A DNA stretch of 64,000 bases from Gelidibacter gilvus (lineage in GTDB: Bacteria; Bacteroidota; Bacteroidia; Flavobacteriales; Flavobacteriaceae): the NCBI RefSeq assembly GCF_004115975.1, contig NZ_SDDZ01000001.1, positions 62,001 to 126,000 of the forward strand. The letters run 5' to 3'. Under the pieces are notes generated by a model that saw only the letters and a program-made list of their open reading frames with translations, was not told the origin of the DNA and searched no databases. Shown one piece after another: positions 1 through 64,000 of this stretch (position 1 is the stretch's first letter; each line of letters opens with the position of its first letter). The position numbers and the translations under genes are program-made.

Positions 1-1
1 T

Positions 2-277
2 GACGCCATGAGAGGAAAAGGCAATTTGAAAGTAATGATCATTGAAAATGATAAAGATGTTAAAATAACAGTGACAGACTCGGGCAAGGGACTACCTAAA
101 AGCTTGTACAACAAGATTTTCGAACCGGGTTTTACCAGTAAAAAACGAGGTTGGGGCTTAGGACTTTCATTGGCAAAACGGATTGTAGAAGATTACCACG
201 ACGGAAAAATAAAGGTGTTACATTCAGAAATTGACAAAGGAACAACCATGCAGATTTCATTAAAATTAATTCCGTAG
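2..277 (+). CDS. Sensor histidine kinase, C-terminal ATPase part (partial)
   Basis: This is the end of a two-component sensor kinase whose start lies before the window. The frame is already open at base 2 and reads D-A-M-R-G-K-G, the tail of an N box. The G1 box (DSGKGLP), F box (IFEPGFTSKK) and G2 box (GWGLGLSLAKRIVEDYH) of a HATPase_c domain follow in order. The domain binds ATP and phosphorylates the conserved histidine, which is not in view. The Met codon at 8 is internal and should not be taken as the start. Partner regulator and signal cannot be seen. Confidence 0.9.
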   Translation, partial: DAMRGKGNLKVMIIENDKDVKITVTDSGKGLPKSLYNKIFEPGFTSKKRGWGLGLSLAKRIVEDYHDGKIKVLHSEIDKGTTMQISLKLIP

Positions 278-286
278 ATTTGGCTC

Positions 287-640
287 ATGGAGAACAAGTT
301 TTTCACATTAAGAGAGGTCGAATTAAACAACAACTGTCCTGAATGTTATTCAAGAGACGGGTTGCAGCTGACCTTCAAGCAACGCTTTATTGAAAACTTT
401 TTTTACAAAGCCATTTCAACAGATACCGCACACTCATTATTTTGCAAGGTTTGTGAAACCATGATTTTCCCTGCACGATGGACAGATGATATTGATAGAG
501 TTTTTGATTACCAACAACGTGCATCACCACCAAAACCCACGTCGTTTAAATTGAAAACTTCATCTTGGATTTTAATTGTGATATTCGTAGTGATTTTAGT
601 CGCGACTGGGCTTTTCTTTCTCGGAGTTTTTGAGAATTAG
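287..640 (+). CDS. Small zinc-ribbon-like protein with C-terminal membrane anchor
   Basis: A 117-residue protein of unknown function. Two Cys pairs near the N-terminus (CPEC at about 17-20 and CKVC further on) look like a zinc ribbon. A basic proline-containing linker follows, then one hydrophobic segment covering roughly the last 25 residues, so the protein is probably tail-anchored with the ribbon in the cytoplasm. It starts 9 bp after the kinase stop codon and may be co-transcribed with it. No function is assigned; the family looks flavobacterial. Confidence 0.75.
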   Translation: MENKFFTLREVELNNNCPECYSRDGLQLTFKQRFIENFFYKAISTDTAHSLFCKVCETMIFPARWTDDIDRVFDYQQRASPPKPTSFKLKTSSWILIVIFVVILVATGLFFLGVFEN

Positions 641-642
641 AA

Positions 643-1032
643 TTATAATCGGTCTGAAATTCGTTGCGCTATCGCTTCAAACTCTTCCTTTTCCAATTTC
701 ACCTTGTTGGTAAAACGTATATCATCCATGCTATGTAGCGGTATTAAATGTACATGCACATGCGGTACTTCCAAACCTACAACAGCCATCCCGACGCGTT
801 TACATGGCACTGCTTTTTTAAGTGCGATGGCGACACTTCGCGAAAACTCCATTAATCCTACATAGGTGGTTTCATCCAAATCGAAAAGTTGGTCGACCTC
901 AATTTTAGGGATACAGAGCGTATGCCCTTCTGTATTAGGGTTTACATCTAAAAAGGCCAAAAAATCTTTCGTTTCAGCAACTTTGTAACATGGAATTTCA
1001 CCATTGACTATTTTTGTAAATATGGATGCCAT
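643..1032 (-). CDS. HIT family protein (histidine triad hydrolase)
   Basis: A 129-residue HIT protein. The signature HVHVHLIPL at residues 91-99 holds the histidine triad that attacks the alpha phosphate of nucleotide phosphoramidates or adenylated substrates. The N-terminus (SIFTKIVNGEIPCYKV) is typical of the Hint/HinT branch. It lies downstream of greA on the same strand, an order common in flavobacteria. The terminator-like hairpin between them suggests at least partly separate transcription. The physiological substrate is unknown, as usual for this branch. Confidence 0.93.
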   Translation of the reverse strand: MASIFTKIVNGEIPCYKVAETKDFLAFLDVNPNTEGHTLCIPKIEVDQLFDLDETTYVGLMEFSRSVAIALKKAVPCKRVGMAVVGLEVPHVHVHLIPLHSMDDIRFTNKVKLEKEEFEAIAQRISDRL

Positions 1033-1148
1033 TTTATTGTTTCAGGTTTATAGTTTATTGTTCAGTTTAACATTTTTTATCTTAAATCTCGATCTCTGCC
1101 CGTCCGTAGTATTAGCGAAGGCGTGAACTCTATAAAGATAAAAAGAAA

Positions 1149-1178
1149 ATTCCTGTTAGAATTGATCTTAACAGGAAT
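1149..1178 (-). terminator. Probable greA terminator
   Basis: Perfect 10-bp arms (attcctgtta / taacaggaat) enclose a 10-nt loop. On the minus strand the hairpin is followed by a T-rich run. It lies about 60 bp beyond the greA stop codon. Confidence 0.7.
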
Positions 1179-1212
1179 GTTGAGTTTTTTAATTAAAAAG
1201 AAAAACCAATAG

Positions 1213-1232
1213 ATTCCTGCCTACGCAGGAAT
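1213..1232. repeat. Short palindromic dispersed repeat
   Basis: Inverted repeat ATTCCTGC-ctac-GCAGGAAT in the greA-HIT spacer. Close relatives occur at 8758, 8806, 11905, 36162 and 36192. Confidence 0.75.
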
Positions 1233-1236
1233 GAGG

Positions 1237-1710
1237 TTATCTGGAAATTTCAAGGATGTCAAATTTCAAAGTACCGTTGGGCACTTGAATATCTGCGACT
1301 TCTCCTACCGTCTTGCCTAAAAGTCCTTTTCCTATCGGGGAGTTCACTGAAATTTTACCCGAAGCCAAATCAGCTTCACCATCAGCCACCAAAGTATAGG
1401 TCACTTCCATACCATTGGTTTGGTTTTTTATTTTCACTTTAGAAAGCACCAATACTTTGGAACTATCCAACTGTGATTCGTCAATCAAACGAGCATTGGA
1501 TAAGGTTTCCTCCAATTTGGAGATCTTCATTTCCAACATGCCTTGTGCCTCTTTGGCTGCATCATATTCGGCGTTCTCGCTCAAATCACCCTTATCTCTC
1601 GCCTCACCAATCGCTCGTGAAGCGTTTGGTCGCTCAACGTCTTTTAATTGACTGAGTTCTTCCCTTAGCTTCTTTAGACCTTCTGGGGTATAATAAGATA
1701 CTTTACTCAT
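1237..1710 (-). CDS. greA: Transcription elongation factor GreA
   Basis: A 157-residue GreA. It binds the RNA polymerase secondary channel and stimulates cleavage of backtracked transcripts. The N-terminal coiled coil starts SKVSYYTPEGLKKLREELSQL and carries the acidic tip region (ARDKGDLSENAEYDAAKE). The C-terminal FKBP-like domain contains NSPIGKGLLGK. The open frame runs 19 codons further upstream, but that stretch has no GreA similarity, so the ATG at 1710 is chosen. A leader with a strong hairpin and T-run lies upstream. Confidence 0.96.
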   Translation of the reverse strand: MSKVSYYTPEGLKKLREELSQLKDVERPNASRAIGEARDKGDLSENAEYDAAKEAQGMLEMKISKLEETLSNARLIDESQLDSSKVLVLSKVKIKNQTNGMEVTYTLVADGEADLASGKISVNSPIGKGLLGKTVGEVADIQVPNGTLKFDILEISR

Positions 1711-1763
1711 AATTCTTCGTTTTACTGTATATAAAATATGCTGAAACCCCGTTGTGGAGAACA

Positions 1764-1791
1764 GCATAAAAAAATCTCGCTAGCACGAGAT
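1764..1791 (-). promoter_or_regulatory. Terminator-like hairpin in the greA leader
   Basis: On the minus strand the arms ATCTCG / CGAGAT (6 bp, 6-nt loop) are followed directly by about eight T residues, the form of an intrinsic terminator. It lies about 55-80 nt upstream of the greA start and just after the -7 box at 1798-1805. It could be a 5' stabilising stem or an attenuator. Confidence 0.5.
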
Positions 1792-1797
1792 ATCAAA

Positions 1798-1805
1798 CAA
1801 ATATA
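1798..1805 (-). promoter_or_regulatory. -7 promoter box for greA
   Basis: TATATTTG on the minus strand matches the Bacteroidota sigma-A box TAnnTTTG. It would place the transcript start near 1792. No TTG box at ideal spacing was seen. Confidence 0.5.
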
Positions 1806-1862
1806 CAAAATATTTACGTCAACTTTGAGATTGTTGTAAATTGCGTTACAATTATATATTTG

Positions 1863-2285
1863 ATGAAACAGTTTTTTTTATTTGTTGGTCTTATTCTTTT
1901 AACAGCTTGTAGTAGAAACAATAGTGATGAGAATTGCAGATTCTTGGTCAATGCTGCTGTGAACGTCACTGTCAACATGAATTTACCACAGTACAACCAA
2001 TTACAATTTACCAGCAACTCCGTTTATATAGCCAACCAAGGCAATAAAGGCGTTATCGTAATTAATGTTGGTAGCGGATTCCGAGCTTGGGATGCTGCCG
2101 ATCCCAACCATGAGCAGAGCACATGTTCTTTACTTACAATTACTGGCGCCAATGCGGTTTGTGGGTGCGTTGACGCCAATACTTATAGCTTATTTACGGG
2201 AGGTTCTATCGGGAAACAATTACCGTGCGGGCTCAAGGAATACCGCGTGAACGTGTCTGGAAATTCCCTCCTTATTACAAATTAA
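1863..2285 (+). CDS. Rieske-like lipoprotein without cluster ligands
   Basis: A 140-residue lipoprotein with signal peptide and lipobox LTAC (Cys16). The ATG at 1863 is preferred over the in-frame TTG one codon earlier. The layout follows small flavobacterial Rieske-fold proteins: an AWD-x-x-DPNHE segment near 75-84, VCGCV at 99-103, then YSLFTGG and LKEYRV. A working Rieske site needs CxH and CxxH; here Asp80 stands where the first Cys is expected, and Val103 replaces the second His. It probably cannot hold a 2Fe-2S cluster. Its stop codon overlaps that of the convergent TonB receptor. The fold call is inference. Confidence 0.6.
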   Translation: MKQFFLFVGLILLTACSRNNSDENCRFLVNAAVNVTVNMNLPQYNQLQFTSNSVYIANQGNKGVIVINVGSGFRAWDAADPNHEQSTCSLLTITGANAVCGCVDANTYSLFTGGSIGKQLPCGLKEYRVNVSGNSLLITN

Positions 2286-4747
2286 AATTTTAAGGTAGCT
2301 CCAACCAAAAAGTTAGTGGTGGCTTGAGGAAAATATCCTGCACCTTCTATTGTTGTTATTTGATTTGGATCGCTCCAGTTATCATCAAAGGTGTAATAAA
2401 ATCCGTTGGACACATATTTCTTGTTTAAAATATTATTTACTAATCCAGAAAATAGGATCGACTTGATAAGAGGCTTTTTCTGAGCATCATCTTTAGATTT
2501 CAACGTCCATTCGTAAGTGACATTAATATCATTCACAAAATAAGCGTCTAATTTTGAAGCTTGAGAATCGGTATTGCCCATAAACTGTTCCCCAACATAT
2601 TTGCTCAACAAACTGATTTGATAATGTTCTTTAGGTTGAAACACTAAGGCATTTGACGCGACAAGTTCCGGCGAAAACGAAATATTCGTCTTGCCTAAAT
2701 CCACTAACTCACCATCCCGCTCCATAACTGATGCTTTGGTTTTATTGGAACTTACCGTCACACTCGGTTGTAAACTCCATTGGGAAGTCAGTCTTAACGC
2801 CGCTTCAATTTCCAAGCCCAAACGGTAGCTATCCCCACTGTTGGTCCTAATTGGATTTCCGGTAGTGTCAAGTTCCCCAGTTAATACCAGTTGTTCATTA
2901 TACAACATATAATAGGCATTGGCATTGATCCGAAACGCTGGATTATCATATCGCCATCCCAACTCAAAATCATTAAGTTGTTCTGGTTTTACGTCCATAT
3001 TATTTTGAAAATCCTTCCGACTTGGCTCTCTGTTAGCTCTTGCATAAGAAAAATACAATGCATTGGCCGAATCGAATTGATAGGTCAATCCTGCCTTTGG
3101 GTTAAAGAAATTAAACGTTTCGTCAATTTCCATGAGGTCCATATCCGAATTTGTTCCTGTGGTGGCATAACCTACATTACGATACTGTAAATCGCCATAA
3201 AAACTTAATTGTTCATCAAATCGAAAGGTTGCCTTTGCAAATACATTCGCGTCAGTTTTCTTTCCGTTACCATCATAATAGCGGTGTCCTTTAGGAGAAT
3301 CGCCAGCATATTGCGCCCAAATCACTTCACCATAATGATCGCCATCGTAAGTACTATACGATGTTCCAAATGAAAGATCTAAGTTTTCCTTTTTATAATT
3401 GGCATTGGCATTTATCACATAAAAATGGTTATCCAACCATCGGCGGCGCACCAAATCACTGCGCGTAATACTTTCGCCACCCAAATCGACGTTTTCCATT
3501 CCGTACTCCACTAATTTCTGCTTTTCTTTATACTGCTCGAAAAAGCCCAGTCCACGGGTATAATTCAAGCCCAAGGTTGTGGACCAATTGTTGTTGATGC
3601 GCTCATTCCAATGCAATTGGTAGTGATCCTGTTTATAATCATCAATTTCATTATCGTAAAACTGAATGTTTCCGTCGGCATCCGTATACATTCCTGCCGT
3701 ATTAAAAGTTCTATCGTTTTTCAATAGCTCCAAGTCTTCCAATCCGTTCCAAGCTTGATACGTGATTTCCTGACCTCCAAAAACAACTGCTTTAATGAGT
3801 CGATTGGTATCCACATAAGCACCTTGTAAGAAATATGATTTTAGATCTGAAGTTGCCCGATCGATATAGCCATCCGACTTAATATTTGACAATCGTCCTG
3901 AAATTTCAAAATGATCATTTAAGCGTCCTGTGCTAAACTTAAGCGTATGCTTGTGGGTGTTATAACTCCCAAAACTATTGGCGATTTCTGCACTTGCTTT
4001 ATTGGAAACGCCTTCAGTAAGCACGTTAATGCTGGCACCAAATGCACCAGAACCATTTGTAGATGTTCCTACACCACGCTGCAATTGCATACTTTCTGTG
4101 GAAGATGCAAAATCACTCAAATTCACCCAAAAAGTCCCCATAGATTCTGCATCATTATACGGAATACCATTAATGGTGATGTTGGTAGATTGTGCATTAA
4201 TACCTCGCACTCGAATGCCAGTATAACCTACTCCAGCTCCAGCATCCGTGGTGGTGACCACCGAGGGCAAGAAGTTAAGAAGCATAGGAATATCTTGGCC
4301 TAAATTGCGTTTTTCCAGATCTTCTTTGGAGATATTAGAGTGGGTAATTGGCGAACTTGAGCCCACGCGCACAGCATTGACCAAAACCTCATCCAAAACT
4401 TCGGTAGTTTCGTTAATGATAATATCCAGAACTAAATCCGAGTTAAGATCAAAAGTTTTCTCAATAGGTTGTGCGGTGAGGTAACGAATTTCTAAAGTGT
4501 GTTTCCCTTTAGGTAAATCCAAAGTATAGTGACCATTAAGATCTGTTTGCGTCCAAGTTGTACTTCTCTTCAACTGAATGCTCACACCTGCAAGAGGTTC
4601 TGAGTTTTGTTGGGTGACGTGACCGGATACACGATAGTTTTGCGCAAAAGCAGTAACGCTTGAGAAAAGCAAAACATAAATTAAAATAAACTTGAAAGAT
4701 GGTTTGAATCGGCTCTTGTCCGATAAGTTTGAAAATAAAGATTTCAT
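2282..4747 (-). CDS. TonB-dependent receptor under TPP riboswitch control (thiamine uptake)
   Basis: An 821-residue outer-membrane active transporter. A signal peptide ends near residue 35 (SVTAFAQ). A carboxypeptidase-regulatory-like domain follows (about 37-115: SGHVTQQNSEPLAGVSIQLK), then the plug (about 135-250, with GYTGIRVRGINAQSTNITI), then a beta-barrel ending in LVGATLKF. Some features (RREPSRKDF-like motif, PEQLNDFELGWRY) are typical of siderophore/vitamin receptors. The TPP riboswitch at 4900-5043 points to thiamine or a phosphorylated form as substrate. Energy would come from TonB-ExbBD. The substrate is inferred from regulation, not from the receptor sequence. Confidence 0.9.
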   Translation of the reverse strand: MKSLFSNLSDKSRFKPSFKFILIYVLLFSSVTAFAQNYRVSGHVTQQNSEPLAGVSIQLKRSTTWTQTDLNGHYTLDLPKGKHTLEIRYLTAQPIEKTFDLNSDLVLDIIINETTEVLDEVLVNAVRVGSSSPITHSNISKEDLEKRNLGQDIPMLLNFLPSVVTTTDAGAGVGYTGIRVRGINAQSTNITINGIPYNDAESMGTFWVNLSDFASSTESMQLQRGVGTSTNGSGAFGASINVLTEGVSNKASAEIANSFGSYNTHKHTLKFSTGRLNDHFEISGRLSNIKSDGYIDRATSDLKSYFLQGAYVDTNRLIKAVVFGGQEITYQAWNGLEDLELLKNDRTFNTAGMYTDADGNIQFYDNEIDDYKQDHYQLHWNERINNNWSTTLGLNYTRGLGFFEQYKEKQKLVEYGMENVDLGGESITRSDLVRRRWLDNHFYVINANANYKKENLDLSFGTSYSTYDGDHYGEVIWAQYAGDSPKGHRYYDGNGKKTDANVFAKATFRFDEQLSFYGDLQYRNVGYATTGTNSDMDLMEIDETFNFFNPKAGLTYQFDSANALYFSYARANREPSRKDFQNNMDVKPEQLNDFELGWRYDNPAFRINANAYYMLYNEQLVLTGELDTTGNPIRTNSGDSYRLGLEIEAALRLTSQWSLQPSVTVSSNKTKASVMERDGELVDLGKTNISFSPELVASNALVFQPKEHYQISLLSKYVGEQFMGNTDSQASKLDAYFVNDINVTYEWTLKSKDDAQKKPLIKSILFSGLVNNILNKKYVSNGFYYTFDDNWSDPNQITTIEGAGYFPQATTNFLVGATLKF

Positions 4748-4899
4748 TCGAATAAATAAATTTAGACGAATAAAAAGAGGTAATTATTCTTTGGTTAAAT
4801 ATTAAATAATTAGTTAAGCTTTAAAATTCAACGGTATCTTATTAAGATATTTTTGCCGGCAACCGTTAAATATGTCTTTCAGACACGTTTTAAAACTTA

Positions 4900-5043
4900 T
4901 ATCCCTAAACGGCATTATCCGTTCTAGGTTCAATGGGTATGATCTCAGCCGATTTGATTGTTGATCTTTGATTTTTGATTTTTGAATACTCTTAATTCAA
5001 CAATCATCAATCTCCCATCTTCAATCTATCAGGCACCCCTTTT
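4900..5043 (-). ncRNA. TPP (THI-box) riboswitch
   Basis: Read on the minus strand, the element has the THI-box core in order: GGGGTGCC, a long variable P3 arm, GGCTGAGA, ACCC, GAACCT, then GGATAATGCC and AGGGA. It lies about 150 nt upstream of the TonB receptor start, in the right orientation. Thiamine pyrophosphate binding would be expected to reduce receptor expression. The P3 arm (about 4962-5030) is unusually long and made of low-complexity TTGATTTTTGA-type sequence that is also found in the neighbouring spacer. Confidence 0.93.
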
Positions 5044-5055
5044 TTGAGAACGGTG

Positions 5056-5063
5056 CAAAGATA
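5056..5063 (-). promoter_or_regulatory. -7 promoter box for the riboswitch transcript
   Basis: TATCTTTG on the minus strand is a perfect match to TAnnTTTG. It lies about 14-20 nt before the first conserved riboswitch bases, so transcription would start at about 5050. Confidence 0.65.
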
Positions 5064-5124
5064 TAAAGGATTTACGATTTTTGAATTACGAATTACGAAT
5101 ATATTTATCTACGTATAATTTTAA

Positions 5125-5232
5125 GCATCTCTCGCAGAGACCCAAATGGATTGCTGATTGTTGAATGCTGATTTTTGATTTGTACCCTAAGTAGAAGGTT
5201 CTCTCGTAGAACCACGGGGCGCGAAGATAAAC
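5125..5232 (-). ncRNA. Candidate structured leader RNA of unknown class
   Basis: Two short perfect hairpins, GGTTCT-5 nt-AGAACC (5197-5213) and TCTCT-3 nt-AGAGA (5128-5140), flank a low-complexity insert. On the minus strand both contain the string CGAGAGA. A near-consensus -7 box (TATCTTCG, 5222-5229) sits just upstream on that strand. The rest of the 4748-5331 spacer holds the TPP riboswitch, a promoter and a GC-rich inverted repeat. Orientation and function are inferred. A flavobacterial RNA class such as Flavo-1 is possible but was not tested. Confidence 0.35.
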
Positions 5233-5284
5233 GATTTGTAATGTAATGGTATATTAGAGACATTGACAGTGAGGGACTGAAGAC

Positions 5285-5317
5285 CCGCCCCGAACGTGCC
5301 TTATCGGTTCGGGCAGG
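5285..5317. repeat. GC-rich inverted repeat
   Basis: Arms CCGCCCCGAAC and GTTCGGGCAGG pair with one mismatch around an 11-nt loop, between arfB and the leader RNAs. It is much more GC-rich than its surroundings and resembles dispersed flavobacterial palindromes. It may also act as the arfB terminator. Confidence 0.55.
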
Positions 5318-5331
5318 CTGCCAACTGAAGA

Positions 5332-5736
5332 CTACTCAATTTCCGGGGGTTTCCGATTAGCTTTTTTATCCGAAGTTTTTCGCTTTGCCTTCAATCGTTT
5401 TCTTATAACGGAACGAGGTGTTTTGGTGGGAATACGTTCTTTGGGAACGATTAATCCTTCTTCGAGAAGGTCAAAAAAACGTTGCACGACAAGTGTTTTG
5501 TTTTTATGCTGACTCCTACTCTCTTCACATTGGAGCAAGAGAACATTTTCTTTGGTGAGGCGGTTGCTAAGGTTCTGCTTTAATAATGCTTTTTCATCTT
5601 CGTTTAATCCGTTTGAAGCTTCCAAATCAAAAATCAGCTCCACTTTTGAAGCCACTTTATTGACATTCTGACCCCCGGCACCTGAGCTCCTCACGGCTTT
5701 AAATTGCAATTCCGATTGTAGAATATCTTTGTCCAT
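5332..5736 (-). CDS. arfB: Alternative ribosome-rescue factor ArfB (peptidyl-tRNA hydrolase)
   Basis: A 134-residue YaeJ/ArfB protein. The catalytic GGQ motif is at residues 21-23 within SSGAGGQNVNKVASKVEL. A lysine/arginine-rich C-terminal tail (from about 112) would lie in the empty mRNA channel of a stalled ribosome. The short length and single RF1-like domain separate it from release factors 1 and 2. It follows the DUF4301 gene by 62 bp on the same strand. Ribosome rescue has no known link to thiamine, so this may be a chance neighbour. Confidence 0.93.
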   Translation of the reverse strand: MDKDILQSELQFKAVRSSGAGGQNVNKVASKVELIFDLEASNGLNEDEKALLKQNLSNRLTKENVLLLQCEESRSQHKNKTLVVQRFFDLLEEGLIVPKERIPTKTPRSVIRKRLKAKRKTSDKKANRKPPEIE

Positions 5737-5798
5737 TATGTTATTTAAAAAAATGTCCGAAAAGTGCAGGCTGACAGTTGCAGACTGCTAACTGAACA

Positions 5799-7352
5799 CT
5801 ACTCAATTTGATGTGTTGGCTTCAATAAATCAGTGACCGTTTTTACTGGATTAAAAGTAATCAGTGGCACCTCAACAAAAATAGTATTCCAACCCGCCAT
5901 ACTGCCGTTCCAAAGTCCGGGCAACTCCAAAGCCATCAAATCCTTTCCAGCTTTGGTTTTCATGGTTATAAATGCCGTTGTAGGATCGACATATTTTTGC
6001 AAGTCAAAAACCTCTCCTTTATAGTTTTTGATACCACATACTAAGTCGACAGGATTAAAATGTGTCGCGTTCTTCAGGATTTCGTTTTGTTTTTTATTAT
6101 CTGTATCAATTTGAGCCGACTCTACAATTTGAAGTGTTATTTGTCCATTCTCTCCTTTTATCCAAAACGGACCACCACCAGGTTCACCTTCATTTTTCAC
6201 CATTCCACAAATTCGGAGGGGCCTGTTCAACTTATCAAATAAATATTCGATTTGATATTTTGTGGCGTATTTTTTAAATTCAGTACTGATGACCACGTTC
6301 AACTTATTCTCCAAAAACTCAGATATGTTGAGTATATCCTCTTCCGATACGTCTCCAACTTCAAGATGATTCAAATGCTTAAATAGGTCATGCTGGATTT
6401 CCAGCAACATGCCTCCTAACATTTTTTTATATTCGGCAACTTCATCTTCATATTTATAGACCACCACATTATCAATGTTTTTTATAAAGATGATATCAGC
6501 ATTTAATTGGTTCAAATTCTCCAAAAGCGCACCATGTCCTGAAGGTCTGAAGCTCAGCTGACCATCTTCTTCTCTGAAAAGCTCGTTTTCGGGAGTGACA
6601 GCGATAGTATCGGTAGATCCCTTTTGATATGAGAAGGAAATATGAAATTTAGTGTTTGTTTTATGTTCTACAATATCCTGAATACGCGCAAATTCATCAT
6701 CAAACATTTTCTTATAAAGCTCTGAGATTGTAAAATGCAAAAATGCGGTATTGTTTGTAGATGCATATAATGCCCCTTCAAATAAATGCTCTTCAAAAGC
6801 TGTAGCCAAATGATCTTTATACTCATGAAATGGCAACAATCCCTTTGGGTAAAAACCATAATTCATTTTATCCTCATCCATCATGGTTTTGACGAAGAGT
6901 AATTTTTGTCTATCGCTGGAAAATGTTGCATGATCGGGATAAAACACCTTCAATTGCTCAAGTACCTTCTCATAAAACGGCAGCTTTTCCATCCCCACGA
7001 AAAACAAGGATAAATCGGCATCTTTATGCTTATTTACAAAAGAATTTATGCTTTCATCTTCTGGAACATACTCATCAATAAACCGAAACAATGTTTTGAA
7101 CATACGCGTGGCTGCACCAGATGCAGGAACAAATTTCGCTATGGAAACCCCGTTCCTTTTGGTATCAAAATAATTGATATGATGTGCCTTTTCAGCTTCG
7201 GAGCATTTTAAAATCCCGTTATTTATGGTGGCAGCCGAATGAAGGTTAACAAACGGCACACCCGTTTCAAAAAGTTCAAGCTGCGACTGGATCTGCGCTA
7301 AAGTCAGCCCTTTGTTTTCAATTTGTTGGATATCTTTTTCTGTAAATTTCAC
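5799..7352 (-). CDS. DUF4301 family protein
   Basis: A 517-residue protein matching DUF4301 by its conserved stretches: KFVPASGAATRMFK (about 73-86), FRPSGHGALLENLN (about 268-281) and the C-terminal LPGLWNGSMAGWNT. The glycine-rich ASGAATRMF segment looks like a nucleotide-binding loop of nucleotidyltransferase (NTP-transferase) folds; this is inference. The start is GTG at 7352, overlapping the kinase stop codon in a GTGA junction, so translation is probably coupled. No reaction is known. Context suggests a role in handling a nucleotide- or vitamin-like compound. Confidence 0.85.
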   Translation of the reverse strand: MKFTEKDIQQIENKGLTLAQIQSQLELFETGVPFVNLHSAATINNGILKCSEAEKAHHINYFDTKRNGVSIAKFVPASGAATRMFKTLFRFIDEYVPEDESINSFVNKHKDADLSLFFVGMEKLPFYEKVLEQLKVFYPDHATFSSDRQKLLFVKTMMDEDKMNYGFYPKGLLPFHEYKDHLATAFEEHLFEGALYASTNNTAFLHFTISELYKKMFDDEFARIQDIVEHKTNTKFHISFSYQKGSTDTIAVTPENELFREEDGQLSFRPSGHGALLENLNQLNADIIFIKNIDNVVVYKYEDEVAEYKKMLGGMLLEIQHDLFKHLNHLEVGDVSEEDILNISEFLENKLNVVISTEFKKYATKYQIEYLFDKLNRPLRICGMVKNEGEPGGGPFWIKGENGQITLQIVESAQIDTDNKKQNEILKNATHFNPVDLVCGIKNYKGEVFDLQKYVDPTTAFITMKTKAGKDLMALELPGLWNGSMAGWNTIFVEVPLITFNPVKTVTDLLKPTHQIE

Positions 7353-7915
7353 GCTTTCTTTTTTATAAGTTCATCAATATGATCTACTGCGACATTAAAT
7401 CGCTCTTCAATAGACCCTTTCAATAAAATGTAGGGTTTGCTGTATTTTTTTAAAGCATTTTCAAAGGCTTTAAACATGGCTTCCCGGTCATTAGGCCGGT
7501 CTCTTAAGTCGTCAGCTTCCCACGGGATATCAATATAAGTCAAAAAGTAGAGATCGTAAGTGTTTTGTATGGCATATTTTTCCAGAATTGGATCACATTT
7601 CCCATCATAATAGGCTTCAGAATAGACCTTGGTTTCCAAAAGATCGGTGTCGCAAATAAGCACCTTGTTAGCCTTTGGAGTCAGTTTGTTTTCAAGTTGC
7701 ATCTGTCCTTCAGCAATCGGCAAGACATCATCAAAAGTCAATGTCTTGTTGAAAAGCAATTTCTCTTCGGCATAAATACGCGAATATTCCGGCACAAAGA
7801 CCGTGTGGTAATTTTCCGCCAATTGCACTGCTAAAGTACTTTTCCCGGTTGACTCAGGACCAAATAAAACTACTTTTATGCAATCTGAGGCGTTTTGTCT
7901 AAGCTTTTCTTCCAT
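7349..7915 (-). CDS. NadR-like P-loop kinase beside a PnuC/PnuT transporter
   Basis: A 188-residue ATP-binding protein. The Walker A loop GPESTGKST is at residues 19-27 and EYSRIYAEEKL follows, as in the ribosylnicotinamide-kinase domain of NadR; the adenylyltransferase domain is absent. The ATG at 7915 is chosen because the preceding 37 in-frame codons are hydrophobic and lie inside pnuC in another frame. It overlaps pnuC by 40 nt and the DUF4301 gene by 4 nt. The substrate is nicotinamide riboside by family, but thiamine is attractive because of the nearby thiamine genes. Confidence 0.85.
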   Translation of the reverse strand: MEEKLRQNASDCIKVVLFGPESTGKSTLAVQLAENYHTVFVPEYSRIYAEEKLLFNKTLTFDDVLPIAEGQMQLENKLTPKANKVLICDTDLLETKVYSEAYYDGKCDPILEKYAIQNTYDLYFLTYIDIPWEADDLRDRPNDREAMFKAFENALKKYSKPYILLKGSIEERFNVAVDHIDELIKKKA

Positions 7916-8508
7916 GCTATATATCCGTAAATCGCTATAAAGGTAAATCCAAAATATTGAATGCTCGTAAAGGTAAATCCTTTGTAGAAATAAAGTGGAA
8001 TAGAAATGAGGTCCCCAACAATCCAATAAATCCAGTTCTCAACTTTACGCCGTGCCATAAGCCACATGCCCACAAAGAAAATTGCGGTGGTAATGGTATC
8101 CACATAAGCCATCCAACTGGTCCATTTGTCAAAGGTTTTATAAATGATGAACACAAAACCTAATGTTGCCAGGAATATCACTAGGCTGACTTTATGCTCC
8201 CAAGCTGTCGTTCTTGAAATTGGAGTAACGTGCGCGCTGTCCACTTTTCTGGTCCAAATATACCATCCATACACACTCATAATAAAATAGTAGCCATTGA
8301 TCATCATATCTCCCAAAAGCTCCCATTTTATAAGCAGGTACACAAAAATGCCCGTACTGATCATTCCGGTTGGAAATACCCAAATATTATTTTGCTTAGA
8401 GCTCCAAACTGACAGGAATCCGAAGATAACGGCTACAATTTCTAACGCAATATCCATGGTATCATAACCTGAATACTGTCCGAAAAGGAAATCAAAAATG
8501 TGGCTCAT
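7876..8508 (-). CDS. PnuC/PnuT-type vitamin transporter
   Basis: A 210-residue inner-membrane protein with about seven hydrophobic segments. Segments such as SVWSSKQNNIWVFPTGMIS and MSVYGWYIWTRK are characteristic of the PnuC family. PnuC members move nicotinamide riboside, while PnuT relatives move thiamine by facilitated diffusion with trapping by phosphorylation. It overlaps the thiamine-binding-protein gene by 17 nt and the kinase gene by 40 nt. The thiamine-binding partner and the riboswitch-controlled receptor favour thiamine (PnuT), but the sequence alone does not prove it. Confidence 0.88.
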   Translation of the reverse strand: MSHIFDFLFGQYSGYDTMDIALEIVAVIFGFLSVWSSKQNNIWVFPTGMISTGIFVYLLIKWELLGDMMINGYYFIMSVYGWYIWTRKVDSAHVTPISRTTAWEHKVSLVIFLATLGFVFIIYKTFDKWTSWMAYVDTITTAIFFVGMWLMARRKVENWIYWIVGDLISIPLYFYKGFTFTSIQYFGFTFIAIYGYIAWKKSLDKTPQIA

Positions 8509-8752
8509 AATCGTGTCGATCAGATTTGACTATTTTCATATACAGCAAACCACGTTCAATCAAGGTGAATGCTTCTTTTATTTCGGTGGTCAAAAGTTCC
8601 ATGACGGCATCATAATCGCCATATACTTGGGTGCTCAACGGATTTTCCAAAACCGTAAGCCCAGAAGCTCTCAACTTTTTAATAAAATGAATGATGCTTG
8701 GTTCATAGTCATCATGCAAAGGGGTAAAGGTTAATTCTACTGATATTTTCAT
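8492..8752 (-). CDS. Single-domain YkoF-like thiamine-binding protein
   Basis: An 86-residue soluble protein resembling one repeat of Bacillus YkoF and the DUF77/MTH1187 family: KISVELTFTPL at the start, GLTVLENPLSTQVYGDYDAVMELL in the middle. YkoF binds thiamine and hydroxymethylpyrimidine with two such domains, so this protein would have to dimerise. It is the first gene of the overlapping run with PnuC, kinase and DUF4301. No TPP element was seen upstream; the spacer carries two palindromic repeats. Confidence 0.75.
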   Translation of the reverse strand: MKISVELTFTPLHDDYEPSIIHFIKKLRASGLTVLENPLSTQVYGDYDAVMELLTTEIKEAFTLIERGLLYMKIVKSDRHDYEPHF

Positions 8753-8757
8753 AACAC

Positions 8758-8775
8758 TTCCTGCGAAGGCAGGAA
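8758..8775. repeat. Short palindromic dispersed repeat
   Basis: TTCCTGC-gaag-GCAGGAA immediately upstream of the thiamine-binding-protein gene. Confidence 0.7.
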
Positions 8776-8805
8776 TCTCATTTTAGTTAAACTTACTTTA
8801 TTTTC

Positions 8806-8825
8806 ATTCCCTCGAAGGAGGGAAT
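8806..8825. repeat. Short palindromic dispersed repeat, variant
   Basis: ATTCCCTC-gaag-GAGGGAAT. It has the same GAAG loop as the copy 30 bp away but covarying stem bases, so the hairpin is kept while its sequence changed. Confidence 0.65.
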
Positions 8826-8844
8826 CTATTCATACTATGCTAAT

Positions 8845-9615
8845 TTATTTTTCTTCTTTAGTCACATGTTCAAACATCATTGGCTTATTTATCTCCTCAA
8901 AAAACAAGTCATTTTCTTCAAATGCTGTTCCAATCACCACCAAATCTGCCCCAGAATGATAAGCAGCATCCAATTGATTTTTGGATTTAATACCGCCACC
9001 CACAATTAACGGAATTTGCAATTCACGTTTTACCGATTGGATAATCTCAGAGTTGATAGGATCAATGGCGCCACTTCCAGCTTCCAGATAAATACATTTC
9101 ATACCTAAAAGCTCCGCTGCTTTTGCGGTATCAACAATAGTCTGGATGTTTTGTCTATTTAAAGGATGGGTTTTGGTCACACGTTCTACGGCAGTTTTTT
9201 TTCCGTTTTCGATTAACAGATAGCCCGTTGGTATGATTTCAAGCTGCATGGTCCTCAAGACGGATACGGCTTCAACTTGTTTGCCGATTAGATAGTCAGG
9301 ATTCCTGCCCGAAACCAATGACAAAAACAATAAGCCATCGGCGTGAGATGACAATTGAGAAACATCGCCAGGGAAAATTAAGATTGGCAATTTGGTCCAT
9401 CTTTTTAATTCCTGGATCAAAAGATCCGTTTCATTTTCTTCAACTGTACTTCCACCAACAAAAATGTGAGTGGCGGACGAAGCTTTCAATTTTATCATGA
9501 AAGTCGAAACAGCTTCTAATTTCAATTTATCAGGATCGATCAAGACGGCCAGCAGCTTTTCCTTTAGAGAAATTGCGGTTAATATATCTTGATATAAATT
9601 CTTCTTTTTAGCCAC
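8845..9615 (-). CDS. Geranylgeranyl/heptaprenylglyceryl phosphate synthase
   Basis: A 256-residue TIM-barrel enzyme of the PcrB/GGGPS family, which joins a prenyl diphosphate to sn-glycerol-1-phosphate. LLAVLIDPDKL near the start, KCIYLEAGSGA, the phosphate-binding PLIVGGGIKSKNQLD and the end strand LVVIGTAFEEN are all present. The start is GTG at 9615; there is no ATG in frame before residue 40 and the family alignment needs the N-terminus. Bacteroidota carry this enzyme without full archaeal lipid synthesis. It is upstream of the thiamine-type operon by about 90 bp. Confidence 0.93.
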   Translation of the reverse strand: MAKKKNLYQDILTAISLKEKLLAVLIDPDKLKLEAVSTFMIKLKASSATHIFVGGSTVEENETDLLIQELKRWTKLPILIFPGDVSQLSSHADGLLFLSLVSGRNPDYLIGKQVEAVSVLRTMQLEIIPTGYLLIENGKKTAVERVTKTHPLNRQNIQTIVDTAKAAELLGMKCIYLEAGSGAIDPINSEIIQSVKRELQIPLIVGGGIKSKNQLDAAYHSGADLVVIGTAFEENDLFFEEINKPMMFEHVTKEEK

Positions 9616-9803
9616 GAATGCATGAATGTTTTTCTATAATTTTATTTTAAACTGCTCTACTTGAAATTTCGATCAAAGTCTTTTATTTAAGCCACGTCCA
9701 GATTACTATCGACAGCCCGAATGTTTGTCTATAATTATATTTTTAATTTCTCTGACTATCATATAAAATTTTAACTAATCCCTCATTCCTAATACCTAAT
9801 GCC

Positions 9804-10427
9804 TCACACCACATACGCACAAGTGAAGCTTTCAAACTCAAAAAAATGAGTATCATATCTGTATTTCTTATCTTCATAATCAATCCAAGCTACAGTTTCT
9901 TCATCTTTGACCATAAAAGGAATGACCAAAAAATGATGCTTAAACATCATGCCCGGCGTTGCGAATAATTTGTATAAAGATTCTTTGATACACCAAATCA
10001 CAGTCAATTTATTGATATAATCATCGGCATTAGCCTCTAAATAATCCCCTTCATAACCTATAAACTTATGGGCGATTACCGCTATTTTTTCACGTCGCTT
10101 TTCAATGTCTATCCCAACTTCGCGATCACTAATAATAACGCCTGAAAATGTATAGGAATGGGTAATTGAGATGAACTTGCCATCCTTTAAGTGGGGCTTG
10201 CCGTTTTCGTCGTAAAACAAATCGTGGTCGGTGTAGCCAAATTCCGCCAAAAGATGGCGCACACTTAAAAATCCGCGCTGGTGGAGTTCACTTTTCATTC
10301 CCAAGACACGGGCCATGCATATATCTGTTAAAGTGATAGGCTGCATGAGCTCTTCATAGGATTCCGTAATCTGCCAGATTTTAACAGTAGTTTGTGAATT
10401 TGGGGTAATGGTTTTATATAATGGCAT
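9804..10427 (-). CDS. 4'-phosphopantetheinyl transferase (Sfp type)
   Basis: A 207-residue enzyme that moves the 4'-phosphopantetheine arm from coenzyme A to a serine of acyl or peptidyl carrier proteins. The Mg-binding motif VGIDIE has Asp107 and Glu109, and W145-CIK-E149-S follows as in Sfp/AcpS-like WxxKE. The 90-residue N-terminal half is less conserved, as usual. It is divergent from ahcY, a pairing often seen in flavobacteria. No polyketide or peptide synthetase is nearby, so the fatty-acid carrier protein is the likely target. Confidence 0.92.
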   Translation of the reverse strand: MPLYKTITPNSQTTVKIWQITESYEELMQPITLTDICMARVLGMKSELHQRGFLSVRHLLAEFGYTDHDLFYDENGKPHLKDGKFISITHSYTFSGVIISDREVGIDIEKRREKIAVIAHKFIGYEGDYLEANADDYINKLTVIWCIKESLYKLFATPGMMFKHHFLVIPFMVKDEETVAWIDYEDKKYRYDTHFFEFESFTCAYVV

Positions 10428-10450
10428 TTAAGTTTCTCGAAGTTATTATT

Positions 10451-10458
10451 TATCTTTG
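10451..10458 (+). promoter_or_regulatory. -7 promoter box for ahcY
   Basis: TATCTTTG followed by CAG is a perfect TAnnTTTG box. It would give an mRNA leader of about 120 nt. No canonical TTG at the right spacing was found. Confidence 0.6.
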
Positions 10459-10474
10459 CAGTCGCAAACCGAAA

Positions 10475-10510
10475 GTATAGAAACAAATATACAATTATGT
10501 AATTCTATAC
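10475..10510 (+). promoter_or_regulatory. Inverted repeat in the ahcY leader
   Basis: Perfect 8-bp arms GTATAGAA / TTCTATAC are separated by 20 nt, at about the 5' end of the predicted ahcY mRNA. It could be an operator or an RNA stem. It does not resemble a known SAH or SAM riboswitch to me. Confidence 0.4.
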
Positions 10511-10584
10511 ACAACCTCGCTTGTTTGGAAAAAATATTATAATAGGATTTTATAAACTCTATTGAATCACTTAAAAAATAACAG

Positions 10585-11901
10585 ATGAATACTAAAACAT
10601 TGCCTTACGTCCCTTTTAAAGTAAAAGACTTGTCACTTGCTGACTGGGGAAGAAAAGAAATCGAATTGGCTGAAGCTGAAATGCCAGGACTCATGAGTCT
10701 TCGTGAAGAATATGGCGACTCACAACCACTTAAAGGTGCTCGTATAGCAGGATGTTTGCACATGACCATTCAAACGGCGGTGTTGATTGAAACCTTAATT
10801 GCTCTTGGAGCAGACGTTACTTGGAGTTCTTGTAATATTTTCTCAACCCAAGATCAAGCTGCTGCTGCCATTGCCGCTGCTGGAATTCCGGTGTACGCAT
10901 GGAAAGGAATGAACGAAGAAGAATTTAACTGGTGTATTGAACAAACCTTATTTTTTGGTGAAGACAGAAAACCATTAAACATGATCTTGGATGATGGTGG
11001 CGATTTGACAAATATGGTTTTTGACAAATATCCAGAGTTAATGGCTGGAATCAACGGCCTTTCTGAAGAAACAACTACAGGTGTCCACCGACTTTACGAG
11101 CGCATGAAAAATGGCACATTATCTATGCCTGCCATCAACGTGAATGATTCTGTAACAAAATCGAAATTTGACAACAAATACGGCTGTAAAGAAAGTGCAG
11201 TTGATGCGGTACGTCGTGCCACCGACTTGATGTTGGCTGGAAAACGCGTGGTGGTTTGTGGTTATGGTGATGTTGGTAAAGGTACCGCTGCGTCTTTTAA
11301 AGGTGCTGGGAGTATCGTAACCGTTACTGAAATTGACCCAATTTGTGCATTACAAGCCGCTATGGACGGTTTTGAAGTGAAACGTCTTGAAACTGTTGTT
11401 GCCAATGCTGATATTGTAATTACCACTACTGGAAACAAGGATATCGTTCGTGCTGAACATTTTGAAGCGATGAAAGATAAAACTGTAGTTTGTAACATTG
11501 GTCACTTTGACAACGAAATTCAAATGGATTGGTTAAATAAAAACCATGGTGCTTCAAAAATCGAAATTAAACCTCAGGTTGATAAATACACGATTGACGG
11601 GAAGGATATTATCATTCTCGCCGAAGGCCGATTGGTAAACTTAGGTTGCGCTACAGGCCATCCAAGTTTTGTAATGAGCAACTCGTTCACCAACCAGGTT
11701 TTAGCACAGTTAGAGTTATGGACCAACAGAGATGCTTACAAAAATGAGGTATATATGTTGCCTAAACATTTAGATGAAAAAGTAGCATTTTTACACCTAG
11801 CTAAAATTGGTGTGGAATTGACTGAACTTAAGGAAGACCAAGCTGAATATATTGGTGTTGCAGTTGAAGGACCATACAAACCGGAATACTACCGTTATTA
11901 A
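10585..11901 (+). CDS. ahcY: Adenosylhomocysteinase
   Basis: A 438-residue S-adenosylhomocysteine hydrolase. It splits SAH into homocysteine and adenosine and so relieves inhibition of methyltransferases. The substrate domain has [11 protein letters not shown] near residue 45 and the [11 protein letters not shown] segment. The NAD-binding loop [11 protein letters not shown] is near residues 222-232. The C-terminus KPEYYRY supplies the lysine and tyrosine that reach the NAD site of the partner subunit. Length is normal. It has its own promoter and a strong terminator. Confidence 0.98.
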
Positions 11902-11904
11902 CCA

Positions 11905-11924
11905 ATTCCTGCGAAAGCAGGAAT
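11905..11924. repeat. Short palindromic dispersed repeat
   Basis: ATTCCTGC-gaaa-GCAGGAAT just after the ahcY stop codon and before its terminator. Confidence 0.7.
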
Positions 11925-11946
11925 CTCATGATCAAACTATAAAACT

Positions 11947-11980
11947 AAAAACCCAAGCAATTACTGTTTGGGTTTTTTGT
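11947..11980 (+). terminator. ahcY terminator
   Basis: Arms AAAAACCCAA / TTGGGTTTTT with a loop of about 11 nt are followed by a T-rich tract. Confidence 0.85.
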
Positions 11981-12125
11981 TTTTGGGCACATCATAAAAA
12001 GTTGTTATTTCAAATGTTTTATTGAAACAAAAGCTTTGGAAGATTCGAGAAACGCATCAAAACTTTTGTTAAACCTCTAATTTTTTTTCTATATAAACTT
12101 GAAATTTTCTATTTTAGAGAGTATC

Positions 12126-12596
12126 ATGACCTACGAAGAACCCAACATCATCGTCCCAAGATTTAATGAAGCCTCTGGTTTTTACACCACTAAAAAGCGC
12201 TCAAAAATCATGAGCAAAATCCGTGGGAAAAACACAAAACCTGAGCTTTTGTTCAGGAAAGCCCTGTGGCATAAAAACGTCCGCTATCGAGTGGACAGCA
12301 AAGAACTTCCAGGAAAACCAGATATCTCCATCAAGAAATACAACCTCGCTATTTTTATTGATGGCGAATTTTGGCACGGTTACAATTGGGACGAACGTAA
12401 AGAGCATATAAAAAGCAATCGCAAATTCTGGCTTCCTAAGATTGAACGCAATATGCAACGCGACAGACAAGTCAATCAAGAATTGGTTGAAAGCGGTTAC
12501 ACTGTTTTCAGATTTTGGTCTAAAGAAATATTAAATGATCTGGATCGCTGTATTAATGATGTTCTTGTGTTTATTGCCACCGGAGAAAATACTTAG
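12126..12596 (+). CDS. vsr: Very short patch repair endonuclease (Vsr), solitary
   Basis: A 156-residue Vsr-type endonuclease that nicks beside T:G mismatches produced by deamination of 5-methylcytosine. Recognisable parts are MSKIRGKNTKPEL, the metal-binding KPDISI aspartate, FIDGEFWHGY with its catalytic-region histidine, and the C-terminal VFRFWSKEI. The frame extends to a TTG at 12099, but ATG 12126 fits better. No DNA-cytosine methyltransferase gene is next to it; neighbours are ahcY and a peptidase. It ends at a bidirectional terminator. Confidence 0.93.
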   Translation: MTYEEPNIIVPRFNEASGFYTTKKRSKIMSKIRGKNTKPELLFRKALWHKNVRYRVDSKELPGKPDISIKKYNLAIFIDGEFWHGYNWDERKEHIKSNRKFWLPKIERNMQRDRQVNQELVESGYTVFRFWSKEILNDLDRCINDVLVFIATGENT

Positions 12597-12615
12597 GGCA
12601 TAGGTATTCACAAAA

Positions 12616-12645
12616 AAACCCTTTCAAAAATATATGAAAGGGCTT
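12616..12645. terminator. Bidirectional terminator between vsr and the S46 peptidase
   Basis: Arms CCCTTTCA / TGAAAGGG are flanked by A-runs on the left, which read as T-runs on the minus strand, and by T-containing sequence on the right. It serves two convergent genes. Confidence 0.7.
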
Positions 12646-12667
12646 CGTTATTAAGTTATAGCGTTGA

Positions 12668-14800
12668 CTATTTTTTAGCCTTGGATTTCTTAACCTTTTT
12701 GGATTGCTTGTTTCCCGATTTTGGACGCACCAAGCTCATTTCGTCAATTAAATGTTGTGCACCTGCATACTTATCAATAATGAAAAGGATGTAGCGCGCA
12801 TCAACCATAATATTTCTACAAATCTCAGGATCATAATACATATCACTCATAGTCCCTTCCCAGACACGGTCAAAATTCAGACCTACCAAGTTTCCATAGG
12901 CATCAATTGCTGGACTTCCAGAATTTCCTCCAGTAGTGTGATTGGTTCCTAAAAAACAAACGGGTACTTTGCCCGTAGCATCTGTGTATTGTCCATAATC
13001 CTTATTTGCGTATAATTCCTGTAATTTTTCAGGCACGTCAAACTCATAATCCCCTGGGATGTATTTTTCCATCACGCCGTCCAAATATGTTGAAGGCTCG
13101 TAATAAACTGCATCTCGTGGCTCATATCCCTTAACTTTTCCATAGGTCACACGCATAGTGCCATTGGCATCCGGGAAATAGCGTTGTTCTGGCAACACCT
13201 CCATCAATGCCGTCATATATTTCTGTTCAAGGCTATTGATCTGAGGATTCAACTCTTGGAAGCGAGGTTCGATCTCCGTATAAAACGCCATGATAAAAGG
13301 TTTGATATATTGGTATGCGGCATCATTATTCAACTTTTCCAACACCTCATTTGAGGAACCTTCCAAAACTTTTAAAGCATCTTCCAAATTGGTAAATGCG
13401 GTTTTATCATAAATTGACGCATCCACATGATCCGTGTATAATGGCATGACCGCTTCAAAAACACCTTTATCTACGGTGGCATTATAATTCTTATAAACAC
13501 CTTTCATACGCCCGATATTGGCATCTCTCTGTTTTTCAAAAGCTTCTTCACTGTTGGCTGCAGCGCCTTCCAATTGTGCAAGGCCAAAGATCATCGGCGT
13601 CAATTCATTGGTTCTTAAAAAGACTTCCATAAAACTGGTTCGCTTGACGTTTGTATCTTCAATTTCGTTATAAAGTTGCTCAAGTTCCGGTAAAATTTTT
13701 CCGTATTTATTCTCTAGACCTTTCGCTTTTAGTTGTTTTGTAAATTCAGCCTCTTGTGCTTTCTTAATGTTGATGGCACCACTTTTTTCAATCCCTAAAT
13801 TTTCACCTTGCCATTTTTTCCAGGCATTGGCAATTCGGGCTTGTTTTGAGGCATATTGGATTCTGATTTGATCATCCGATTTCATGCTTGCATCAATGAC
13901 TTTTAATGCCGCTTCCCTAATCGCTATCGCTCTTGGGTTGATTTTCTCAACGGTTTGTGCTACGGCAACCGCAGGGAGGTATTCGTCAGTAGTTCCAGGA
14001 AAACCAAACACCATTGTAAAATCATCTTCGCTCACACCATCTAAAGAAACAGGCAAGAAATGACGTGGTTTAAACGGAACATTATCTTCCGAATAGGCCG
14101 CAGGACGGTTATTCTTATCGGCATAAATCCTGAACAACGCGAAATCGCCCGTATGACGTGGCCATACCCAATTGTCAGTATCGCTACCAAACTTTCCTAT
14201 GCTTGAAGGTGGCGCACCAACCAATCGGATATCATTATAACGTTCAGTAACGAAAAGAAAATACTGATTGCCTTTATAAAACGCCTTGATCTTCGTGTCC
14301 TGCCAATCCTCTTTTTTGGCTGCTTTTTCAATGGCCGTACTGTTTCGTCCTCTAATCACTTGCTGATCTCTATCTGACATAGCATCAGTAACACCTTCCA
14401 AAACCTGTTTGGTGACATCCTCTATTCTTACAATAAATTCAATATACAAGCTGTTATTTGGCAACTCCTCCTTAAGATTTTTTGCCCAGAACCCATCTTT
14501 CAAATAGTCGTTTTCCAAAGAGGAATGGGATTGAATTTGACCAAATCCACAGTGATGGTTGGTTAAAACCAAACCTTTATCGGAAATCACCTCAGAGGTA
14601 CACCCACCATTAAAATGGCCAATGGCATCCTTTAAACTCGAATTATTGACATCATAAATATCTTTGGCAGACAATTTACTACCAAGACTTTGCATTTCGT
14701 CTTCATTCATACCTTGCAGTAGAGACGGAATCCACATACCACCTTGCTGAGCAGAAACTTGAAATGCAATAAAAAGAAATAAAATTCTGAAAATTTTCAT
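12668..14800 (-). CDS. S46 family dipeptidyl-peptidase, DPP11 type
   Basis: A 710-residue periplasmic exopeptidase that removes dipeptides from peptide N-termini. The signal peptide ends at about residue 17 (FQVSAQ). The catalytic His is in LTNHHCGFGQ and the nucleophile is Ser627 in TGGNSGSP. Arg645, in NFDRVWEGT, lies 18 residues after the serine, the spacing of the specificity Arg in Porphyromonas DPP11. A Gly there would mean DPP7. It should therefore prefer Asp or Glu as the second residue. The lysine-rich tail (from about 690) is unusual for a secreted enzyme. Function in peptide feeding is inferred. Confidence 0.93.
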   Translation of the reverse strand: MKIFRILFLFIAFQVSAQQGGMWIPSLLQGMNEDEMQSLGSKLSAKDIYDVNNSSLKDAIGHFNGGCTSEVISDKGLVLTNHHCGFGQIQSHSSLENDYLKDGFWAKNLKEELPNNSLYIEFIVRIEDVTKQVLEGVTDAMSDRDQQVIRGRNSTAIEKAAKKEDWQDTKIKAFYKGNQYFLFVTERYNDIRLVGAPPSSIGKFGSDTDNWVWPRHTGDFALFRIYADKNNRPAAYSEDNVPFKPRHFLPVSLDGVSEDDFTMVFGFPGTTDEYLPAVAVAQTVEKINPRAIAIREAALKVIDASMKSDDQIRIQYASKQARIANAWKKWQGENLGIEKSGAINIKKAQEAEFTKQLKAKGLENKYGKILPELEQLYNEIEDTNVKRTSFMEVFLRTNELTPMIFGLAQLEGAAANSEEAFEKQRDANIGRMKGVYKNYNATVDKGVFEAVMPLYTDHVDASIYDKTAFTNLEDALKVLEGSSNEVLEKLNNDAAYQYIKPFIMAFYTEIEPRFQELNPQINSLEQKYMTALMEVLPEQRYFPDANGTMRVTYGKVKGYEPRDAVYYEPSTYLDGVMEKYIPGDYEFDVPEKLQELYANKDYGQYTDATGKVPVCFLGTNHTTGGNSGSPAIDAYGNLVGLNFDRVWEGTMSDMYYDPEICRNIMVDARYILFIIDKYAGAQHLIDEMSLVRPKSGNKQSKKVKKSKAKK

Positions 14801-15237
14801 ATCGGAAATTGTTTTTAAAAAGACCCCAAATATAAGAAAGCCACCACGAAAACTAAACTATTTAGTGATGTATGTTAGTTTAAAGAATCAAGACCGCTTG
14901 CTTCGACTGCGCTCAGCACAGGGCGCTTTTAGAATCAACCTGCCTGCCGGCAGGCAGGAAACAAAGACTTGAATCGTCAAAACTCGAAAAACTGTATCTT
15001 CAATCAAAATTCAGAACCAATTAAAAAGTCCTATAAATGACTTTAAACATAAAATGCACATTATCTAGAAAACTTAATCGAATGGATAGACACAAGATGA
15101 AATCAGCATAAATTGGATGATAATAATATCTAAGCCTAAATTCCCATGTAATCAACTATTACACGCCAAAGAAAAATTCGATTAAAGCAGTTGAAACTTT
15201 TTGTTTATCTTATATTTCATAATTAAAGAACTTGAGA
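14801..15237. other. Non-coding spacer of about 440 bp
   Basis: The spacer between divergent genes holds a perfect 20-bp GC-rich palindrome at 14939-14958 (arms CCTGCCTGCC / GGCAGGCAGG) and, just before it, a GC-rich stretch (14900-14925, gcttcgactgcgctcagc) of a type repeated in flavobacterial spacers. The rest (14960-15237) is AT-rich with no ORF, tRNA or clear hairpin that I can support. Confidence 0.6.
14939..14958. repeat. Perfect GC-rich palindrome
   Basis: The sequence is identical to its own reverse complement over 20 bp, with 10-bp arms and no loop. It resembles dispersed palindromes of flavobacterial spacers. Confidence 0.75.
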
Positions 15238-16380
15238 ATGCATCACAATTCAAAACTTCCCCATGTGGGCACCACAATTTTCACTGTCATGAGCAGCTTG
15301 GCTCAAAAACACAAGGCGCTCAATTTATCACAGGGATTTCCAAACTTTAAAAGTGATCAAAAATTAATTGATTTGGTCACCAACGCCATGAACTCGGGTT
15401 TCAATCAATATGCACCTATGGCAGGGCATTTAGAACTACGCGTTGCCATCACCAATAAACTTGAGCAACTCTACAACACATCTTACCATCCAGATTCAGA
15501 AATTACCGTTACTGCTGGTGCCACACAAGCGATTTTCACCATCATCTCCGCTTTTATTAAACCCGAAGATGAAGTCCTAATTTTTAGACCTGCTTATGAT
15601 TGCTATGAACCTGCCATAGCATTGAATGGCGGAAAAACAATTTCGGTACAACTGGAAGCACCGCATTATCAAGTAGACTGGTCAGTGGTTTCAAAAAAAT
15701 TCAATTCCAAAACCAAAATGGTCATCATCAACACGCCACAAAACCCAAGTGGGACGGTGTTTTCTAGGGAGGACATGCTCAAATTAGAGGCATTATTAAA
15801 AGGCACCGACATCATTTTGTTGAGCGATGAAGTTTACGAACATATTATTTTTGACGACAAAAAGCATCAAAGTGCCTGTATGTTCCCCGATCTTAAAGCG
15901 CGAAGTTTTATTGTGGCTTCCTTTGGGAAAACCTTCCACAATACGGGCTGGAAATTAGGTTACTGTTGTGCCCCAAAAGCATTGATGATCGAGTTTCAGA
16001 AAGTCCATCAATTTAATGTGTTCTGCGTCAACCATCCGATGCAAAAGGCTTTGGCGGAGTATTTACAAGACCCTAATCATTATTTGGAATTATCAACCTT
16101 TTACCAGCGTAAACGCGATTTGTTTTTAAGTTTGATCAAAGACTCCCGATTTAAATTCACCCCGGCTGAAGGCGCTTACTTTCAGATCTTGGATTATTCA
16201 AAGATCACTTTGGAAAATGATGTGGATTTTGCCAAACGACTGACCATTGATCATAAAATTGCATCGATCCCTCTTTCAGTATTCAACACCGATAATTTGG
16301 ACAATAAAGTGCTGAGATTCTGCTTTGCCAAAACCGATGACACCCTAAAACAAGCCGCTGATATTTTAAACACTATTTAA
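15238..16380 (+). CDS. PLP-dependent glutamine/methionine aminotransferase (YbdL/KAT-like)
   Basis: A 380-residue fold-type I aminotransferase. LSQGFPNF near residue 34 and the G-A-T-Q-A cofactor loop are typical of the kynurenine/glutamine transaminase K and YbdL group. NTPQNPSGTV and SDEVYEHI follow, and the PLP lysine is in SFGKTFHNTGWKLGY. These enzymes transaminate methionine, glutamine or aromatic keto-acid pairs. ATG 15238 is preferred to a TTG two codons earlier. The omega-amidase 580 bp downstream is the usual partner in methionine-keto-acid salvage (glutaminase II route). Confidence 0.9.
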   Translation: MHHNSKLPHVGTTIFTVMSSLAQKHKALNLSQGFPNFKSDQKLIDLVTNAMNSGFNQYAPMAGHLELRVAITNKLEQLYNTSYHPDSEITVTAGATQAIFTIISAFIKPEDEVLIFRPAYDCYEPAIALNGGKTISVQLEAPHYQVDWSVVSKKFNSKTKMVIINTPQNPSGTVFSREDMLKLEALLKGTDIILLSDEVYEHIIFDDKKHQSACMFPDLKARSFIVASFGKTFHNTGWKLGYCCAPKALMIEFQKVHQFNVFCVNHPMQKALAEYLQDPNHYLELSTFYQRKRDLFLSLIKDSRFKFTPAEGAYFQILDYSKITLENDVDFAKRLTIDHKIASIPLSVFNTDNLDNKVLRFCFAKTDDTLKQAADILNTI

Positions 16381-16435
16381 AACTAAGAGTGCCTCAATAC
16401 CTTGTTAAAAGTTTAATTTTTATCTTAAAAATCAC

Positions 16436-16443
16436 TACCTTTG
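16436..16443 (+). promoter_or_regulatory. -7 promoter box before the lysine-rich protein
   Basis: TACCTTTG followed by CAC matches TAnnTTTG. It implies a transcript starting near 16450 that covers the exported protein and possibly the omega-amidase. Confidence 0.55.
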
Positions 16444-16516
16444 CACTACCAAAAATCATAGAGTCACACTGACCTCTGCACGGTTTTTGACATCTAAAAA
16501 ACTAATAAAAAATCTT

Positions 16517-16954
16517 ATGAAAAACTGGATATTTATATTTTTTTTAAGCTTAGGATTCGCCCTTAATGCGCAACACGTCATTCACGAAGGAACGGCTTAT
16601 GAAGTCAAAGGGAGATCAATCTTTAGCAACGGAGCTGATGTCACGCATACGCTCCATACAGACGAAAAGAATACTATTTTCAAATCCCACAAGAACAAAG
16701 TAAGGGCTGATAAAAGAGCTGAAAAAGCAAGAAAGAAGCAAGAAAAAGCCAAAAAAAAAGCTGCAAAGAATCTAAAAAAGAAACAAAAAGCGCAGGACAG
16801 GTATCTTAAGGCAACGAAAACATTGGAGCAGAATCAAGCAAAGTACGACAGGCTCAAGGAAAGAGGCAGACTTTCTCCAAATGATGAAGATAAATGGCTC
16901 AAGAAATTAGACCGCTATAAAAAGAATGTAGAAAAAAGGAGAAAAAGCTTATAA
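16517..16954 (+). CDS. Exported lysine-rich coiled-coil protein, unknown function
   Basis: A 145-residue protein. ATG 16517 gives a clean signal peptide (KNWIFIFFLSLGFALNAQ), while the ten in-frame codons before it do not. The mature part begins with a short folded-looking segment (HEGTAYEVKGRSIFSNG) and then becomes extremely rich in Lys, Arg, Glu and Ala over about 90 residues, predicted as a long charged helix or coiled coil. It stops 8 bp before the omega-amidase. I do not recognise the family. It may bind an acidic surface polymer, but that is a guess. Confidence 0.75.
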   Translation: MKNWIFIFFLSLGFALNAQHVIHEGTAYEVKGRSIFSNGADVTHTLHTDEKNTIFKSHKNKVRADKRAEKARKKQEKAKKKAAKNLKKKQKAQDRYLKATKTLEQNQAKYDRLKERGRLSPNDEDKWLKKLDRYKKNVEKRRKSL

Positions 16955-16962
16955 AGGTCATC

Positions 16963-17742
16963 ATGTCTAAAACCTTAAATATCGCCCTGATTCAAACTGA
17001 GTTGGTTTGGGAAAATCCTAAACAAAACAGAGGTAATCTTTCTAAAAAAATAGATACTCTTGTTGACCCAGTGGATATTATTGTCTTGCCTGAAATGTTT
17101 ACTTCCGGATTTACCATGAATCCTTCTCATGTTGCCGAAACTATGCAAGGAGAAACCATCTCATGGTTAAAGACGTTGGCAGCCAATAAGCAATCGGCAA
17201 TTACCGGAAGTATGGTCATCAAAGAAAATGACCACTACTATAATCGTATGGTTTTTGTGCATCCAAATGGAACGATAGAACATTACGACAAACGACACAC
17301 CTTTACCTTTGCTGGTGAGGACAAAGTCTATAAGCCCGGAACCAAAAAGATTATTGTTGATTATAACGGATGGAAAATCTGTCCGCTAATTTGTTATGAT
17401 CTTAGATTTCCTGTGTGGGCCAGAAATGCTGAAACTTATGACGTGCTTATCTATGTTGCCAATTGGCCTGCCGTACGCATGGTAGCGTGGGACACCCTAT
17501 TGAAAGCACGTGCCATTGAAAACATGAGCTATTGTGTGGGTGTCAACCGAGTTGGTAAAGACGATAACAATCATGACTATTCAGGACACTCTGCCGTATA
17601 TGATGTATTAGGAAATCGGATAGACAATATCCCTTTTGATGAAGAAGCTATAGAAATTGTAAGCCTTAATAAAGAGCATATTGAACACAATAGGGCCAAA
17701 TTTAATTTTTTGGCGGATCAGGATCAGTTTTCAATAAAGTAA
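16963..17742 (+). CDS. Omega-amidase of the nitrilase superfamily (YafV-like)
   Basis: A 259-residue carbon-nitrogen hydrolase. The Glu-Lys-Cys triad is in LPEMFTSGF, HYDKRHTF and LICYDLRFPVWARN; the last string is close to E. coli YafV and mammalian Nit2. It hydrolyses alpha-ketoglutaramate or alpha-ketosuccinamate, the products of glutamine and asparagine transamination, and so pulls the upstream aminotransferase forward. The gene overlaps the convergent lipoprotein gene by 41 bp at the 3' ends. Confidence 0.92.
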   Translation: MSKTLNIALIQTELVWENPKQNRGNLSKKIDTLVDPVDIIVLPEMFTSGFTMNPSHVAETMQGETISWLKTLAANKQSAITGSMVIKENDHYYNRMVFVHPNGTIEHYDKRHTFTFAGEDKVYKPGTKKIIVDYNGWKICPLICYDLRFPVWARNAETYDVLIYVANWPAVRMVAWDTLLKARAIENMSYCVGVNRVGKDDNNHDYSGHSAVYDVLGNRIDNIPFDEEAIEIVSLNKEHIEHNRAKFNFLADQDQFSIK

Positions 17743-19333
17743 ATTCTTCAACCGTATCCCATCCGGTTCTGGCATCGACGATATCCGGTCTGTAACTGAT
17801 ACGCTCAGGTTGGATCTTCTTGAGGTAATTACCGGTGTCCCATTTTCTATTCGCATTGGTATCATAAATAACCCTTAAATAGTATGCCCCCGGATTGATG
17901 TGTCTAAAATCGAACATTCGTGGTGTGTCTGCAAACTGTTCGTATTTCACCTTACCGCTCTTATCTGTTAATTGCACGATCAAAGGATATTCTGCATTAA
18001 TTAAATTAACGCGAACATCTGAAAGGTCAGAAAACTTCTTGGTTTTAACTGTATAGCTCAAGGTATCATTGACCTTCCCAAAAAAATCAGTTATCGCTTC
18101 TGGCAAGAATTGAATTTTATACGAATTGTCCTCGATTTTGTCAAACTTAAATCGGTAGGTATTCCTTAAGGTGTCAAATTCTGTTTTGAAATCGACGTTT
18201 AAAGAATCTTTGTCAATTATAGAAATCCTATCGAGATCTAGTTTGTCAAAAGGGATATTAGCTTCTATTGAAAAATCCGCATCAAAATCGATGGACCCCG
18301 ATGTCGAGGATTTAATGGATAGTGAATCGACTTTTAAATCCCTAAAACGATGTTTTAGAGTATCCACATATCCTTTATTTTTGACTACAAAGAACGTGGT
18401 GTCTAACTCAACATTTGGTTTATACCAATAATATAGAGTATCTTTTTGGGCATCTTTCACGATACGTTGTTCAAAACCGTCGGGCTTATCGCCCATCATT
18501 TCAATGGTCAAATCTCTATTATCGCCATAATATCCAAATTGTATTTTCTGTTTGGCAATTTGTGTTGGACGTTCCATTTTGAAATCGGCAATCTCTTTAA
18601 ACAGTTTTATTTCGTAAAATGAATCGGTAGGCACCGTGATTTCTTTATCATAAAATCCAATTTTATCAGATTTCTGCTGATAGGTATAATTGCCGTTTTC
18701 ATCTTTTAATGCTACCAAACGGTATTTTCCCGCCTTAATATTATCAATACTAAAAGTACTGACACTATCTAAAGTATTGGTCACATATTTTGGTCTGGAT
18801 TTATAAACTGTCGAATCGGTGTAAGTCGAATCCACCTCGTACAACATAACGGAAACAAAGGTTTCTGGCTCCCGTTTTTCGGCATCAACAATAGCACCTT
18901 TTAAAGAAAGAGAATCAATATAAGTGCCCGTAGAAAACACATATTTATAATAAGAATAAGGATTTTCTTCATTGTTATCTACAATACTTTGCCCAAAATT
19001 AAAGGCATAAGTAGTGTCGGGCTGTAAGGTATCATTAATTTTAATGGTGATGAATTTACTTGCACTGCCCAATGGCATAATGTCTGGAGCCGGAATCATA
19101 GGTGGGGAAATGATTAGCTGTTTTTGGGCATTTTTTATTTTGACATACTCATCAAAATAAATTTTGATCTCGTTTCCTTTGAAATTGGTAGTGAAATTAT
19201 CTGGTGTAGAATATCTGATTTTTGGAGGTTCAGTATCTTTTTCACCACCTGTTGGCATGCCTCTGTTGGCACAGTTGACAAGCATTGCAAGAATACCAAA
19301 AAAAAGAAAGAGTTTATAATAGGATTTAAACAT
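17702..19333 (-). CDS. Ig-like domain lipoprotein
   Basis: A 543-residue surface or periplasmic lipoprotein. The lipobox is MLVNC at about residues 17-21, followed by ANRGMPTGGEKDTEPP, a start shared by many flavobacterial proteins. The first domain (IKIYFDEYVKIKN, LIISPPM, DTTYAFNFG) is a bacterial Ig-like domain of the SbsA type. The C-terminal part contains a Cna-B-like strand pattern (PGAYYLRVIYDTNANRKWDTGNY). ATG 19333 is preferred over a start four codons upstream. Function is unknown; an assembly or adhesion role would be typical. Confidence 0.85.
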   Translation of the reverse strand: MFKSYYKLFLFFGILAMLVNCANRGMPTGGEKDTEPPKIRYSTPDNFTTNFKGNEIKIYFDEYVKIKNAQKQLIISPPMIPAPDIMPLGSASKFITIKINDTLQPDTTYAFNFGQSIVDNNEENPYSYYKYVFSTGTYIDSLSLKGAIVDAEKREPETFVSVMLYEVDSTYTDSTVYKSRPKYVTNTLDSVSTFSIDNIKAGKYRLVALKDENGNYTYQQKSDKIGFYDKEITVPTDSFYEIKLFKEIADFKMERPTQIAKQKIQFGYYGDNRDLTIEMMGDKPDGFEQRIVKDAQKDTLYYWYKPNVELDTTFFVVKNKGYVDTLKHRFRDLKVDSLSIKSSTSGSIDFDADFSIEANIPFDKLDLDRISIIDKDSLNVDFKTEFDTLRNTYRFKFDKIEDNSYKIQFLPEAITDFFGKVNDTLSYTVKTKKFSDLSDVRVNLINAEYPLIVQLTDKSGKVKYEQFADTPRMFDFRHINPGAYYLRVIYDTNANRKWDTGNYLKKIQPERISYRPDIVDARTGWDTVEEFTLLKTDPDPPKN

Positions 19334-19386
19334 CACCACACACAAATTTCAGCAAATTAACGATATATTTAACTGAAACGAAAAAA

Positions 19387-20067
19387 TTATTCCGCAATTG
19401 CCATGGTGGCCACACTTATTGTGACGCCCTCAATTTTAGACAGCGCATGCGCACAAGTTTCAATTGTTGCCCCTGTGGTAACAATATCGTCCACCAAAAG
19501 AATGTGTTTCCCTTTTAAACTCTCAAAGTCAGTCACCATAAACAAGGCATCATCATTAATCCAGCGCATGATCCGATCTTTGAACACTTGGGTTTTTGTA
19601 GCTTTCGTCTTTTGCAAAACGTCCGTATTGAAATCACATTCCAAAGCATCGGCGAGTTCTTTTCCAAATTTATGGACTTGATTATAGCCCCGTTGTCTCA
19701 AACGCTTGGAATGCAATGGTACAGGAACAACCACATCAACAGTCCTGAATTCATTGTGTTTGCTTAGTTCCTCACCAAGCCACTTCCCCAAAAACTCACC
19801 AATTTCTTCGTGACCCTTGTATTTTAAATTATGAAGTAAGTGCTGCACCAATCCTTTTTTCGAAAACCATAAAAGCGAGGAAGCATTTCTCAACATAACA
19901 CGTCCATATAGAATTTTGGTCAGCTCATTATTAGTTGTGGTTTCAAAATTTGTCAAAGGCAATTCATGTCTGCAAATCGTACAAACATATAGTTCATTCG
20001 TTTCCAATTGGTTGTCGCACGACAGACAAACCTGCGGAAAAAACAAGTTTAACAAATTTTTTATCAT
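19387..20067 (-). CDS. ComF family phosphoribosyltransferase-like protein
   Basis: A 226-residue protein. The N-terminal zinc ribbon has CLSC (14-17) and a second CTIC pair, and the C-terminal phosphoribosyltransferase domain carries the PRPP loop ILLVDDIVTTGAT near residue 190. Members such as ComFC are needed for DNA uptake in naturally competent bacteria, probably at the single-strand import step. VVVPVPLHSKRLRQRGYNQ is another family hallmark. No other competence gene is in view, so the role here is inferred from family. Confidence 0.92.
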   Translation of the reverse strand: MIKNLLNLFFPQVCLSCDNQLETNELYVCTICRHELPLTNFETTTNNELTKILYGRVMLRNASSLLWFSKKGLVQHLLHNLKYKGHEEIGEFLGKWLGEELSKHNEFRTVDVVVPVPLHSKRLRQRGYNQVHKFGKELADALECDFNTDVLQKTKATKTQVFKDRIMRWINDDALFMVTDFESLKGKHILLVDDIVTTGATIETCAHALSKIEGVTISVATMAIAE

Positions 20068-20156
20068 TTTATCGATTAAAAACAGCTAATACAAACTTAA
20101 TATATATTTTCGCTTGAATTAATTAAATAATCCCTATCCCTTCTTAATAGTAAATT

Positions 20157-21038
20157 ATGATAGTTAACCCTCAGTTTTTTAACTACAGAATTATTATTGG
20201 TACTTTAATTGTTGGCATGACTGCTTTAGGCGTTTTTAGTTTTAATACCTATGAATCCAGTAAAGCACATCAACACTTCTTGGATCAAGAGAAAAAGCTT
20301 GTTGAAAGTGAATTGTCTCAAATGATTTTAAGGTATGATGACTTAAGTCTCACCAGCCATCTGATATCTGAACAACTTGATAGCGCCAAAAAAACGACCA
20401 AATCAGCGTTAGAACAATTAAGGCTGACGGAAAGCGACTTTTCGGTTTTAACACGTTTCAAATCGGAGCTTTCAGATATCAAATCTAAAAACAGCGCTCT
20501 CTTCAACACAGTAGATTCCATCAACTTGCAAAACGAACGTTTGGAAAATGAAAAGTTAGTGGCTTATGCCGAATTAAACGAACAAAAGCAATCCAACACT
20601 TCGCTAGTAAAAATCAATAAATCCTTAAATAGCAAGATCGATAAAGCGGCGTTATTAACAGCAAACTCCTTTACAGCCAAAGCTTATAAATCGGGCGCTA
20701 ATACGTCTTCAACAACTAAAGCCGCTCAAGCTAAAGGGATTGACGTATGTTTTACATTAGCCGAAAACACACTGACGGAAAAAGGGATGAAAGATATCTA
20801 CATTCAAGTTTTGAATCCGTTAAACAATGTCATTGGAAAAAAAGGTGCCGTTGAATTTGGGCAATTTTTACTTTTTTATAGCCACAAACAACGCATCAAC
20901 TACGATAATGATGTCATCCATATTTGCACCACGATACCGGCTCAAGAAAACGATAAGCCGTTCACCGAGGGCACCTATTATGTGTCGGTTTTCCATAAAG
21001 AACGAAAACTTGGAGGCACCCAAATTGAATTAAATTAA
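20157..21038 (+). CDS. Membrane-anchored coiled-coil protein with conserved C-terminal domain
   Basis: A 293-residue protein. One transmembrane helix (about residues 10-28) is followed by a long coiled coil (about 35-175) of Lys, Glu, Ser and Leu heptads. A compact C-terminal beta-rich domain (about 195-293) begins GIDVCFTLAENTLTEKGMKDIYIQV. The orientation would place the coil in the periplasm. Similar proteins seem to be common in flavobacteria but I know of no tested role. A perfect terminator follows the gene. Confidence 0.78.
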   Translation: MIVNPQFFNYRIIIGTLIVGMTALGVFSFNTYESSKAHQHFLDQEKKLVESELSQMILRYDDLSLTSHLISEQLDSAKKTTKSALEQLRLTESDFSVLTRFKSELSDIKSKNSALFNTVDSINLQNERLENEKLVAYAELNEQKQSNTSLVKINKSLNSKIDKAALLTANSFTAKAYKSGANTSSTTKAAQAKGIDVCFTLAENTLTEKGMKDIYIQVLNPLNNVIGKKGAVEFGQFLLFYSHKQRINYDNDVIHICTTIPAQENDKPFTEGTYYVSVFHKERKLGGTQIELN

Positions 21039-21059
21039 GCCCATAAAATTTATTTATAC

Positions 21060-21087
21060 AAACCGTTCCTTTAGTTAGAACGGTTTT
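21060..21087 (+). terminator. Terminator overlapping the glyS promoter
   Basis: Arms AAACCGTTC / GAACGGTTT with a 9-nt loop are followed by TTTTC-TATTTTTG. The T-tract of this terminator merges with the -7 box of glyS. Confidence 0.8.
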
Positions 21088-21088
21088 C

Positions 21089-21096
21089 TATTTTTG
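21089..21096 (+). promoter_or_regulatory. -7 promoter box directly before glyS
   Basis: TATTTTTG matches TAnnTTTG and ends 4 bp before the ATG at 21101. Transcription from it would start at or next to the start codon. Confidence 0.5.
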
Positions 21097-21100
21097 CAGC

Positions 21101-22642
21101 ATGACAAATCAGGACGACCAATTTAAGAAAGTGATATCTCACGCTAAGGAATATGGATACGTATTTCAGAGCAGTGAAATATATGATGGCCTAAGTGCAG
21201 TTTATGACTATGCACAAAATGGCGCTGAGTTAAAGAAAAATATTCGTAACTACTGGTGGACAGCCATGGTACAAATACATGATAATATTGTAGGGATTGA
21301 CTCCTCAATTTTTATGCATCCCACCACTTGGAAGGCTTCCGGTCACGTAGATGCTTTTAATGATCCTTTAATTGACAATAAGGATTCTAAAAAACGCTAC
21401 CGTGCGGATGTTTTAATAGAAGACCATTGTGCCAAGATTGAAGGCAAAATTGACAAAGAAGTCAGCAAAGCTGAAAAACGTTTTGGAGATGCTTTTAACA
21501 AAGAAGAATTTATAACCACCAACCCTAGAGTTGTTGGCTATTATGAAAATATAAAAACCATCCTCTCAAGAATGGGCAAATCTTTGGAAAATGAAGATTT
21601 GGCAGATGTAAAAGCCCTTATTGAAGAATTAGAAATTGCTGATCCATTGACCGGTAGTAGAAATTGGACAGAAGTTAAACAGTTTAACTTAATGTTTGGC
21701 ACCAAATTAGGAGCTTCAGCCGAAAGTGCAATGGACCTATATCTCCGTCCGGAAACGGCACAAGGTATTTTTGTAAATTTCCTCAACGTTCAAAAAACAG
21801 GACGTATGAAAATTCCGTTTGGAATTGCCCAAACAGGAAAAGCATTTAGAAATGAGATTGTTGCAAGACAATTCATTTTTAGAATGCGTGAGTTTGAACA
21901 AATGGAAATGCAATTTTTCATCAAACCAGGAACGCAACAAAAATGGTTTGAACATTGGAAAGAAGAACGCTTGAAATGGCATTTATCTTTAGGGATGGGC
22001 GAGGAGAATTACCGTTTCCACGACCATGAGAAGATGGCACATTACGCCGATGCTGCTACAGATATAGAATTCAAATTTCCATTTGGTTTTAAAGAACTGG
22101 AAGGCATCCACTCAAGAACGGATTTCGATTTAAAACAGCACGAAGAATTTTCAGGTAAAAAACTTCAGTACTTTGACCACGAAACGAAGGAAAGCTACAC
22201 GCCTTATGTATTGGAAACCTCGATTGGTTTGGACCGTATGTTTTTGGCCGTTTTCTCCAATTCATTGGTGGAAGAAGAACTGGACAACAATACTACAAGA
22301 ACTGTTTTAAAATTACCTTCAGTATTAGCACCTGTGAAAGCAGCTATTTTTCCATTAGTGAAAAAAGATGGCCTACCAGAAATTGCACGTCAAATTCAGG
22401 AGGATTTAAAATGGGATTTCAACGTCGTTTATGATGACAAAGATGCTGTAGGAAGACGTTACAGAAGACAAGATGCGAACGGCACACCGTTTTGTATTAC
22501 TGTGGATCATGACACTTTAGAAGACAACACAGTAACCATCAGACATAGAGATACCATGGAACAGACCCGTGTGAAGATTGAAGATCTAAGCAAGATCATC
22601 AAGAAAGAAGTGGATATTAAATCCTGGTTAATGAAAATGTAA
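21101..22642 (+). CDS. glyS: Glycyl-tRNA synthetase, single-chain class II
   Basis: A 513-residue alpha2-type GlyRS, which charges tRNA-Gly with glycine. Motif 2 is in GKAFRNEIVARQFIFRMREFEQME and motif 3 near ETSIGLDRMFLAVF. The YLRPETAQGIFVNF string is a hallmark of the eukaryote/archaea-like form used by Bacteroidota. The C-terminal anticodon-binding domain begins near residue 405 (LAPVKAAIFPLV). Length is normal. The predicted mRNA has almost no leader, and a long-stem terminator follows. Confidence 0.97.
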   Translation: MTNQDDQFKKVISHAKEYGYVFQSSEIYDGLSAVYDYAQNGAELKKNIRNYWWTAMVQIHDNIVGIDSSIFMHPTTWKASGHVDAFNDPLIDNKDSKKRYRADVLIEDHCAKIEGKIDKEVSKAEKRFGDAFNKEEFITTNPRVVGYYENIKTILSRMGKSLENEDLADVKALIEELEIADPLTGSRNWTEVKQFNLMFGTKLGASAESAMDLYLRPETAQGIFVNFLNVQKTGRMKIPFGIAQTGKAFRNEIVARQFIFRMREFEQMEMQFFIKPGTQQKWFEHWKEERLKWHLSLGMGEENYRFHDHEKMAHYADAATDIEFKFPFGFKELEGIHSRTDFDLKQHEEFSGKKLQYFDHETKESYTPYVLETSIGLDRMFLAVFSNSLVEEELDNNTTRTVLKLPSVLAPVKAAIFPLVKKDGLPEIARQIQEDLKWDFNVVYDDKDAVGRRYRRQDANGTPFCITVDHDTLEDNTVTIRHRDTMEQTRVKIEDLSKIIKKEVDIKSWLMKM

Positions 22643-22662
22643 AATTTGAAATACCAAAAACC

Positions 22663-22710
22663 AAATCCCAAATTCCAATAAAGCAACATTGGAATTTGGG
22701 ATTTTTGTTT
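22663..22710 (+). terminator. glyS terminator
   Basis: A 14-16 bp stem (AAATCCCAAATTCCAA with its complement) and a short loop are followed by TTTTTGTTTTG. Confidence 0.88.
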
Positions 22711-22744
22711 TGTCATTTTTCAAAACCCTATAGTGCACAAAATT

Positions 22745-24724
22745 CTATTTCTCATTATAAGCCAGCAACCGCAACGCATTAAGCACCACCACCAATGTTG
22801 AACCTTCATGAAAAACAACTGCCAATCCAATTCCGGTTAAACCAAATATAGTTGCAGGCACCAATAAGGCCACCACACCCATACTGATCCAAATATTTTG
22901 GGTGATGATACGTTTGGATGCTCTACTCAAACCAATAGCAAAGGGTAACATTTCAATTTTATCTGACATCAATGCCACATCTGCAGTTTCTAGTGCAACA
23001 TCACTTCCCGCAGCTCCCATGGCGACACTTACCGTGCTAAAGGCCATTGCTGGTGCATCGTTGACGCCATCACCAACCATCGCGATTTTCCCATCGCGTT
23101 CCATGAGTTTCTTGACCGCTTCTACCTTGTCTTCGGGCAGCAAATTGCCTCTTGCTTCGGTCAGTCCAATCTGTTTCGCTATGGCATCTCCCACATTTTG
23201 ATGATCTCCCGTAAGCATGATCATGCGTTTAATACCTATCGCTCTCAATCGTTTTAAGGTTTCGACAGCTGTTTTTCTTGGGACATCCATTACGCTCACC
23301 AATCCAATAACCATATCATTATGAGCGACCAACATTGCGGTGTGCCCCTCTCGCAACAAACCTTCCATTTTTGAACGTAATTCGGAGGCAATGGTCATGC
23401 CTTCATCGGTCATTAATTTTTCATTGCCTATAAAAACAGTTTTATCTTGATAGGTGGCACTAATCCCCTTGCCTTGGATGGCGTTGACGTTTGATGCCAG
23501 ATTTTCATGTTGCATGCCATATTTAGTTTGGACATCTTTTGCAATAGCTCTGGCCAACGGATGATTGCTCAAACTTTCAACTTCCAAAACAAGCCGCGCC
23601 AAATCTTCTTCTGAGTAATTGTCATGTGGAATCATATTGGTAAGCTTGGGTTTCCCTTCCGTCAAGGTTCCTGTTTTATCAAAGGCAATGGTTTGGATAG
23701 AACCCAAATCTTCTAAAGCTTTTCCTCCTTTGATCAACACCCCTTTTTGAGCAGCTCTAGCAATCCCACTTAAAACCGCACTTGGTGTAGAAATAGCCAA
23801 AGCACACGGACTCGCTGCTACCAAAACAGTTATCGCACGATACAAACTGTCATCAAAAGACTCGTCAACCACCAAATAGGCAAAACACAACGCAAATACT
23901 ACCAAAATAACGATGGGTACGTAGCGTTCTTCAAACTTTTTGGTCATCCGTTGTGTAGGCGATTTTTGCGTTTCTACCTCGCTGACCATTTTGATCAATC
24001 GCGCTACAGTGGAATCTTTGCTCAATTTCAGAACCAAAACTTCAATACTTCCATCGCCATTAATTGTTCCTGTAAACACCACATGAGATGAATCAATATC
24101 ATTAAAATTTGGAAGGTTATCTGTAGATGAAATGGCAATTTTATCAATCGGCATACTTTCTCCAGTAATGGGAGCCTGATCAATGGCACTACTTCCTTTG
24201 ATGATCACTCCATCTGCTGCAATTTTAGAATTTGGTTTGATCACAATAACGTCATTGATCTTCAAATCCTCAACCCCAACTTCTTCAATTTTCCCGTCTC
24301 TTTTAATCAATGCGGTTTTGGGCGTTAAATCTCCTAAAGCCTCAATGGATTTTTTGGCTTTGTCCATGGCATAGTTTTCCAAAGCGTGCCCCAAACTGAA
24401 CAAAAAAAGCAACAGCGCACCTTCCGCCCAACTTCCAATATAAGCAGCCCCAATAGCGGCTGCAATCATCAAGAAGTCAATTTCAAATTCGCCTTTTTTT
24501 ATTTTTCCAAAAGCTTCAATAGTGATATAGTAGCCACCAAATCCGTAGGCAATTAAAAATGGAACAAGATATACCCACACCGATTGGGTATCAGATCCGA
24601 AAATTTTGAGTAAAAAACCCGTTAATAGAAAAAGGCCACATAATAATGAGAAATACAATTCAGTACGTGGGCCAAATATGCCATCATGATCGTGATGATG
24701 GTCTTCTTTATGATGATCTGTCAT
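22745..24724 (-). CDS. P1B-4-type heavy-metal-transporting ATPase
   Basis: A 659-residue metal pump. The N-terminus is His/Asp-rich (His at 4, 5, 9-11, 13) and replaces the usual CxxC metal-binding domain. TGES is at 187-190, the transport motif SPC at 305-307, the phosphorylated Asp at 349 in DKTGT, and the last membrane helix carries HEGST at 639-643. SPC plus HEGST is the P1B-4 signature, linked to Co, Zn, Cd or Fe export. It is the last gene of the efflux operon, 9 bp after czcB. Exact metal is not decided by sequence. Confidence 0.93.
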   Translation of the reverse strand: MTDHHKEDHHHDHDGIFGPRTELYFSLLCGLFLLTGFLLKIFGSDTQSVWVYLVPFLIAYGFGGYYITIEAFGKIKKGEFEIDFLMIAAAIGAAYIGSWAEGALLLFLFSLGHALENYAMDKAKKSIEALGDLTPKTALIKRDGKIEEVGVEDLKINDVIVIKPNSKIAADGVIIKGSSAIDQAPITGESMPIDKIAISSTDNLPNFNDIDSSHVVFTGTINGDGSIEVLVLKLSKDSTVARLIKMVSEVETQKSPTQRMTKKFEERYVPIVILVVFALCFAYLVVDESFDDSLYRAITVLVAASPCALAISTPSAVLSGIARAAQKGVLIKGGKALEDLGSIQTIAFDKTGTLTEGKPKLTNMIPHDNYSEEDLARLVLEVESLSNHPLARAIAKDVQTKYGMQHENLASNVNAIQGKGISATYQDKTVFIGNEKLMTDEGMTIASELRSKMEGLLREGHTAMLVAHNDMVIGLVSVMDVPRKTAVETLKRLRAIGIKRMIMLTGDHQNVGDAIAKQIGLTEARGNLLPEDKVEAVKKLMERDGKIAMVGDGVNDAPAMAFSTVSVAMGAAGSDVALETADVALMSDKIEMLPFAIGLSRASKRIITQNIWISMGVVALLVPATIFGLTGIGLAVVFHEGSTLVVVLNALRLLAYNEK

Positions 24725-24733
24725 AGTTTAATT

Positions 24734-25879
24734 TTAATGTGCATGTCCGCCGTCGTCTGCTTCATTCAGCAACATATAGGTACCATTCACTACTATTTTT
24801 TTATCCTTTAAAGATACTGCGTTTAAAACTTCCACAACATCTTCAGTTTGTAAACCTATATCTAATTTCACCTTTGTGAAATAATAGTCGCTGGAAGTTT
24901 CCTTATCCAAAACCAACGCAAAATAATCATTTTCAACCTGAATTACCGCAGTTTTAGGCAATGCAATCCCATTTGAAGAACCAACGATAATATCAGCCTC
25001 TGCAAACATCCCAACAATAAAAGCGGTATGGTCGTTTTCAATATGACCATGGACTACCACCCTTCTGTTTGTGGGATCAATTGTTGTTCCTACCAAATGC
25101 ACTTCCGCCTTATAAATACTATCTGAAGCTTCTGGAATTCTAAAATCAATGCCTTGGCCTTTCTTTACTTTGAGAATATCTTTTTCAAACACTGACAACT
25201 CCAAATGGATGTGTTTTGTATCAATTATTTCTAAAATAATATCCGCAGGCGAAACATAAGTACCATTGCTAACATTGACCTTGGTCACGAATCCATCAAT
25301 GGGCGCGTAAAGATTAATTGTGGAAGTGATGGTTCCGCTTTCTACAGATGTAGGATTTATGTTGAGCATCTGAAGTTTCTTTTTGAGACCGTTATAATGT
25401 GCCAAACTGCTCTTATAATCGCTTTCTGCCTTTAAAAAGTTCTTTTCCGAACTAATCTTTTCATCATACAAGGTTTTTTGCCGTGTAAACTCAGATTTCA
25501 AGAAATTTAGCTGTTGTGCAATTTCTGAATACCGTTGTTGGATTTCTACAAATTCTGTACTTTCCAACGTGAGTAAAAACTGCCCTTTCTTAACCTCATC
25601 CCCAATAAGCAATGGGCTTTTAGTGACGTAACCTCCCATAAAAGTGCTGACACTCGACTGGTTTTGGGTGGGTACTTCAATCAGTCCACTTACCTTTACA
25701 ATGGAATTAAAGTCGTGTTCTAAAAGAGTTCCGAATGCCATTTTTTCACCATCGAACTGTTCTTTCGAAACGACTAGTTCGTCTGATTTCAATTGAATTT
25801 TTTCGATTTGTTCTTCTTTTTTATCATTTCCACAAGCTACCAAAAGCATGAAAATAAATACGATATATAGCTGTTTCAT
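24734..25879 (-). CDS. czcB: CzcB-type RND efflux periplasmic adaptor lipoprotein
   Basis: A 381-residue membrane-fusion protein linking the RND pump and the outer-membrane channel. The lipobox is LLVAC near residue 16. A biotinyl-lipoyl-like half (GGYVTKSPLLIGDEVKKGQFLLTLES) is followed by a helical hairpin (about 110-170) and the second half (NLYAPIDGFVTKVNVSNGTYVSP). It shares one base with the czcA stop codon (TAATG), so the genes are translationally linked. The His pair at the C-terminus (GGHAH) may bind metal. Confidence 0.92.
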   Translation of the reverse strand: MKQLYIVFIFMLLVACGNDKKEEQIEKIQLKSDELVVSKEQFDGEKMAFGTLLEHDFNSIVKVSGLIEVPTQNQSSVSTFMGGYVTKSPLLIGDEVKKGQFLLTLESTEFVEIQQRYSEIAQQLNFLKSEFTRQKTLYDEKISSEKNFLKAESDYKSSLAHYNGLKKKLQMLNINPTSVESGTITSTINLYAPIDGFVTKVNVSNGTYVSPADIILEIIDTKHIHLELSVFEKDILKVKKGQGIDFRIPEASDSIYKAEVHLVGTTIDPTNRRVVVHGHIENDHTAFIVGMFAEADIIVGSSNGIALPKTAVIQVENDYFALVLDKETSSDYYFTKVKLDIGLQTEDVVEVLNAVSLKDKKIVVNGTYMLLNEADDGGHAH

Positions 25880-28800
25880 TAGTCTAAAATTAAATAATTG
25901 ATTGCAATAATAGTTTGATTGTAAGCATTAAGATTATCTAGATAAGTCATTTCAATATCTTTAGACGTCTCAATACTTTGAATGTATTGGAAAAAATCAA
26001 TTTCTCCTTCCTTAAGCGTTCGTTCTGCCGTTTTGATAATTTCTTCTGAAAGGTGCTTTCCCTGTGTTTCATAATAAAGAACGGCCTCATCATACTGCTG
26101 CAGCTTAGCAAATAAGGCTTCTTTTTCAGCCTGCCATTTTGATCGGTAATCCTGTTGTCTTTCTTCTACAATATCCTGAGCAATTTTTGAGGCCTTTATT
26201 TTAGAGGAATTCCCCCCGAACAATAGAGGAATCTTCAGACCTAATTGGTAACCCACAAAATCCTTGCTCAAACCGTCATTAATACCATGAAGATATTCCA
26301 AACTTATATCAGGCATTAAACTCTGATTTTCTTGCCGCAATCTCGCATCATAAAAGGATTTGGACTGTTCAAAATAGAGCATCCCCACATTTTCATTTAT
26401 AGATTCTGAATGCATTGACAACTTTCCTAAAGGCTCATCCGTAACGACAAGATCTTCAACCTGGACAGTTTTTTTTAGAAGTGACTGATACATGATCACT
26501 TCTTGCTGGGCTTGTCTATAAAGCGTTTCCAATTGTTTTTGTTTGGATTGCGCAGTGATCATTTCCAAATAATTGGTTTCCCCCAATTCAAACCGTCGTT
26601 TGGCAGATTGTGCGAAATTTTGGTACAAACTATCTAAAAAATGATAGGATCTGGCCTTGTTTTTGGCATAAGTCAAATTGTAATAGGCTGAATACACCTC
26701 TTTCTGTAGAACTTGAAGTCCTATAGCATGTGCAGACTCCTGCAATCTGACCTTCGCCCTGTTCACGTTTCTATCCGCTATATAAGCTGTGGGAAATTTA
26801 AAATCCTGTGAAACTCCAAAAACCTTTAAAGGATCCACTTCATTGGCATTATTTTCATACTTGTAATAAACAGAGGTTTTATCAAAACTGAAAGCACTTC
26901 CTATTAAAGCAACGGCTTCCTCAACTTGAAGCGAAGACGCCTTTAATCCAGAATTATTTTCAATGGCCAAATTCATAACCTCTTCAACGTTCATTGGCCG
27001 TTCTTGTGCACTCACATGAAACGTCAACATGAGCAACGCAATAGTTACAATTCCTGTTTTATTCATTTTTAATTCTCTTTTCTTTTCTACCCAAGCGTAT
27101 AATACTGGCAATACCACCAAGGTTAAAATTGTAGCACTAATCAATCCACCAATAACCACTGTGGCTAACGGACGTTGCACCTCAGCACCAGCGTTTGTGG
27201 AAATGGCCATGGGCAAAAACCCTAAGGCAGCCGCTGAAGCCGTTAGCAAAACAGGTCTTAAGCGCTCCTGTGTGCCACGTTTGATACGTTCTTCTATATT
27301 CATAACACCCTGGCTTTTAAGTTCTTTGAAATGTTCTATCAAGACAATTCCATTAAGTACGGCAATTCCAAATAGGGCAATAAATCCAACACCAGCGGAG
27401 ATGCTGAATGGTAAATCTCTCATCCATAAAAATAAGATGCCACCTACTGCTGATAAAGGAATGGCCGAATAAATTAACAACGCATCTTTAACGGAATGGA
27501 AAGCGAAGTACAACAGGATAAAAATCAGCACCAACGCTACGGGGACAGCCACCATTAATCGCGCCTTAGCACTTTGCAAGTTCTCAAATTGCCCACCATA
27601 GGTTATACTATATCCTGCTGAAAGTTTCAGATTATTCTCGATAAGATCCTGAACTTCGTCCACCACCGATTGCAAATCCCGATTTCTGACATTCACCCCA
27701 ACTACGATTCGCCGTTTGGTATCATCTCGAGATATTTGCGCTGGTCCAGTCGTATAAGTAATCTCCGCCAATTCACTCAACGGAATTTTTCCACCACTCG
27801 GAATATCCACATATAAATTTTTAAGACTTTCAATATTCTGTCTTTGTGATTCCTCAAGCCTTAGGACCAAATCAAATCGTTTTTCACCTTCAAAAACACT
27901 GCCGACGGTTCGCCCGGCAAAACCAGCAGAAATCAAATCGTTCAAATCCGCTATATTCACGCCATATCTGGCAATTTTACTTCGGTTGAATTTGACGCTC
28001 ATTTGAGGCAAACCTTCTACTTTTTCAACAATAATATCAGAAGCACCTTCTACGTCTTGAATCAAATTCTTTATTTCGTCCGCTTTTTGGGCTAAAACCG
28101 ATAAATCTTCTCCAAAAATCTTGATGGCCAAATCGGCGCGAACACCTGTAATCAATTCGTTAAATCGCATTTCTATGGGTTGTGTAAACTCCACTTCCAT
28201 TCCTGGGATGACCCGCAGCGCTTCTTCAAACTTATCGGCCAATTCATTTTTTGAGCTGGCAGATACCCATTCCTTCTTTGGTTTGAGTTTGATGATGACA
28301 TCACTTTCTTCCATGGACATCGGATCGGTTGGAACTTCTGCAGCACCAATTCGTGTCACCACTTGTTCCACTTCAGGGAAATTATCCAATAGTATCTGTT
28401 CGATTCTGGTGGTGATCTCTATCGTTTTGCTCAACGATGTTCCTGTTTTTAAAACAGGTTGGATGACAAAATCCCCTTCATCAAGTGTTGGTACAAATTC
28501 GCCGCCCATTCTGCTAAAAATCCAACCGCTTAATACTAATAACACTACCGATACCCCAATTACCAAGCGCGTATTTAATAATGCCCAATTGATTACTGGT
28601 CGGTATTGCCTATTTAAAAATCGCATCAAACGCACTGAAATGTTGGAATCCTTTGGTTTAACGGCTTTTAAAAACATGGAGGATGCCACCGGAACGTAAG
28701 TGAGACAAAAAATCATGGCACCAATCAAGGCAAAGCTGAAGGTCATCGCCATAGGCTTGAACATCTTACCTTCCACTCCACTCAAGGATAGTATCGGAAT

Positions 28801-30189
28801 AAAGACAATTAGAATAATAAGTTGCCCGAAAATGGCCGAATTCATCATTTTGGAAGCACTCTTTAAGGTAATCTGATCGATTTCAGATTGCTGCTCAACC
28901 TTTGAAAGTGATTGAATCTTGGCACTTTTCGTCACAATCTGATAGGCGATGAATTCCACAATAATGACGGAACCATCAATAATAATTCCGAAATCAATAG
29001 CTCCAAGACTCATCAAATTGGCATCAACACCAAAAATATTCATCATTGAAATGGCAAACAGCAAACTCAGCGGAATCACAGAGGCTACTACCAAACCAGA
29101 ACGCCAATTTCCTAATAATAGGACCACTACAAAAATAACGATCAACGAGCCCAAAATGAGGTTTTCTGCCACAGTAAAAGTCGTCTTATCAATAAGTTCG
29201 GTGCGTTCTAAAAACGCATTGATATAAACACCTTCGGGTAGTGTTTGTTCAATAGAGGCTACACGTTCTTTAACCGCATTAATGATCTTTTTGGAGTTAC
29301 CATCCTTAATCATCATAATTTGTCCGAGCACCTTCTCACCTTCACCATTTCCTGTAATGGCTCCAAAACGGGTGGCGCTACCAAAGCCAACTTTAGCAAT
29401 ATCCTTTACATATATAGGAACACCATCGTTTCTGACCACGATATTTTCAATATCCTGAAGCGATTGCACCAAACCTTCACCACGGATAAAAAATGCCTGA
29501 TTGGCTTTTTCAATGTATCCACCACCGGCTATACTGTTATTTTTTTCGAGTGCCTCATAAATTTCAGAGATGGAAATATTCATGGCATTCAATTGTTGCG
29601 GATTGATGGCCACCTCGTATTGCTTTAAAAATCCGCCCCAAGTATTGACTTCCACCACACCGGGAATCCCAGATAACTGACGTTTTACAATCCAATCTTG
29701 AATAGTCCGCAACTCAGTAATGCTATACTTGTCTTCATACCCAGGTTTGACATCAAGGATATATTGATAGATTTCACCCAATCCTGTGGTAATAGGACCC
29801 ATTTCTGGCACACCAAAACTTTCAGGAATTTTCTCTGAGGCCGATTTGATTTTTTCAGCAATGAGTTGCCGCGGTAAATAGGTTCCCATATCATCCTCAA
29901 AAACGATGGTCACCACAGAAAGTCCAAATTTTGAAGTCGAACGAATCTCAATAACGCCAGGCAAATTGGCCATTTCCAACTCAATAGGATAGGTAATAAA
30001 TTGCTCGACATCCTGAGTTGACAGGTTGCGCGATGTTGTGATTACTTGGACCTGATTATTGGTTATATCCGGAACGGCACCAATGGGGATCCTGGTTAAG
30101 GAAAAAATTCCAAAACCGATCACAAAGCCCATAAATAGTAGAATAATAAGCTTATTCCTTAAACTGAATCTTATAATATGTTCTAACAT
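25879..30189 (-). CDS. czcA: CzcA/CusA-type RND metal pump fused to a TolC-like outer-membrane factor
   Basis: A 1436-residue polypeptide. Residues 1 to about 1035 are a complete heavy-metal RND pump: DFGIIIDGSVIIVE holds the proton-relay Asp399, Asp405 and Glu412, and the MEMBRANE core ends at VVLPVLYAWVEKK. From Met1042 (codon 27064-27066) a second signal-peptide-like stretch (TGIVTIALLMLTFHVSAQ) starts a roughly 395-residue TolC/CzcC-type domain with two outer-membrane-efflux repeats. Such fusions are known in Bacteroidota. The TolC part must cross the inner membrane and reach the outer one, so cleavage or internal initiation is expected. Confidence 0.93.
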   Translation of the reverse strand: MLEHIIRFSLRNKLIILLFMGFVIGFGIFSLTRIPIGAVPDITNNQVQVITTSRNLSTQDVEQFITYPIELEMANLPGVIEIRSTSKFGLSVVTIVFEDDMGTYLPRQLIAEKIKSASEKIPESFGVPEMGPITTGLGEIYQYILDVKPGYEDKYSITELRTIQDWIVKRQLSGIPGVVEVNTWGGFLKQYEVAINPQQLNAMNISISEIYEALEKNNSIAGGGYIEKANQAFFIRGEGLVQSLQDIENIVVRNDGVPIYVKDIAKVGFGSATRFGAITGNGEGEKVLGQIMMIKDGNSKKIINAVKERVASIEQTLPEGVYINAFLERTELIDKTTFTVAENLILGSLIVIFVVVLLLGNWRSGLVVASVIPLSLLFAISMMNIFGVDANLMSLGAIDFGIIIDGSVIIVEFIAYQIVTKSAKIQSLSKVEQQSEIDQITLKSASKMMNSAIFGQLIILIVFIPILSLSGVEGKMFKPMAMTFSFALIGAMIFCLTYVPVASSMFLKAVKPKDSNISVRLMRFLNRQYRPVINWALLNTRLVIGVSVVLLVLSGWIFSRMGGEFVPTLDEGDFVIQPVLKTGTSLSKTIEITTRIEQILLDNFPEVEQVVTRIGAAEVPTDPMSMEESDVIIKLKPKKEWVSASSKNELADKFEEALRVIPGMEVEFTQPIEMRFNELITGVRADLAIKIFGEDLSVLAQKADEIKNLIQDVEGASDIIVEKVEGLPQMSVKFNRSKIARYGVNIADLNDLISAGFAGRTVGSVFEGEKRFDLVLRLEESQRQNIESLKNLYVDIPSGGKIPLSELAEITYTTGPAQISRDDTKRRIVVGVNVRNRDLQSVVDEVQDLIENNLKLSAGYSITYGGQFENLQSAKARLMVAVPVALVLIFILLYFAFHSVKDALLIYSAIPLSAVGGILFLWMRDLPFSISAGVGFIALFGIAVLNGIVLIEHFKELKSQGVMNIEERIKRGTQERLRPVLLTASAAALGFLPMAISTNAGAEVQRPLATVVIGGLISATILTLVVLPVLYAWVEKKRELKMNKTGIVTIALLMLTFHVSAQERPMNVEEVMNLAIENNSGLKASSLQVEEAVALIGSAFSFDKTSVYYKYENNANEVDPLKVFGVSQDFKFPTAYIADRNVNRAKVRLQESAHAIGLQVLQKEVYSAYYNLTYAKNKARSYHFLDSLYQNFAQSAKRRFELGETNYLEMITAQSKQKQLETLYRQAQQEVIMYQSLLKKTVQVEDLVVTDEPLGKLSMHSESINENVGMLYFEQSKSFYDARLRQENQSLMPDISLEYLHGINDGLSKDFVGYQLGLKIPLLFGGNSSKIKASKIAQDIVEERQQDYRSKWQAEKEALFAKLQQYDEAVLYYETQGKHLSEEIIKTAERTLKEGEIDFFQYIQSIETSKDIEMTYLDNLNAYNQTIIAINYLILD

Positions 30190-30257
30190 AACTCATACGT
30201 AAAGCGTTGTAAACCATTGCGAAATGGTTTATTTAAAATAACTTAAACTAAAATGAA

Positions 30258-30689
30258 TTATGCAGTTTTAGGTGGCTGAAACACAGATGGTTTCTCAAAT
30301 AATGAGAACGATTCTTTATAATGGAAATTCAGACGAATTTCAACAAAAGCCTCGTATGAGTCTGAAAACTCGACATTTTGAAGTGTAAAAGAGGTGTTTA
30401 TATGACAACAGTTGTGGTCAATATGTTTGAAGGGTAAATCTTCATGTTCAGAATGATCATCTCCAAGATGCAATGAAGCTTCACCGTAATGTTCAGAAAG
30501 GAAATCAAAAAAAGAATCACCATAGGTTTCTTGGTGATAAGACGCATGCTCCATAAGCACACCAAATTTTGACAGGTCTTCAAAGCTGATATTCAGACTT
30601 TGAAAAAGAATCAAGACGCTATAGAATATGGCAACTAACTTTGACATGTGAGCAAAGCTAAGAAAAAAACTTAACACCTTATGTGACAT
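30258..30689 (-). CDS. Exported His-rich small protein of the metal-efflux operon
   Basis: A 143-residue protein with a hydrophobic N-terminus (Met1 or Met15, SKLVAIFYSVLILFQSLNI) that is probably a signal peptide or anchor. The middle (about 70-100) is rich in His, Asp and Glu, with HLGDDHSEHED and HIDHNCCH, a likely metal-binding stretch. An AAAAGGTGA sequence upstream of the ATG at 30689 is a good ribosome-binding site, rare in this genome. It begins 10 bp after the large barrel gene and precedes czcA by 68 bp. Its role as periplasmic metal sensor or buffer is inferred. Confidence 0.78.
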   Translation of the reverse strand: MSHKVLSFFLSFAHMSKLVAIFYSVLILFQSLNISFEDLSKFGVLMEHASYHQETYGDSFFDFLSEHYGEASLHLGDDHSEHEDLPFKHIDHNCCHINTSFTLQNVEFSDSYEAFVEIRLNFHYKESFSLFEKPSVFQPPKTA

Positions 30690-30699
30690 AAGTCACCTT

Positions 30700-33600
30700 T
30701 TAAAAATAAGCTTTCAATTGGACTGTTCCTGTATGGATGGTTTTAGAGGTTTCTGTTTTACGTCCGAAGTAATTCAGGTTTAAATCTAAAAATGCGGTCA
30801 ATTTCCGCTGTGCCAATAAGGTCCAGGTGAAGTTTTTACCAGGCTGTAAACCTTCCAGCATTTGATACGATACTGGCGTGTTTGCATTGCCTTCAAAGCT
30901 GTTGTCATAAAAATTGATTTCACCAGTAAGGGCAACTTTTTGAGCTTTATTATAGGTGAATGACAATCCGAAATTATTTTGAAGCAAAGTTTCCATATTG
31001 CCGATGGTATTGTCTTTGGAAGTGTATTGGTAAAAGATATCAAAGCGGGCATTCTCATTGAACAAATAAGACAATTTAGGTTGCAGGCGTGTTTCGTCTA
31101 TTTTATAATTTCGAGTTGCGAAATTTTCACTCAAACTTTGATTTTCTTCTAAACTAGTTTTTAAATTCAACAGCCAACTTTCGGCAAACTTGTGATTAAA
31201 ATTAAGTTGATGGCTATATAATTTACTCTCTTGAAATCCGATGGAAAGTAAAGTTTTCGCGGCGTTGGTTAAAAATGTGTAGGATGTGGTGTATTGTTGT
31301 TTCCCTCTATTAAAAAACAAAATGTTTCTAACACTCTTGTTCAATGCTAATTGATTCTCGTCGCTATCTGCAAAGGGGTTGAGATCAAAGGCACTGTCTT
31401 GTCTTTTTAACTTCCGATCCACTAAATAGGAGGTCTGATTGTAAAAATGCGACCAAAATTTCTTGCTGCTACTTTCACTCACTGCCCATTGTTGCGGATT
31501 GATGGTCACAGTTTGACTCAATCTGTTTTGATGCGTTTTGACAAATACTTGATTGGGCAACAGCACCCTGATGAATTCACCTTGATCCTGAAATTGTGCA
31601 ATTTCAAATTCGTTGAGCTCTTGAATGCCATTGTTATTATAGTCAATCCACGTGTAGGCACCTTGACCTGGTTCCACTTTGACATAGGTAAAATCCTGTT
31701 GAGGCAGACTTCCGGCATTGGTCTCAAAAACCGTGTTCCATAACACTATTTGAGAAAACAGTTGCTTATTGAAAGTCACTCTCGAATTTAAGGAATTTTC
31801 ATTTTCAATGGCTTTATCCACCGATTTTAATGTGCGATAATTAATATAAACACCGAAATCTGTCGAGGCATTCTGAATGATTTTCGATTTTATATAATAA
31901 GTATTGGAAGTGCTGACCTTTTCTACACTATTCATACGTAAACTATCATTGACGCGATGTCGATACCCCACTTCGGCAAAAACTTTTGTGCTGTCGCCAA
32001 TTCCGTAAAACACTTCCGTCGATTTAAAGCGTTGGCTTAATGTGGTTAGTTGGTTGGTTGAAATTTCGCGTTGCTCATTATCTTCTGCAGCCAATTTCGT
32101 TCCCACCCATTGGTTTTTGAAGTTATAAGTCAATCTATTAAAAGTCCTTAAAAACGTCGATTCCGAGATATCACTTTCACTATTCAAAATACTGGAATTG
32201 GTAAAAACTTGCCATCTTCCAAACTTCAAACTGGCAAATGCACTATGTCTATTGCCATTGAAATTTTCAGAATAATTAAGATGCTCAAATTTATAACTGG
32301 CCATACCGTTTTTTGGATGAAAGAGATCAAGGCCTGCAGTCAGTAAATTTTGATTCCCGAGTGGCATTTCCAAATTCCAATCCCGATTGAACTCTGCATA
32401 ATACAACCGTTGGATGGATTTAAAATCCTTTTGAATGATATCCGCATCAAGAATGGCGGACAAATTCCAAAGACTATCGCTTTTTATGACCTCTTGCCGG
32501 ACGCGAAGTTTTCCGGCGAATCCGTCGTTATTGTCATCATCCAAGTTTGAAAAAAGATTTAAATCGTTTTTACTGCCAGCGGCTTCAAAATAAATATCCG
32601 TTCTCTCGGTAGGTTTATAGCTTCCATTCACCACTGCCACCTGCAATTTAGTGGGTGCAATCAATTGGACGATCGCAGCATAATTTCCTTGAGGCACACC
32701 AGAAACTGGCGACACGTACTCATAGATATTAGAAACTGCATTGCTATTAATCAGGACATAATCCCCCTGATTATCGCCAACCAAACGGAATTTGACACTG
32801 TACAATTCATCTTCAGGATTGGTTGAAAACACATAAGCTTCTTCACCATCTAAAAGTATTTTTTTGTATAAAATACGGTTTTCATTATACGGCTCAGGCA
32901 CACCAGAAGGTGCGACCATCAAGGATTGATCATCGCCGGCATTGGCCAAAATTTGGACCTGTTCCGGGGATAAGTTTTGTTGTAAAGGTTGATTTTTAGA
33001 ATCGACTTCTGAATAGACGGAAGCACCGATTTTAAATTTTTTGGTTTCGACACTTCCCCCGCCAAATACCGTAAACCTTGAGAAATTACGTTCACTAAAC
33101 TGATAATCTACGGTAATGCGCATTTCAGAAGTCATCGGGAAGGTGGAGTTGAAAATGATTTCACCCGCGTTGTAGTCGATGATGTAATCTTGATTTTCAC
33201 CGCGTTTTATAGGCGTTCCGTTCACATAAACCGTTTCACTGCCAGAAACCACCAACACATACAACTCGTTATTTGGACCCCTCAATTTGTAAGGGCCTTG
33301 ATTGCCTTCTTGCGCCCTAAATTGACTGGTCGTAAATTGACCTCTAACCAATGCACCGGCAGCAAACAAATGAGTTCTGGAAGTGTCGTTGTCCAAATCT
33401 ACATCCACATTCAAGCCTTGAACGCGTTTGGTGAAACTGGCAAAATACGAATCCTTGTTTTGTAAATCAATATCTCCTGCCCTGATCCGCCAGGTATCAC
33501 TAAACAATTCAATAAAAACTTGATCAAACTCGTCCAGACGTTGGGAATAACCACTTTCCTGCAACGGAATATTGGCATCTTGAATTGACGCCCTCAAAGA

Positions 33601-34110
33601 CACCTTATCACTCAACTTTCCAGAAATTTGAAGATCGAGCTCGCTGTTCAATACCGAGTTTTGATTGTTGCCAATGGTCACACCTCTTGAAATACTTCCT
33701 GAAGTGGTCAATCCATCAAAAGGTGTAAAATTTTTGGTCAAGGTCGATTGCTGCATCTTATAGAGTTGCTGCATGTTATTGGTGTTTTCAACGATGATCT
33801 TATCGTCAAGCTGAAAATATTTACGAGTGATAAAATTTGGATACCTTAGATAATCAATGATTACAGAGTCTGTTTCAACAGGTTTTTTAAACGTCAGAAG
33901 CGCTTTTGAAAAATCGACTTTATAATAAGAAGTGTCAATGATGACATTCTCTTTAGTTTTAAGACTGAATTGACTGGAATTAATGCTCACCGAATCAATT
34001 TTAATTGAATCTTTGACCGCCATTTTCTTTACCCTATAATTGGACGTTGGTTCCTGCGCATACACACAACAACACGTTAAAAAGGAGATAACAAGAACAG
34101 CAATTTTCAT
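30700..34110 (-). CDS. Large outer-membrane beta-barrel protein, unknown function
   Basis: An 1136-residue protein with a signal peptide (TCCCVYAQ end, about residue 18). A roughly 300-residue N-terminal region contains the conserved-looking stretch GSISRGVTIGNNQNSVLNSE and the NGTPIKRGENQDYIIDYNAGEI strand pattern. The rest is made of long alternating beta-strands ending in aromatic FGRKTET...QLKAYF, as in large TonB-independent barrels. I do not recognise a named family. It lies 10 bp upstream of the His-rich protein, so it may be co-expressed with the metal operon by position only. Confidence 0.75.
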   Translation of the reverse strand: MKIAVLVISFLTCCCVYAQEPTSNYRVKKMAVKDSIKIDSVSINSSQFSLKTKENVIIDTSYYKVDFSKALLTFKKPVETDSVIIDYLRYPNFITRKYFQLDDKIIVENTNNMQQLYKMQQSTLTKNFTPFDGLTTSGSISRGVTIGNNQNSVLNSELDLQISGKLSDKVSLRASIQDANIPLQESGYSQRLDEFDQVFIELFSDTWRIRAGDIDLQNKDSYFASFTKRVQGLNVDVDLDNDTSRTHLFAAGALVRGQFTTSQFRAQEGNQGPYKLRGPNNELYVLVVSGSETVYVNGTPIKRGENQDYIIDYNAGEIIFNSTFPMTSEMRITVDYQFSERNFSRFTVFGGGSVETKKFKIGASVYSEVDSKNQPLQQNLSPEQVQILANAGDDQSLMVAPSGVPEPYNENRILYKKILLDGEEAYVFSTNPEDELYSVKFRLVGDNQGDYVLINSNAVSNIYEYVSPVSGVPQGNYAAIVQLIAPTKLQVAVVNGSYKPTERTDIYFEAAGSKNDLNLFSNLDDDNNDGFAGKLRVRQEVIKSDSLWNLSAILDADIIQKDFKSIQRLYYAEFNRDWNLEMPLGNQNLLTAGLDLFHPKNGMASYKFEHLNYSENFNGNRHSAFASLKFGRWQVFTNSSILNSESDISESTFLRTFNRLTYNFKNQWVGTKLAAEDNEQREISTNQLTTLSQRFKSTEVFYGIGDSTKVFAEVGYRHRVNDSLRMNSVEKVSTSNTYYIKSKIIQNASTDFGVYINYRTLKSVDKAIENENSLNSRVTFNKQLFSQIVLWNTVFETNAGSLPQQDFTYVKVEPGQGAYTWIDYNNNGIQELNEFEIAQFQDQGEFIRVLLPNQVFVKTHQNRLSQTVTINPQQWAVSESSSKKFWSHFYNQTSYLVDRKLKRQDSAFDLNPFADSDENQLALNKSVRNILFFNRGKQQYTTSYTFLTNAAKTLLSIGFQESKLYSHQLNFNHKFAESWLLNLKTSLEENQSLSENFATRNYKIDETRLQPKLSYLFNENARFDIFYQYTSKDNTIGNMETLLQNNFGLSFTYNKAQKVALTGEINFYDNSFEGNANTPVSYQMLEGLQPGKNFTWTLLAQRKLTAFLDLNLNYFGRKTETSKTIHTGTVQLKAYF

Positions 34111-34192
34111 CTAATACATTAACTTCTAAAGACAGATATTATTTTATCGTTAAAATGCCTTTAAAATTATCGTATAAAAGTACAGTATTATT

Positions 34193-34200
34193 TAAGTTTG
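34193..34200 (+). promoter_or_regulatory. -7 promoter box for the exonuclease III gene
   Basis: TAAGTTTG matches TAnnTTTG, 50 bp before the ATG. Confidence 0.45.
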
Positions 34201-34250
34201 TGCGAAATCAAGTTTTAACTTAAAGATTCCCGTTTTCCTGGGAAATACAT

Positions 34251-35015
34251 ATGAAAATCATCTCCTACAACGTCAACGGTATTCGTGCAGCACTCAATAA
34301 AGGATTCATCGAGTGGTTAAAAAGCGCCAATCCAGACGTCATTTGCCTACAAGAAATCAAAGCCATGGAAGAACAATTGGACGTCTCGGTTTTTGAAGAA
34401 GCAGGATATCCATATCATTATTGGTTCAGTGCGCAAAAAAAAGGCTATAGTGGCGTGGCCATACTCTGCAAAACCAAACCTAACCACGTAGAATACGGCA
34501 CAGGAATTGCATCCATGGACTTTGAAGGACGTAACCTAAGAGTAGACTTTGACAACGTCTCCATTATGAGTCTGTATTTACCATCAGGCACCAATGACGC
34601 TCGTTTGCAACATAAATTTGATTATATGGATATGTTCCAGGTTTATATCGATGAACTGAAAACAAGAATCCCAAATCTGATTATTTTAGGCGATTATAAC
34701 ATTTGTCATGAAGAAATAGATATCCACAATCCGAAAGGACTTTCCAATGTTTCTGGATTTTTACCTGTGGAACGCAAATGGATTGGAAATTTTATGAGTA
34801 ACGGATTTATAGATTCCTTCAGACATTTTAATAAAGAACCTGATAATTATACCTGGTGGAGCTATAGAGCCAACTCAAGAGCAAGAAACAAGGGCTGGCG
34901 ATTGGATTATGCATTAGTGAACGCTCCCTTACAAGAAAAATTGAAACGCAGCGTTATCTTGTCAGATGCTGTGCATAGTGACCATTGTCCGATATTGCTG
35001 GAAATTGAGGATTGA
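34251..35015 (+). CDS. xth: Exodeoxyribonuclease III
   Basis: A 254-residue AP endonuclease/3'-5' exonuclease of the EEP superfamily, used in base-excision repair. SYNVNGIRAALNKGF starts the fold; CLQEIKA contains the metal-binding Glu; GDYNICHEEIDIHNPK and the final SDHCPILLEI supply the catalytic Asp, Asn and His. Length is normal. It is divergent from the outer-membrane barrel gene. The spacer after it contains low-complexity gaagacc repeats. Confidence 0.95.
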   Translation: MKIISYNVNGIRAALNKGFIEWLKSANPDVICLQEIKAMEEQLDVSVFEEAGYPYHYWFSAQKKGYSGVAILCKTKPNHVEYGTGIASMDFEGRNLRVDFDNVSIMSLYLPSGTNDARLQHKFDYMDMFQVYIDELKTRIPNLIILGDYNICHEEIDIHNPKGLSNVSGFLPVERKWIGNFMSNGFIDSFRHFNKEPDNYTWWSYRANSRARNKGWRLDYALVNAPLQEKLKRSVILSDAVHSDHCPILLEIED

Positions 35016-35095
35016 AGATTGAAGACGGATGACCGAAGTCCGAAGACTGATGACCGACGACCGAAGACCGAAGACTGCAGACTGCAGACTAATAA
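35016..35095 (+). repeat. Low-complexity spacer of degenerate gaagaccg/gactgca units
   Basis: Imperfect units of 7-12 bp (gatgaccgaagtccgaagac, gaagaccgaagac, tgcagactgcagac) fill the gap between the xth stop codon and the next gene. Similar wording occurs at 5265-5285, 5330-5340, 5767-5800 and 42556-42590. They are too irregular for a CRISPR array. Confidence 0.6.
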
Positions 35096-35123
35096 ATGAA
35101 CCTAACAATAAAAACCTATAAAC

Positions 35124-36080
35124 ATGATTAAAAAATTGTCCCTTATTGCATTAACGCTTGTATTGACAACGTCTTGTGTGTCAAAAAAAATCTATACAGA
35201 TTTAGAGAGTAAATACGCCTCTTTAAGAAAAGAGAACCGAAAAATCTCTGATGAAAACGCCGATCTGAAGAAAGATCTGATCCTGTCTCAGAATAGATTA
35301 TTGCAATTACAAAGAGATTATGATGATACCACAGCTAAACGGAATGAGCTTCAAAAGGAATATGATATCACCAATACCAATCTTAAAAACCTGCAAGAAT
35401 CGTATCAAGCTTTAGAAAAAAACAGCTCTTCTGCTATTGCCGAAAATGCTAAAAAGAATAGAGAGTTATTAGCACAATTAGAAGCGAAAGAACAAGCTTT
35501 AGCCAATGAAAATACGCGTTTGCAAAAATTGAAGGACGACATGGAAGCCCGTTCACATCGGATTGCAGAACTTGAAAGCATGATTGCTGCCAAAGATGCT
35601 GCCATGAACAGACTTAAAGATGCTATTTCCAAAGCCCTGACCAATTTTGAAGGCAAAGGTTTGACCGTTGAACAACGCGATGGTAAAGTGTACGTTTCTA
35701 TGGAAAATAAGTTGTTGTTCCAATCGGGAAGTTGGGCCGTGGGCGTCAACGGTAGAGAAGCCGTAAAACAATTGGGAAGTGTGTTGGCTCAAAATCCAGA
35801 CATTGCCATTTTGATTGAAGGCCATACGGATAACGATCCTTATAATGGCACTGGACCAATGAATAGCAACTGGGATCTATCAACAAAACGTGCTACCTCA
35901 ATCGTTCAAATTTTAAAAGAGAACCCAGCCATCAATCCTGAGAACTTGACCGCCGCAGGTCGTGGTGAATATGCACCAATCGCAACAAACGACACCGCTG
36001 AAGGTAAAGCCAAAAACAGACGTATTGAAGTTATTCTAACACCTAAATTAGATGAAATTTCTAAACTGTTGAATGATTAA
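35124..36080 (+). CDS. OmpA-family lipoprotein with coiled-coil stalk
   Basis: A 318-residue lipoprotein. The lipobox is LTTSC near residue 18. A coiled coil with regular Leu/Lys/Glu heptads covers about 25-175. The C-terminal OmpA domain has IEGHTDNDPYNG and LTAAGRGEYAP, ending in NRRIEVILTPK, which binds peptidoglycan diaminopimelate. The protein should tether the outer membrane to the cell wall with a long spacer. It has its own transcript bounded by a 15-bp perfect inverted repeat downstream. Confidence 0.9.
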   Translation: MIKKLSLIALTLVLTTSCVSKKIYTDLESKYASLRKENRKISDENADLKKDLILSQNRLLQLQRDYDDTTAKRNELQKEYDITNTNLKNLQESYQALEKNSSSAIAENAKKNRELLAQLEAKEQALANENTRLQKLKDDMEARSHRIAELESMIAAKDAAMNRLKDAISKALTNFEGKGLTVEQRDGKVYVSMENKLLFQSGSWAVGVNGREAVKQLGSVLAQNPDIAILIEGHTDNDPYNGTGPMNSNWDLSTKRATSIVQILKENPAINPENLTAAGRGEYAPIATNDTAEGKAKNRRIEVILTPKLDEISKLLND

Positions 36081-36088
36081 TTGATCTT

Positions 36089-36121
36089 AGACCTGTCAGG
36101 TTTCAAAAACCTGACAGGTCT
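36089..36121 (+). repeat. Perfect 15-bp inverted repeat after the OmpA gene
   Basis: Arms AGACCTGTCAGGTTT / AAACCTGACAGGTCT enclose a 3-nt loop. The absence of a T-tract makes it a weak terminator; it may be a dispersed palindrome serving to stabilise the 3' end. Confidence 0.65.
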
Positions 36122-36161
36122 CTGTATATCCATAAATCGAAAAAATGTAACTAAAAATGAG

Positions 36162-36207
36162 ATCCCTGCCTTCGCAGGGATTTAATAAGACCCCTGCCTT
36201 CGCAGGG
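36162..36207. repeat. Two adjacent short palindromic dispersed repeats
   Basis: ATCCCTGC-cttc-GCAGGGAT and, 10 bp later, CCCTGC-cttc-GCAGGG. They directly precede the aldo/keto reductase start codon at 36215 and are of the same family as the copies at 1213, 8758 and 11905. Confidence 0.7.
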
Positions 36208-36214
36208 AATTGAC

Positions 36215-37249
36215 ATGACATACACCACACTTCCTCACACCAACATAAAAGTCAGCAAACTGTGTTTGGGCACCATGACTTGGGGACTCCAAAACACCCA
36301 AGCTGAAGCTTTTGAACAAATGGATTACGCCTTGGATCAGGGCATTAATTTTTTCGATACTGCAGAGCTATATCCAGTTCCAGCAGAACCAAAAACCTAT
36401 GCGGATACTGAGCGCATTATTGGTAACTGGTTTGAAAAAACCAGAAATAGGGATAAGGTAGTATTAGCATCCAAAATTGCAGGTACTGGAGAGTATACAG
36501 CCCATATAAGAACCAATGGCTTTAGTCCAGAAGCTATAAAAGATGCGGTCAACAACAGTTTAAAACGTTTGAAGACGGATTATATAGATCTATACCAATT
36601 GCATTGGCCAGAACGGAACACGAATACTCTAGGTCAACGTGACTATAAACATGAAGATGAACAATGGCAGGATAATTTTAATGAAATCCTCCACACTTTC
36701 GACGGCATTATTGCCTCTGGGAAAATCAGGAATATAGGGATTTCCAATGAAAAAGCTTGGGGAACGATGCGCTTTTTGGAAGAGTCCAAACTGCATAATT
36801 TACCAAAAATGCTCACCATCCAAAATGCCTATTCTTTGATCAATCGGATTTTTGAAGGGGATATGGCAGAGATAGCCATGAGAGAAAACATTGGGCTTTT
36901 GGCTTATTCACCGATGGCCTGTGGTGTGTTGTCAGGAAAATATATCAAAGGTGAGGATACTAAAAATTCAAGATTAAATCTTTTTACAAGGTTTGCGAGA
37001 TACAGCAGTCCGCAATGTACAGAAGCAACAAAACGATATCTTGCCTTAGCAGACCAACATAATTTATCTTTAGCACAAATGTCTTTGGCGTTTGTGACCC
37101 AACAACCCTTTGTAACCAGTACTATTATTGGGGCAACCAGTTTAGATCAACTTAAAGAAAATAGTGACAGCATCCATTTGAACTTGAGTCAGGAAGTTTT
37201 GGACGCTATTGAAGAGATTCATAAGGAAATTCCAAATCCATCTGCATAA
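36215..37249 (+). CDS. Aldo/keto reductase (Tas-like)
   Basis: A 344-residue NADPH-dependent TIM-barrel oxidoreductase. LGTMTWGLQNTQ near residue 19, DTAELYPVP with the catalytic Asp-Tyr pair, and DYIDLYQLHWPER place it in the Tas/YghZ branch. KIASKIA supplies the catalytic Lys region, and FVTSTIIGATSLDQLKEN at the end binds the cofactor phosphate. The physiological substrate is unknown. It starts 8 bp after a palindromic repeat and ends before a bidirectional terminator. Confidence 0.93.
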   Translation: MTYTTLPHTNIKVSKLCLGTMTWGLQNTQAEAFEQMDYALDQGINFFDTAELYPVPAEPKTYADTERIIGNWFEKTRNRDKVVLASKIAGTGEYTAHIRTNGFSPEAIKDAVNNSLKRLKTDYIDLYQLHWPERNTNTLGQRDYKHEDEQWQDNFNEILHTFDGIIASGKIRNIGISNEKAWGTMRFLEESKLHNLPKMLTIQNAYSLINRIFEGDMAEIAMRENIGLLAYSPMACGVLSGKYIKGEDTKNSRLNLFTRFARYSSPQCTEATKRYLALADQHNLSLAQMSLAFVTQQPFVTSTIIGATSLDQLKENSDSIHLNLSQEVLDAIEEIHKEIPNPSA

Positions 37250-37268
37250 TCAAATAGGAATTAAATAT

Positions 37269-37298
37269 AAAAAGCGGATCATACACGATCCGCTTTTT
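37269..37298. terminator. Bidirectional terminator
   Basis: Perfect 12-bp arms AAAAAGCGGATC / GATCCGCTTTTT, 6-nt loop, shared by the convergent aldo/keto reductase and lipocalin genes. Confidence 0.9.
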
Positions 37299-37320
37299 AT
37301 ATTTCATAGAGTTTTTGGAG

Positions 37321-37857
37321 TTATACTGGCTGTACATTCACCGTCTTGTCAAACGTAAATTTCACCTTAATGGTCTTACTCGCTCCGTTTACATCTCGAA
37401 AATGAAGAATGGCGTCATAGGAAAATTTATCCCCCTCAGCACTTTTCTCAATCATTATTCTTTGAGAAGAGCAATTGGCTACTAACGTCAAATCATTTCC
37501 GATTAAATTCCATGTCCCAGGAAAAGTTAGTTTATTGGTACAATCAACAGCCGAATATCCTTGTAAATATTCTAAATTTCTGTTGCTCATAAACTTATAC
37601 ACCAAATCACGGTCACACGCTGTATATTGAGCAAAAACATCGGTCATAGGGTTGTCGGTATTGTCTTCCGTAAGATCTATGGCCTCATCTGCTTCCATGG
37701 CAACAAGCTTATAAGAGCCGGAAAATTCGGTTTCAGTGGCACTTAAGTCACCTGTTAAGGCATCAGGACATTGAATACCATCATCAGTATTGCAACTAAC
37801 AATAGATAGGGCGGCGATCACCACTAACGATTTCATAATTAAAATTGATTTTCTCAT
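37321..37857 (-). CDS. Lipocalin-like lipoprotein
   Basis: A 178-residue lipoprotein. The lipobox is LSIVSC near residue 22. Mature residues show a lipocalin-type pattern: an early GSYKLVAMEADEA strand, CDRDLVYKFMSNRNLEY, a FPGTWNLIGNDLTLV hairpin, and a terminal KVKFTFDKTV strand. A small ligand could be carried in the periplasm. An internal Met at 37836 would keep the signal peptide. A 550-bp non-coding region lies upstream. No specific ligand is indicated. Confidence 0.7.
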   Translation of the reverse strand: MRKSILIMKSLVVIAALSIVSCNTDDGIQCPDALTGDLSATETEFSGSYKLVAMEADEAIDLTEDNTDNPMTDVFAQYTACDRDLVYKFMSNRNLEYLQGYSAVDCTNKLTFPGTWNLIGNDLTLVANCSSQRIMIEKSAEGDKFSYDAILHFRDVNGASKTIKVKFTFDKTVNVQPV

Positions 37858-38408
37858 GTTTTTTGTAGTTTTTTGAGTTCATTAAGTAAGATGCGCGAAA
37901 CTTGAAAAGGTTGCTTCTAAAAAGTATAAAAAAATATTTAAGTGAAAATTTATGATGAATAAATCTGCGAAACACTAAACATCAAAGCGATAGTATGGAA
38001 ATGAAATTGGTATATAACGGATAGAAACACCAGAACCTTATAAAAAGAAAGAACCGAGGTCCCTCAACCTCGGTTCTCCTAATTTGCGTTTTTTATATTG
38101 CGTAGATTTAGGGTCACTAAGTCAACAACATATGCAAATATTAATTAATTAATCCATTGAACTAAAACCTAAATTTCAGTACACTTCAAATGTAAAATTA
38201 TTATTCAAATTATCAGTTAAAACACATATTAAATCGATGAAATACATCAAACTTTAACACTTGACGACTAAAAGCTGCATTTCAACGACAAAACACACCG
38301 TCATTTTATTAAAATTTGCACATAAGGAGTATCATTTTTTTGATATTTGAACGTTAATTATTAAAATTAAATTGCGAGATGTATCTTCGTAACGTAAAAA
38401 ATAAATTT
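37858..38408. other. Non-coding spacer of about 550 bp
   Basis: The spacer separates divergent genes. It contains a perfect 11-bp hairpin at 38050-38077 with no gene next to it and AT-rich sequence otherwise. No ORF, tRNA or riboswitch core was recognised. Confidence 0.6.
38050..38077. terminator. Isolated terminator-like hairpin, possible end of a small RNA
   Basis: Perfect arms AGAACCGAGGT / ACCTCGGTTCT with a 6-nt loop. A T-rich run (gcgttttttat) follows about 10 nt later on the plus strand; on the minus strand TCTTTCTTTTTAT follows. It lies more than 190 bp from either neighbouring gene. Confidence 0.5.
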
Positions 38409-39338
38409 ATGAGAACCTTAATTATTCTTTTTAGTCTAATCACTTCATTTGCTTTTGGTCAAGAACTGACCTATTCTGAAACGCCAATTAGCGTTTCAAA
38501 ATGGATTGATGGCAGTTTGTTGGTTCCAAATTCTGGATCAGATCAACTTGCCATTATTATTGCTGGCTCTGGTCCAACAGATAGAGATGGCAATCAGAAC
38601 TTTTTAAAAACCAACAATCTTAAAAAATTGGCGCAAGAACTTGCCTTAAACGGGATTGCTACTTTTAGATATGACAAACGTATCGTAAAACAGATCAAAA
38701 TGAATTCTGTGGATCCGAACATTAAATTTGATGATTTCGTTTCAGATGCCATTGATGTGGTCCATTATTTTAAAACAAAACAAAAATTTAAAAACATCTA
38801 TATCATAGGTCATAGTCAAGGGAGTTTAATTGGGATGTTGGCCGCTCAACAAGATGTCAACGGTCTTATTTCTCTTGCGGGTGCAGGTCAATCCATTGAT
38901 GCTGTGGTTATTGATCAGGTCCAAAAAACGGCACCTATGTTTACAGAGGAGACCAAACGGGTATTTGATGTTTTAAGATCTGGAAAAACAACTACCGACT
39001 ATCCTCCGGCACTTGCGTCTATCTTTGACAGCAGTGTACAGGAATTTATGATGAGCTGGATGAAACATGATCCATCGGTAATCATCAAGAAACTAGACCT
39101 TCCCATTTTAATTATTAATGGCACTAAAGATCTTCAAGTTAGTGTGACGGAAGCAGAGGCATTACATGAAGCCTCAGAAAAATCAGAATTAAAACTTATA
39201 GAAAACATGAACCATGTTTTATTTATAATACATGGAGATGATCAAGAAAATGCCAAATCCTATAACGATCCTAATGGAAAAGTTTCAGAGGAACTAATAA
39301 AAGACATTGTCGCCTTCATAAAAAAGTACGCACCCTAA
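38409..39338 (+). CDS. Exported alpha/beta hydrolase
   Basis: A 309-residue alpha/beta hydrolase. ATG 38409 gives a signal peptide (RTLIILFSLITSFAFGQ); the preceding ten in-frame codons do not add to it. The nucleophile elbow is GHSQGS and the oxyanion segment IAGSGPTDRDGNQN is typical of the DUF-type alpha/beta hydrolases found in Bacteroidota. NGTKDLQVSVTEA carries the acid and NMNHVLF the catalytic His. Likely an esterase or acyl-transfer enzyme of the periplasm; substrate unknown. A clean terminator follows. Confidence 0.88.
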   Translation: MRTLIILFSLITSFAFGQELTYSETPISVSKWIDGSLLVPNSGSDQLAIIIAGSGPTDRDGNQNFLKTNNLKKLAQELALNGIATFRYDKRIVKQIKMNSVDPNIKFDDFVSDAIDVVHYFKTKQKFKNIYIIGHSQGSLIGMLAAQQDVNGLISLAGAGQSIDAVVIDQVQKTAPMFTEETKRVFDVLRSGKTTTDYPPALASIFDSSVQEFMMSWMKHDPSVIIKKLDLPILIINGTKDLQVSVTEAEALHEASEKSELKLIENMNHVLFIIHGDDQENAKSYNDPNGKVSEELIKDIVAFIKKYAP

Positions 39339-39350
39339 TGACTTCCATAA

Positions 39351-39380
39351 AAAAAGCATCTCGAAATCGAGATGCTTTTT
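39351..39380 (+). terminator. Terminator of the alpha/beta hydrolase gene
   Basis: AAAAAGCATCTCGA / TCGAGATGCTTTTT, 14-bp arms with a minimal loop and a T-tract. Confidence 0.9.
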
Positions 39381-39528
39381 TACTAACTAACCAACCAAAT
39401 CGTAATATTAACGTCTCTAAAGGTTAACTACTCCTTTTTTGTAATGTAGAGCATAATTATTACAACATACCCTTTCCAAATTCCGTGCCAGAAACCATTT
39501 GCGTGTTAAAAACCTTTGATCTATCTTT

Positions 39529-39549
39529 ATGATATCAATATGATATCAT
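39529..39549 (+). promoter_or_regulatory. Tandem TGATATCA palindromes, probable operator of the SPFH/RHH operon
   Basis: Two copies of the self-complementary 8-mer TGATATCA (39530-39537 and 39541-39548) are spaced 11 bp apart, one helical turn, and together form a near-perfect 21-bp palindrome. They sit 17 bp before the SPFH start codon and overlap a promoter-like TATCTTTA at 39523-39530. Ribbon-helix-helix proteins such as MetJ bind tandem 8-bp palindromes, and such a protein is the next gene. Confidence 0.6.
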
Positions 39550-39565
39550 TTTAAATGAAAACCAC

Positions 39566-40426
39566 ATGAAAGAAGAAAAAATTATAATTCCAGCCAACGG
39601 CTACTTAATGCTGTTTATGTTCTTTATCCTATTTATCGGTGGTATTGTCGCCATAGCAATGACACAAAACTCTTTATTTGCTTTGGCAATCATGGCTGCA
39701 ATTTTTATCGCCCCAGGTTTTTTAATGGTGCAACCCAACAACTCAAGAGTTTTGTTGTTATTTGGAAAATATGTCGGAACCGTTAAAAGGAACGGTTTTT
39801 ACTGGGTCATTCCGTTTTATACTAAAACGAGGATTTCGTTAAGAGCAAGTAACTTTGACAGTGAACGTTTAAAGGTGAATGATAAATTGGGAAACCCTGT
39901 CATGATCAGTACCATTTTGGTTTGGCGTGTTGAGAACACTTACAAAGCCGCTTTTGATGTTGATAATTATCAAAATTTTGTTCGCGTTCAAACCGATGCT
40001 GCAGTGAGAAAGCTGGCAAGCATGTATCCTTATGACAATTTTGCCGATGAAGGATTGACCGAAGATATCACCTTGCGCTCAAGTGTGAACGAAGTCAGTG
40101 AAGCCCTTGAAAAAGAACTTGAAGAACGTTTAGCGATTGCAGGAATTGAAGTTCTGGAGGCGCGAATTGGTTATTTGGCTTACGCGCAAGAGATTGCAAA
40201 TGCCATGCTCAAACGTCAACAAGCCACCGCCATTGTTGCAGCACGTCACAAAATTGTGCAAGGTGCCGTAGGCATGGTTGAAATGGCATTGGAAGAATTA
40301 AGCAAGAAAAACATCATACATTTGGATGAAGAGCGGAAAGCAGCCATGGTAAGCAACCTCATGGTTATTCTGTGCAGCGACAAAGATGCTACGCCTATCG
40401 TGAATGCCGGAACGTTAAATCATTAA
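39566..40426 (+). CDS. SPFH/band-7 domain membrane protein
   Basis: A 286-residue stomatin/prohibitin-like protein. Two hydrophobic segments (about 9-30 and 34-50) anchor the N-terminus. The SPFH domain (about 55-230) includes QPNNSRVLLLFGKYVGTVKRNGFYWVIPFY. The later part, ALEKELEERLAIAGIEVLEARIGYLAYAQEIANAMLKRQQATAIVAAR, is a typical SPFH coil used for ring or scaffold assembly. Family members organise membrane microdomains. It is paired with a ribbon-helix-helix gene 50 bp downstream, and tandem 8-bp palindromes precede it. Confidence 0.93.
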   Translation: MKEEKIIIPANGYLMLFMFFILFIGGIVAIAMTQNSLFALAIMAAIFIAPGFLMVQPNNSRVLLLFGKYVGTVKRNGFYWVIPFYTKTRISLRASNFDSERLKVNDKLGNPVMISTILVWRVENTYKAAFDVDNYQNFVRVQTDAAVRKLASMYPYDNFADEGLTEDITLRSSVNEVSEALEKELEERLAIAGIEVLEARIGYLAYAQEIANAMLKRQQATAIVAARHKIVQGAVGMVEMALEELSKKNIIHLDEERKAAMVSNLMVILCSDKDATPIVNAGTLNH

Positions 40427-40567
40427 CCATAAAAAACATAAAGTGATTCGAAAATAGTTGATCCCATAAAGCAAAAAATGGAAAATCAACCAAGTTCTCT
40501 CACGCATCAAGAAGGCACATTTTTCATAGATGTGATCAAAAACAATTCAATAAAAATAAATAGTCTA

Positions 40568-40753
40568 ATGTCCAAAAAGAAAGCCTTTGCACTTCGCATC
40601 AATGAAGAGATGCTCAATGCCATTGAGAAATGGGCTTCCGATGAATTCAGGAGCACAAATGGTCAAATTGAGTATCTCCTCATGCAGGCTTTAAAGAAAG
40701 CGAACCGTCATCCAAGACAATCCAACAACGATACTCCTAAAAGCGACAACTAA
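40568..40753 (+). CDS. Ribbon-helix-helix (Arc-like) DNA-binding protein
   Basis: A 61-residue protein if the ATG at 40568 is used; this matches the size of Arc-type regulators. KKKAFALRINEEML forms the DNA-contacting ribbon, and NAIEKWASDEFRSTNGQIEYLLMQAL the two helices. The frame is also open to an ATG at 40478, which adds 30 unrelated residues; that longer form cannot be excluded. It follows the SPFH gene closely and is the obvious candidate to bind the tandem TGATATCA sites upstream of that gene. Its stop codon lies in the loop of the terminator. Confidence 0.8.
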   Translation: MSKKKAFALRINEEMLNAIEKWASDEFRSTNGQIEYLLMQALKKANRHPRQSNNDTPKSDN

Positions 40754-40768
40754 AATGTCGCTTTTTTT
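40739..40768 (+). terminator. Terminator overlapping the RHH stop codon
   Basis: Arms AAAAGCGACA / TGTCGCTTTT with a 7-nt loop that holds the TAA stop, followed by more T residues. Confidence 0.88.
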
Positions 40769-40810
40769 AAAACTTAAATTGTGGTATTTTGCGGTTCAAA
40801 CTCACTTACC

Positions 40811-42520
40811 ATGTCGCATTTTCATAAAATTTTATTTTTTTTAGGATTAATTATTCTCGCTTCTGTTTCAGCAAACGCTCAAACTTTAACCTTTGAGAAA
40901 GCCAACGACAACTATTCTGAAAACTTTGATGTTCCAGTAAACATCGATTCCATTAGCTTTAATAGGTTTCAGATCAAACTCTCTACAAGTGATCCTACAC
41001 TCATTATTAATCAGGTGATCCTTAATAAGAAATTCTCAAGAGGGACTTTACAATTTAACTCTAGCGGCTCCACCTATACTATTGATTATTCAACTGAAAA
41101 CCCAATTACTATTACAAAAAAGGAGAAAATATTCGATTTGAAATTGAATACAACCAACCGTTTCTCAGATGAAAACCTAATTGTTCTCAATGAAAGCAGT
41201 TTTTATAACCAATCAAATCTGATTTCCGTCACACACCATATCAAGCCTTCTACAGTGAATCAATTTGTGTTTTTTAAGAATGATGCCATTGTTTTTGGAC
41301 TCTTAATGCTCTCACTTGGTTTTGTTTTTTATACCGAATCCAAAAAAGAAGGTTTCTGGCCAAAATTTTACAAATATATTCCAGGACTTTTAATGTGTTA
41401 TATGATTCCGGCAATTTTCAATTCCTTGGGATTGATTTCTGCTGATGTTTCGCAGACTTATTATATTGCGAGTCGCTATCTCCTACCCGCTTCATTAGTT
41501 TTATTGACTATTAGCATCGATCTGAAAGCTGTTTTCAACTTAGGGTGGAAAGCTTTGGTCATGTTTTTTACCGGCACTATCGGCATTATAATTGGCGGTC
41601 CAATTGCGATCCTAATCATTTCCACATTTTCTCCCGAAACTGTTGGAGGTGCAGGTTTTGACGCGGTTTGGAGAGGCTTGGCCACATTAGCGGGCAGTTG
41701 GATTGGCGGAGGTGCCAACCAAGCCGCCATGTTGGAAATTTACGGTTTTAACCAAGAGCTTTACGGAGGAATGGTTTTGGTTGATATTGTGGTGGCCAAT
41801 ATTTGGATGGCGGTACTTCTATTGGGGATTGGCAAGCGAGAAAAGATAGACAAATGGTTAAAAGCCGACAACACCGCAATCAACGCGCTACAAGAGAAAG
41901 TACAGACGTTCAGCGAAAAAACCATTCGTATTCCGTCATTGACTGATTTTCTCATGATTTTGGCATTTGCCTTTGTTGCCGTTGGTATCGCACATTATGG
42001 CGCTGACGTCATTTCAACATACCTCTCTAATAATTTTGTTGCGGTGAGCGACCCAAGAAGTGCATTATCGTCTTTTGGGAGTCAATTTTTCTGGTTGATT
42101 TCAATAGCCACTTTAATTGGTATCTTATTATCCTTTACCAAAGCCAAGAATTATGAAGGTGCTGGCGCCAGTAAAATAGGAAGTGTTTTTATTTACATCT
42201 TGGTGGCTACTATTGGGATGAAAATGGATTTGGGCAAGATTTTTGAAAACCCAGGACTTATTTTAATCGGTTTGGTGTGGATGACCATTCACGCTGCATT
42301 CCTGATTCTTATAGCGAAACTTATTAAAGCCCCATACTTTTTCTTGGCCGTTGGAAGTCAGGCAAACGTTGGTGGCGCAGCTTCAGCTCCTGTTGTTGCA
42401 GCCGCATTTCATCCGTCATTAGCAACGGTTGGCGCACTGTTGGCTGTCTTTGGTTATGTCGTAGGAACCTATGGCGCACTTTTATGTGCTGAGCTCATGA
42501 GAATAGTTTCTGTAGGTTAG
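40811..42520 (+). CDS. DUF819 family membrane protein with an exported N-terminal domain
   Basis: A 569-residue protein from ATG 40811. Residues 1-24 are a signal peptide (ending SVSANAQ). Residues 25 to about 150 form a periplasmic beta-rich domain (FDVPVNIDSISFNRFQIKLST, FDLKLNTTNRFSDE) that resembles a cohesin-like fold; this is inference. From about 155 the protein is a standard DUF819 transporter-like module with about 11 membrane segments, including GSWIGGGANQAAM and GSQANVGGAASAPVVAAAFHPSL. DUF819 proteins are usually about 400 residues and lack the extra domain. Substrate is unknown. A 10-codon upstream extension is unlikely. Confidence 0.85.
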   Translation: MSHFHKILFFLGLIILASVSANAQTLTFEKANDNYSENFDVPVNIDSISFNRFQIKLSTSDPTLIINQVILNKKFSRGTLQFNSSGSTYTIDYSTENPITITKKEKIFDLKLNTTNRFSDENLIVLNESSFYNQSNLISVTHHIKPSTVNQFVFFKNDAIVFGLLMLSLGFVFYTESKKEGFWPKFYKYIPGLLMCYMIPAIFNSLGLISADVSQTYYIASRYLLPASLVLLTISIDLKAVFNLGWKALVMFFTGTIGIIIGGPIAILIISTFSPETVGGAGFDAVWRGLATLAGSWIGGGANQAAMLEIYGFNQELYGGMVLVDIVVANIWMAVLLLGIGKREKIDKWLKADNTAINALQEKVQTFSEKTIRIPSLTDFLMILAFAFVAVGIAHYGADVISTYLSNNFVAVSDPRSALSSFGSQFFWLISIATLIGILLSFTKAKNYEGAGASKIGSVFIYILVATIGMKMDLGKIFENPGLILIGLVWMTIHAAFLILIAKLIKAPYFFLAVGSQANVGGAASAPVVAAAFHPSLATVGALLAVFGYVVGTYGALLCAELMRIVSVG

Positions 42521-42617
42521 TTTTTAAAGGAATTTTATAGGATATTTGCCGACTTTTCGGGTTCAGAGTTCAGAGTTCAGGGTTTAAAAAAAGAAAGTTA
42601 AATACGAAAAAAAATAA

Positions 42618-43310
42618 ATGAAAAGATTAGCGTTTATCATCACCTTACTTATTGTATCGTCCTGCGCAAAGGACAAGTCAAATTTCACACTTAAAGGAAC
42701 CATTAAAGATTTAAAAAAAGGAACAGTGTATCTTCAAAAGATTGAAGACAGTACACTTGTTTCTATTGATTCTCTTAATATCATTGGGGAATCACCATTT
42801 GAGCTTCGCACATACTTGGATGCACCAGAAGTTCTCTTTCTGAAACTTGATAAAAACGGTGAAGACAGCGGAATTATCCCATTCTTTGCCGCTGAAGGAA
42901 TTACAGAAATCAACACCACGTTGAAAAATTTCTTTATGGATGCGAAAATCAAAGGCTCTGTGCAACAGGAAAAACTAGAAGAATACAAATTGATGATGGA
43001 CAAGTTTAAGGATAAGAACCTTGATCTAATTAAAAATAACTTAGAAGCTCGAAGAAGCCAAGATTCTCTTCAAATAGATTCAAGTTTAAAGGAATACAAC
43101 AATTTGATCGTCAGAAAATATTTGTACACCATCAACTTTGCCATCAATAACAAAGAAAGTGAAATTGCTCCGTATTTAGCAGTATCAGAAATCCCTGATG
43201 CCAATCTTAAATATTTGGATACCATTAATAAGGCCTTACCTCCAGCAATTAAAGACTCTAAATACGGAAAGGAATTGCAAGACTTAATAGATGAACGAAG
43301 AAAAGAATAA
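42618..43310 (+). CDS. DUF4369-type lipoprotein
   Basis: A 230-residue lipoprotein. The lipobox is VSSC near residue 17. The first 100 mature residues match DUF4369 (FTLKGTIKDLKKGTVYLQKI...SLNIIGESPFELRTYLDAPEVLFLKLD), the domain usually found in front of thioredoxin domains in Bacteroidota. Here the thioredoxin domain and any CxxC are missing, and a helical tail (about 115-230) rich in Lys, Asp and Leu follows instead. It is the end of its transcript, before the PBP1A gene. Function unknown. Confidence 0.82.
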   Translation: MKRLAFIITLLIVSSCAKDKSNFTLKGTIKDLKKGTVYLQKIEDSTLVSIDSLNIIGESPFELRTYLDAPEVLFLKLDKNGEDSGIIPFFAAEGITEINTTLKNFFMDAKIKGSVQQEKLEEYKLMMDKFKDKNLDLIKNNLEARRSQDSLQIDSSLKEYNNLIVRKYLYTINFAINNKESEIAPYLAVSEIPDANLKYLDTINKALPPAIKDSKYGKELQDLIDERRKE

Positions 43311-43401
43311 TTTTTCCGTTTTTAAGATCATTCGTTAATCAACAATATAATTGAAATACTTAACACAGATCTCCGTTATTTTGTAAAAGAGATATAAAAG
43401 A

Positions 43402-45729
43402 ATGAACATTAATAAGGTAAAACTCATCAAATGGGCTAAGAGAATAGGCTACGGTTTAGGCATTCTCTTAGCTATTTTTATTGGTTTTTATTCGAGTATT
43501 TATTTTGGCCTTTGGGGGCAAATAGCAGATTCAGAAGAATTGGCACGACTAAAACAAAGTCAAGCTACCCAAGTATTGGATGTTAACAATGATTTGATTG
43601 GTAAAATTTATGTCTACGATAGGCAATCCATCAAATATTCTGATTTCCCACAACATTTAATTGATGCCTTAATCGCCACCGAAGACGTACGGTTTTATGA
43701 ACATAATGGCATTGACAACAAGAGTTTGCTCCGTGTTTTCTTCAAAAGTATTTTAATGTCCAATGATTCTTCTGGTGGTGGGAGTACGATTACCTTACAA
43801 TTGGCTAAAAATCTCTTTGGAAGAAAAGACCATGGTGTATTTGGGATTGTGATCAATAAGATTAAGGAAAGTATCGTCGCAAAACGTATCGAAAACCTTT
43901 ATTCAAAAGAAGAAATCCTCACATTATACCTAAACACGGTTCCGTTTCCCGATAACACGTACGGTATTGAAAGTGCTTCAGAAAAATTCTTCAATTCCCA
44001 CACCAAAGATCTGACCCTAGTACAGTCGGCAGCGTTGGTTGGATCTCTTAAAGCTAACACCAGTTATAATCCGCGTCGCTATCCTGAAAAATCAAATACC
44101 AGGAAAAACGTGGTTATCCAGCAAATGGAAAAATACGGCTACCTCTCTGCCTCTGAAGCCACCAAAGCTAAAACCGATAGCATAACGATAGACTATCAAA
44201 ATTATGCACCTAACGAAGGATTAGCTCCTTATTTTAGAGCACAGATTAAAAAACAATTGGACAGTTTACTGAAGCAAAAAAAATACTTTAAACCGGATGG
44301 GGAGATGTATAATATTTATCATGATGGTTTAAAGATCCACACCACCTTAGATAATACCATGCAGCGTTATGCCGAAGCAGCAATGAAAGAACACATGAGG
44401 GATTTGCAACGCCAGTTTGAAAAAGCTTACGGACAGAATGCCCCTTGGTTAAAGGGAAAACATGCGTTTGAGGCTGCAAAAAAACGCTTACCAGTCTACA
44501 AAAAACTCAAAGCTCAGGGTTTAGACGAAAAAGCTATTGAAGATTCGCTAAAACAAGAACATCAAACCGATTTATTTTCTTGGGATGAAACCACCGTCAA
44601 ATCCATGTCTACATTAGACAGTTTGGAATACTATTCAAAGTTTCTTAACGTTGGTCTTGTGTCTTTAGATCCTTCCAATGGTGCCATAAAAGCTTATGTA
44701 GGCGGTATAGATTACGGCTTTTTTCAGTTTGACCATATCGTACAAAGCAAGCGTCAAGTAGGCTCTACATTCAAACCCATTGTTTATACCGCCGCTTTGG
44801 AAAACGGGATGGATCCGTGCTCCTACTTTCCCATAAAAGCAATTACGTATACTGATGTAGATAATTGGCGTCCTACTAACGCTGGAGGTTCTGAAGATGA
44901 TGATATGAATTATTCACTTCAAAATGCATTGAGCAATTCCATAAATACCATTGCTGTAAAAGTTCTTTATGAAACCGGCATTGCTAACGTTATAGGTCAG
45001 GCAAAAAACATGGGCATCAAAAGTAATATTGAAGCAGTTCCCTCCATAGCCTTGGGATCTTCTAATCTTACAGTTTTGGAAATGGCTACAGCGTATACCA
45101 CATATGTTAACGGAAGCAAACCTTCAAATCCTGTTTTTATCACGAAAATCGAAGATAAAGATGGAAACATTATCGCTTCTTATGAAGATCTGCATCCAGA
45201 AGATAACTCCAATACAGCTATGGCTTTTAGTGATGACACCCGACAAGTGATTTTAGAATTCATGAAAGCTACGGTCAACGAAGGCACGGCAGCCAGATTA
45301 AGATCAACCTACCAATTATCTAATGCCATTGCAGGAAAAACGGGAACAACTCAAGATAATAAGGATGGTTGGTTTGTTGGAATTATGCCAAAGTTGGTTA
45401 CGATAACTTGGGTTGGTAATGACAATCAACAAATAGGGTTTAGTTCTACCGGACTTGGGCAAGGTGCCAACTCAGCGTTGCCTATTTTTGCAAAATACAT
45501 TCAAAAACTAAATGCTGATTCTAATTACAACAAGATTACCAAAGCGTCTTTTGAAACGCCTTCAGAAACTGTATTGAATTCTTTGGATTGCGAAGCTACA
45601 AGTACTGACGGCTTTTTCAAACGCCTTTTTGGCAACAATAAAGACGAGCGTAAATTTGAAAAGAAAGAGAAAAAGAAAGGTGGTGGTATTTTTGGATGGT
45701 TAAAAAAGAAAGATAAAGAAGAACAGTAG
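43402..45729 (+). CDS. Bifunctional penicillin-binding protein 1A type
   Basis: A 775-residue peptidoglycan synthase. One N-terminal membrane helix (about 15-35) anchors it. The glycosyltransferase-51 domain has ATEDVRFYEHNGID and GGGSTITLQLAKNLFG. The transpeptidase domain has its active serine in S455-T-F-K458, then SNS in LQNALSNSINT, and KTG at 646-648. A long insert between the domains (about 315-400) and a lysine-rich cytoplasm-like tail are noticeable. It links glycan strands and makes peptide cross-links in the periplasm. Inhibition by beta-lactams is expected from the family. Confidence 0.95.
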   Translation: MNINKVKLIKWAKRIGYGLGILLAIFIGFYSSIYFGLWGQIADSEELARLKQSQATQVLDVNNDLIGKIYVYDRQSIKYSDFPQHLIDALIATEDVRFYEHNGIDNKSLLRVFFKSILMSNDSSGGGSTITLQLAKNLFGRKDHGVFGIVINKIKESIVAKRIENLYSKEEILTLYLNTVPFPDNTYGIESASEKFFNSHTKDLTLVQSAALVGSLKANTSYNPRRYPEKSNTRKNVVIQQMEKYGYLSASEATKAKTDSITIDYQNYAPNEGLAPYFRAQIKKQLDSLLKQKKYFKPDGEMYNIYHDGLKIHTTLDNTMQRYAEAAMKEHMRDLQRQFEKAYGQNAPWLKGKHAFEAAKKRLPVYKKLKAQGLDEKAIEDSLKQEHQTDLFSWDETTVKSMSTLDSLEYYSKFLNVGLVSLDPSNGAIKAYVGGIDYGFFQFDHIVQSKRQVGSTFKPIVYTAALENGMDPCSYFPIKAITYTDVDNWRPTNAGGSEDDDMNYSLQNALSNSINTIAVKVLYETGIANVIGQAKNMGIKSNIEAVPSIALGSSNLTVLEMATAYTTYVNGSKPSNPVFITKIEDKDGNIIASYEDLHPEDNSNTAMAFSDDTRQVILEFMKATVNEGTAARLRSTYQLSNAIAGKTGTTQDNKDGWFVGIMPKLVTITWVGNDNQQIGFSSTGLGQGANSALPIFAKYIQKLNADSNYNKITKASFETPSETVLNSLDCEATSTDGFFKRLFGNNKDERKFEKKEKKKGGGIFGWLKKKDKEEQ

Positions 45730-45792
45730 CATGTTATATCCCTGATTAAAAGGCATTTATAATCAATATTTCCCGACCTATGAAAATAAAAA

Positions 45793-45822
45793 AACCCCTT
45801 CTTATACTATAAAAAGAGGTTT
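45793..45822. terminator. Terminator between the PBP1A and RNase G genes
   Basis: An imperfect 14-bp stem (AAACCCCTTCTTAT with ATAAAAAGAGGTTT) is flanked by A-runs on the left, which give a strong T-run for the minus-strand RNase G transcript. Confidence 0.7.
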
Positions 45823-45827
45823 GTCTA

Positions 45828-47369
45828 TTAATTGATTTTGTCTCCATTTTTATCGAAAAAATGGTATTCAAGATATGTGTAAGCATCTCTGGGCATTACT
45901 TTTACCCATTTTTTATGTTCTAAAAACCATTTTGATCTTAAGGATGGAAATCCTTTGGTCAAAAAGGCTGCTATAAAAGGATGTGTGTTTAAGGTCACCT
46001 TTTTGTAGTCTTTTTTGAAAATCCGTTCCATGTCTTGGGTAATGCGTTGAACAACCTTGATTGGTGCTTCAATATCATCTCCACTGCCATCTGGATTTTC
46101 TTCTTTTGTTTCAATATTCCTTTCTGGGCGCACTCGTTGTCTGGTTATTTGTATCAGACCGAATTTGCTAGGAGGTAATATCTTATGCTTTGCTTTATCA
46201 TCTTTCATTTCTTCACGAAGATGATTGTACAGTTTTTTCCGATTCTCTGCGTTGGACATATCAATAAAATCAATCACAATGATGCCTCCCATATCGCGTA
46301 AACGCAACTGTCGGGCAATTTCAGTAGCTGAAATTAAATTGACTTCTAAAGCAGTATCCTCTTGATTTTTTTCTTTGTTGGATCGATTGCCACTGTTCAC
46401 ATCAATCACATGGAGCGCTTCGGTGTGTTCTATCACAATATACGCGCCCTTTGCCATAGAGACGGTACGTCCGAAGGAGGTCTTGATTTGTCTCTCAATA
46501 CCATGTTTTTCAAAAATGGGCACGCCATTCTGATAATGTTTCACAATTGATTCCTTTTTTGGTGCAATTTGATGCACGTAATCTTTGATTTGCATATAAA
46601 GTTCCTCATCATCCACAACAATACTTGAGAATGAATCATTAAAAATATCCCTCAAAATTGAGGACGCTTTGTTCATTTCTCCAAGTACCTTACTTGGGTG
46701 GGGGGCTTTGTGGAGTTTTTTGCACATTGCGGTCCAACGGCCCAACAAATTCTGCAAATCAGTGTCTAACTCAGCCACTTTTTTACCTTCCGCAACAGTC
46801 CGGACAATAACGCCAAAACCTTTAGGAGTAATGCTTTTGACCAATCGTTTTAAACGATCTTTCTCTTCCTTCGATTCTATCTTTTGAGAGATAGAAATTC
46901 GGTCAGAAAATGGCACCAAAACAATATACCTTCCGGCAATTGACAACTCGCTACTTAAGCGAGGTCCTTTGGTTGAAATAGGTTCTTTTACAATTTGGAC
47001 CAAGATAGATTGATTTGATTTTAAAGCGTCGGCAATACTGCCGTTCTTATCAATATCTTTTTCAAATTGAAAGTTTTTGAGTAGAAAATCTGTGTGTTTC
47101 CCTGTGCTTACACGTTTTATGAATTTCAAAAGTGAAGGTAATTTTGGGCCTAAATCATGATAATGCAAAAACGCATCTTTCTCATAACCTACATTAACAA
47201 ATGCAGCATTTAGCCCAGGAACAGCTTTTCGGATCTTGGCGATAAACACATCACCAACCGAAAAGTTGTTATCCTCTTCATCTTTATGTAATTCAATAAG
47301 TTTTCCATCTTTTAATAAGGCAAAATCAACAAAATCTGAACTCGAACGAATAATTAATTCTTTATCCAT
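45828..47369 (-). CDS. rng: Ribonuclease E/G family endoribonuclease
   Basis: A 513-residue RNase G-type protein. The N-terminal S1 domain (about 35-115, GDVFIAKIRKAVPGLNAAFVNVG) is followed by the RNase H-like and 5' sensor regions. The catalytic Asp residues lie in LHVIDVNSGNR (about 320) and DMGGIIVIDFIDM (about 362). The zinc-link CxxC of RNase E is absent, as is normal for short G-type forms. It matures 16S rRNA and starts mRNA decay. It follows the tiny basic protein gene and HU on the same strand. Confidence 0.95.
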   Translation of the reverse strand: MDKELIIRSSSDFVDFALLKDGKLIELHKDEEDNNFSVGDVFIAKIRKAVPGLNAAFVNVGYEKDAFLHYHDLGPKLPSLLKFIKRVSTGKHTDFLLKNFQFEKDIDKNGSIADALKSNQSILVQIVKEPISTKGPRLSSELSIAGRYIVLVPFSDRISISQKIESKEEKDRLKRLVKSITPKGFGVIVRTVAEGKKVAELDTDLQNLLGRWTAMCKKLHKAPHPSKVLGEMNKASSILRDIFNDSFSSIVVDDEELYMQIKDYVHQIAPKKESIVKHYQNGVPIFEKHGIERQIKTSFGRTVSMAKGAYIVIEHTEALHVIDVNSGNRSNKEKNQEDTALEVNLISATEIARQLRLRDMGGIIVIDFIDMSNAENRKKLYNHLREEMKDDKAKHKILPPSKFGLIQITRQRVRPERNIETKEENPDGSGDDIEAPIKVVQRITQDMERIFKKDYKKVTLNTHPFIAAFLTKGFPSLRSKWFLEHKKWVKVMPRDAYTYLEYHFFDKNGDKIN

Positions 47370-47439
47370 GTTGTTAATTTAAATCCGTTGCGACATACAT
47401 CACAACAGATGGATTATACTAAATTTTTTGACACAGGAT

Positions 47440-47458
47440 TCCCGATAAAATATCGGGA
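47440..47458. repeat. Short inverted repeat
   Basis: TCCCGATA-aaa-TATCGGGA in the spacer upstream of rng. A type common in flavobacterial spacers. Confidence 0.6.
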
Positions 47459-47536
47459 TAATTCCGGTAAATCAATGTAGTCCACAACCAGCGGACCAGC
47501 ATAAATTTTATATCAAAGAACGTTACTGTAAAACTG

Positions 47537-47562
47537 AAAAAGTAGTTAAAAAACTACTTTTT
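47537..47562 (-). terminator. Terminator overlapping the stop codon of the 30-aa gene
   Basis: Perfect 11-bp arms AAAAAGTAGTT / AACTACTTTTT with a 4-nt loop. The TAG stop codon of the basic protein lies inside the stem. On the minus strand it is followed by TTTCAGTTTTAC. Confidence 0.8.
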
Positions 47563-47646
47563 CTTTTTGTGACGGTTAGCGCGTCTACGTTTCTTACGCT
47601 TATGCGTCGCTACCTTATGTCTTTTTCTTTTTTTACCACTTGGCAT
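47554..47646 (-). CDS. Very small, highly basic protein (30 aa), probable ribosome-associated protein
   Basis: An ORF of 30 codons plus stop. The protein starts MPSGKKRKRHKVATHKRKKR and ends RRANRHKKKK; about 19 of 30 residues are Lys, Arg or His and there is no acidic residue. This composition is that of tiny ribosomal proteins such as bTHX/bS22 or AURKAIP1/COX24-like peptides. It lies between HU (41 bp upstream) and rng, and its stop codon is inside a strong terminator stem, so it ends a short transcript that may include HU. The ribosomal role is inference. Confidence 0.75.
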   Translation of the reverse strand: MPSGKKRKRHKVATHKRKKRRRANRHKKKK

Positions 47647-47687
47647 AAATCAAGTCTTTTTTTAGATTAATATTTCCTTTAATGTTT

Positions 47688-47978
47688 TTACTCTACTTCA
47701 ACGTTCAATTTTACACTTTCTACAAATACTTTTGCAGGTTTAAATGCAGGGATGTTGTGTGCTGGTATTTTGATAGTGGTATTCTTAGAAATGTTTCTAC
47801 CTGTTTTCTCAGCTCTTGTTTTAATAATAAAGCTTCCAAAACCTCTTAAGTAAACGTTTTCTCCATCTTCTAAAGATGTTTTCACTTCATCCATAAACGT
47901 CTCAACCGTTGCTTGGACATCTCCTTTTTCCATTCCTAATCTCTCAGAAATCTTAGCTACTAGATCAGCTTTTGTCAT
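47688..47978 (-). CDS. HU family DNA-binding protein
   Basis: A 96-residue histone-like protein. The start TKADLVAKISERLGMEKGDVQATVETFM and the beta-arm region RGFGSFIIKTRAEKTGRNISKNTTIKIPAHNIPAFKPAK are classic HU/IHF. It bends and wraps DNA as a dimer. An acidic-plus-hydrophobic tail (VESVKLNVEVE) is slightly longer than in E. coli HU. It is divergent from mutY with about 130 bp between them, and is followed by the tiny basic protein. Confidence 0.96.
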   Translation of the reverse strand: MTKADLVAKISERLGMEKGDVQATVETFMDEVKTSLEDGENVYLRGFGSFIIKTRAEKTGRNISKNTTIKIPAHNIPAFKPAKVFVESVKLNVEVE

Positions 47979-48085
47979 TGTTATTAATTTTTAGGGTTAT
48001 CTATTAATTATAAGGGATGCAAATATAGGCATTTTAATTTCAATACTTCAAGCCTAATTAATTAAAATTTAACGTTGTAAAGGTT

Positions 48086-48093
48086 TATTTTTG
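48086..48093 (+). promoter_or_regulatory. -7 promoter box for mutY
   Basis: TATTTTTG matches TAnnTTTG, 19 bp before the ATG of mutY; no TTG at good spacing. Confidence 0.4.
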
Positions 48094-48112
48094 TCAAGTT
48101 TCACAAAAAAAT

Positions 48113-49156
48113 ATGGATTTCAACAAGACATTAATCATTTGGTACTCAGAACATAAGCGAGACATGCCCTGGCGTAACACCAAAAACCCCTATTATATAT
48201 GGTTATCAGAAATAATCTTACAACAGACCCAAATTACGCAAGGACAGCCTTATTATGATGCTTTTGTCAGCAAATATCCGACAGTTTTTGACCTGGCAAA
48301 CGCCCAAGAAAGTGACGTTTTAAAACTTTGGCAAGGCTTGGGCTATTATTCTAGGGCTCGAAATCTACATGCCTCAGCAAAGTATGTTGCCAATGAACTC
48401 AATGGCATTTTTCCAAACACTTATAAAGACCTTTTAAAACTGAAAGGCGTTGGTGACTATACAGCCAGCGCAATAGCCTCCATTTGTTACAATGAACCCA
48501 CCGCAGTTGTGGATGGTAATGTATATAGAGTATTGTCACGTTACTTTGGAATTGACACCCCCATAAATTCCACCAAGGGCGTTAAGGAGTTCAAAGCAAT
48601 CGCCACATCTTTGATTGACCACCAAAACCCATCAGATTACAATCAGGCCATTATGGAGTTTGGTGCCATACAATGCAAACCAAGAAATCCGAATTGTCAT
48701 ACCTGTCCTTTAAATGAAAGTTGTGAGGCACTTCAAAAAGACCGGATTGACGAACTGCCGGTCAAATTGAAAAAAACAAAGGTCAGCACAAAATATTTCA
48801 ATTTTATAGTGCTGCTCTCTACCGACAAACAAACAGTTTTTCAAAAGAGAACAAACAAAGGCATTTGGCAGAATCTTTACCAGTTCCCTCTATTGGAAAC
48901 GGATGAAAAACTCAAGACTGCCGATTTTAAAAAGCACGCTTTTATAAAAACCTATTTTGGAGATACCCCTTTTGAATTTAGCCTCTATAATAATAAAGAT
49001 ATTGTTCACAAACTTTCGCACCAGCATTTGCATACCAAGTTTTGGATTATAGAAATTGATAAACTTCCACAAAAAAGTATTCCTATAGCAGATTTAAAAA
49101 GCTATCCCACGTCTATTTTGATAAGTAATTTTATTGATGAGTTTTTTGATGTTTAA
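48113..49156 (+). CDS. mutY: A/G-specific adenine glycosylase
   Basis: A 347-residue base-excision repair enzyme that removes adenine mispaired with 8-oxoguanine. LKGVGDYTASAIASICYNEPTAVVDGNVYRVLSR contains the helix-hairpin-helix and the catalytic Asp (VVDGNVYR). The 4Fe-4S cluster cysteines are in CKPRNPNCHTCPLNESC, and the C-terminal NUDIX-like domain recognises 8-oxoG. It lies upstream of ssb, gldE and gldD, the conserved flavobacterial order, interrupted here by a GxxExxY-type gene. Confidence 0.96.
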   Translation: MDFNKTLIIWYSEHKRDMPWRNTKNPYYIWLSEIILQQTQITQGQPYYDAFVSKYPTVFDLANAQESDVLKLWQGLGYYSRARNLHASAKYVANELNGIFPNTYKDLLKLKGVGDYTASAIASICYNEPTAVVDGNVYRVLSRYFGIDTPINSTKGVKEFKAIATSLIDHQNPSDYNQAIMEFGAIQCKPRNPNCHTCPLNESCEALQKDRIDELPVKLKKTKVSTKYFNFIVLLSTDKQTVFQKRTNKGIWQNLYQFPLLETDEKLKTADFKKHAFIKTYFGDTPFEFSLYNNKDIVHKLSHQHLHTKFWIIEIDKLPQKSIPIADLKSYPTSILISNFIDEFFDV

Positions 49157-49322
49157 GAATAATGAAAAGCTATTACCCAAAGTCACGCAAAGAAAAAAGA
49201 AGGTTCGCAAAGTGAGCTTTAACTGCAGAAATAAATGAGTATTAATCAAATCTCTTTGCGTAACTTCATTTTAAACTTTGCGCAGCTTTGCGTCATATAA
49301 CTAAACAACAACTTATAGAGAT
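49157..49322 (+). repeat. Inverted CGCAAAG/CTTTGCG repeats beside the GxxExxY gene
   Basis: The spacer contains ACGCAAAG, TTCGCAAAG, then CTCTTTGCG, CTTTGCGCAG and CTTTGCGTC in the opposite sense. The copies form inverted pairs about 90 bp apart. No protein is encoded here. Confidence 0.6.
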
Positions 49323-49700
49323 ATGATAGGAAACGAACTTTCCAACATCATTATTGGATGCGCAATTGATGTCCATAAGCAATTGGTCCCGGGCTTACCG
49401 GAATCTGCACATCAAGAATGCTTATTGTTTGAAAATAAAATTAAAAACCTAAGCGTTCAAAAAGGAAAACCAATGCCCATTGTATATAAAGACGTTAAAC
49501 TCAACCATGGTTACAGAATAAATCTACTTGTAGATAACAAGGTCGTCATAGAAATTAAAACGGTGGAAATGTTCATAGAAGTTCATAGTGCTCAAGTTCT
49601 CACCTATCTGAAACTTAGTAATTATAAACTCGGATTGCTCTTAAATTTTTATGTACCCGAGCTGAAGAATGGCATCAAAAGAATCATCAATTCAGCATAA
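49323..49700 (+). CDS. GxxExxY-family protein with a His variant
   Basis: A 125-residue protein of the GxxExxY family. IIGCAIDVHKQLVPGLPESAHQECL has G24, E27 and His30, so the final Tyr of the family motif is replaced. NLLVDNKVVIEIKTVE and the terminal SNYKLGLLLNFYVPELKNGIKR fit the usual nuclease-like core. No biochemical role is established for the family. It sits between mutY and ssb, breaking an otherwise conserved gene order, and is flanked by inverted CGCAAAG repeats. This suggests insertion. Confidence 0.88.
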   Translation: MIGNELSNIIIGCAIDVHKQLVPGLPESAHQECLLFENKIKNLSVQKGKPMPIVYKDVKLNHGYRINLLVDNKVVIEIKTVEMFIEVHSAQVLTYLKLSNYKLGLLLNFYVPELKNGIKRIINSA

Positions 49701-49798
49701 CAAATTCAAAGCCCAAGAAATATTAACTCAGATTTTTTTATTACTTTTAAGAAAATCAATGCAAATGGTTAATTTTGCAAATAAATTCTAAAACAACT

Positions 49799-50233
49799 AT
49801 GTCAGGTACTTTAAATAAAGTCATGTTAATTGGACATTTGGGAGATGATGTGAAAATGCACTATTTCGATGATAAAAATTGCGTTGGGAGATTTCCTTTG
49901 GCCACCAATGAGACTTATACAAGTAAGCAAACCAATGAGCGCATTACAAATACAGAGTGGCATAATATTGTTGTTCGTAATAAAGCCGCTGAGATTTGCG
50001 AGAAATACCTGAGTAAAGGCGATAAAGTTTATATTGAAGGTCGCATTAAAACAAGAAAATGGACTGATGACAAAGGTATTGAACGCTATTCAACAGAAAT
50101 CCAATGTACAGATTTCACATTTTTAACCACTAAAAATGAAAGTCAGGATAATGCTTCAAACCAAGGGCAATCTGCAACAAACCCAAATCCAAACGTTGCG
50201 GATCCTAAACAAGATGATGATTTACCATTTTAA
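49799..50233 (+). CDS. ssb: Single-stranded DNA-binding protein
   Basis: A 144-residue SSB. The OB fold starts SGTLNKVMLIGHLGDDVKM, and GDKVYIEGRIKTRKW is the usual strand pair. A disordered Asn/Gln/Pro-rich linker leads to the partner-binding tip DDDLPF. The ATG at 49799 is chosen over one eight codons upstream because SSB alignment begins there. It protects single-stranded DNA and recruits repair and replication proteins. gldE follows 25 bp later. Confidence 0.95.
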   Translation: MSGTLNKVMLIGHLGDDVKMHYFDDKNCVGRFPLATNETYTSKQTNERITNTEWHNIVVRNKAAEICEKYLSKGDKVYIEGRIKTRKWTDDKGIERYSTEIQCTDFTFLTTKNESQDNASNQGQSATNPNPNVADPKQDDDLPF

Positions 50234-50258
50234 AAAAATCTAACTAATTTCTTTTGTA

Positions 50259-51590
50259 TTGGACCCTGAACCCACGCTATTACTAATCATTCAATCTTCT
50301 GAGAACCTCGAGTTTATTATAGGTGTCATTTTAATAGTTGTTCTGCTCGCTTGCTCTGCCCTTATTTCTGGTGCCGAAGTGGCATTCTTCTCTTTAACCC
50401 GTTCAGATATTGATAAAGGTTTGGAGGAAAAATCGACTGCATTCCAGATTATTTCACGATTATTGGAACGTCCTAAAAAGCTATTGGCCACCATTCTTGT
50501 TGCTAATAACTTCATTAATATTGCTACAGTATTGCTCTTTGCCACTATTAGTAAAACGATATTTGAAGGGAGAAACATGATCGTCCAAATTTTCAATTTC
50601 AAATTGGACCTGGCTTTTATCTTTGACGTTGTAATTGCCACATTTTTAATTTTACTCTTCGGCGAGATTCTCCCAAAGATTTATGCCAATAGAAACCGAA
50701 TCAAATTCGCAATGTTCATGGCGCAACCTGTCAAATTCCTGGACATCTTTTTTTCACCAATTAGTTTGCCAATGCGTTCAATTACCCTTGGCATCCACAA
50801 TAAATTGGGCAAACAGAAATCCAACCTTAGTGTGGACCAATTATCTCAGGCCTTAGAACTTACGAGCGAACATGAAACCACCAAGGAAGAGCATAAAATC
50901 CTGCAAGGAATCGTCTCATTTGGCAATACGGACACCAAGCAAGTTATGCGTCCACGAATTGATATTTTCGCGTTGAATAAAGAACTAAAATATTCTGAAA
51001 TCATTCCAGAGATCATCAAAAACGGCTATTCCAGGATTCCTATTTACAAAGAAACTATCGATAGTGTGGTTGGGATTTTATATGTAAAAGACCTCCTACC
51101 TTATATTGACCGAAAGCAATTTGATTGGACGGCCTTGTTACGTGATCCGTTTTTTGTGCCTGAAAACAAAAAGTTGGACGATTTAATGGCGGAATTCCAA
51201 GAGAAGAAAGTACACCTGGCAGTTGTGGTGGACGAATATGGTGGTACTTCAGGCATAGTATCTTTGGAGGATGTTATTGAAGAAATTGTAGGCGACATCA
51301 GTGACGAGTTTGACGATGATGATTTGACTTATAGTAAGATTGATGACTACAACTATTCTTTTGACGGCAAAACACCATTAAAGGATTTTTACAAAATTGT
51401 CAACCTCGATGACGACTCTGATTTTGAAAACCACAAAGGTGAAGCAGAAACTCTTGCAGGCTTTGTACTGGAAATTTCAGGAATATTCCCGAGAAGAAAC
51501 AGTAAAATAAATTTTAAAAATTACGTTTTTACCATTGAAGCATTAGATAAAAAACGAATCAAACTAGTAAAATTTACCATTTTAAAATGA
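50259..51590 (+). CDS. gldE: Gliding-motility protein GldE (CNNM/CorC family)
   Basis: A 443-residue membrane protein. It has a DUF21 domain of three to four helices (about 20-200, SALISGAEVAFFSLTRSDIDKG and FGEILPKIYANRN), then two CBS domains (about 215-345, VMRPRIDIFALNKELK and HLAVVVDEYGGTSGIVSLEDVIEEIVGDI) and a C-terminal CorC_HlyC domain. The start is TTG at 50259: no ATG occurs in frame for 100 codons and the N-terminus is needed. It overlaps gldD by up to 4 bases. Loss of its partner GldD blocks gliding in Flavobacterium. Confidence 0.93.
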   Translation: MDPEPTLLLIIQSSENLEFIIGVILIVVLLACSALISGAEVAFFSLTRSDIDKGLEEKSTAFQIISRLLERPKKLLATILVANNFINIATVLLFATISKTIFEGRNMIVQIFNFKLDLAFIFDVVIATFLILLFGEILPKIYANRNRIKFAMFMAQPVKFLDIFFSPISLPMRSITLGIHNKLGKQKSNLSVDQLSQALELTSEHETTKEEHKILQGIVSFGNTDTKQVMRPRIDIFALNKELKYSEIIPEIIKNGYSRIPIYKETIDSVVGILYVKDLLPYIDRKQFDWTALLRDPFFVPENKKLDDLMAEFQEKKVHLAVVVDEYGGTSGIVSLEDVIEEIVGDISDEFDDDDLTYSKIDDYNYSFDGKTPLKDFYKIVNLDDDSDFENHKGEAETLAGFVLEISGIFPRRNSKINFKNYVFTIEALDKKRIKLVKFTILK

Positions 51591-52168
51591 TGAAATCCAA
51601 ACTTTTTGTTTTTGTATTGACCGTATTACTCTGTTTTTCCTGCGGAGATGATCCAGTTCCAAAACCAAAAGGTTTTTTACGATTGGATTATCCGAAAGCA
51701 GAATACCAAGAAACCGATGTTGATTTGCCCTTCGTTTTTGAAAAAAACACTTTGGCTGAACGCGTAAGGAAAATCAAAATGGATTCTAAGGACGTTTCTG
51801 TTGGTGTCAATATTGACTACCCGAGTCTAAAAGGGACTATTTATTTGACCTACATCAAAGTAACAGAAGACAATCTTATCCCACTGATTAGGGACTCGCA
51901 GAACCTTACCCAAGAACACACGCAAAAAGCTGATGTTATTGAAGGCGATTTTTATGAGAACAAAGACCATCAAGTTTACGGCATGTTCTATGAAGTTGGT
52001 GGCAATGCAGCATCACAATCACAATTTTATGTCACAGATAGCGTCAATCATTTTCTTAATGGATCACTCTATTTTTATGCGAAACCAAATTATGATTCAA
52101 TTTTGCCTGCGGCAGACTATTTAAAAAAAGATATCAAGCACATCATGGAAACCTTAAGATGGAAATAA
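51587..52168 (+). CDS. gldD: Gliding-motility lipoprotein GldD
   Basis: A 193-residue lipoprotein. The lipobox is VLLCFSC, Cys about residue 20. CGDDPVPKPKGFLRLDYPKAEYQ is the conserved start of GldD, and YSDSKGTIYLTYIKVTEDNL-like strands (SLKGTIYLTYIKV) follow. GldD is an essential part of the flavobacterial gliding/type-IX-secretion apparatus. Its ATG overlaps the gldE stop codon in an ATGATG junction, so either 51587 or 51590 is the start and translation is coupled. No terminator separates it from pyrH, which has its own promoter. Confidence 0.95.
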   Translation: MMKSKLFVFVLTVLLCFSCGDDPVPKPKGFLRLDYPKAEYQETDVDLPFVFEKNTLAERVRKIKMDSKDVSVGVNIDYPSLKGTIYLTYIKVTEDNLIPLIRDSQNLTQEHTQKADVIEGDFYENKDHQVYGMFYEVGGNAASQSQFYVTDSVNHFLNGSLYFYAKPNYDSILPAADYLKKDIKHIMETLRWK

Positions 52169-52181
52169 ACAACTTCCACTT

Positions 52182-52209
52182 TTGTAAATTACAATAATCA
52201 TTATATTTG
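52182..52209 (+). promoter_or_regulatory. Bacteroidota promoter for pyrH
   Basis: TTG (52182-52184), 17-nt spacer, TATATTTG (52202-52209): a complete match to TTG-N17..23-TAnnTTTG, 19 bp before the ATG. Confidence 0.7.
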
Positions 52210-52228
52210 CTAAACTTTTCAACACAAC

Positions 52229-52936
52229 ATGAAATATAAAAGAATTCTACTCAAATTATCTGGCGAAGCTTTAATGGGAGACCGTCAATACGGAATTGAT
52301 CCGCAACGACTGGCAGAATATGCCGAAGACATTAAAGCCATTACAGAAAAAGGCGTTGAAGTAGCCATTGTTATAGGTGGAGGAAACATTTTTAGAGGTG
52401 TTGCAGGGGCAAGCCATGGCATGGACCGCGTACAAGGCGACCATATGGGAATGCTGGCCACGGTTATTAACGGTTTAGCTTTACAGAGCGCCCTTGAGGA
52501 TGCTGGTATACCAACACGGCTGCAGTCTGCAGTTCATATCAATCAAGTAGCAGAGCCGTTTATAAGACGAAGAGCCATGCGCCATTTAGAAAAAGGCCGT
52601 GTGGTCATTTTTGGTGGTGGCACTGGAAACCCTTATTTTACAACAGATTCTGCAGCGGTTTTAAGAGCTATTGAAATAGAGGCCGATGTTATTTTAAAAG
52701 GTACTCGTGTAGATGGCATTTACAATACCGATCCTGAAAAAGATAGATCTGCAATAAAGTTTGACCATATCACTTTTGACGATGTGTTACGTAAAGGATT
52801 AAAAGTCATGGACACTACAGCATTTACACTGAGTCAGGAAAACGAATTACCAATTATTGTATTTGACATGAACAAAAGAGGAAACCTTTTAAAAGTGGTT
52901 TTGGGAGAAAAAATTGGAACAAAAGTAAATCTATAG
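52229..52936 (+). CDS. pyrH: UMP kinase
   Basis: A 235-residue amino-acid-kinase-fold enzyme that turns UMP into UDP. The Lys-rich start [13 protein letters not shown], the GGGNIFRG phosphate loop and the region [20 protein letters not shown] are typical. UDP feeds nucleotide-sugar and RNA synthesis. It is followed by frr 55 bp later, the very conserved pyrH-frr order. GTP activation and UTP inhibition are known for the family. Confidence 0.97.
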
Positions 52937-52991
52937 ATCAAAAAAGCCATTTGGCCCATTTTTTGAAATGTTTTAGAAATTAAAAATTTTA

Positions 52992-53552
52992 ATGATGAAC
53001 GAAGAGATTAATTTTATATTAGACAGCACAAAAGAAGCGATGGAGAATGCCATCAAGCATCTTGAAAAGCAATTTTCAAACATTAGAGCAGGTAAGGCAA
53101 GCCCTGCCATGTTGGGGAATGTCATGGTCAATTATTATGGCGCCCAAACACCATTGGCACAAGTGGCCAACGTGAATACACCTGATGGTAGAACAATTGC
53201 CGTACAGCCTTGGGAGAAAAAGATGCTCCAAGAAATTGAGAAAGGCATCCAGATCGCAAATTTGGGGTTTAACCCAATGAACAATGGTGACCTTATCATT
53301 ATCAATGTGCCACCTTTAACTGAAGAGCGTCGCCGTGAATTGGCAAAACAAGCAAAAGCGGAAGCAGAAGACGCCAAAATTGGCGTGCGTAGTGCAAGAA
53401 AAGATGCCAATACAGAAATCAAAAAACTAGAAGATCTTTCTGAAGATTTTCAAAAAGGCATAGAGATAGACGTGCAACAATTAACCGATAAGTACGTTAA
53501 GAAGATTGATGAAGCTTTCGAAGTAAAGGAAAAGGAAATCATGACCGTATAA
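52992..53552 (+). CDS. frr: Ribosome recycling factor
   Basis: A 186-residue (or 185, from the second Met) RRF. NIRAGKASPAMLGNVMVNYYGAQTPLAQVANV and PPLTEERRRELAKQAK are the conserved bundles of the three-helix domain. With EF-G it splits post-termination ribosomes. A 10-bp perfect terminator stem begins 2 bp after its stop codon. Confidence 0.97.
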   Translation: MMNEEINFILDSTKEAMENAIKHLEKQFSNIRAGKASPAMLGNVMVNYYGAQTPLAQVANVNTPDGRTIAVQPWEKKMLQEIEKGIQIANLGFNPMNNGDLIIINVPPLTEERRRELAKQAKAEAEDAKIGVRSARKDANTEIKKLEDLSEDFQKGIEIDVQQLTDKYVKKIDEAFEVKEKEIMTV

Positions 53553-53553
53553 T

Positions 53554-53577
53554 TAAAAGCGACTCAAAAGTCGCTTT
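53554..53577 (+). terminator. pyrH-frr terminator
   Basis: Arms AAAAGCGACT / AGTCGCTTTT with a CAAA tetraloop. Confidence 0.88.
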
Positions 53578-53610
53578 TAAGCTTTAAATCAATTAATCAC
53601 CGTTCATTAT

Positions 53611-54894
53611 ATGCAAAAATACTGCGTTTGGATTTTTTTTATCATCTGTATATGGTCAGCGCAGTCACAAGTCCCTAGTAAAATAGGAGATACACTCAGC
53701 ATCGTTGAACAAGATTCAATCAAAAAAAGTAAATTTTTCAAACAGATTGGGAATGGCTTCTTTCCAACTAAATATATCGATATTGACCTAAGGTACTTGA
53801 TAAAATACAATCAGTATGAAGGGTTAAGAACAGGGCTTGGCGGAAAAACCAACGATAACCTATCTGAAAAATACCGTCTGAATGGTTACGTGGTATATGG
53901 ATTTAAAGACCATAACTTTAAATACAGTATTGGTGGCGGATTTAGGCTTTCCAAACATTCAAACACATGGGTTGACCTCTCTTACACAGACGATCTACAA
54001 GAAACTGGGAGCTCTTCCTTTTTGACAGATAAACGATTCTTTTCATTTTTCGAACCCCGATTGTTGAACATCAGTTTATTTCATCATCATATTACCAAAA
54101 CTATTTCTCTTGAACATAGAATCACACCTTATTTGCTGTCGGAAACCGAACTGTCTAGAAGCAATGTATACACTACTTACGACTACACGTTTTTTGTAGA
54201 TGACACGGCTTTTAAAGAATTCCGCATGAGTATTGCTAAAGTGTCCTTACAATGGAACCCATTCAATACCTTTGAACCCGTAGGTGATATCGATGTCGAG
54301 AAAGATGGATTTCCCAATTTTACCCTACAAATTTCCAAAAGTTTTAAAGATGTTCTTGGCGCCGATTTCAATTTCTTTAAAGCCGATTTCAGAACGATCT
54401 ATATATTGGATTTAAACACCGAAGATGAATCTTTTACTGAAGCCACTTTATCTGGTGGTCTTGCGCTAGGCAAAACACCATTGACCCATTTGTACCATAC
54501 CTACCCCAATAATCTTGATAAGGAAACCATTATACAGCGATTTTCTGTTGCGGGTATCAACAGTTTCGAAACCATGTATTTCAACGAATTTTTTTCGGAC
54601 AAATTCGCAACACTTCAATTAAAACATTATCTCAAGCCTTTTAATATCTCTAAACGCATGCAGCCACAAATGGTTCTTATATCACGTTTTGCATTGGGAG
54701 ATATGGATCATATAGAACGCCATCAAGAAATTGAATTTGGCACACTCAACAAAGGTTATTATGAAGCGGGACTTGAAGTAAATAAAATCCTTTTTGGTTT
54801 CGGGTTAAGTTTTGCCTACCGTTATGGCGCTTATCATCTGCCTAAATTTGAGGATAATGTTGCCGCTAAGTTTACTTTTAATATTAGTCTGTAA
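53611..54894 (+). CDS. DUF5686-like outer-membrane barrel, short form
   Basis: A 427-residue protein with signal peptide ending near residue 20 (CIWSAQSQ). The barrel-like strands EGLRTGLGGKTNDNLSEKYRL and GYVVYGFKDHNFKYSIGGGF match the C-terminal half of DUF5686 proteins. Full-length members are about 800 residues, with a carboxypeptidase-regulatory N-terminal domain; that part is missing here. A terminal aromatic strand (KFTFNISL) suggests an intact barrel. Unknown substrate; probably independent of TonB because no TonB-box or plug is seen. Confidence 0.78.
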   Translation: MQKYCVWIFFIICIWSAQSQVPSKIGDTLSIVEQDSIKKSKFFKQIGNGFFPTKYIDIDLRYLIKYNQYEGLRTGLGGKTNDNLSEKYRLNGYVVYGFKDHNFKYSIGGGFRLSKHSNTWVDLSYTDDLQETGSSSFLTDKRFFSFFEPRLLNISLFHHHITKTISLEHRITPYLLSETELSRSNVYTTYDYTFFVDDTAFKEFRMSIAKVSLQWNPFNTFEPVGDIDVEKDGFPNFTLQISKSFKDVLGADFNFFKADFRTIYILDLNTEDESFTEATLSGGLALGKTPLTHLYHTYPNNLDKETIIQRFSVAGINSFETMYFNEFFSDKFATLQLKHYLKPFNISKRMQPQMVLISRFALGDMDHIERHQEIEFGTLNKGYYEAGLEVNKILFGFGLSFAYRYGAYHLPKFEDNVAAKFTFNISL

Positions 54895-54919
54895 ATAAAA
54901 GTTTAATCTTTTGTTTTTT

Positions 54920-54927
54920 TACCTTTG
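54920..54927 (+). promoter_or_regulatory. -7 promoter box for the MMPL exporter gene
   Basis: TACCTTTG matches TAnnTTTG, 17 bp before the ATG at 54945. Confidence 0.5.
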
Positions 54928-54944
54928 TTGCAGCAATAAACATT

Positions 54945-57344
54945 ATGTCCAAACTGTCTTCAAAAAGTTTCTGGGAGGTTGTAGCGCGATTGATTTTACG
55001 CAACAAAATCATCATCCTCATTCTCATCGTTTTAGCAACGCTTTTCCTCAGCACTCAATGGAAAAACATGCGTTTCACATTTACGGAAGCTAATCTTCTT
55101 CCTGATGACCATGAAGTCAATATCGTCTACAACCAGTTTTTGGAGATTTTTGGGGAGGAAGGCAATCTCATCGTTCTCGGCGTCAAAGACCCCTCACTTT
55201 TTACTGTAGAAAAGTTGAATGCATGGAACCGTCTCTCAGAAAGTTTCAAGCATTATGACGAAGTTGAAACCGTTCTTTCAATAAAAGACCTACAAAAACT
55301 CGTAAAAAACACTGAAAAGCAAAAATTTGACTTGCAACCTTTCATTAAAGATTCCTTGTCATCTTTAGCTGAAATTGATACGCTGCAACAAGAGCTGTTT
55401 CAACAATATCCCTTTTATGACAATTTTCTTTTCAATAAAGAGACGCGCACCATTAGAACGGCCATATATCTCAATAAAGATATTGTAAACACATCGGCAA
55501 GAAAAGACTTTATCATTGATATTCTTCAAGTCAATGTAGAAGAATTTGAAGCAAAATATAATTTAGATGTCAGGGTTTCAGGAATGCCCTATATCCGTAC
55601 CATCAATTCGCAAAGCATCGTGGATGAAATTGGACTCTTCATTGGTGCAGCCCTTTTGGTGACTTCCTTCATTTTCTTTTTATTTTTCAGATCCATCAGG
55701 GCCACATTAATCGCGTTGGTTGTGGTGTCTTTTGGTGTCATGTGGACCTTTGGCATCATTGGTCTTTTAGGTTATGAAATATCGGTCTTAACGGCTCTAA
55801 TTCCGCCTTTGATCATTGTCATTGGGATCCCAAATTGTATTTTCCTGATCAACAAATACCAACAAGAAGTCAAGAACCATGGGAATAAGGTTAGATCCTT
55901 ACAGCGTGTCATTACTAAAATTGGAAATGCCACCTTAATGACCAATGCCACGACAGCTGTGGGTTTTTCCACCTTTATCTTGACAGAAAGTGCACTTTTA
56001 AAGGAGTTTGGGGTTGTGGCGTCCTTAAGTATTATCGCCATTTTTTTGCTCTCAATACTTATCATTCCTATTATTTACACGTTTTTACCTCACCCTAAAG
56101 AACGTCATCTAGATCACCTAAACCGTCGTTGGACCAGCGGCTTTGTCAATTGGATGGAGCGTATGGTCAAAGAACGCCGGATCACCATCTACATTACAGC
56201 GGTGACTTTGTTAACCGTAAGTTTAATTGGAATTTTTCAAATTAAAATTTCTGGCAGCCTCATTGAAGACATGCCTCAAAACACCGAATTCTTTAAAGAC
56301 ATCCGATTTTTCGAAAATGAATTTAATGGCATCATGCCTTTAGAGATTATGGTGGACACCAAACGAAAAAGAGGGGTCATGAAATTGAGTACGCTCAAAC
56401 GGATGGATGAATTGGAAGAACGCATTAATGAAATACCTCAATTATCCCGTCCGATTTCTGTAGTGAGTTTGGTTAAATATTCCAAACAAGCGTATTACAA
56501 TGGCAATCCAAAATACTACCAGTTACCCACCAGTCAAGAAAATAGTTTTATCCTGTCTTACGCCAAAAACTCCAATACAGAAGCCGATCTTTTAAAAAGC
56601 TTCGTGGACAGTACAGGGCGTTACGCGCGTATCACCACTTTTATGAAAGATATTGGCACGGACAAAATGGAACGGATAGAAGAAGACCTTCAAACGGAAA
56701 TCAATAGACTGTTTCCTGCAGAAAACTATAACGTCATCATGACGGGGAAAGCCTTGGTGTTTCAAAAAGGAACAAATTATTTAGTGAAGAATCTGGCCAT
56801 CTCTCTATCACTTGCCATTTTCTTGATCGCCTTATTTATGGCCTATCTATTCAGATCTTTTAGAATGATTGTCATTTCATTGATCCCCAACCTTTTGCCC
56901 TTGCTGATTACCGCAGGATTGATGGGCTATTTAGGCGTCCCGTTAAAACCTTCTACAATTTTAGTGTTTAGTATTGCTTTTGGTATTTCTGTGGATGACA
57001 CCATTCACTTTTTAGCAAAATACCGTCAAGAATTACAAGCCAATAACTGGAAGATCAAAAAATCAGTCTATGGTGCATTACGAGAAACTGGGGTAAGTAT
57101 GTTCTACACCTCCATCGTCTTGTTCTTTGGATTTTCGGTATTTACACTTTCCAGCTTTGGAGGTACTGTCGCTTTGGGTGCTTTGGTATCTGCTACCTTA
57201 TTATTTGCGATGTTGTCCAATTTATTGTTGTTACCATCCTTACTTTTATCCTTAGAAAGAAGTATTGCCAACAAGGAAACATTGAAGCAACCTACCATCA
57301 ATATTATTCCTGAGGACGACGACACAGAGGGAAACTCCAATTAA
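54945..57344 (+). CDS. MMPL/RND-type membrane exporter
   Basis: A 799-residue RND-superfamily protein. It has the two-repeat layout with about 12 membrane helices and two large periplasmic loops; the first helix is at about 20-40 and the second block begins near 225 (GLFIGAALLVTSFIFFLFF). The second half repeats this near 610. FGISVDDTIHFLAKYR is the RND helix signature carrying Asp pairs. Related proteins move lipids such as hopanoids or mycolates. It has a short cytoplasmic tail. The substrate is not evident from sequence; no adaptor or outer-membrane partner is next to it. Confidence 0.9.
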   Translation: MSKLSSKSFWEVVARLILRNKIIILILIVLATLFLSTQWKNMRFTFTEANLLPDDHEVNIVYNQFLEIFGEEGNLIVLGVKDPSLFTVEKLNAWNRLSESFKHYDEVETVLSIKDLQKLVKNTEKQKFDLQPFIKDSLSSLAEIDTLQQELFQQYPFYDNFLFNKETRTIRTAIYLNKDIVNTSARKDFIIDILQVNVEEFEAKYNLDVRVSGMPYIRTINSQSIVDEIGLFIGAALLVTSFIFFLFFRSIRATLIALVVVSFGVMWTFGIIGLLGYEISVLTALIPPLIIVIGIPNCIFLINKYQQEVKNHGNKVRSLQRVITKIGNATLMTNATTAVGFSTFILTESALLKEFGVVASLSIIAIFLLSILIIPIIYTFLPHPKERHLDHLNRRWTSGFVNWMERMVKERRITIYITAVTLLTVSLIGIFQIKISGSLIEDMPQNTEFFKDIRFFENEFNGIMPLEIMVDTKRKRGVMKLSTLKRMDELEERINEIPQLSRPISVVSLVKYSKQAYYNGNPKYYQLPTSQENSFILSYAKNSNTEADLLKSFVDSTGRYARITTFMKDIGTDKMERIEEDLQTEINRLFPAENYNVIMTGKALVFQKGTNYLVKNLAISLSLAIFLIALFMAYLFRSFRMIVISLIPNLLPLLITAGLMGYLGVPLKPSTILVFSIAFGISVDDTIHFLAKYRQELQANNWKIKKSVYGALRETGVSMFYTSIVLFFGFSVFTLSSFGGTVALGALVSATLLFAMLSNLLLLPSLLLSLERSIANKETLKQPTINIIPEDDDTEGNSN

Positions 57345-57400
57345 AAAAACCTCAAATTCCAACAGTTTGGTTTGTAATTTACAATTTCATCGTTTGGTAC

Positions 57401-57430
57401 TTGAAACCTCATAGGCTTTTTTTATCTTTG
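57401..57430 (+). promoter_or_regulatory. Bacteroidota promoter for asnS
   Basis: TTG (57401-57403), 19-nt spacer, TATCTTTG (57423-57430), then CAC: an ideal TTG-N19-TAnnTTTG promoter, 14 bp before the ATG. Confidence 0.8.
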
Positions 57431-57444
57431 CACTCTTAAAATTT

Positions 57445-58884
57445 ATGACAATGACATCGAAAACTGTTGCGCAACTATTAAAAGCCGATTTTAAATCGGA
57501 AGACATTGACATTAAAGGCTGGGTAAGAACCTTTAGAGCCAACCGCTTTATCGCTTTAAATGATGGTTCTTCGCTCCAAAACATCCAATGTGTTGTGGAC
57601 TTTGAAAACACTGACGAAAAAACATTAAAGCGCATTACCACTGGCGCGGCAGTCCACATTAAAGGCCAATTGATTGAAAGTCAAGGCAAGGGACAATCCG
57701 TTGAAATTCAAGTAGAAAAGATTGTCATTTTAGGAGATTCTGATCCGGAGACCTTTCCTATTCAACCTAAAAAGCACTCCTTTGAGTTTTTACGTGAAAA
57801 CGCACATTTACGCACCAGAACCAATACGTTCAGTGCCGTGATGCGTTTACGTTCTACCTTATCTTTCGCTATTCATAAGTATTTTAATGAAAACGGGTTT
57901 TATTATATGCACACGCCCATCATTACTGGAAGTGATGCTGAAGGTGCGGGAGAAATGTTTCGTGTAAGTGCATTGGACCCTAAAAACCCACCATTGACTG
58001 AAGATGGCGAGGTGGATTATAAACAAGATTTCTTTGGCAAAGAAACCAATTTAACCGTTTCTGGTCAGTTGGAAGCTGAGGCTTATGCCATGTCATTAGG
58101 TAAAGTTTACACATTTGGACCAACTTTTAGAGCTGAAAACTCCAATACGTCTCGCCATTTGGCAGAATTTTGGATGATTGAGCCAGAGGTTGCTTTTATG
58201 GATTTGGCAGGCAATATGGATTTGGCTGAAGATTTCCTGAAATCAGTCCTGAAATATGTATTGGAACACAACCGTGAAGACCTAGAATTTTTAGAGCAAC
58301 GTTTGCTGGATGAAGAAAAATCTAAGCCACAGGCTGATCGTTCAGAATTGAACCTGATCGACAAATTGAAATTTGTGATCGAAAACAATTTTAAACGCGT
58401 AAGTTATACAGAAGCCATCGATATTTTAAAAGACTCAAAACCGAATAAAAAGAAGCAATTCAAATATACCATTGAAGAATGGGGAACTGATCTTCAAAGT
58501 GAACATGAGCGTTTTTTAGTGGAAAAACACTTTAAATGTCCAGTGATTTTATTTGATTATCCAGCCAATATCAAAGCATTCTATATGCGTTTGAATGAAG
58601 ATGGAAAAACTGTTCGCGCCATGGATATCCTGTTCCCAGGAATTGGCGAAATGGTAGGAGGCTCGCAACGTGAAGAACGCTTAGATGTTCTTAAAGAAAA
58701 AATGAGGGCCTTAAATATTGATGAAGAAGAGTTATGGTGGTATTTGGAATTGCGCAAATACGGAACCGCAGTACATTCTGGTTTCGGGCTGGGTTTTGAA
58801 CGTTTGGTCATGTTCGTCACTGGAATGGGCAATATCCGTGATGTGATTCCTTTCCCAAGAACACCGCATAACGCGGACTTCTAG
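57445..58884 (+). CDS. asnS: Asparaginyl-tRNA synthetase
   Basis: A 479-residue class II synthetase. The N-terminal OB anticodon domain (about 20-110, DIDIKGWVRTFRANRFIALNDGS) is followed by the catalytic domain with HTPIITGSDAEGAGEMF and motif 2 (FGPTFRAENSNTSRHLAEFWMIEPE) and motif 3 (GFGLGFERLVMFVTG). The Asn-type rather than Asp-type call rests on the N-terminal domain and on motif 2. Initiation could also be at the second Met, 57451. A strong promoter precedes it. Confidence 0.96.
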   Translation: MTMTSKTVAQLLKADFKSEDIDIKGWVRTFRANRFIALNDGSSLQNIQCVVDFENTDEKTLKRITTGAAVHIKGQLIESQGKGQSVEIQVEKIVILGDSDPETFPIQPKKHSFEFLRENAHLRTRTNTFSAVMRLRSTLSFAIHKYFNENGFYYMHTPIITGSDAEGAGEMFRVSALDPKNPPLTEDGEVDYKQDFFGKETNLTVSGQLEAEAYAMSLGKVYTFGPTFRAENSNTSRHLAEFWMIEPEVAFMDLAGNMDLAEDFLKSVLKYVLEHNREDLEFLEQRLLDEEKSKPQADRSELNLIDKLKFVIENNFKRVSYTEAIDILKDSKPNKKKQFKYTIEEWGTDLQSEHERFLVEKHFKCPVILFDYPANIKAFYMRLNEDGKTVRAMDILFPGIGEMVGGSQREERLDVLKEKMRALNIDEEELWWYLELRKYGTAVHSGFGLGFERLVMFVTGMGNIRDVIPFPRTPHNADF

Positions 58885-58958
58885 AGAGTAAAAAAAACCA
58901 ACAAGCTTTTAGGCTTCAAACTCAGCAGCTATAAGGTCTGAAAACGTAAATTTTTCAC

Positions 58959-58996
58959 AAAACAATCTGCATTTATTACTTATGTAGATTGTTTTT
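58959..58996 (+). terminator. asnS terminator
   Basis: A 12-14 bp stem AAAACAATCTGCAT with ATGTAGATTGTTTT (one G-T pair) and a T-run. It is the main feature of the 58885-59026 spacer. Confidence 0.82.
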
Positions 58997-59026
58997 TCTA
59001 TTTTTAGAGTAAATCTTTTAAAACCC

Positions 59027-60487
59027 ATGCTTAAACAGTATTTACAGTTCAAATTATCGCAAAAGTTGTCGCCGCAACAGATTCAGTTAATGAAGCTGAT
59101 CCAATTGCCTACGCAAGCATTTGAACAGCGTTTAAAGCAAGAAATGGAAGAAAATCCAGCCTTAGAGTCTGGAAAGGAAACAGATGAATTTGACGACCAA
59201 CATGATGAATTTGACAACACTCAGGACGATTATGAAGAGCATGAGCAAATTGGTGAGGACATCAATGTTGATGAATACCTAAGTGACGACGACATTCCTG
59301 ATTACAGGACCCAAATTAGCAACTACAGTGCCGATGATGAGGACAGAGATATGCCTTTTGCTGCAGGTACGTCTTTCAACCAATATTTAACCAATCAGCT
59401 TAACACTTTTAGATTGACTGATGACGAACGGGATATTGCTGAGTTTTTAGTGGGCAGTGTCGATGAAAGCGGTTATATCCGACGCTCATTGGCTGATATC
59501 ACTGATGATCTTGCGTTTACGCAAAATGTGTTTACGGATGAAAAAGCAATAGAAAAGGTACTTCATGTGGTCCATCAATTGGATCCTGCCGGCGTTGGAG
59601 CACGTAATCTGCAAGAATGTTTAAGCATCCAACTACATCGAAAGGAAAAAAATCCAGATGTGGAATTGGCAATTGAGATTATTGACACTGCATTCGATCA
59701 GTTCACCAAAAAACATTATAAAAAGTTAATTCAGAAATTTGACATTAGTGAACTTCAACTCAAAGACGCCATTGAAGAAATAGAACGTCTGAATCCAAAA
59801 CCAGGAGGTTCCTATTCAGGTAATAATCGTGTTGTAGAACATATTGTTCCTGATTTTGCAATTAAAATTGTGGATGGTGAGCTGGAACTTACCTTAAATG
59901 GTCGGAATGCGCCAGAACTTCATGTATCTAGAGAGTACACCAACATGATGAAAGGCTATAAGGAAGCCAGGGAAAAATCTAAATCGCAAAAAGATGCGGT
60001 GATGTTCATCAAACAAAAGCTTGATGCTGCCAAATGGTTCATTGAGGCCATCAAACAGCGTCAGCAGACCTTATTTGTGACGATGAGTTCAATAATGCAC
60101 TATCAGAAGGATTATTTCTTAACTGGCGATGAGCGCAAGCTTAGGCCCATGATCTTGAAGGATATTGCGGAAGAAATTGAAATGGATGTTTCAACGGTGT
60201 CCCGTGTAGCGAATAGTAAATATGTGGACACACCTTATGGCACGAAATTGATCAAGGAATTCTTTTCGGAATCCATGACCAACGATCAAGGAGAAGAAGT
60301 TTCTACACGAGAAATAAAAAAAATCCTTGAAACCGTCATTGAAGATGAAGATAAACGCAAGCCACTTACCGATGAAAAATTAGCGGCTATCTTATTAGAA
60401 AAAGGCTATCCTATCGCTCGACGTACAGTTGCCAAATACAGGGAACAATTAGACATTTCTGTGGCGCGATTACGAAAACAATTATGA
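59027..60487 (+). CDS. rpoN: RNA polymerase sigma-54 factor
   Basis: A 486-residue RpoN. Region I is glutamine- and leucine-rich (LKQYLQFKLSQKLSPQQIQLMKLIQLPTQ); region II is acidic (about 45-120, many Asp and Glu); the DNA-binding region III holds a helix-turn-helix and the RpoN box ARRTVAKYRE near residue 463. It recognises -24/-12 promoters and needs enhancer-binding activators, none of which is in view. Its last codons overlap the next gene by 4 bases (ATGA). Confidence 0.97.
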   Translation: MLKQYLQFKLSQKLSPQQIQLMKLIQLPTQAFEQRLKQEMEENPALESGKETDEFDDQHDEFDNTQDDYEEHEQIGEDINVDEYLSDDDIPDYRTQISNYSADDEDRDMPFAAGTSFNQYLTNQLNTFRLTDDERDIAEFLVGSVDESGYIRRSLADITDDLAFTQNVFTDEKAIEKVLHVVHQLDPAGVGARNLQECLSIQLHRKEKNPDVELAIEIIDTAFDQFTKKHYKKLIQKFDISELQLKDAIEEIERLNPKPGGSYSGNNRVVEHIVPDFAIKIVDGELELTLNGRNAPELHVSREYTNMMKGYKEAREKSKSQKDAVMFIKQKLDAAKWFIEAIKQRQQTLFVTMSSIMHYQKDYFLTGDERKLRPMILKDIAEEIEMDVSTVSRVANSKYVDTPYGTKLIKEFFSESMTNDQGEEVSTREIKKILETVIEDEDKRKPLTDEKLAAILLEKGYPIARRTVAKYREQLDISVARLRKQL

Positions 60488-61092
60488 TTCACTATCTTTT
60501 AAAAAGTATCTCCTATATTTTTCATCCTTTGCTCATGCCCCTACTTGGGGTGATTTTTTATTTCTCAAAAACACCTCGTTTTATTCCTGAGCCGGTAATG
60601 AAGGCGAAACTATTCTCCGTCACTATCTTGACCATCATTTTACCAATTCTTTTATATTTTCTGCTCAAGACTATTAAAAGAGTAGAATCTCTAGAACTAA
60701 AAACAACTAAAGAGCGCATTATTCCTTTGATTTTAAACGTCTTGATCATGTTATTGATCTTAAAGAGGGTGTTGCCTTATGACGAAATACCAGAATTATA
60801 CTATTTCTATTTAGGGATTCTCCTTTCCACCTTAACCTGTTTATTCTTGGCGATTTTAAAATTCAAAGCCAGCATTCATATGATTGGAAGTGCTGGGTTC
60901 TTTATGTTTGCGGTGGCGTTGAGCATTCATTTTAAGATCAACATAAACGGCACTATAGCATTGATGTGTATTATTATTGGTGCCATCGCGACATCTCGAC
61001 TGCACTTGAAGGCACACACGAATGTAGAGTTGTTAATTGGTTTTTTTGTTGGATTTGTGCCGCAGTTAGTGTTGTTGAATTACTGGCTGTAG
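60484..61092 (+). CDS. PAP2-like multi-pass membrane protein
   Basis: A 202-residue protein with about six membrane helices. KTTKERIIPL, KASIHMIGS and SRLHLKAHTNVELLIG stand in the places of PAP2 phosphatase motifs 1, 2 and 3 (K-x6-RP, PSGH-like, SR-x5-H-x3-D), with the last acidic residue Glu instead of Asp. It therefore looks like a diverged PAP2-family enzyme, perhaps for undecaprenyl or lipid phosphates. The ATGA overlap with rpoN implies co-translation; no functional link is known. Confidence 0.72.
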   Translation: MIHYLLKSISYIFHPLLMPLLGVIFYFSKTPRFIPEPVMKAKLFSVTILTIILPILLYFLLKTIKRVESLELKTTKERIIPLILNVLIMLLILKRVLPYDEIPELYYFYLGILLSTLTCLFLAILKFKASIHMIGSAGFFMFAVALSIHFKININGTIALMCIIIGAIATSRLHLKAHTNVELLIGFFVGFVPQLVLLNYWL

Positions 61093-61137
61093 AACGCTTA
61101 GAACTACGGATTGAAAACTATGCTTATTGACCAAAAA

Positions 61138-61836
61138 TTAAAGCACATAAAACATCAAGCCAATCTTAATACTGTTCATATCTATAGACTTTCCATCCAA
61201 CTGTGCTGAATCCTTAAAAATAGAATTCAGGCCATAATAGACATGAAAATTCCAAGTGGAATAACCGGCGTTAAGTGTGAGCCCATATTGCAACTTGTTG
61301 AAATCATCAATATTACTCAGTTTGATATCGTCAATGCTGCCCACAAATTTTGAGGAATTATAAAGCACATAGCCAAGTTTCACACCTGTGTGTACACGCC
61401 AAAACTTATAATCCTTTGCAGTAGAAGTGCGCCATCTATATTGTATAGGTAGTTCAATTAAATAAGTAGTGAACTTATTTCTTCTGATTGTAATTTCATT
61501 TTCATCAATTATTTGATAGGTATATTCCCCGTCTTGATCTTGTGAAATTAACATATTTTGATTGTAAGAATTTATAGAAAGTCCCAATCCAACTCCAAAA
61601 GCCTTGTTTCGACGTTCATTAATGGGCATGTCCTTGATGACCCCAAAATGAATGCCACTAGAAAAACCACTCTGTTTGACTTCACTATGCTTTTTACCCA
61701 GCAGATCATAGGTAATTGAAAAGTAAAATTGATCTTCTTTGTATTTATAGTCCACAAAAGTGGTATCTACAGGTTGCTGTGCCCACAAGATTGACGTTAC
61801 AAACGCGAACACGACACTAAATATGGCTGTCTTCAT
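61138..61836 (-). CDS. PorT-like outer-membrane beta-barrel protein
   Basis: A 232-residue protein with signal peptide ending near residue 20 (VTSILWAQ). Eight to ten amphipathic strands follow; SGFSSGIHFGVIKDMPINERRNKAFGVGLGLSIN and FTTYLIELPIQYRWRTS match the porin/PorT family found with type-IX secretion. The C-terminal MNSIKIGLMFYVL is a good barrel-closing strand. It is the last gene of the ExbB-ExbD-ExbD run. PorT is known to be needed for type IX secretion in related bacteria; identity to it is not certain. Confidence 0.78.
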   Translation of the reverse strand: MKTAIFSVVFAFVTSILWAQQPVDTTFVDYKYKEDQFYFSITYDLLGKKHSEVKQSGFSSGIHFGVIKDMPINERRNKAFGVGLGLSINSYNQNMLISQDQDGEYTYQIIDENEITIRRNKFTTYLIELPIQYRWRTSTAKDYKFWRVHTGVKLGYVLYNSSKFVGSIDDIKLSNIDDFNKLQYGLTLNAGYSTWNFHVYYGLNSIFKDSAQLDGKSIDMNSIKIGLMFYVL

Positions 61837-61882
61837 ACTACAAATATAATTGATAATGCCACGCCTTTAAATTTAGTTCACA

Positions 61883-61912
61883 AAAAAAGCATCCCGTTTT
61901 ATTAGGATGCTT
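61883..61912 (-). terminator. Terminator after the second exbD gene
   Basis: Arms AAGCATCC / GGATGCTT with a 10-nt loop; on the minus strand a long T-run follows. It separates exbD from the PorT-like gene. Confidence 0.75.
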
Positions 61913-61940
61913 GTGTAGACTATTTAACTAATAAACTTGT

Positions 61941-62420
61941 TTACTTGTTTTGAGATATATCACCTTTTCTGGTAGTATAGTTTATTTTTAATGCATTCTC
62001 TTTTCTAAGTTCCTGTTTAACGTCACTAACCAGGCCCATATTGGCATTCTCATCCACTTTAAGAGCTACGGTCAAAAAAGGTACTAATTCCTCTCTTTTT
62101 GTCGCTCTTTCAGACGCTATGAAAGATTTAATATCTACTAAATCGGCAAACTTATCATTAAGCTGAATCCGAGATTCTTTTCCATATTGTCCTTGGAAAG
62201 CTTCTTGTGGTTTTCCAATATAAATATACATTATCAAATCCTTCTTATCAAGTTTTTCAACCTGGTCAGCATATGGTAATTTGTTTTCAATCTTCAATGT
62301 CGTTTCACGCATTGTAGTTGCCACCATAAAAAAGAACAATAGCATAAATACAATGTCAGGTAATGACGCTGTCGATATTGCCGGTAAATCTCCTGACTTC
62401 TTTTTATTAAATTTGGCCAT
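61941..62420 (-). CDS. exbD: ExbD/TolR-type protein 2
   Basis: A 159-residue ExbD/TolR protein. One N-terminal helix (about 20-40, LPDIVFMLLFFFMVATTM) carries the conserved Asp24 (ASLPDIVFM) that shuttles protons. The periplasmic part has RIQLNDKFADLVD and VPFLTVALKVDENANMGLVSDVKQEL, the usual dimerising core. It is 21 bp after the first exbD and precedes the PorT-like gene. Confidence 0.93.
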   Translation of the reverse strand: MAKFNKKKSGDLPAISTASLPDIVFMLLFFFMVATTMRETTLKIENKLPYADQVEKLDKKDLIMYIYIGKPQEAFQGQYGKESRIQLNDKFADLVDIKSFIASERATKREELVPFLTVALKVDENANMGLVSDVKQELRKENALKINYTTRKGDISQNK

Positions 62421-62441
62421 TATTGATGTTTTTCTAAATTA

Positions 62442-63041
62442 TTATTGAACTTCTGACAGTTTCTGAGGATATTCAACTTTAACCCTATCGATTTTCTCTT
62501 TCAGAGATTCCTTGTTTCCTATCCAATTGACATCGCTATAATTGGCTTCCATTTCCTTTAAAGTCTTCCCATAAAGTTCTGTGGCTCTTCTATCTCTCAG
62601 TTGATTATAAGCTGCTACCAACTCATTCTGAACAGAGATATAAGTACCATACTTGGTTTCTCTCTCATTTTTCAATGAAATGATGGCCTTGTCGGGATTA
62701 TCAGATGATTTAGGATCTTTTTTCCCTTTACAATAAGTACAAGCATCCTCTCCTGAACCACCACCGTTGTCCAAAAATTCGACCGCTGCTTTTCTCAGAT
62801 CTTTAAGCTCCATTAACTCATCTTCAACCATAAGCTGATTTCTTCCGTTAATAAGAACTGTAAAAATATTCTTCTGCCTAATAATAGGAGGCGTCACTTC
62901 TGTATCATCTATTGGAGGTAATCTTCTGTTTAAACCCGAATCAGTTTCAATGGTAGTTGTTACCAAGAAAAAGATAAGAAGTAAGAATGCAATATCAGCC
63001 ATGGATCCTGCATTAACTTCGGGTGCTGATCTTTTTGCCAT
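62442..63041 (-). CDS. exbD: ExbD/TolR-type protein 1 with a CxxC insert
   Basis: A 199-residue ExbD. The transmembrane Asp is in SMADIAFLLLIFFLVTT (Asp17). PEVNAGSMADIAFLL is typical of Bacteroidota. The periplasmic domain has a large insert with CTYCKGKKD (about 107-115) and a helical tail (145-195, DRRATELYGKTLKEME). The CxxC may form a disulfide or bind metal; the insert seems conserved in flavobacteria to my recollection. It follows the small membrane protein gene by 2 bp, so the two are co-translated. Confidence 0.9.
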   Translation of the reverse strand: MAKRSAPEVNAGSMADIAFLLLIFFLVTTTIETDSGLNRRLPPIDDTEVTPPIIRQKNIFTVLINGRNQLMVEDELMELKDLRKAAVEFLDNGGGSGEDACTYCKGKKDPKSSDNPDKAIISLKNERETKYGTYISVQNELVAAYNQLRDRRATELYGKTLKEMEANYSDVNWIGNKESLKEKIDRVKVEYPQKLSEVQ

Positions 63042-63043
63042 AG

Positions 63044-63496
63044 TTACTTAGTTATTTTTTTGATTCCTGATAATGCCATTGCTGCCGCAGCACCAATAAT
63101 AAGAATGTAAAATGCTACTAGGCCTGCACCAACCATGTGTGACTCACCTTCTGTGGCTGGAGCGCCGTTGTAATAATAATTACCAGCATCCGAACCACTA
63201 GACAATACGTAAGATATTATCAATACTCCTACAAAGGCCCCTACGCCAATTAACGTACTTTTCAAGGAACTTGTATTTGTAAACAAGTTTTGTAATACGA
63301 AAATTAGAACAAGTACAATGGTCAAAGCAAAAATAAAGTAAGTTACATAAAGCATTGGATCAAGGATGGCACTATCGCCATCTGTAGCCGCAGATTGAAT
63401 TGCCGTATCACCTTTTGAGATAATTGTCACCAAAAAGATAATACCTGCAAGACCCAAAAGTGCCGCTACTATTTTTAATATTTTGTGTAAATTCAT
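63044..63496 (-). CDS. Small membrane protein between ExbB and ExbD
   Basis: A 150-residue protein with four predicted membrane helices (about 8-26, 50-70, 80-98, 125-145) and a short external glycine/tyrosine-rich loop (SGSDAGNYYYNGAP). It lies 21 bp after the ExbB gene and 2 bp before exbD, so it probably belongs to the same proton-channel complex. No family name is recognised with confidence. Its fixed place in the operon suggests an accessory subunit. Confidence 0.75.
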   Translation of the reverse strand: MNLHKILKIVAALLGLAGIIFLVTIISKGDTAIQSAATDGDSAILDPMLYVTYFIFALTIVLVLIFVLQNLFTNTSSLKSTLIGVGAFVGVLIISYVLSSGSDAGNYYYNGAPATEGESHMVGAGLVAFYILIIGAAAAMALSGIKKITK

Positions 63497-63517
63497 AGTT
63501 TTCTTTAATTGTGCGGT

Positions 63518-64000
63518 TTATCTTTTGTATCTCACTAGCATATCCATCAACGTGATAGATGCATCTTCCATATCATTTACAATGCTATCAATCTTAGCGA
63601 TGATGTAATTGTAAAAAACTTGAAGAATAATAGCTACGATAAGACCAAATACCGTTGTTAAAAGTGCTACTTTAATACCACCTGCAACAAGTGAAGGTTG
63701 CATATCTCCAGCAGCTTCAATTTTATCAAAGGCTTGGATCATACCAATTACTGTACCCATGAAACCAAGCATTGGCGCCAATGCGATGAACAATGAAATC
63801 CAAGACACGTTTTTCTCCAACTGACCCATTTGTACACCACCGTAAGCAATAACAGCTTTTTCAGCAGCATCCAAATCTTCATCAGCCCTATCCAATCCTT
63901 GGTAATAAATAGAGGCAACAGGTCCTTTTGTATTTCTACAAACTTCTTTTGCAGCTTCGATACCACCTGATTGTAAAGCATCTTCTACATTCTGTACTAA
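63518..64000 (-). CDS. exbB: MotA/TolQ/ExbB proton-channel protein (partial at the window edge)
   Basis: The C-terminal 160 residues of an ExbB/TolQ protein whose start lies beyond base 64000. The open frame continues to the edge (LVQNVEDALQSGGIEAAKEV). A helix-loop region precedes two membrane helices: NVSWISLFIALAPMLGFMGTVIGMI and GIKVALLTTVFGLIVAIILQVF. With ExbD it forms a proton-driven motor that energises TonB, or the gliding/type-IX secretion machinery. The leucine codon at 63895 is not a true start. Confidence 0.93.
   Translation of the reverse strand, partial: LVQNVEDALQSGGIEAAKEVCRNTKGPVASIYYQGLDRADEDLDAAEKAVIAYGGVQMGQLEKNVSWISLFIALAPMLGFMGTVIGMIQAFDKIEAAGDMQPSLVAGGIKVALLTTVFGLIVAIILQVFYNYIIAKIDSIVNDMEDASITLMDMLVRYKR

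Follow-up and report, generated by a model that had tools for sequence, protein, structure and literature searches.

Organization of the locus

The window, a 64,000-nucleotide stretch of the Gelidibacter gilvus genome, carries on its minus strand a run of four genes that encode a thiamine-binding family protein (ThiBP), a PnuC-family transporter, a NadR-like P-loop kinase (KIN) and a DUF4301 protein; a TPP riboswitch and a gene for a TonB-dependent outer-membrane receptor lie further downstream (Table 1). An earlier note on this DNA had listed the same four genes in the same order, with overlaps of 17, 40 and 4 nt, and all of this was borne out, the start of KIN being taken as the inner ATG at 7915 (the frame in the list of open reading frames begins further up). 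The four genes are not directly upstream of the riboswitch, as that note had placed them: arfB sits between the DUF4301 gene and the element. A GGGP synthase gene lies ahead of the set and is syntenic in relatives. Both ArfB and GGGP synthase are thought to be syntenic neighbours that stand outside the function of the module. Within the set, ThiBP had no NCBIfam matches, and a profile search of PDB with this protein gave no significant match.

Table 1. Genes and regulatory element of the G. gilvus locus (window coordinates)
Feature	Position	Strand	Supporting match
TonB-dependent outer-membrane receptor, OMthi/omr1-like, putative thiamine receptor	2282..4747	-	Pfam CarbopepD_reg_2, Plug, TonB_dep_Rec_b-barrel
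TPP riboswitch aptamer, extended P3 arm	4885..5050	-	RF00059, covariance model R1
arfB, ArfB ribosome-rescue hydrolase	5332..5736	-	NF006718, 129.1 bits (cut-off 100)
DUF4301, predicted UDP-sugar-pyrophosphorylase-like nucleotidyltransferase	5799..7352	-	PF14134, 718 bits
KIN, NadR-like P-loop kinase, predicted thiamine kinase	7349..7915	-	AAA_28, 135.3 bits
PnuC-family inner-membrane transporter, predicted thiamine carrier (PnuT role)	7876..8508	-	PF04973 (NMN_transporter), 179.5 bits
ThiBP, thiamine-binding family protein	8492..8752	-	PF01910 (Thiamine_BP), 25.7 bits (cut-off 24.9)
GGGP synthase family gene	8845..9615	-	NF003198, 271.3 bits

The TPP riboswitch

The element precedes the receptor gene by about 137 nt. 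Its alignment to RF00059 spans the full length of the model (1–105) with the conserved aptamer core present, and its score of 34.7 bits (E = 4.8e-5; 631 bases searched) is under the gathering score of 54.3, so that a search at the gathering threshold does not report it. Such sub-threshold scores are common: TPP matches at E = 0.001 were found in 86 of the 98 genomes surveyed and matches above the cut-off in 30. R1, our own covariance model built mostly from relatives (22 training sequences, the window's element excluded), found the element with 71.3 bits (E = 3.8e-17; 1.69 Mb searched). The proposal of a TPP riboswitch before a TonB receptor thus stands by R1, although the RF00059 score remains below gathering. 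R1 also detected a TPP element in 73 of 80 DUF4301 loci, and in 72 of these 80 loci, all recruited through DUF4301, the element lies less than 700 nt before a homologous receptor, an arrangement beyond chance; the latter count omits two of the 78 R1 matches, one being the window's element and the other a match of 15.4 bits in L185 (E = 0.96).

Judged by its sequence, the window's element is a TPP riboswitch that is predicted to control the receptor gene. Because it lies downstream of the four-gene set, the receptor gene is the only one that it could regulate directly, and direct control of the whole set was rejected. What survives of the suggested tie between the riboswitch and the set is a link by position.

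Distribution of the kinase, TPP elements and thiamine pyrophosphokinase

The G. gilvus genome has a thi operon (TPP-thiC-tenI-like-thiD-thiE-thiG-thiH-like) and encodes ThiL, and searches of it found neither thiamine pyrophosphokinase (TPK; PF04263) nor ThiK (TIGR02721). Because the thi genes and ThiL are present while TPK and ThiK are absent, KIN is the best candidate for the conversion of thiamine to TMP. Among the 59 sampled genomes of the same family, this one included, ThiL is encoded throughout, TPK in four and ThiK above the cut-off in none; none of the 98 genomes had ThiK above the cut-off, the E. coli control being positive.

The survey that the earlier note had proposed, of co-occurrence between the kinase and TPP riboswitches, covered these 98 genomes, which include that of G. 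gilvus, are not independent samples and overlap with the 80-locus set (L148, L161 and L172 match contigs of G017, G043 and G015 in length). KIN is present in 82 genomes and absent from 16. In 53 of the 82 carriers, an Rfam TPP match was found on the strand of the kinase and up to 10 kb downstream of it. A rescan of 25 of the remaining 29, which took in only carriers first without a TPP match and left out G018, G054, G057 and G059, added ten more and brought the count to 63 of 82. No downstream same-strand TPP element was found in the other 19 carriers, four of which were scanned once only; two of the 19 have a TPP element on the opposite strand and some of these loci lie at contig ends. In 14 of the 82 carriers, no more than 200 bp separate the kinase from the start of the element. 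In L117, L265, L266 and L267, KIN stands beside a TPP element with no adjoining PnuC or DUF4301 gene, and in L158 the cluster is found immediately before a TPP element, thiC and further thi genes. A PnuC-KIN pair also occurs outside the order, in G172, where no TPP match was found nearby.

TPK was found in two of the 82 KIN carriers vs nine of the 16 non-carriers (Fisher p = 3.4e-7, not corrected for descent). In G023, the gene order is TPP-receptor-PnuC-TPK, with TPK occupying the place of KIN, and a search with the KIN model found no kinase match in that genome. The kinase of G058, a TPK-bearing genome, is broken: the Walker A Lys reads as Glu and there are premature stops. Seven Flavobacterium-type loci from which the kinase has been lost are in TPK-bearing genomes, none of which has the kinase elsewhere, and TPK was found in none of the 11 tested KIN-bearing genomes of other genera. 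Since all 16 of the tested Flavobacterium-type genomes carry TPK, the seven losses do not represent an independent association inside that group. Nine of these 16 also have a fused kinase, which is retained there alongside TPK, and the Walker A motif is preserved throughout the 22 fused loci. Both KIN and TPK are absent from seven relatives and three Aquimarina.

The earlier suggestion that the NadR-like kinase may be a thiamine kinase is supported, at the level of comparative genomics, by its synteny with TPP elements, the near exclusion of TPK, the replacement by TPK, the broken copy and the pathway gap. The conservation of GGGP synthase and ArfB nearby, genes with no evident role in thiamine metabolism, would also fit a frozen housekeeping segment (GGGP synthase, DUF4301 and ArfB) with a kinase unconnected to thiamine. 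We regard this as highly improbable, given the TPK exclusion, the rearrangement in L158 that places the cluster by thiC and the occurrence in several other families of KIN before a TPP-receptor pair with no intervening DUF4301 or ArfB gene, GGGP synthase still being near. It is also quite unlikely that the substrate of KIN is not thiamine but one of its precursors or degradation products, for example the pyrimidine or the thiazole alcohol. The synteny with TPP elements would fit such a substrate too and the L158 cluster does precede a thi biosynthesis operon, but the pyrimidine is already served by ThiD of the thi operon, and the exclusion of TPK indicates thiamine itself.

Fold and genomic context of DUF4301

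The best Foldseek match in PDB for the AF2 model of DUF4301 (pLDDT 90.9) was 6tn3_B (E = 7.6e-11). Matches with an E value of 0.001 or lower numbered 52 in PDB, and the 50 listed were all of the UAP/UGPase/USP type, with query TM-scores of 0.34–0.50. The Pfam UDPGP profile matched seven of 15 DUF4301 members at E values up to 10 (best E = 6.1e-5), the window's protein not being among them, and a profile search of PDB with DUF4301 gave nothing significant. Going by the structural model, DUF4301 has the fold of the UDP-sugar pyrophosphorylases UAP1, UGPase and USP (6tn3, 3r3i and 3oh0), with which it shares 10–18% identity, and is predicted to be a nucleotidyltransferase of that kind. A described function was not found in the open literature searched, in which one paper mentions DUF4301 and none PF14134.

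In 22 of the 80 DUF4301 loci, DUF4301 and the kinase form one fused protein, an arrangement seen in several lineages, and DUF4301 is retained where the kinase has been lost (seven Flavobacterium-type loci and three Aquimarina). A survey of the phylum identified 24 genomes with DUF4301 outside the window's family; in the 19 loci that were read, all from outside the order, there was no KIN, PnuC or TPP match near DUF4301, and L224 alone had a weak receptor fragment (23%) and ArfB. DUF4301 as a thiamine family in general was rejected, there being no thiamine neighbours in these 19 loci. The earlier view of DUF4301 as a thiamine-related protein is therefore weakly supported: its fusion to the kinase speaks for such a role, whereas its retention without the kinase and its neighbours outside the order speak against it.

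Twenty proteins neighbouring DUF4301 were scanned, four of them from inside the order, and the neighbours recurred between close relatives only (a carboxyltransferase in two f22 genomes and a cation efflux protein in two genomes belonging to a single genus). In L115 the gene next to DUF4301 encodes glycogen synthase, and in L236 it is of the isoamylase type.

Relation to NadR and nicotinamide riboside transporters

KIN is a protein of 188 aa with AAA_28 as its sole Pfam domain and GPESTGKS as its Walker A motif. Its nearest relatives in PDB are structures of NadR, with which it has many conserved residues in common, including Walker A, the DT motif and the lid. NadR (1LW7; L. lactis NadR, PMC7221760) is a bifunctional NMN adenylyltransferase/ribosylnicotinamide kinase; KIN matches its kinase domain, has no NMNAT domain and stands in other genomic company. 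With TIGR01526, KIN scores 110.3 bits, under the cut-off of 341.15. In the phylogenetic tree, the KIN rows group apart from the five NadR rows (support 93/92); neither the broken kinase of L126 nor AAA2 was included in the alignment, and L102, a fused protein, was trimmed to its kinase part. Bit score alone fails to split the two groups: the KIN model gives 162 bits for the NadR of G283, more than for some of the 170–197-residue frames counted as KIN. Of the KIN-model matches at E = 1e-12 in the 98 genomes, just one falls in a frame that also encodes an NMNAT-type domain; it is in G009, a genome with a distinct receptor-PnuC-NadR cluster that has no TPP match. A second AAA_28 protein of the G. 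gilvus genome (G000:C38) was rejected as the same enzyme: its Walker A motif is GGPGTGKS, and the protein is absent from the KIN-model matches.

The window's PnuC protein scores 85.4 bits with TIGR01528 (cut-off 42.45), a model that is passed by all ten PnuC-like proteins tried, TPK-linked and TPP-controlled ones included; this model is not discriminating and was rejected as proof of the transporter substrate. With PRK15397, two NadR-linked PnuC proteins score 115–116 bits vs 52–81 bits for the eight others. In the PnuC tree, transporters of the window type fall apart from the TPP-direct paralogues, but deep nodes are weak and branches long, and the tree does not decide the substrate.

These relationships bear on salvage of nicotinamide riboside (NR), in which PnuC would import NR, KIN would convert it to NMN and DUF4301 would adenylate the product to NAD, making the locus a rebuilt NadR beside a thiamine receptor. 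The closeness of KIN to NadR kinase domains and the passing of TIGR01528 by PnuC agree with such a pathway, as does the nucleotidyltransferase fold of DUF4301 together with its fusion to KIN, which follows the kinase-plus-transferase logic of NadR. We nevertheless find it unlikely: TIGR01528 is equally passed by TPK-linked and TPP-controlled proteins, PRK15397 sets the NadR-linked transporters apart, KIN occurs at TPP elements with neither DUF4301 nor PnuC alongside, an NMNAT-type domain accompanies just the one KIN-model match in G009, and the exclusion of TPK would be left unexplained.

A predicted thiamine salvage module and its known counterparts

Salvage of thiamine, with the NadR-like kinase as the thiamine-to-TMP enzyme, is the reading that we favour for this locus, with a probability of roughly 0.7. 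The TonB receptor, under control of the TPP riboswitch, would carry thiamine over the outer membrane and the PnuC-family protein would pass it through the inner membrane; KIN would then phosphorylate thiamine to TMP, so trapping it, and ThiL encoded elsewhere in the genome would convert TMP to TPP. ThiBP may serve as a thiamine binder. Modelling on NadR acting on nicotinamide riboside, one could also imagine that KIN and DUF4301 act serially, KIN making TMP and DUF4301 adding a nucleotide to a phosphate of thiamine to give a nucleotidylated thiamine, for example adenosine thiamine phosphate, a scheme that we consider very improbable; we know of no dedicated gene for this compound.

An earlier proposal of KIN for thiamine was not found in the open literature, subscription journals being mostly outside the search. 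If the prediction is true, KIN would account for the use of free thiamine in the 59 sampled genomes of this family, nearly all of which are without TPK and none of which has ThiK above its cut-off. It would also mean that a NadR-type kinase domain has been recruited to another vitamin, and would call for caution before a PnuC gene paired with a kinase gene is annotated as salvage of nicotinamide riboside on the strength of model names alone. DUF4301 gains a predicted fold and activity class. To judge by the title of one paper, acquisition of vitamin B1 is important to marine flavobacteria.

The E. coli thiamine kinase ThiK converts thiamine to TMP, which is the reaction predicted for KIN, but it represents another family (TIGR02721), whereas KIN belongs to AAA_28. 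Most likely, the locus is a version of the TonB receptor-PnuT-TPK module, a known system, in which KIN replaces TPK. KIN would thus fill the place of Tnr3, which from its name we take to be a thiamine pyrophosphokinase, in the OMthi-PnuT-Tnr3 module of Bacteroides. In Bacteroides thetaiotaomicron, TPP-riboswitch-regulated thiamine uptake involves OMthi (BT2390) and pnuT-tnr3 (BT2396–BT2397) (PMC5613172). The G. gilvus locus shares with it a TPP element, a TonB receptor, a transporter of the PnuC family and (predicted here) a thiamine-phosphorylating enzyme; it differs in that this enzyme is NadR-kinase-like, in a genome without TPK, that the transporter and kinase genes lie upstream of the riboswitch, and that ThiBP and DUF4301 are additional.

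Genetic context of KIN

The NadR-like kinase of the window (KIN) is a predicted thiamine kinase, a function to which we assign a probability of roughly 70% from gene content and neighbourhood. In the gene row for the thiamine-binding protein (ThiBP), the PnuC-family transporter, KIN and DUF4301, the successive overlaps agree with the 17, 40 and 4 nt of the earlier note.

Features of the window, and a TPP-like element elsewhere in its genome (G000)
Feature	Position	Strand	Remark
GGGP synthase (GGGPS) gene	9615-8845	minus	
ThiBP (PF01910)	8752-8492	minus	
PnuC-family transporter	8508-7876	minus	
KIN, NadR-like kinase	7915-7349	minus	188 residues
DUF4301	7352-5799	minus	
arfB	5736-5332	minus	between DUF4301 and TPP element
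TPP element	5050-4885	minus	RF00059 focused scan, R1
TonB receptor	4747-2282	minus	
TPP-like element	G000:C37 = L122:6923-7023	plus	RF00059 51.2 bits, below cut-off

The window's TPP element is absent from the Rfam scan output at the gathering score; across the full RF00059 model a focused scan gave it 34.7 bits, with 77 P3-arm positions omitted from the displayed alignment. It scored 71.3 bits with R1, our covariance model trained on 22 flavobacterial TPP elements that exclude the window's own and include L122 (same genome) and L100 (same genus). Long arms are recurrent, the 76 matches in the named loci described below spanning 79 to 181 nt. The L122 element, which reached 56.2 bits with R1 but belongs to its training set, has a hairpin and T-run after it (judged by eye) and lies ∼ 113 nt ahead of a gene for nicotinate phosphoribosyltransferase, behind which comes an isochorismatase-fold gene. 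This arrangement (also L261, L260) is kept in G008 and, with a threonine-aldolase-like frame (by eye) interposed, in G003; if true, it would be unusual for niacin salvage to be under the control of TPP.

Searching 98 genomes, the window's own included, with an alignment of 13 kinase rows found KIN (counted where the frame had no room for an NMNAT domain or was fused to DUF4301) in 82; the sole extra match was a NadR with an NMNAT-type domain in G009. PnuC-family proteins were present in 93 genomes and DUF4301 in 59. PnuC lies immediately ahead of KIN in 70 of the 82 carriers, and DUF4301 immediately after it in 51. A first pass, whose strict filter missed some elements including the window's own, placed a same-strand TPP match within 10 kb downstream of KIN in 53 carriers; a second scan of 25 of the 29 negatives added 10 (G000, G003, G058, G036, G022, G008, G006, G004, G046 and G049), giving 63/82 with four negatives scanned once. 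The element begins within 200 bp of KIN in 14 carriers. A further two carriers, G085 and G088, have an element close by on the opposite strand. G078 and G089 (family f8), G071 and G082 (f14) and G096 (f7) share the order GGGPS, ThiBP, KIN, TPP, receptor (ThiBP was not found at the G071 KIN locus), and neither PnuC nor DUF4301 adjoins KIN. G024 has ThiBP-KIN with no PnuC between, a divergent PnuC being found instead behind the TPP-preceded receptor. In G172, from outside the taxonomic order, PnuC and KIN are paired and the surroundings gave no TPP match.

A second sample comprised 80 named loci retrieved via DUF4301, whose informative titles indicate Flavobacteriaceae. They carry KIN (69), a full-length PnuC-family transporter (76), a full-length ThiBP (42) and a TPP element (73), which in 72 lies < 700 nt ahead of a receptor homologue and in L158 precedes thiC, a tenI-like gene, thiD, thiE and thiG. 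No TPP match was found in L154, L164, L168, L169, L170, L175 and L177, the first two of which have contig ends close by. At L101:10444-14404 a sigma-54-type response regulator and an opposite-strand hybrid histidine kinase separate the cluster from the TPP-receptor unit; similar-sized frames occur in L106, L113, L139, L153, L160, L172, L195 and L207 (domains verified in L101 only). Proteins of 194-216 residues without Pfam match, all in genomes bearing thiamine pyrophosphokinase (TPK), are encoded immediately behind PnuC with a 4-nt overlap (L131:7557-8141, L132:6943-7554) or, at L124:9985-10635, in the space separating GGGPS from the TPP-receptor unit.

Relation to NadR and to nicotinamide riboside uptake

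The closest solved relatives of KIN are NadR proteins. Assignment of KIN to NadR by membership was rejected because the NMNAT domain is absent; bit score alone fails to separate the two, since the G283 NadR reaches 162 bits with the KIN model. In a 33-row tree, 28 KINs stand apart from five NadRs with support of 93/92, to be taken with caution given long branches; the G283 NadR is the closest to KIN. KIN and all NadR rows share the Walker A Gly and Lys, Glu43, Arg46, Asp89-Thr90, Asp135 and Arg138. At columns 99, 103, 141 and 183, no NadR row has the residue most frequent in KIN, although both groups include Phe at column 103 and Met at column 183.

All 10 PnuC-like proteins examined, among them TPK-linked and TPP-controlled members, passed TIGR01528, the nicotinamide riboside transporter model. 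PRK15397 gave 115-116 bits for two NadR-linked proteins versus 52-81 for the other eight, which leans away from nicotinamide riboside for the window PnuC, though thiamine is not thereby proven. In G009 a receptor-like gene, PnuC and NadR are consecutive (L129:5812-9426) with no TPP match; these genes probably serve nicotinamide riboside uptake through an outer-membrane receptor of their own. PnuC-like paralogues immediately behind a TPP element (L105, L107, L110, L130) cluster separately (100/100), and their WxxW motif is missing its second Trp; a further gene follows immediately in L105, L107 and L130, and the one scanned, that of L107, is acyl-CoA-dehydrogenase-like.

Thiamine phosphorylation

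In the window's genome a TPP element precedes thiC, a tenI-like gene, thiD, thiE, thiG and a thiH-like gene; the genome also encodes ThiL and gave no match to TPK (PF04263) or to the E. coli-type kinase ThiK (TIGR02721). ThiL-type matches occur in 96 of the 98 genomes (above cut-off in 92), and ThiK is above cut-off in none (weak matches in six; E. coli control positive). ThiL can convert TMP made de novo to TPP, but imported thiamine must first be phosphorylated to TMP, and KIN, located at the uptake genes, is the candidate for that step. PnuT reportedly works by facilitated diffusion, as a paper title has it, and a trapping kinase would therefore be expected.

TPK was found in 11 of the 98 genomes: 2/82 with KIN versus 9/16 without (Fisher p = 3.4e-7, shared descent ignored), the nine representing five groups (G010, G023, G060, four genomes of f5, two of f16). 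Seven genomes lack both KIN and TPK. The G023 operon is TPP-receptor-PnuC-TPK, with TPK in the place expected for KIN behind PnuC. Both kinases occur in G011, with an intact, fused KIN, and in G058, whose KIN is broken (Glu in place of the Walker A Lys, and premature stop codons), possibly by assembly error as that genome is 88% complete. Among 30 named genomes, TPK was found in 7/7 that have lost KIN, 9/9 Flavobacterium with fused KIN and 0/11 other KIN carriers; three Aquimarina showed neither kinase. TPK is present in every one of the 16 Flavobacterium-type genomes, so the seven losses show that KIN can disappear in the presence of TPK and add no association. Nor does TPK always bring KIN loss, since Walker A is intact in all 22 fused loci.

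DUF4301

KIN and DUF4301 form a single open frame in 22 of the 80 named loci (16 titled Flavobacterium, five unclassified metagenome genomes and Croceivirga radicis), and likewise in G011 and G014. In the phylum survey, DUF4301 frames exceed 690 residues in 15 of 27 DUF4301-bearing genomes of the window's family; the one inspected has KIN in front. Fusion ties the two proteins together, although genes with a 4-nt overlap may fuse easily.

Retention of DUF4301 at loci that have lost KIN counts against a thiamine role. Across the phylum, 51 of 296 genomes contain DUF4301; 24 of the 51 lie outside the window's family, and none of 19 loci inspected among these has KIN, PnuC or a TPP match nearby. 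Seven such genomes tested with the KIN model gave five without match, the G283 NadR and the G172 KIN, which stands apart from its DUF4301. The proposal of the earlier note that riboswitch and ThiBP mark the whole set as thiamine-handling is supported for KIN by its co-occurrence with TPP elements (63/82), and fails to extend to DUF4301 at the loci inspected outside the family (0/19). A thiamine role for DUF4301 appears unlikely.

The AlphaFold2 model of DUF4301 (pLDDT 90.9, pTM 0.90) gave 52 Foldseek matches in the PDB at E ≤ 0.001 (best 7.6e-11), the best 50 all being UDP-GlcNAc, UDP-glucose or UDP-sugar pyrophosphorylases (query TM 0.34-0.50). The Pfam UDPGP profile matched 7 of 15 members tried (best 6.1e-5), the window protein not being among the reported matches. 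Genes for glycogen synthase (L115:7247-9052) and an isoamylase-type protein (L236:6491-8620) lie immediately ahead of DUF4301, neighbours that would fit a sugar-nucleotide role.

Comparison with a known system

Compared with the OMthi-PnuT-Tnr3 system (PMC5613172), the window module would work alike, with the difference that a NadR-like kinase would replace TPK.
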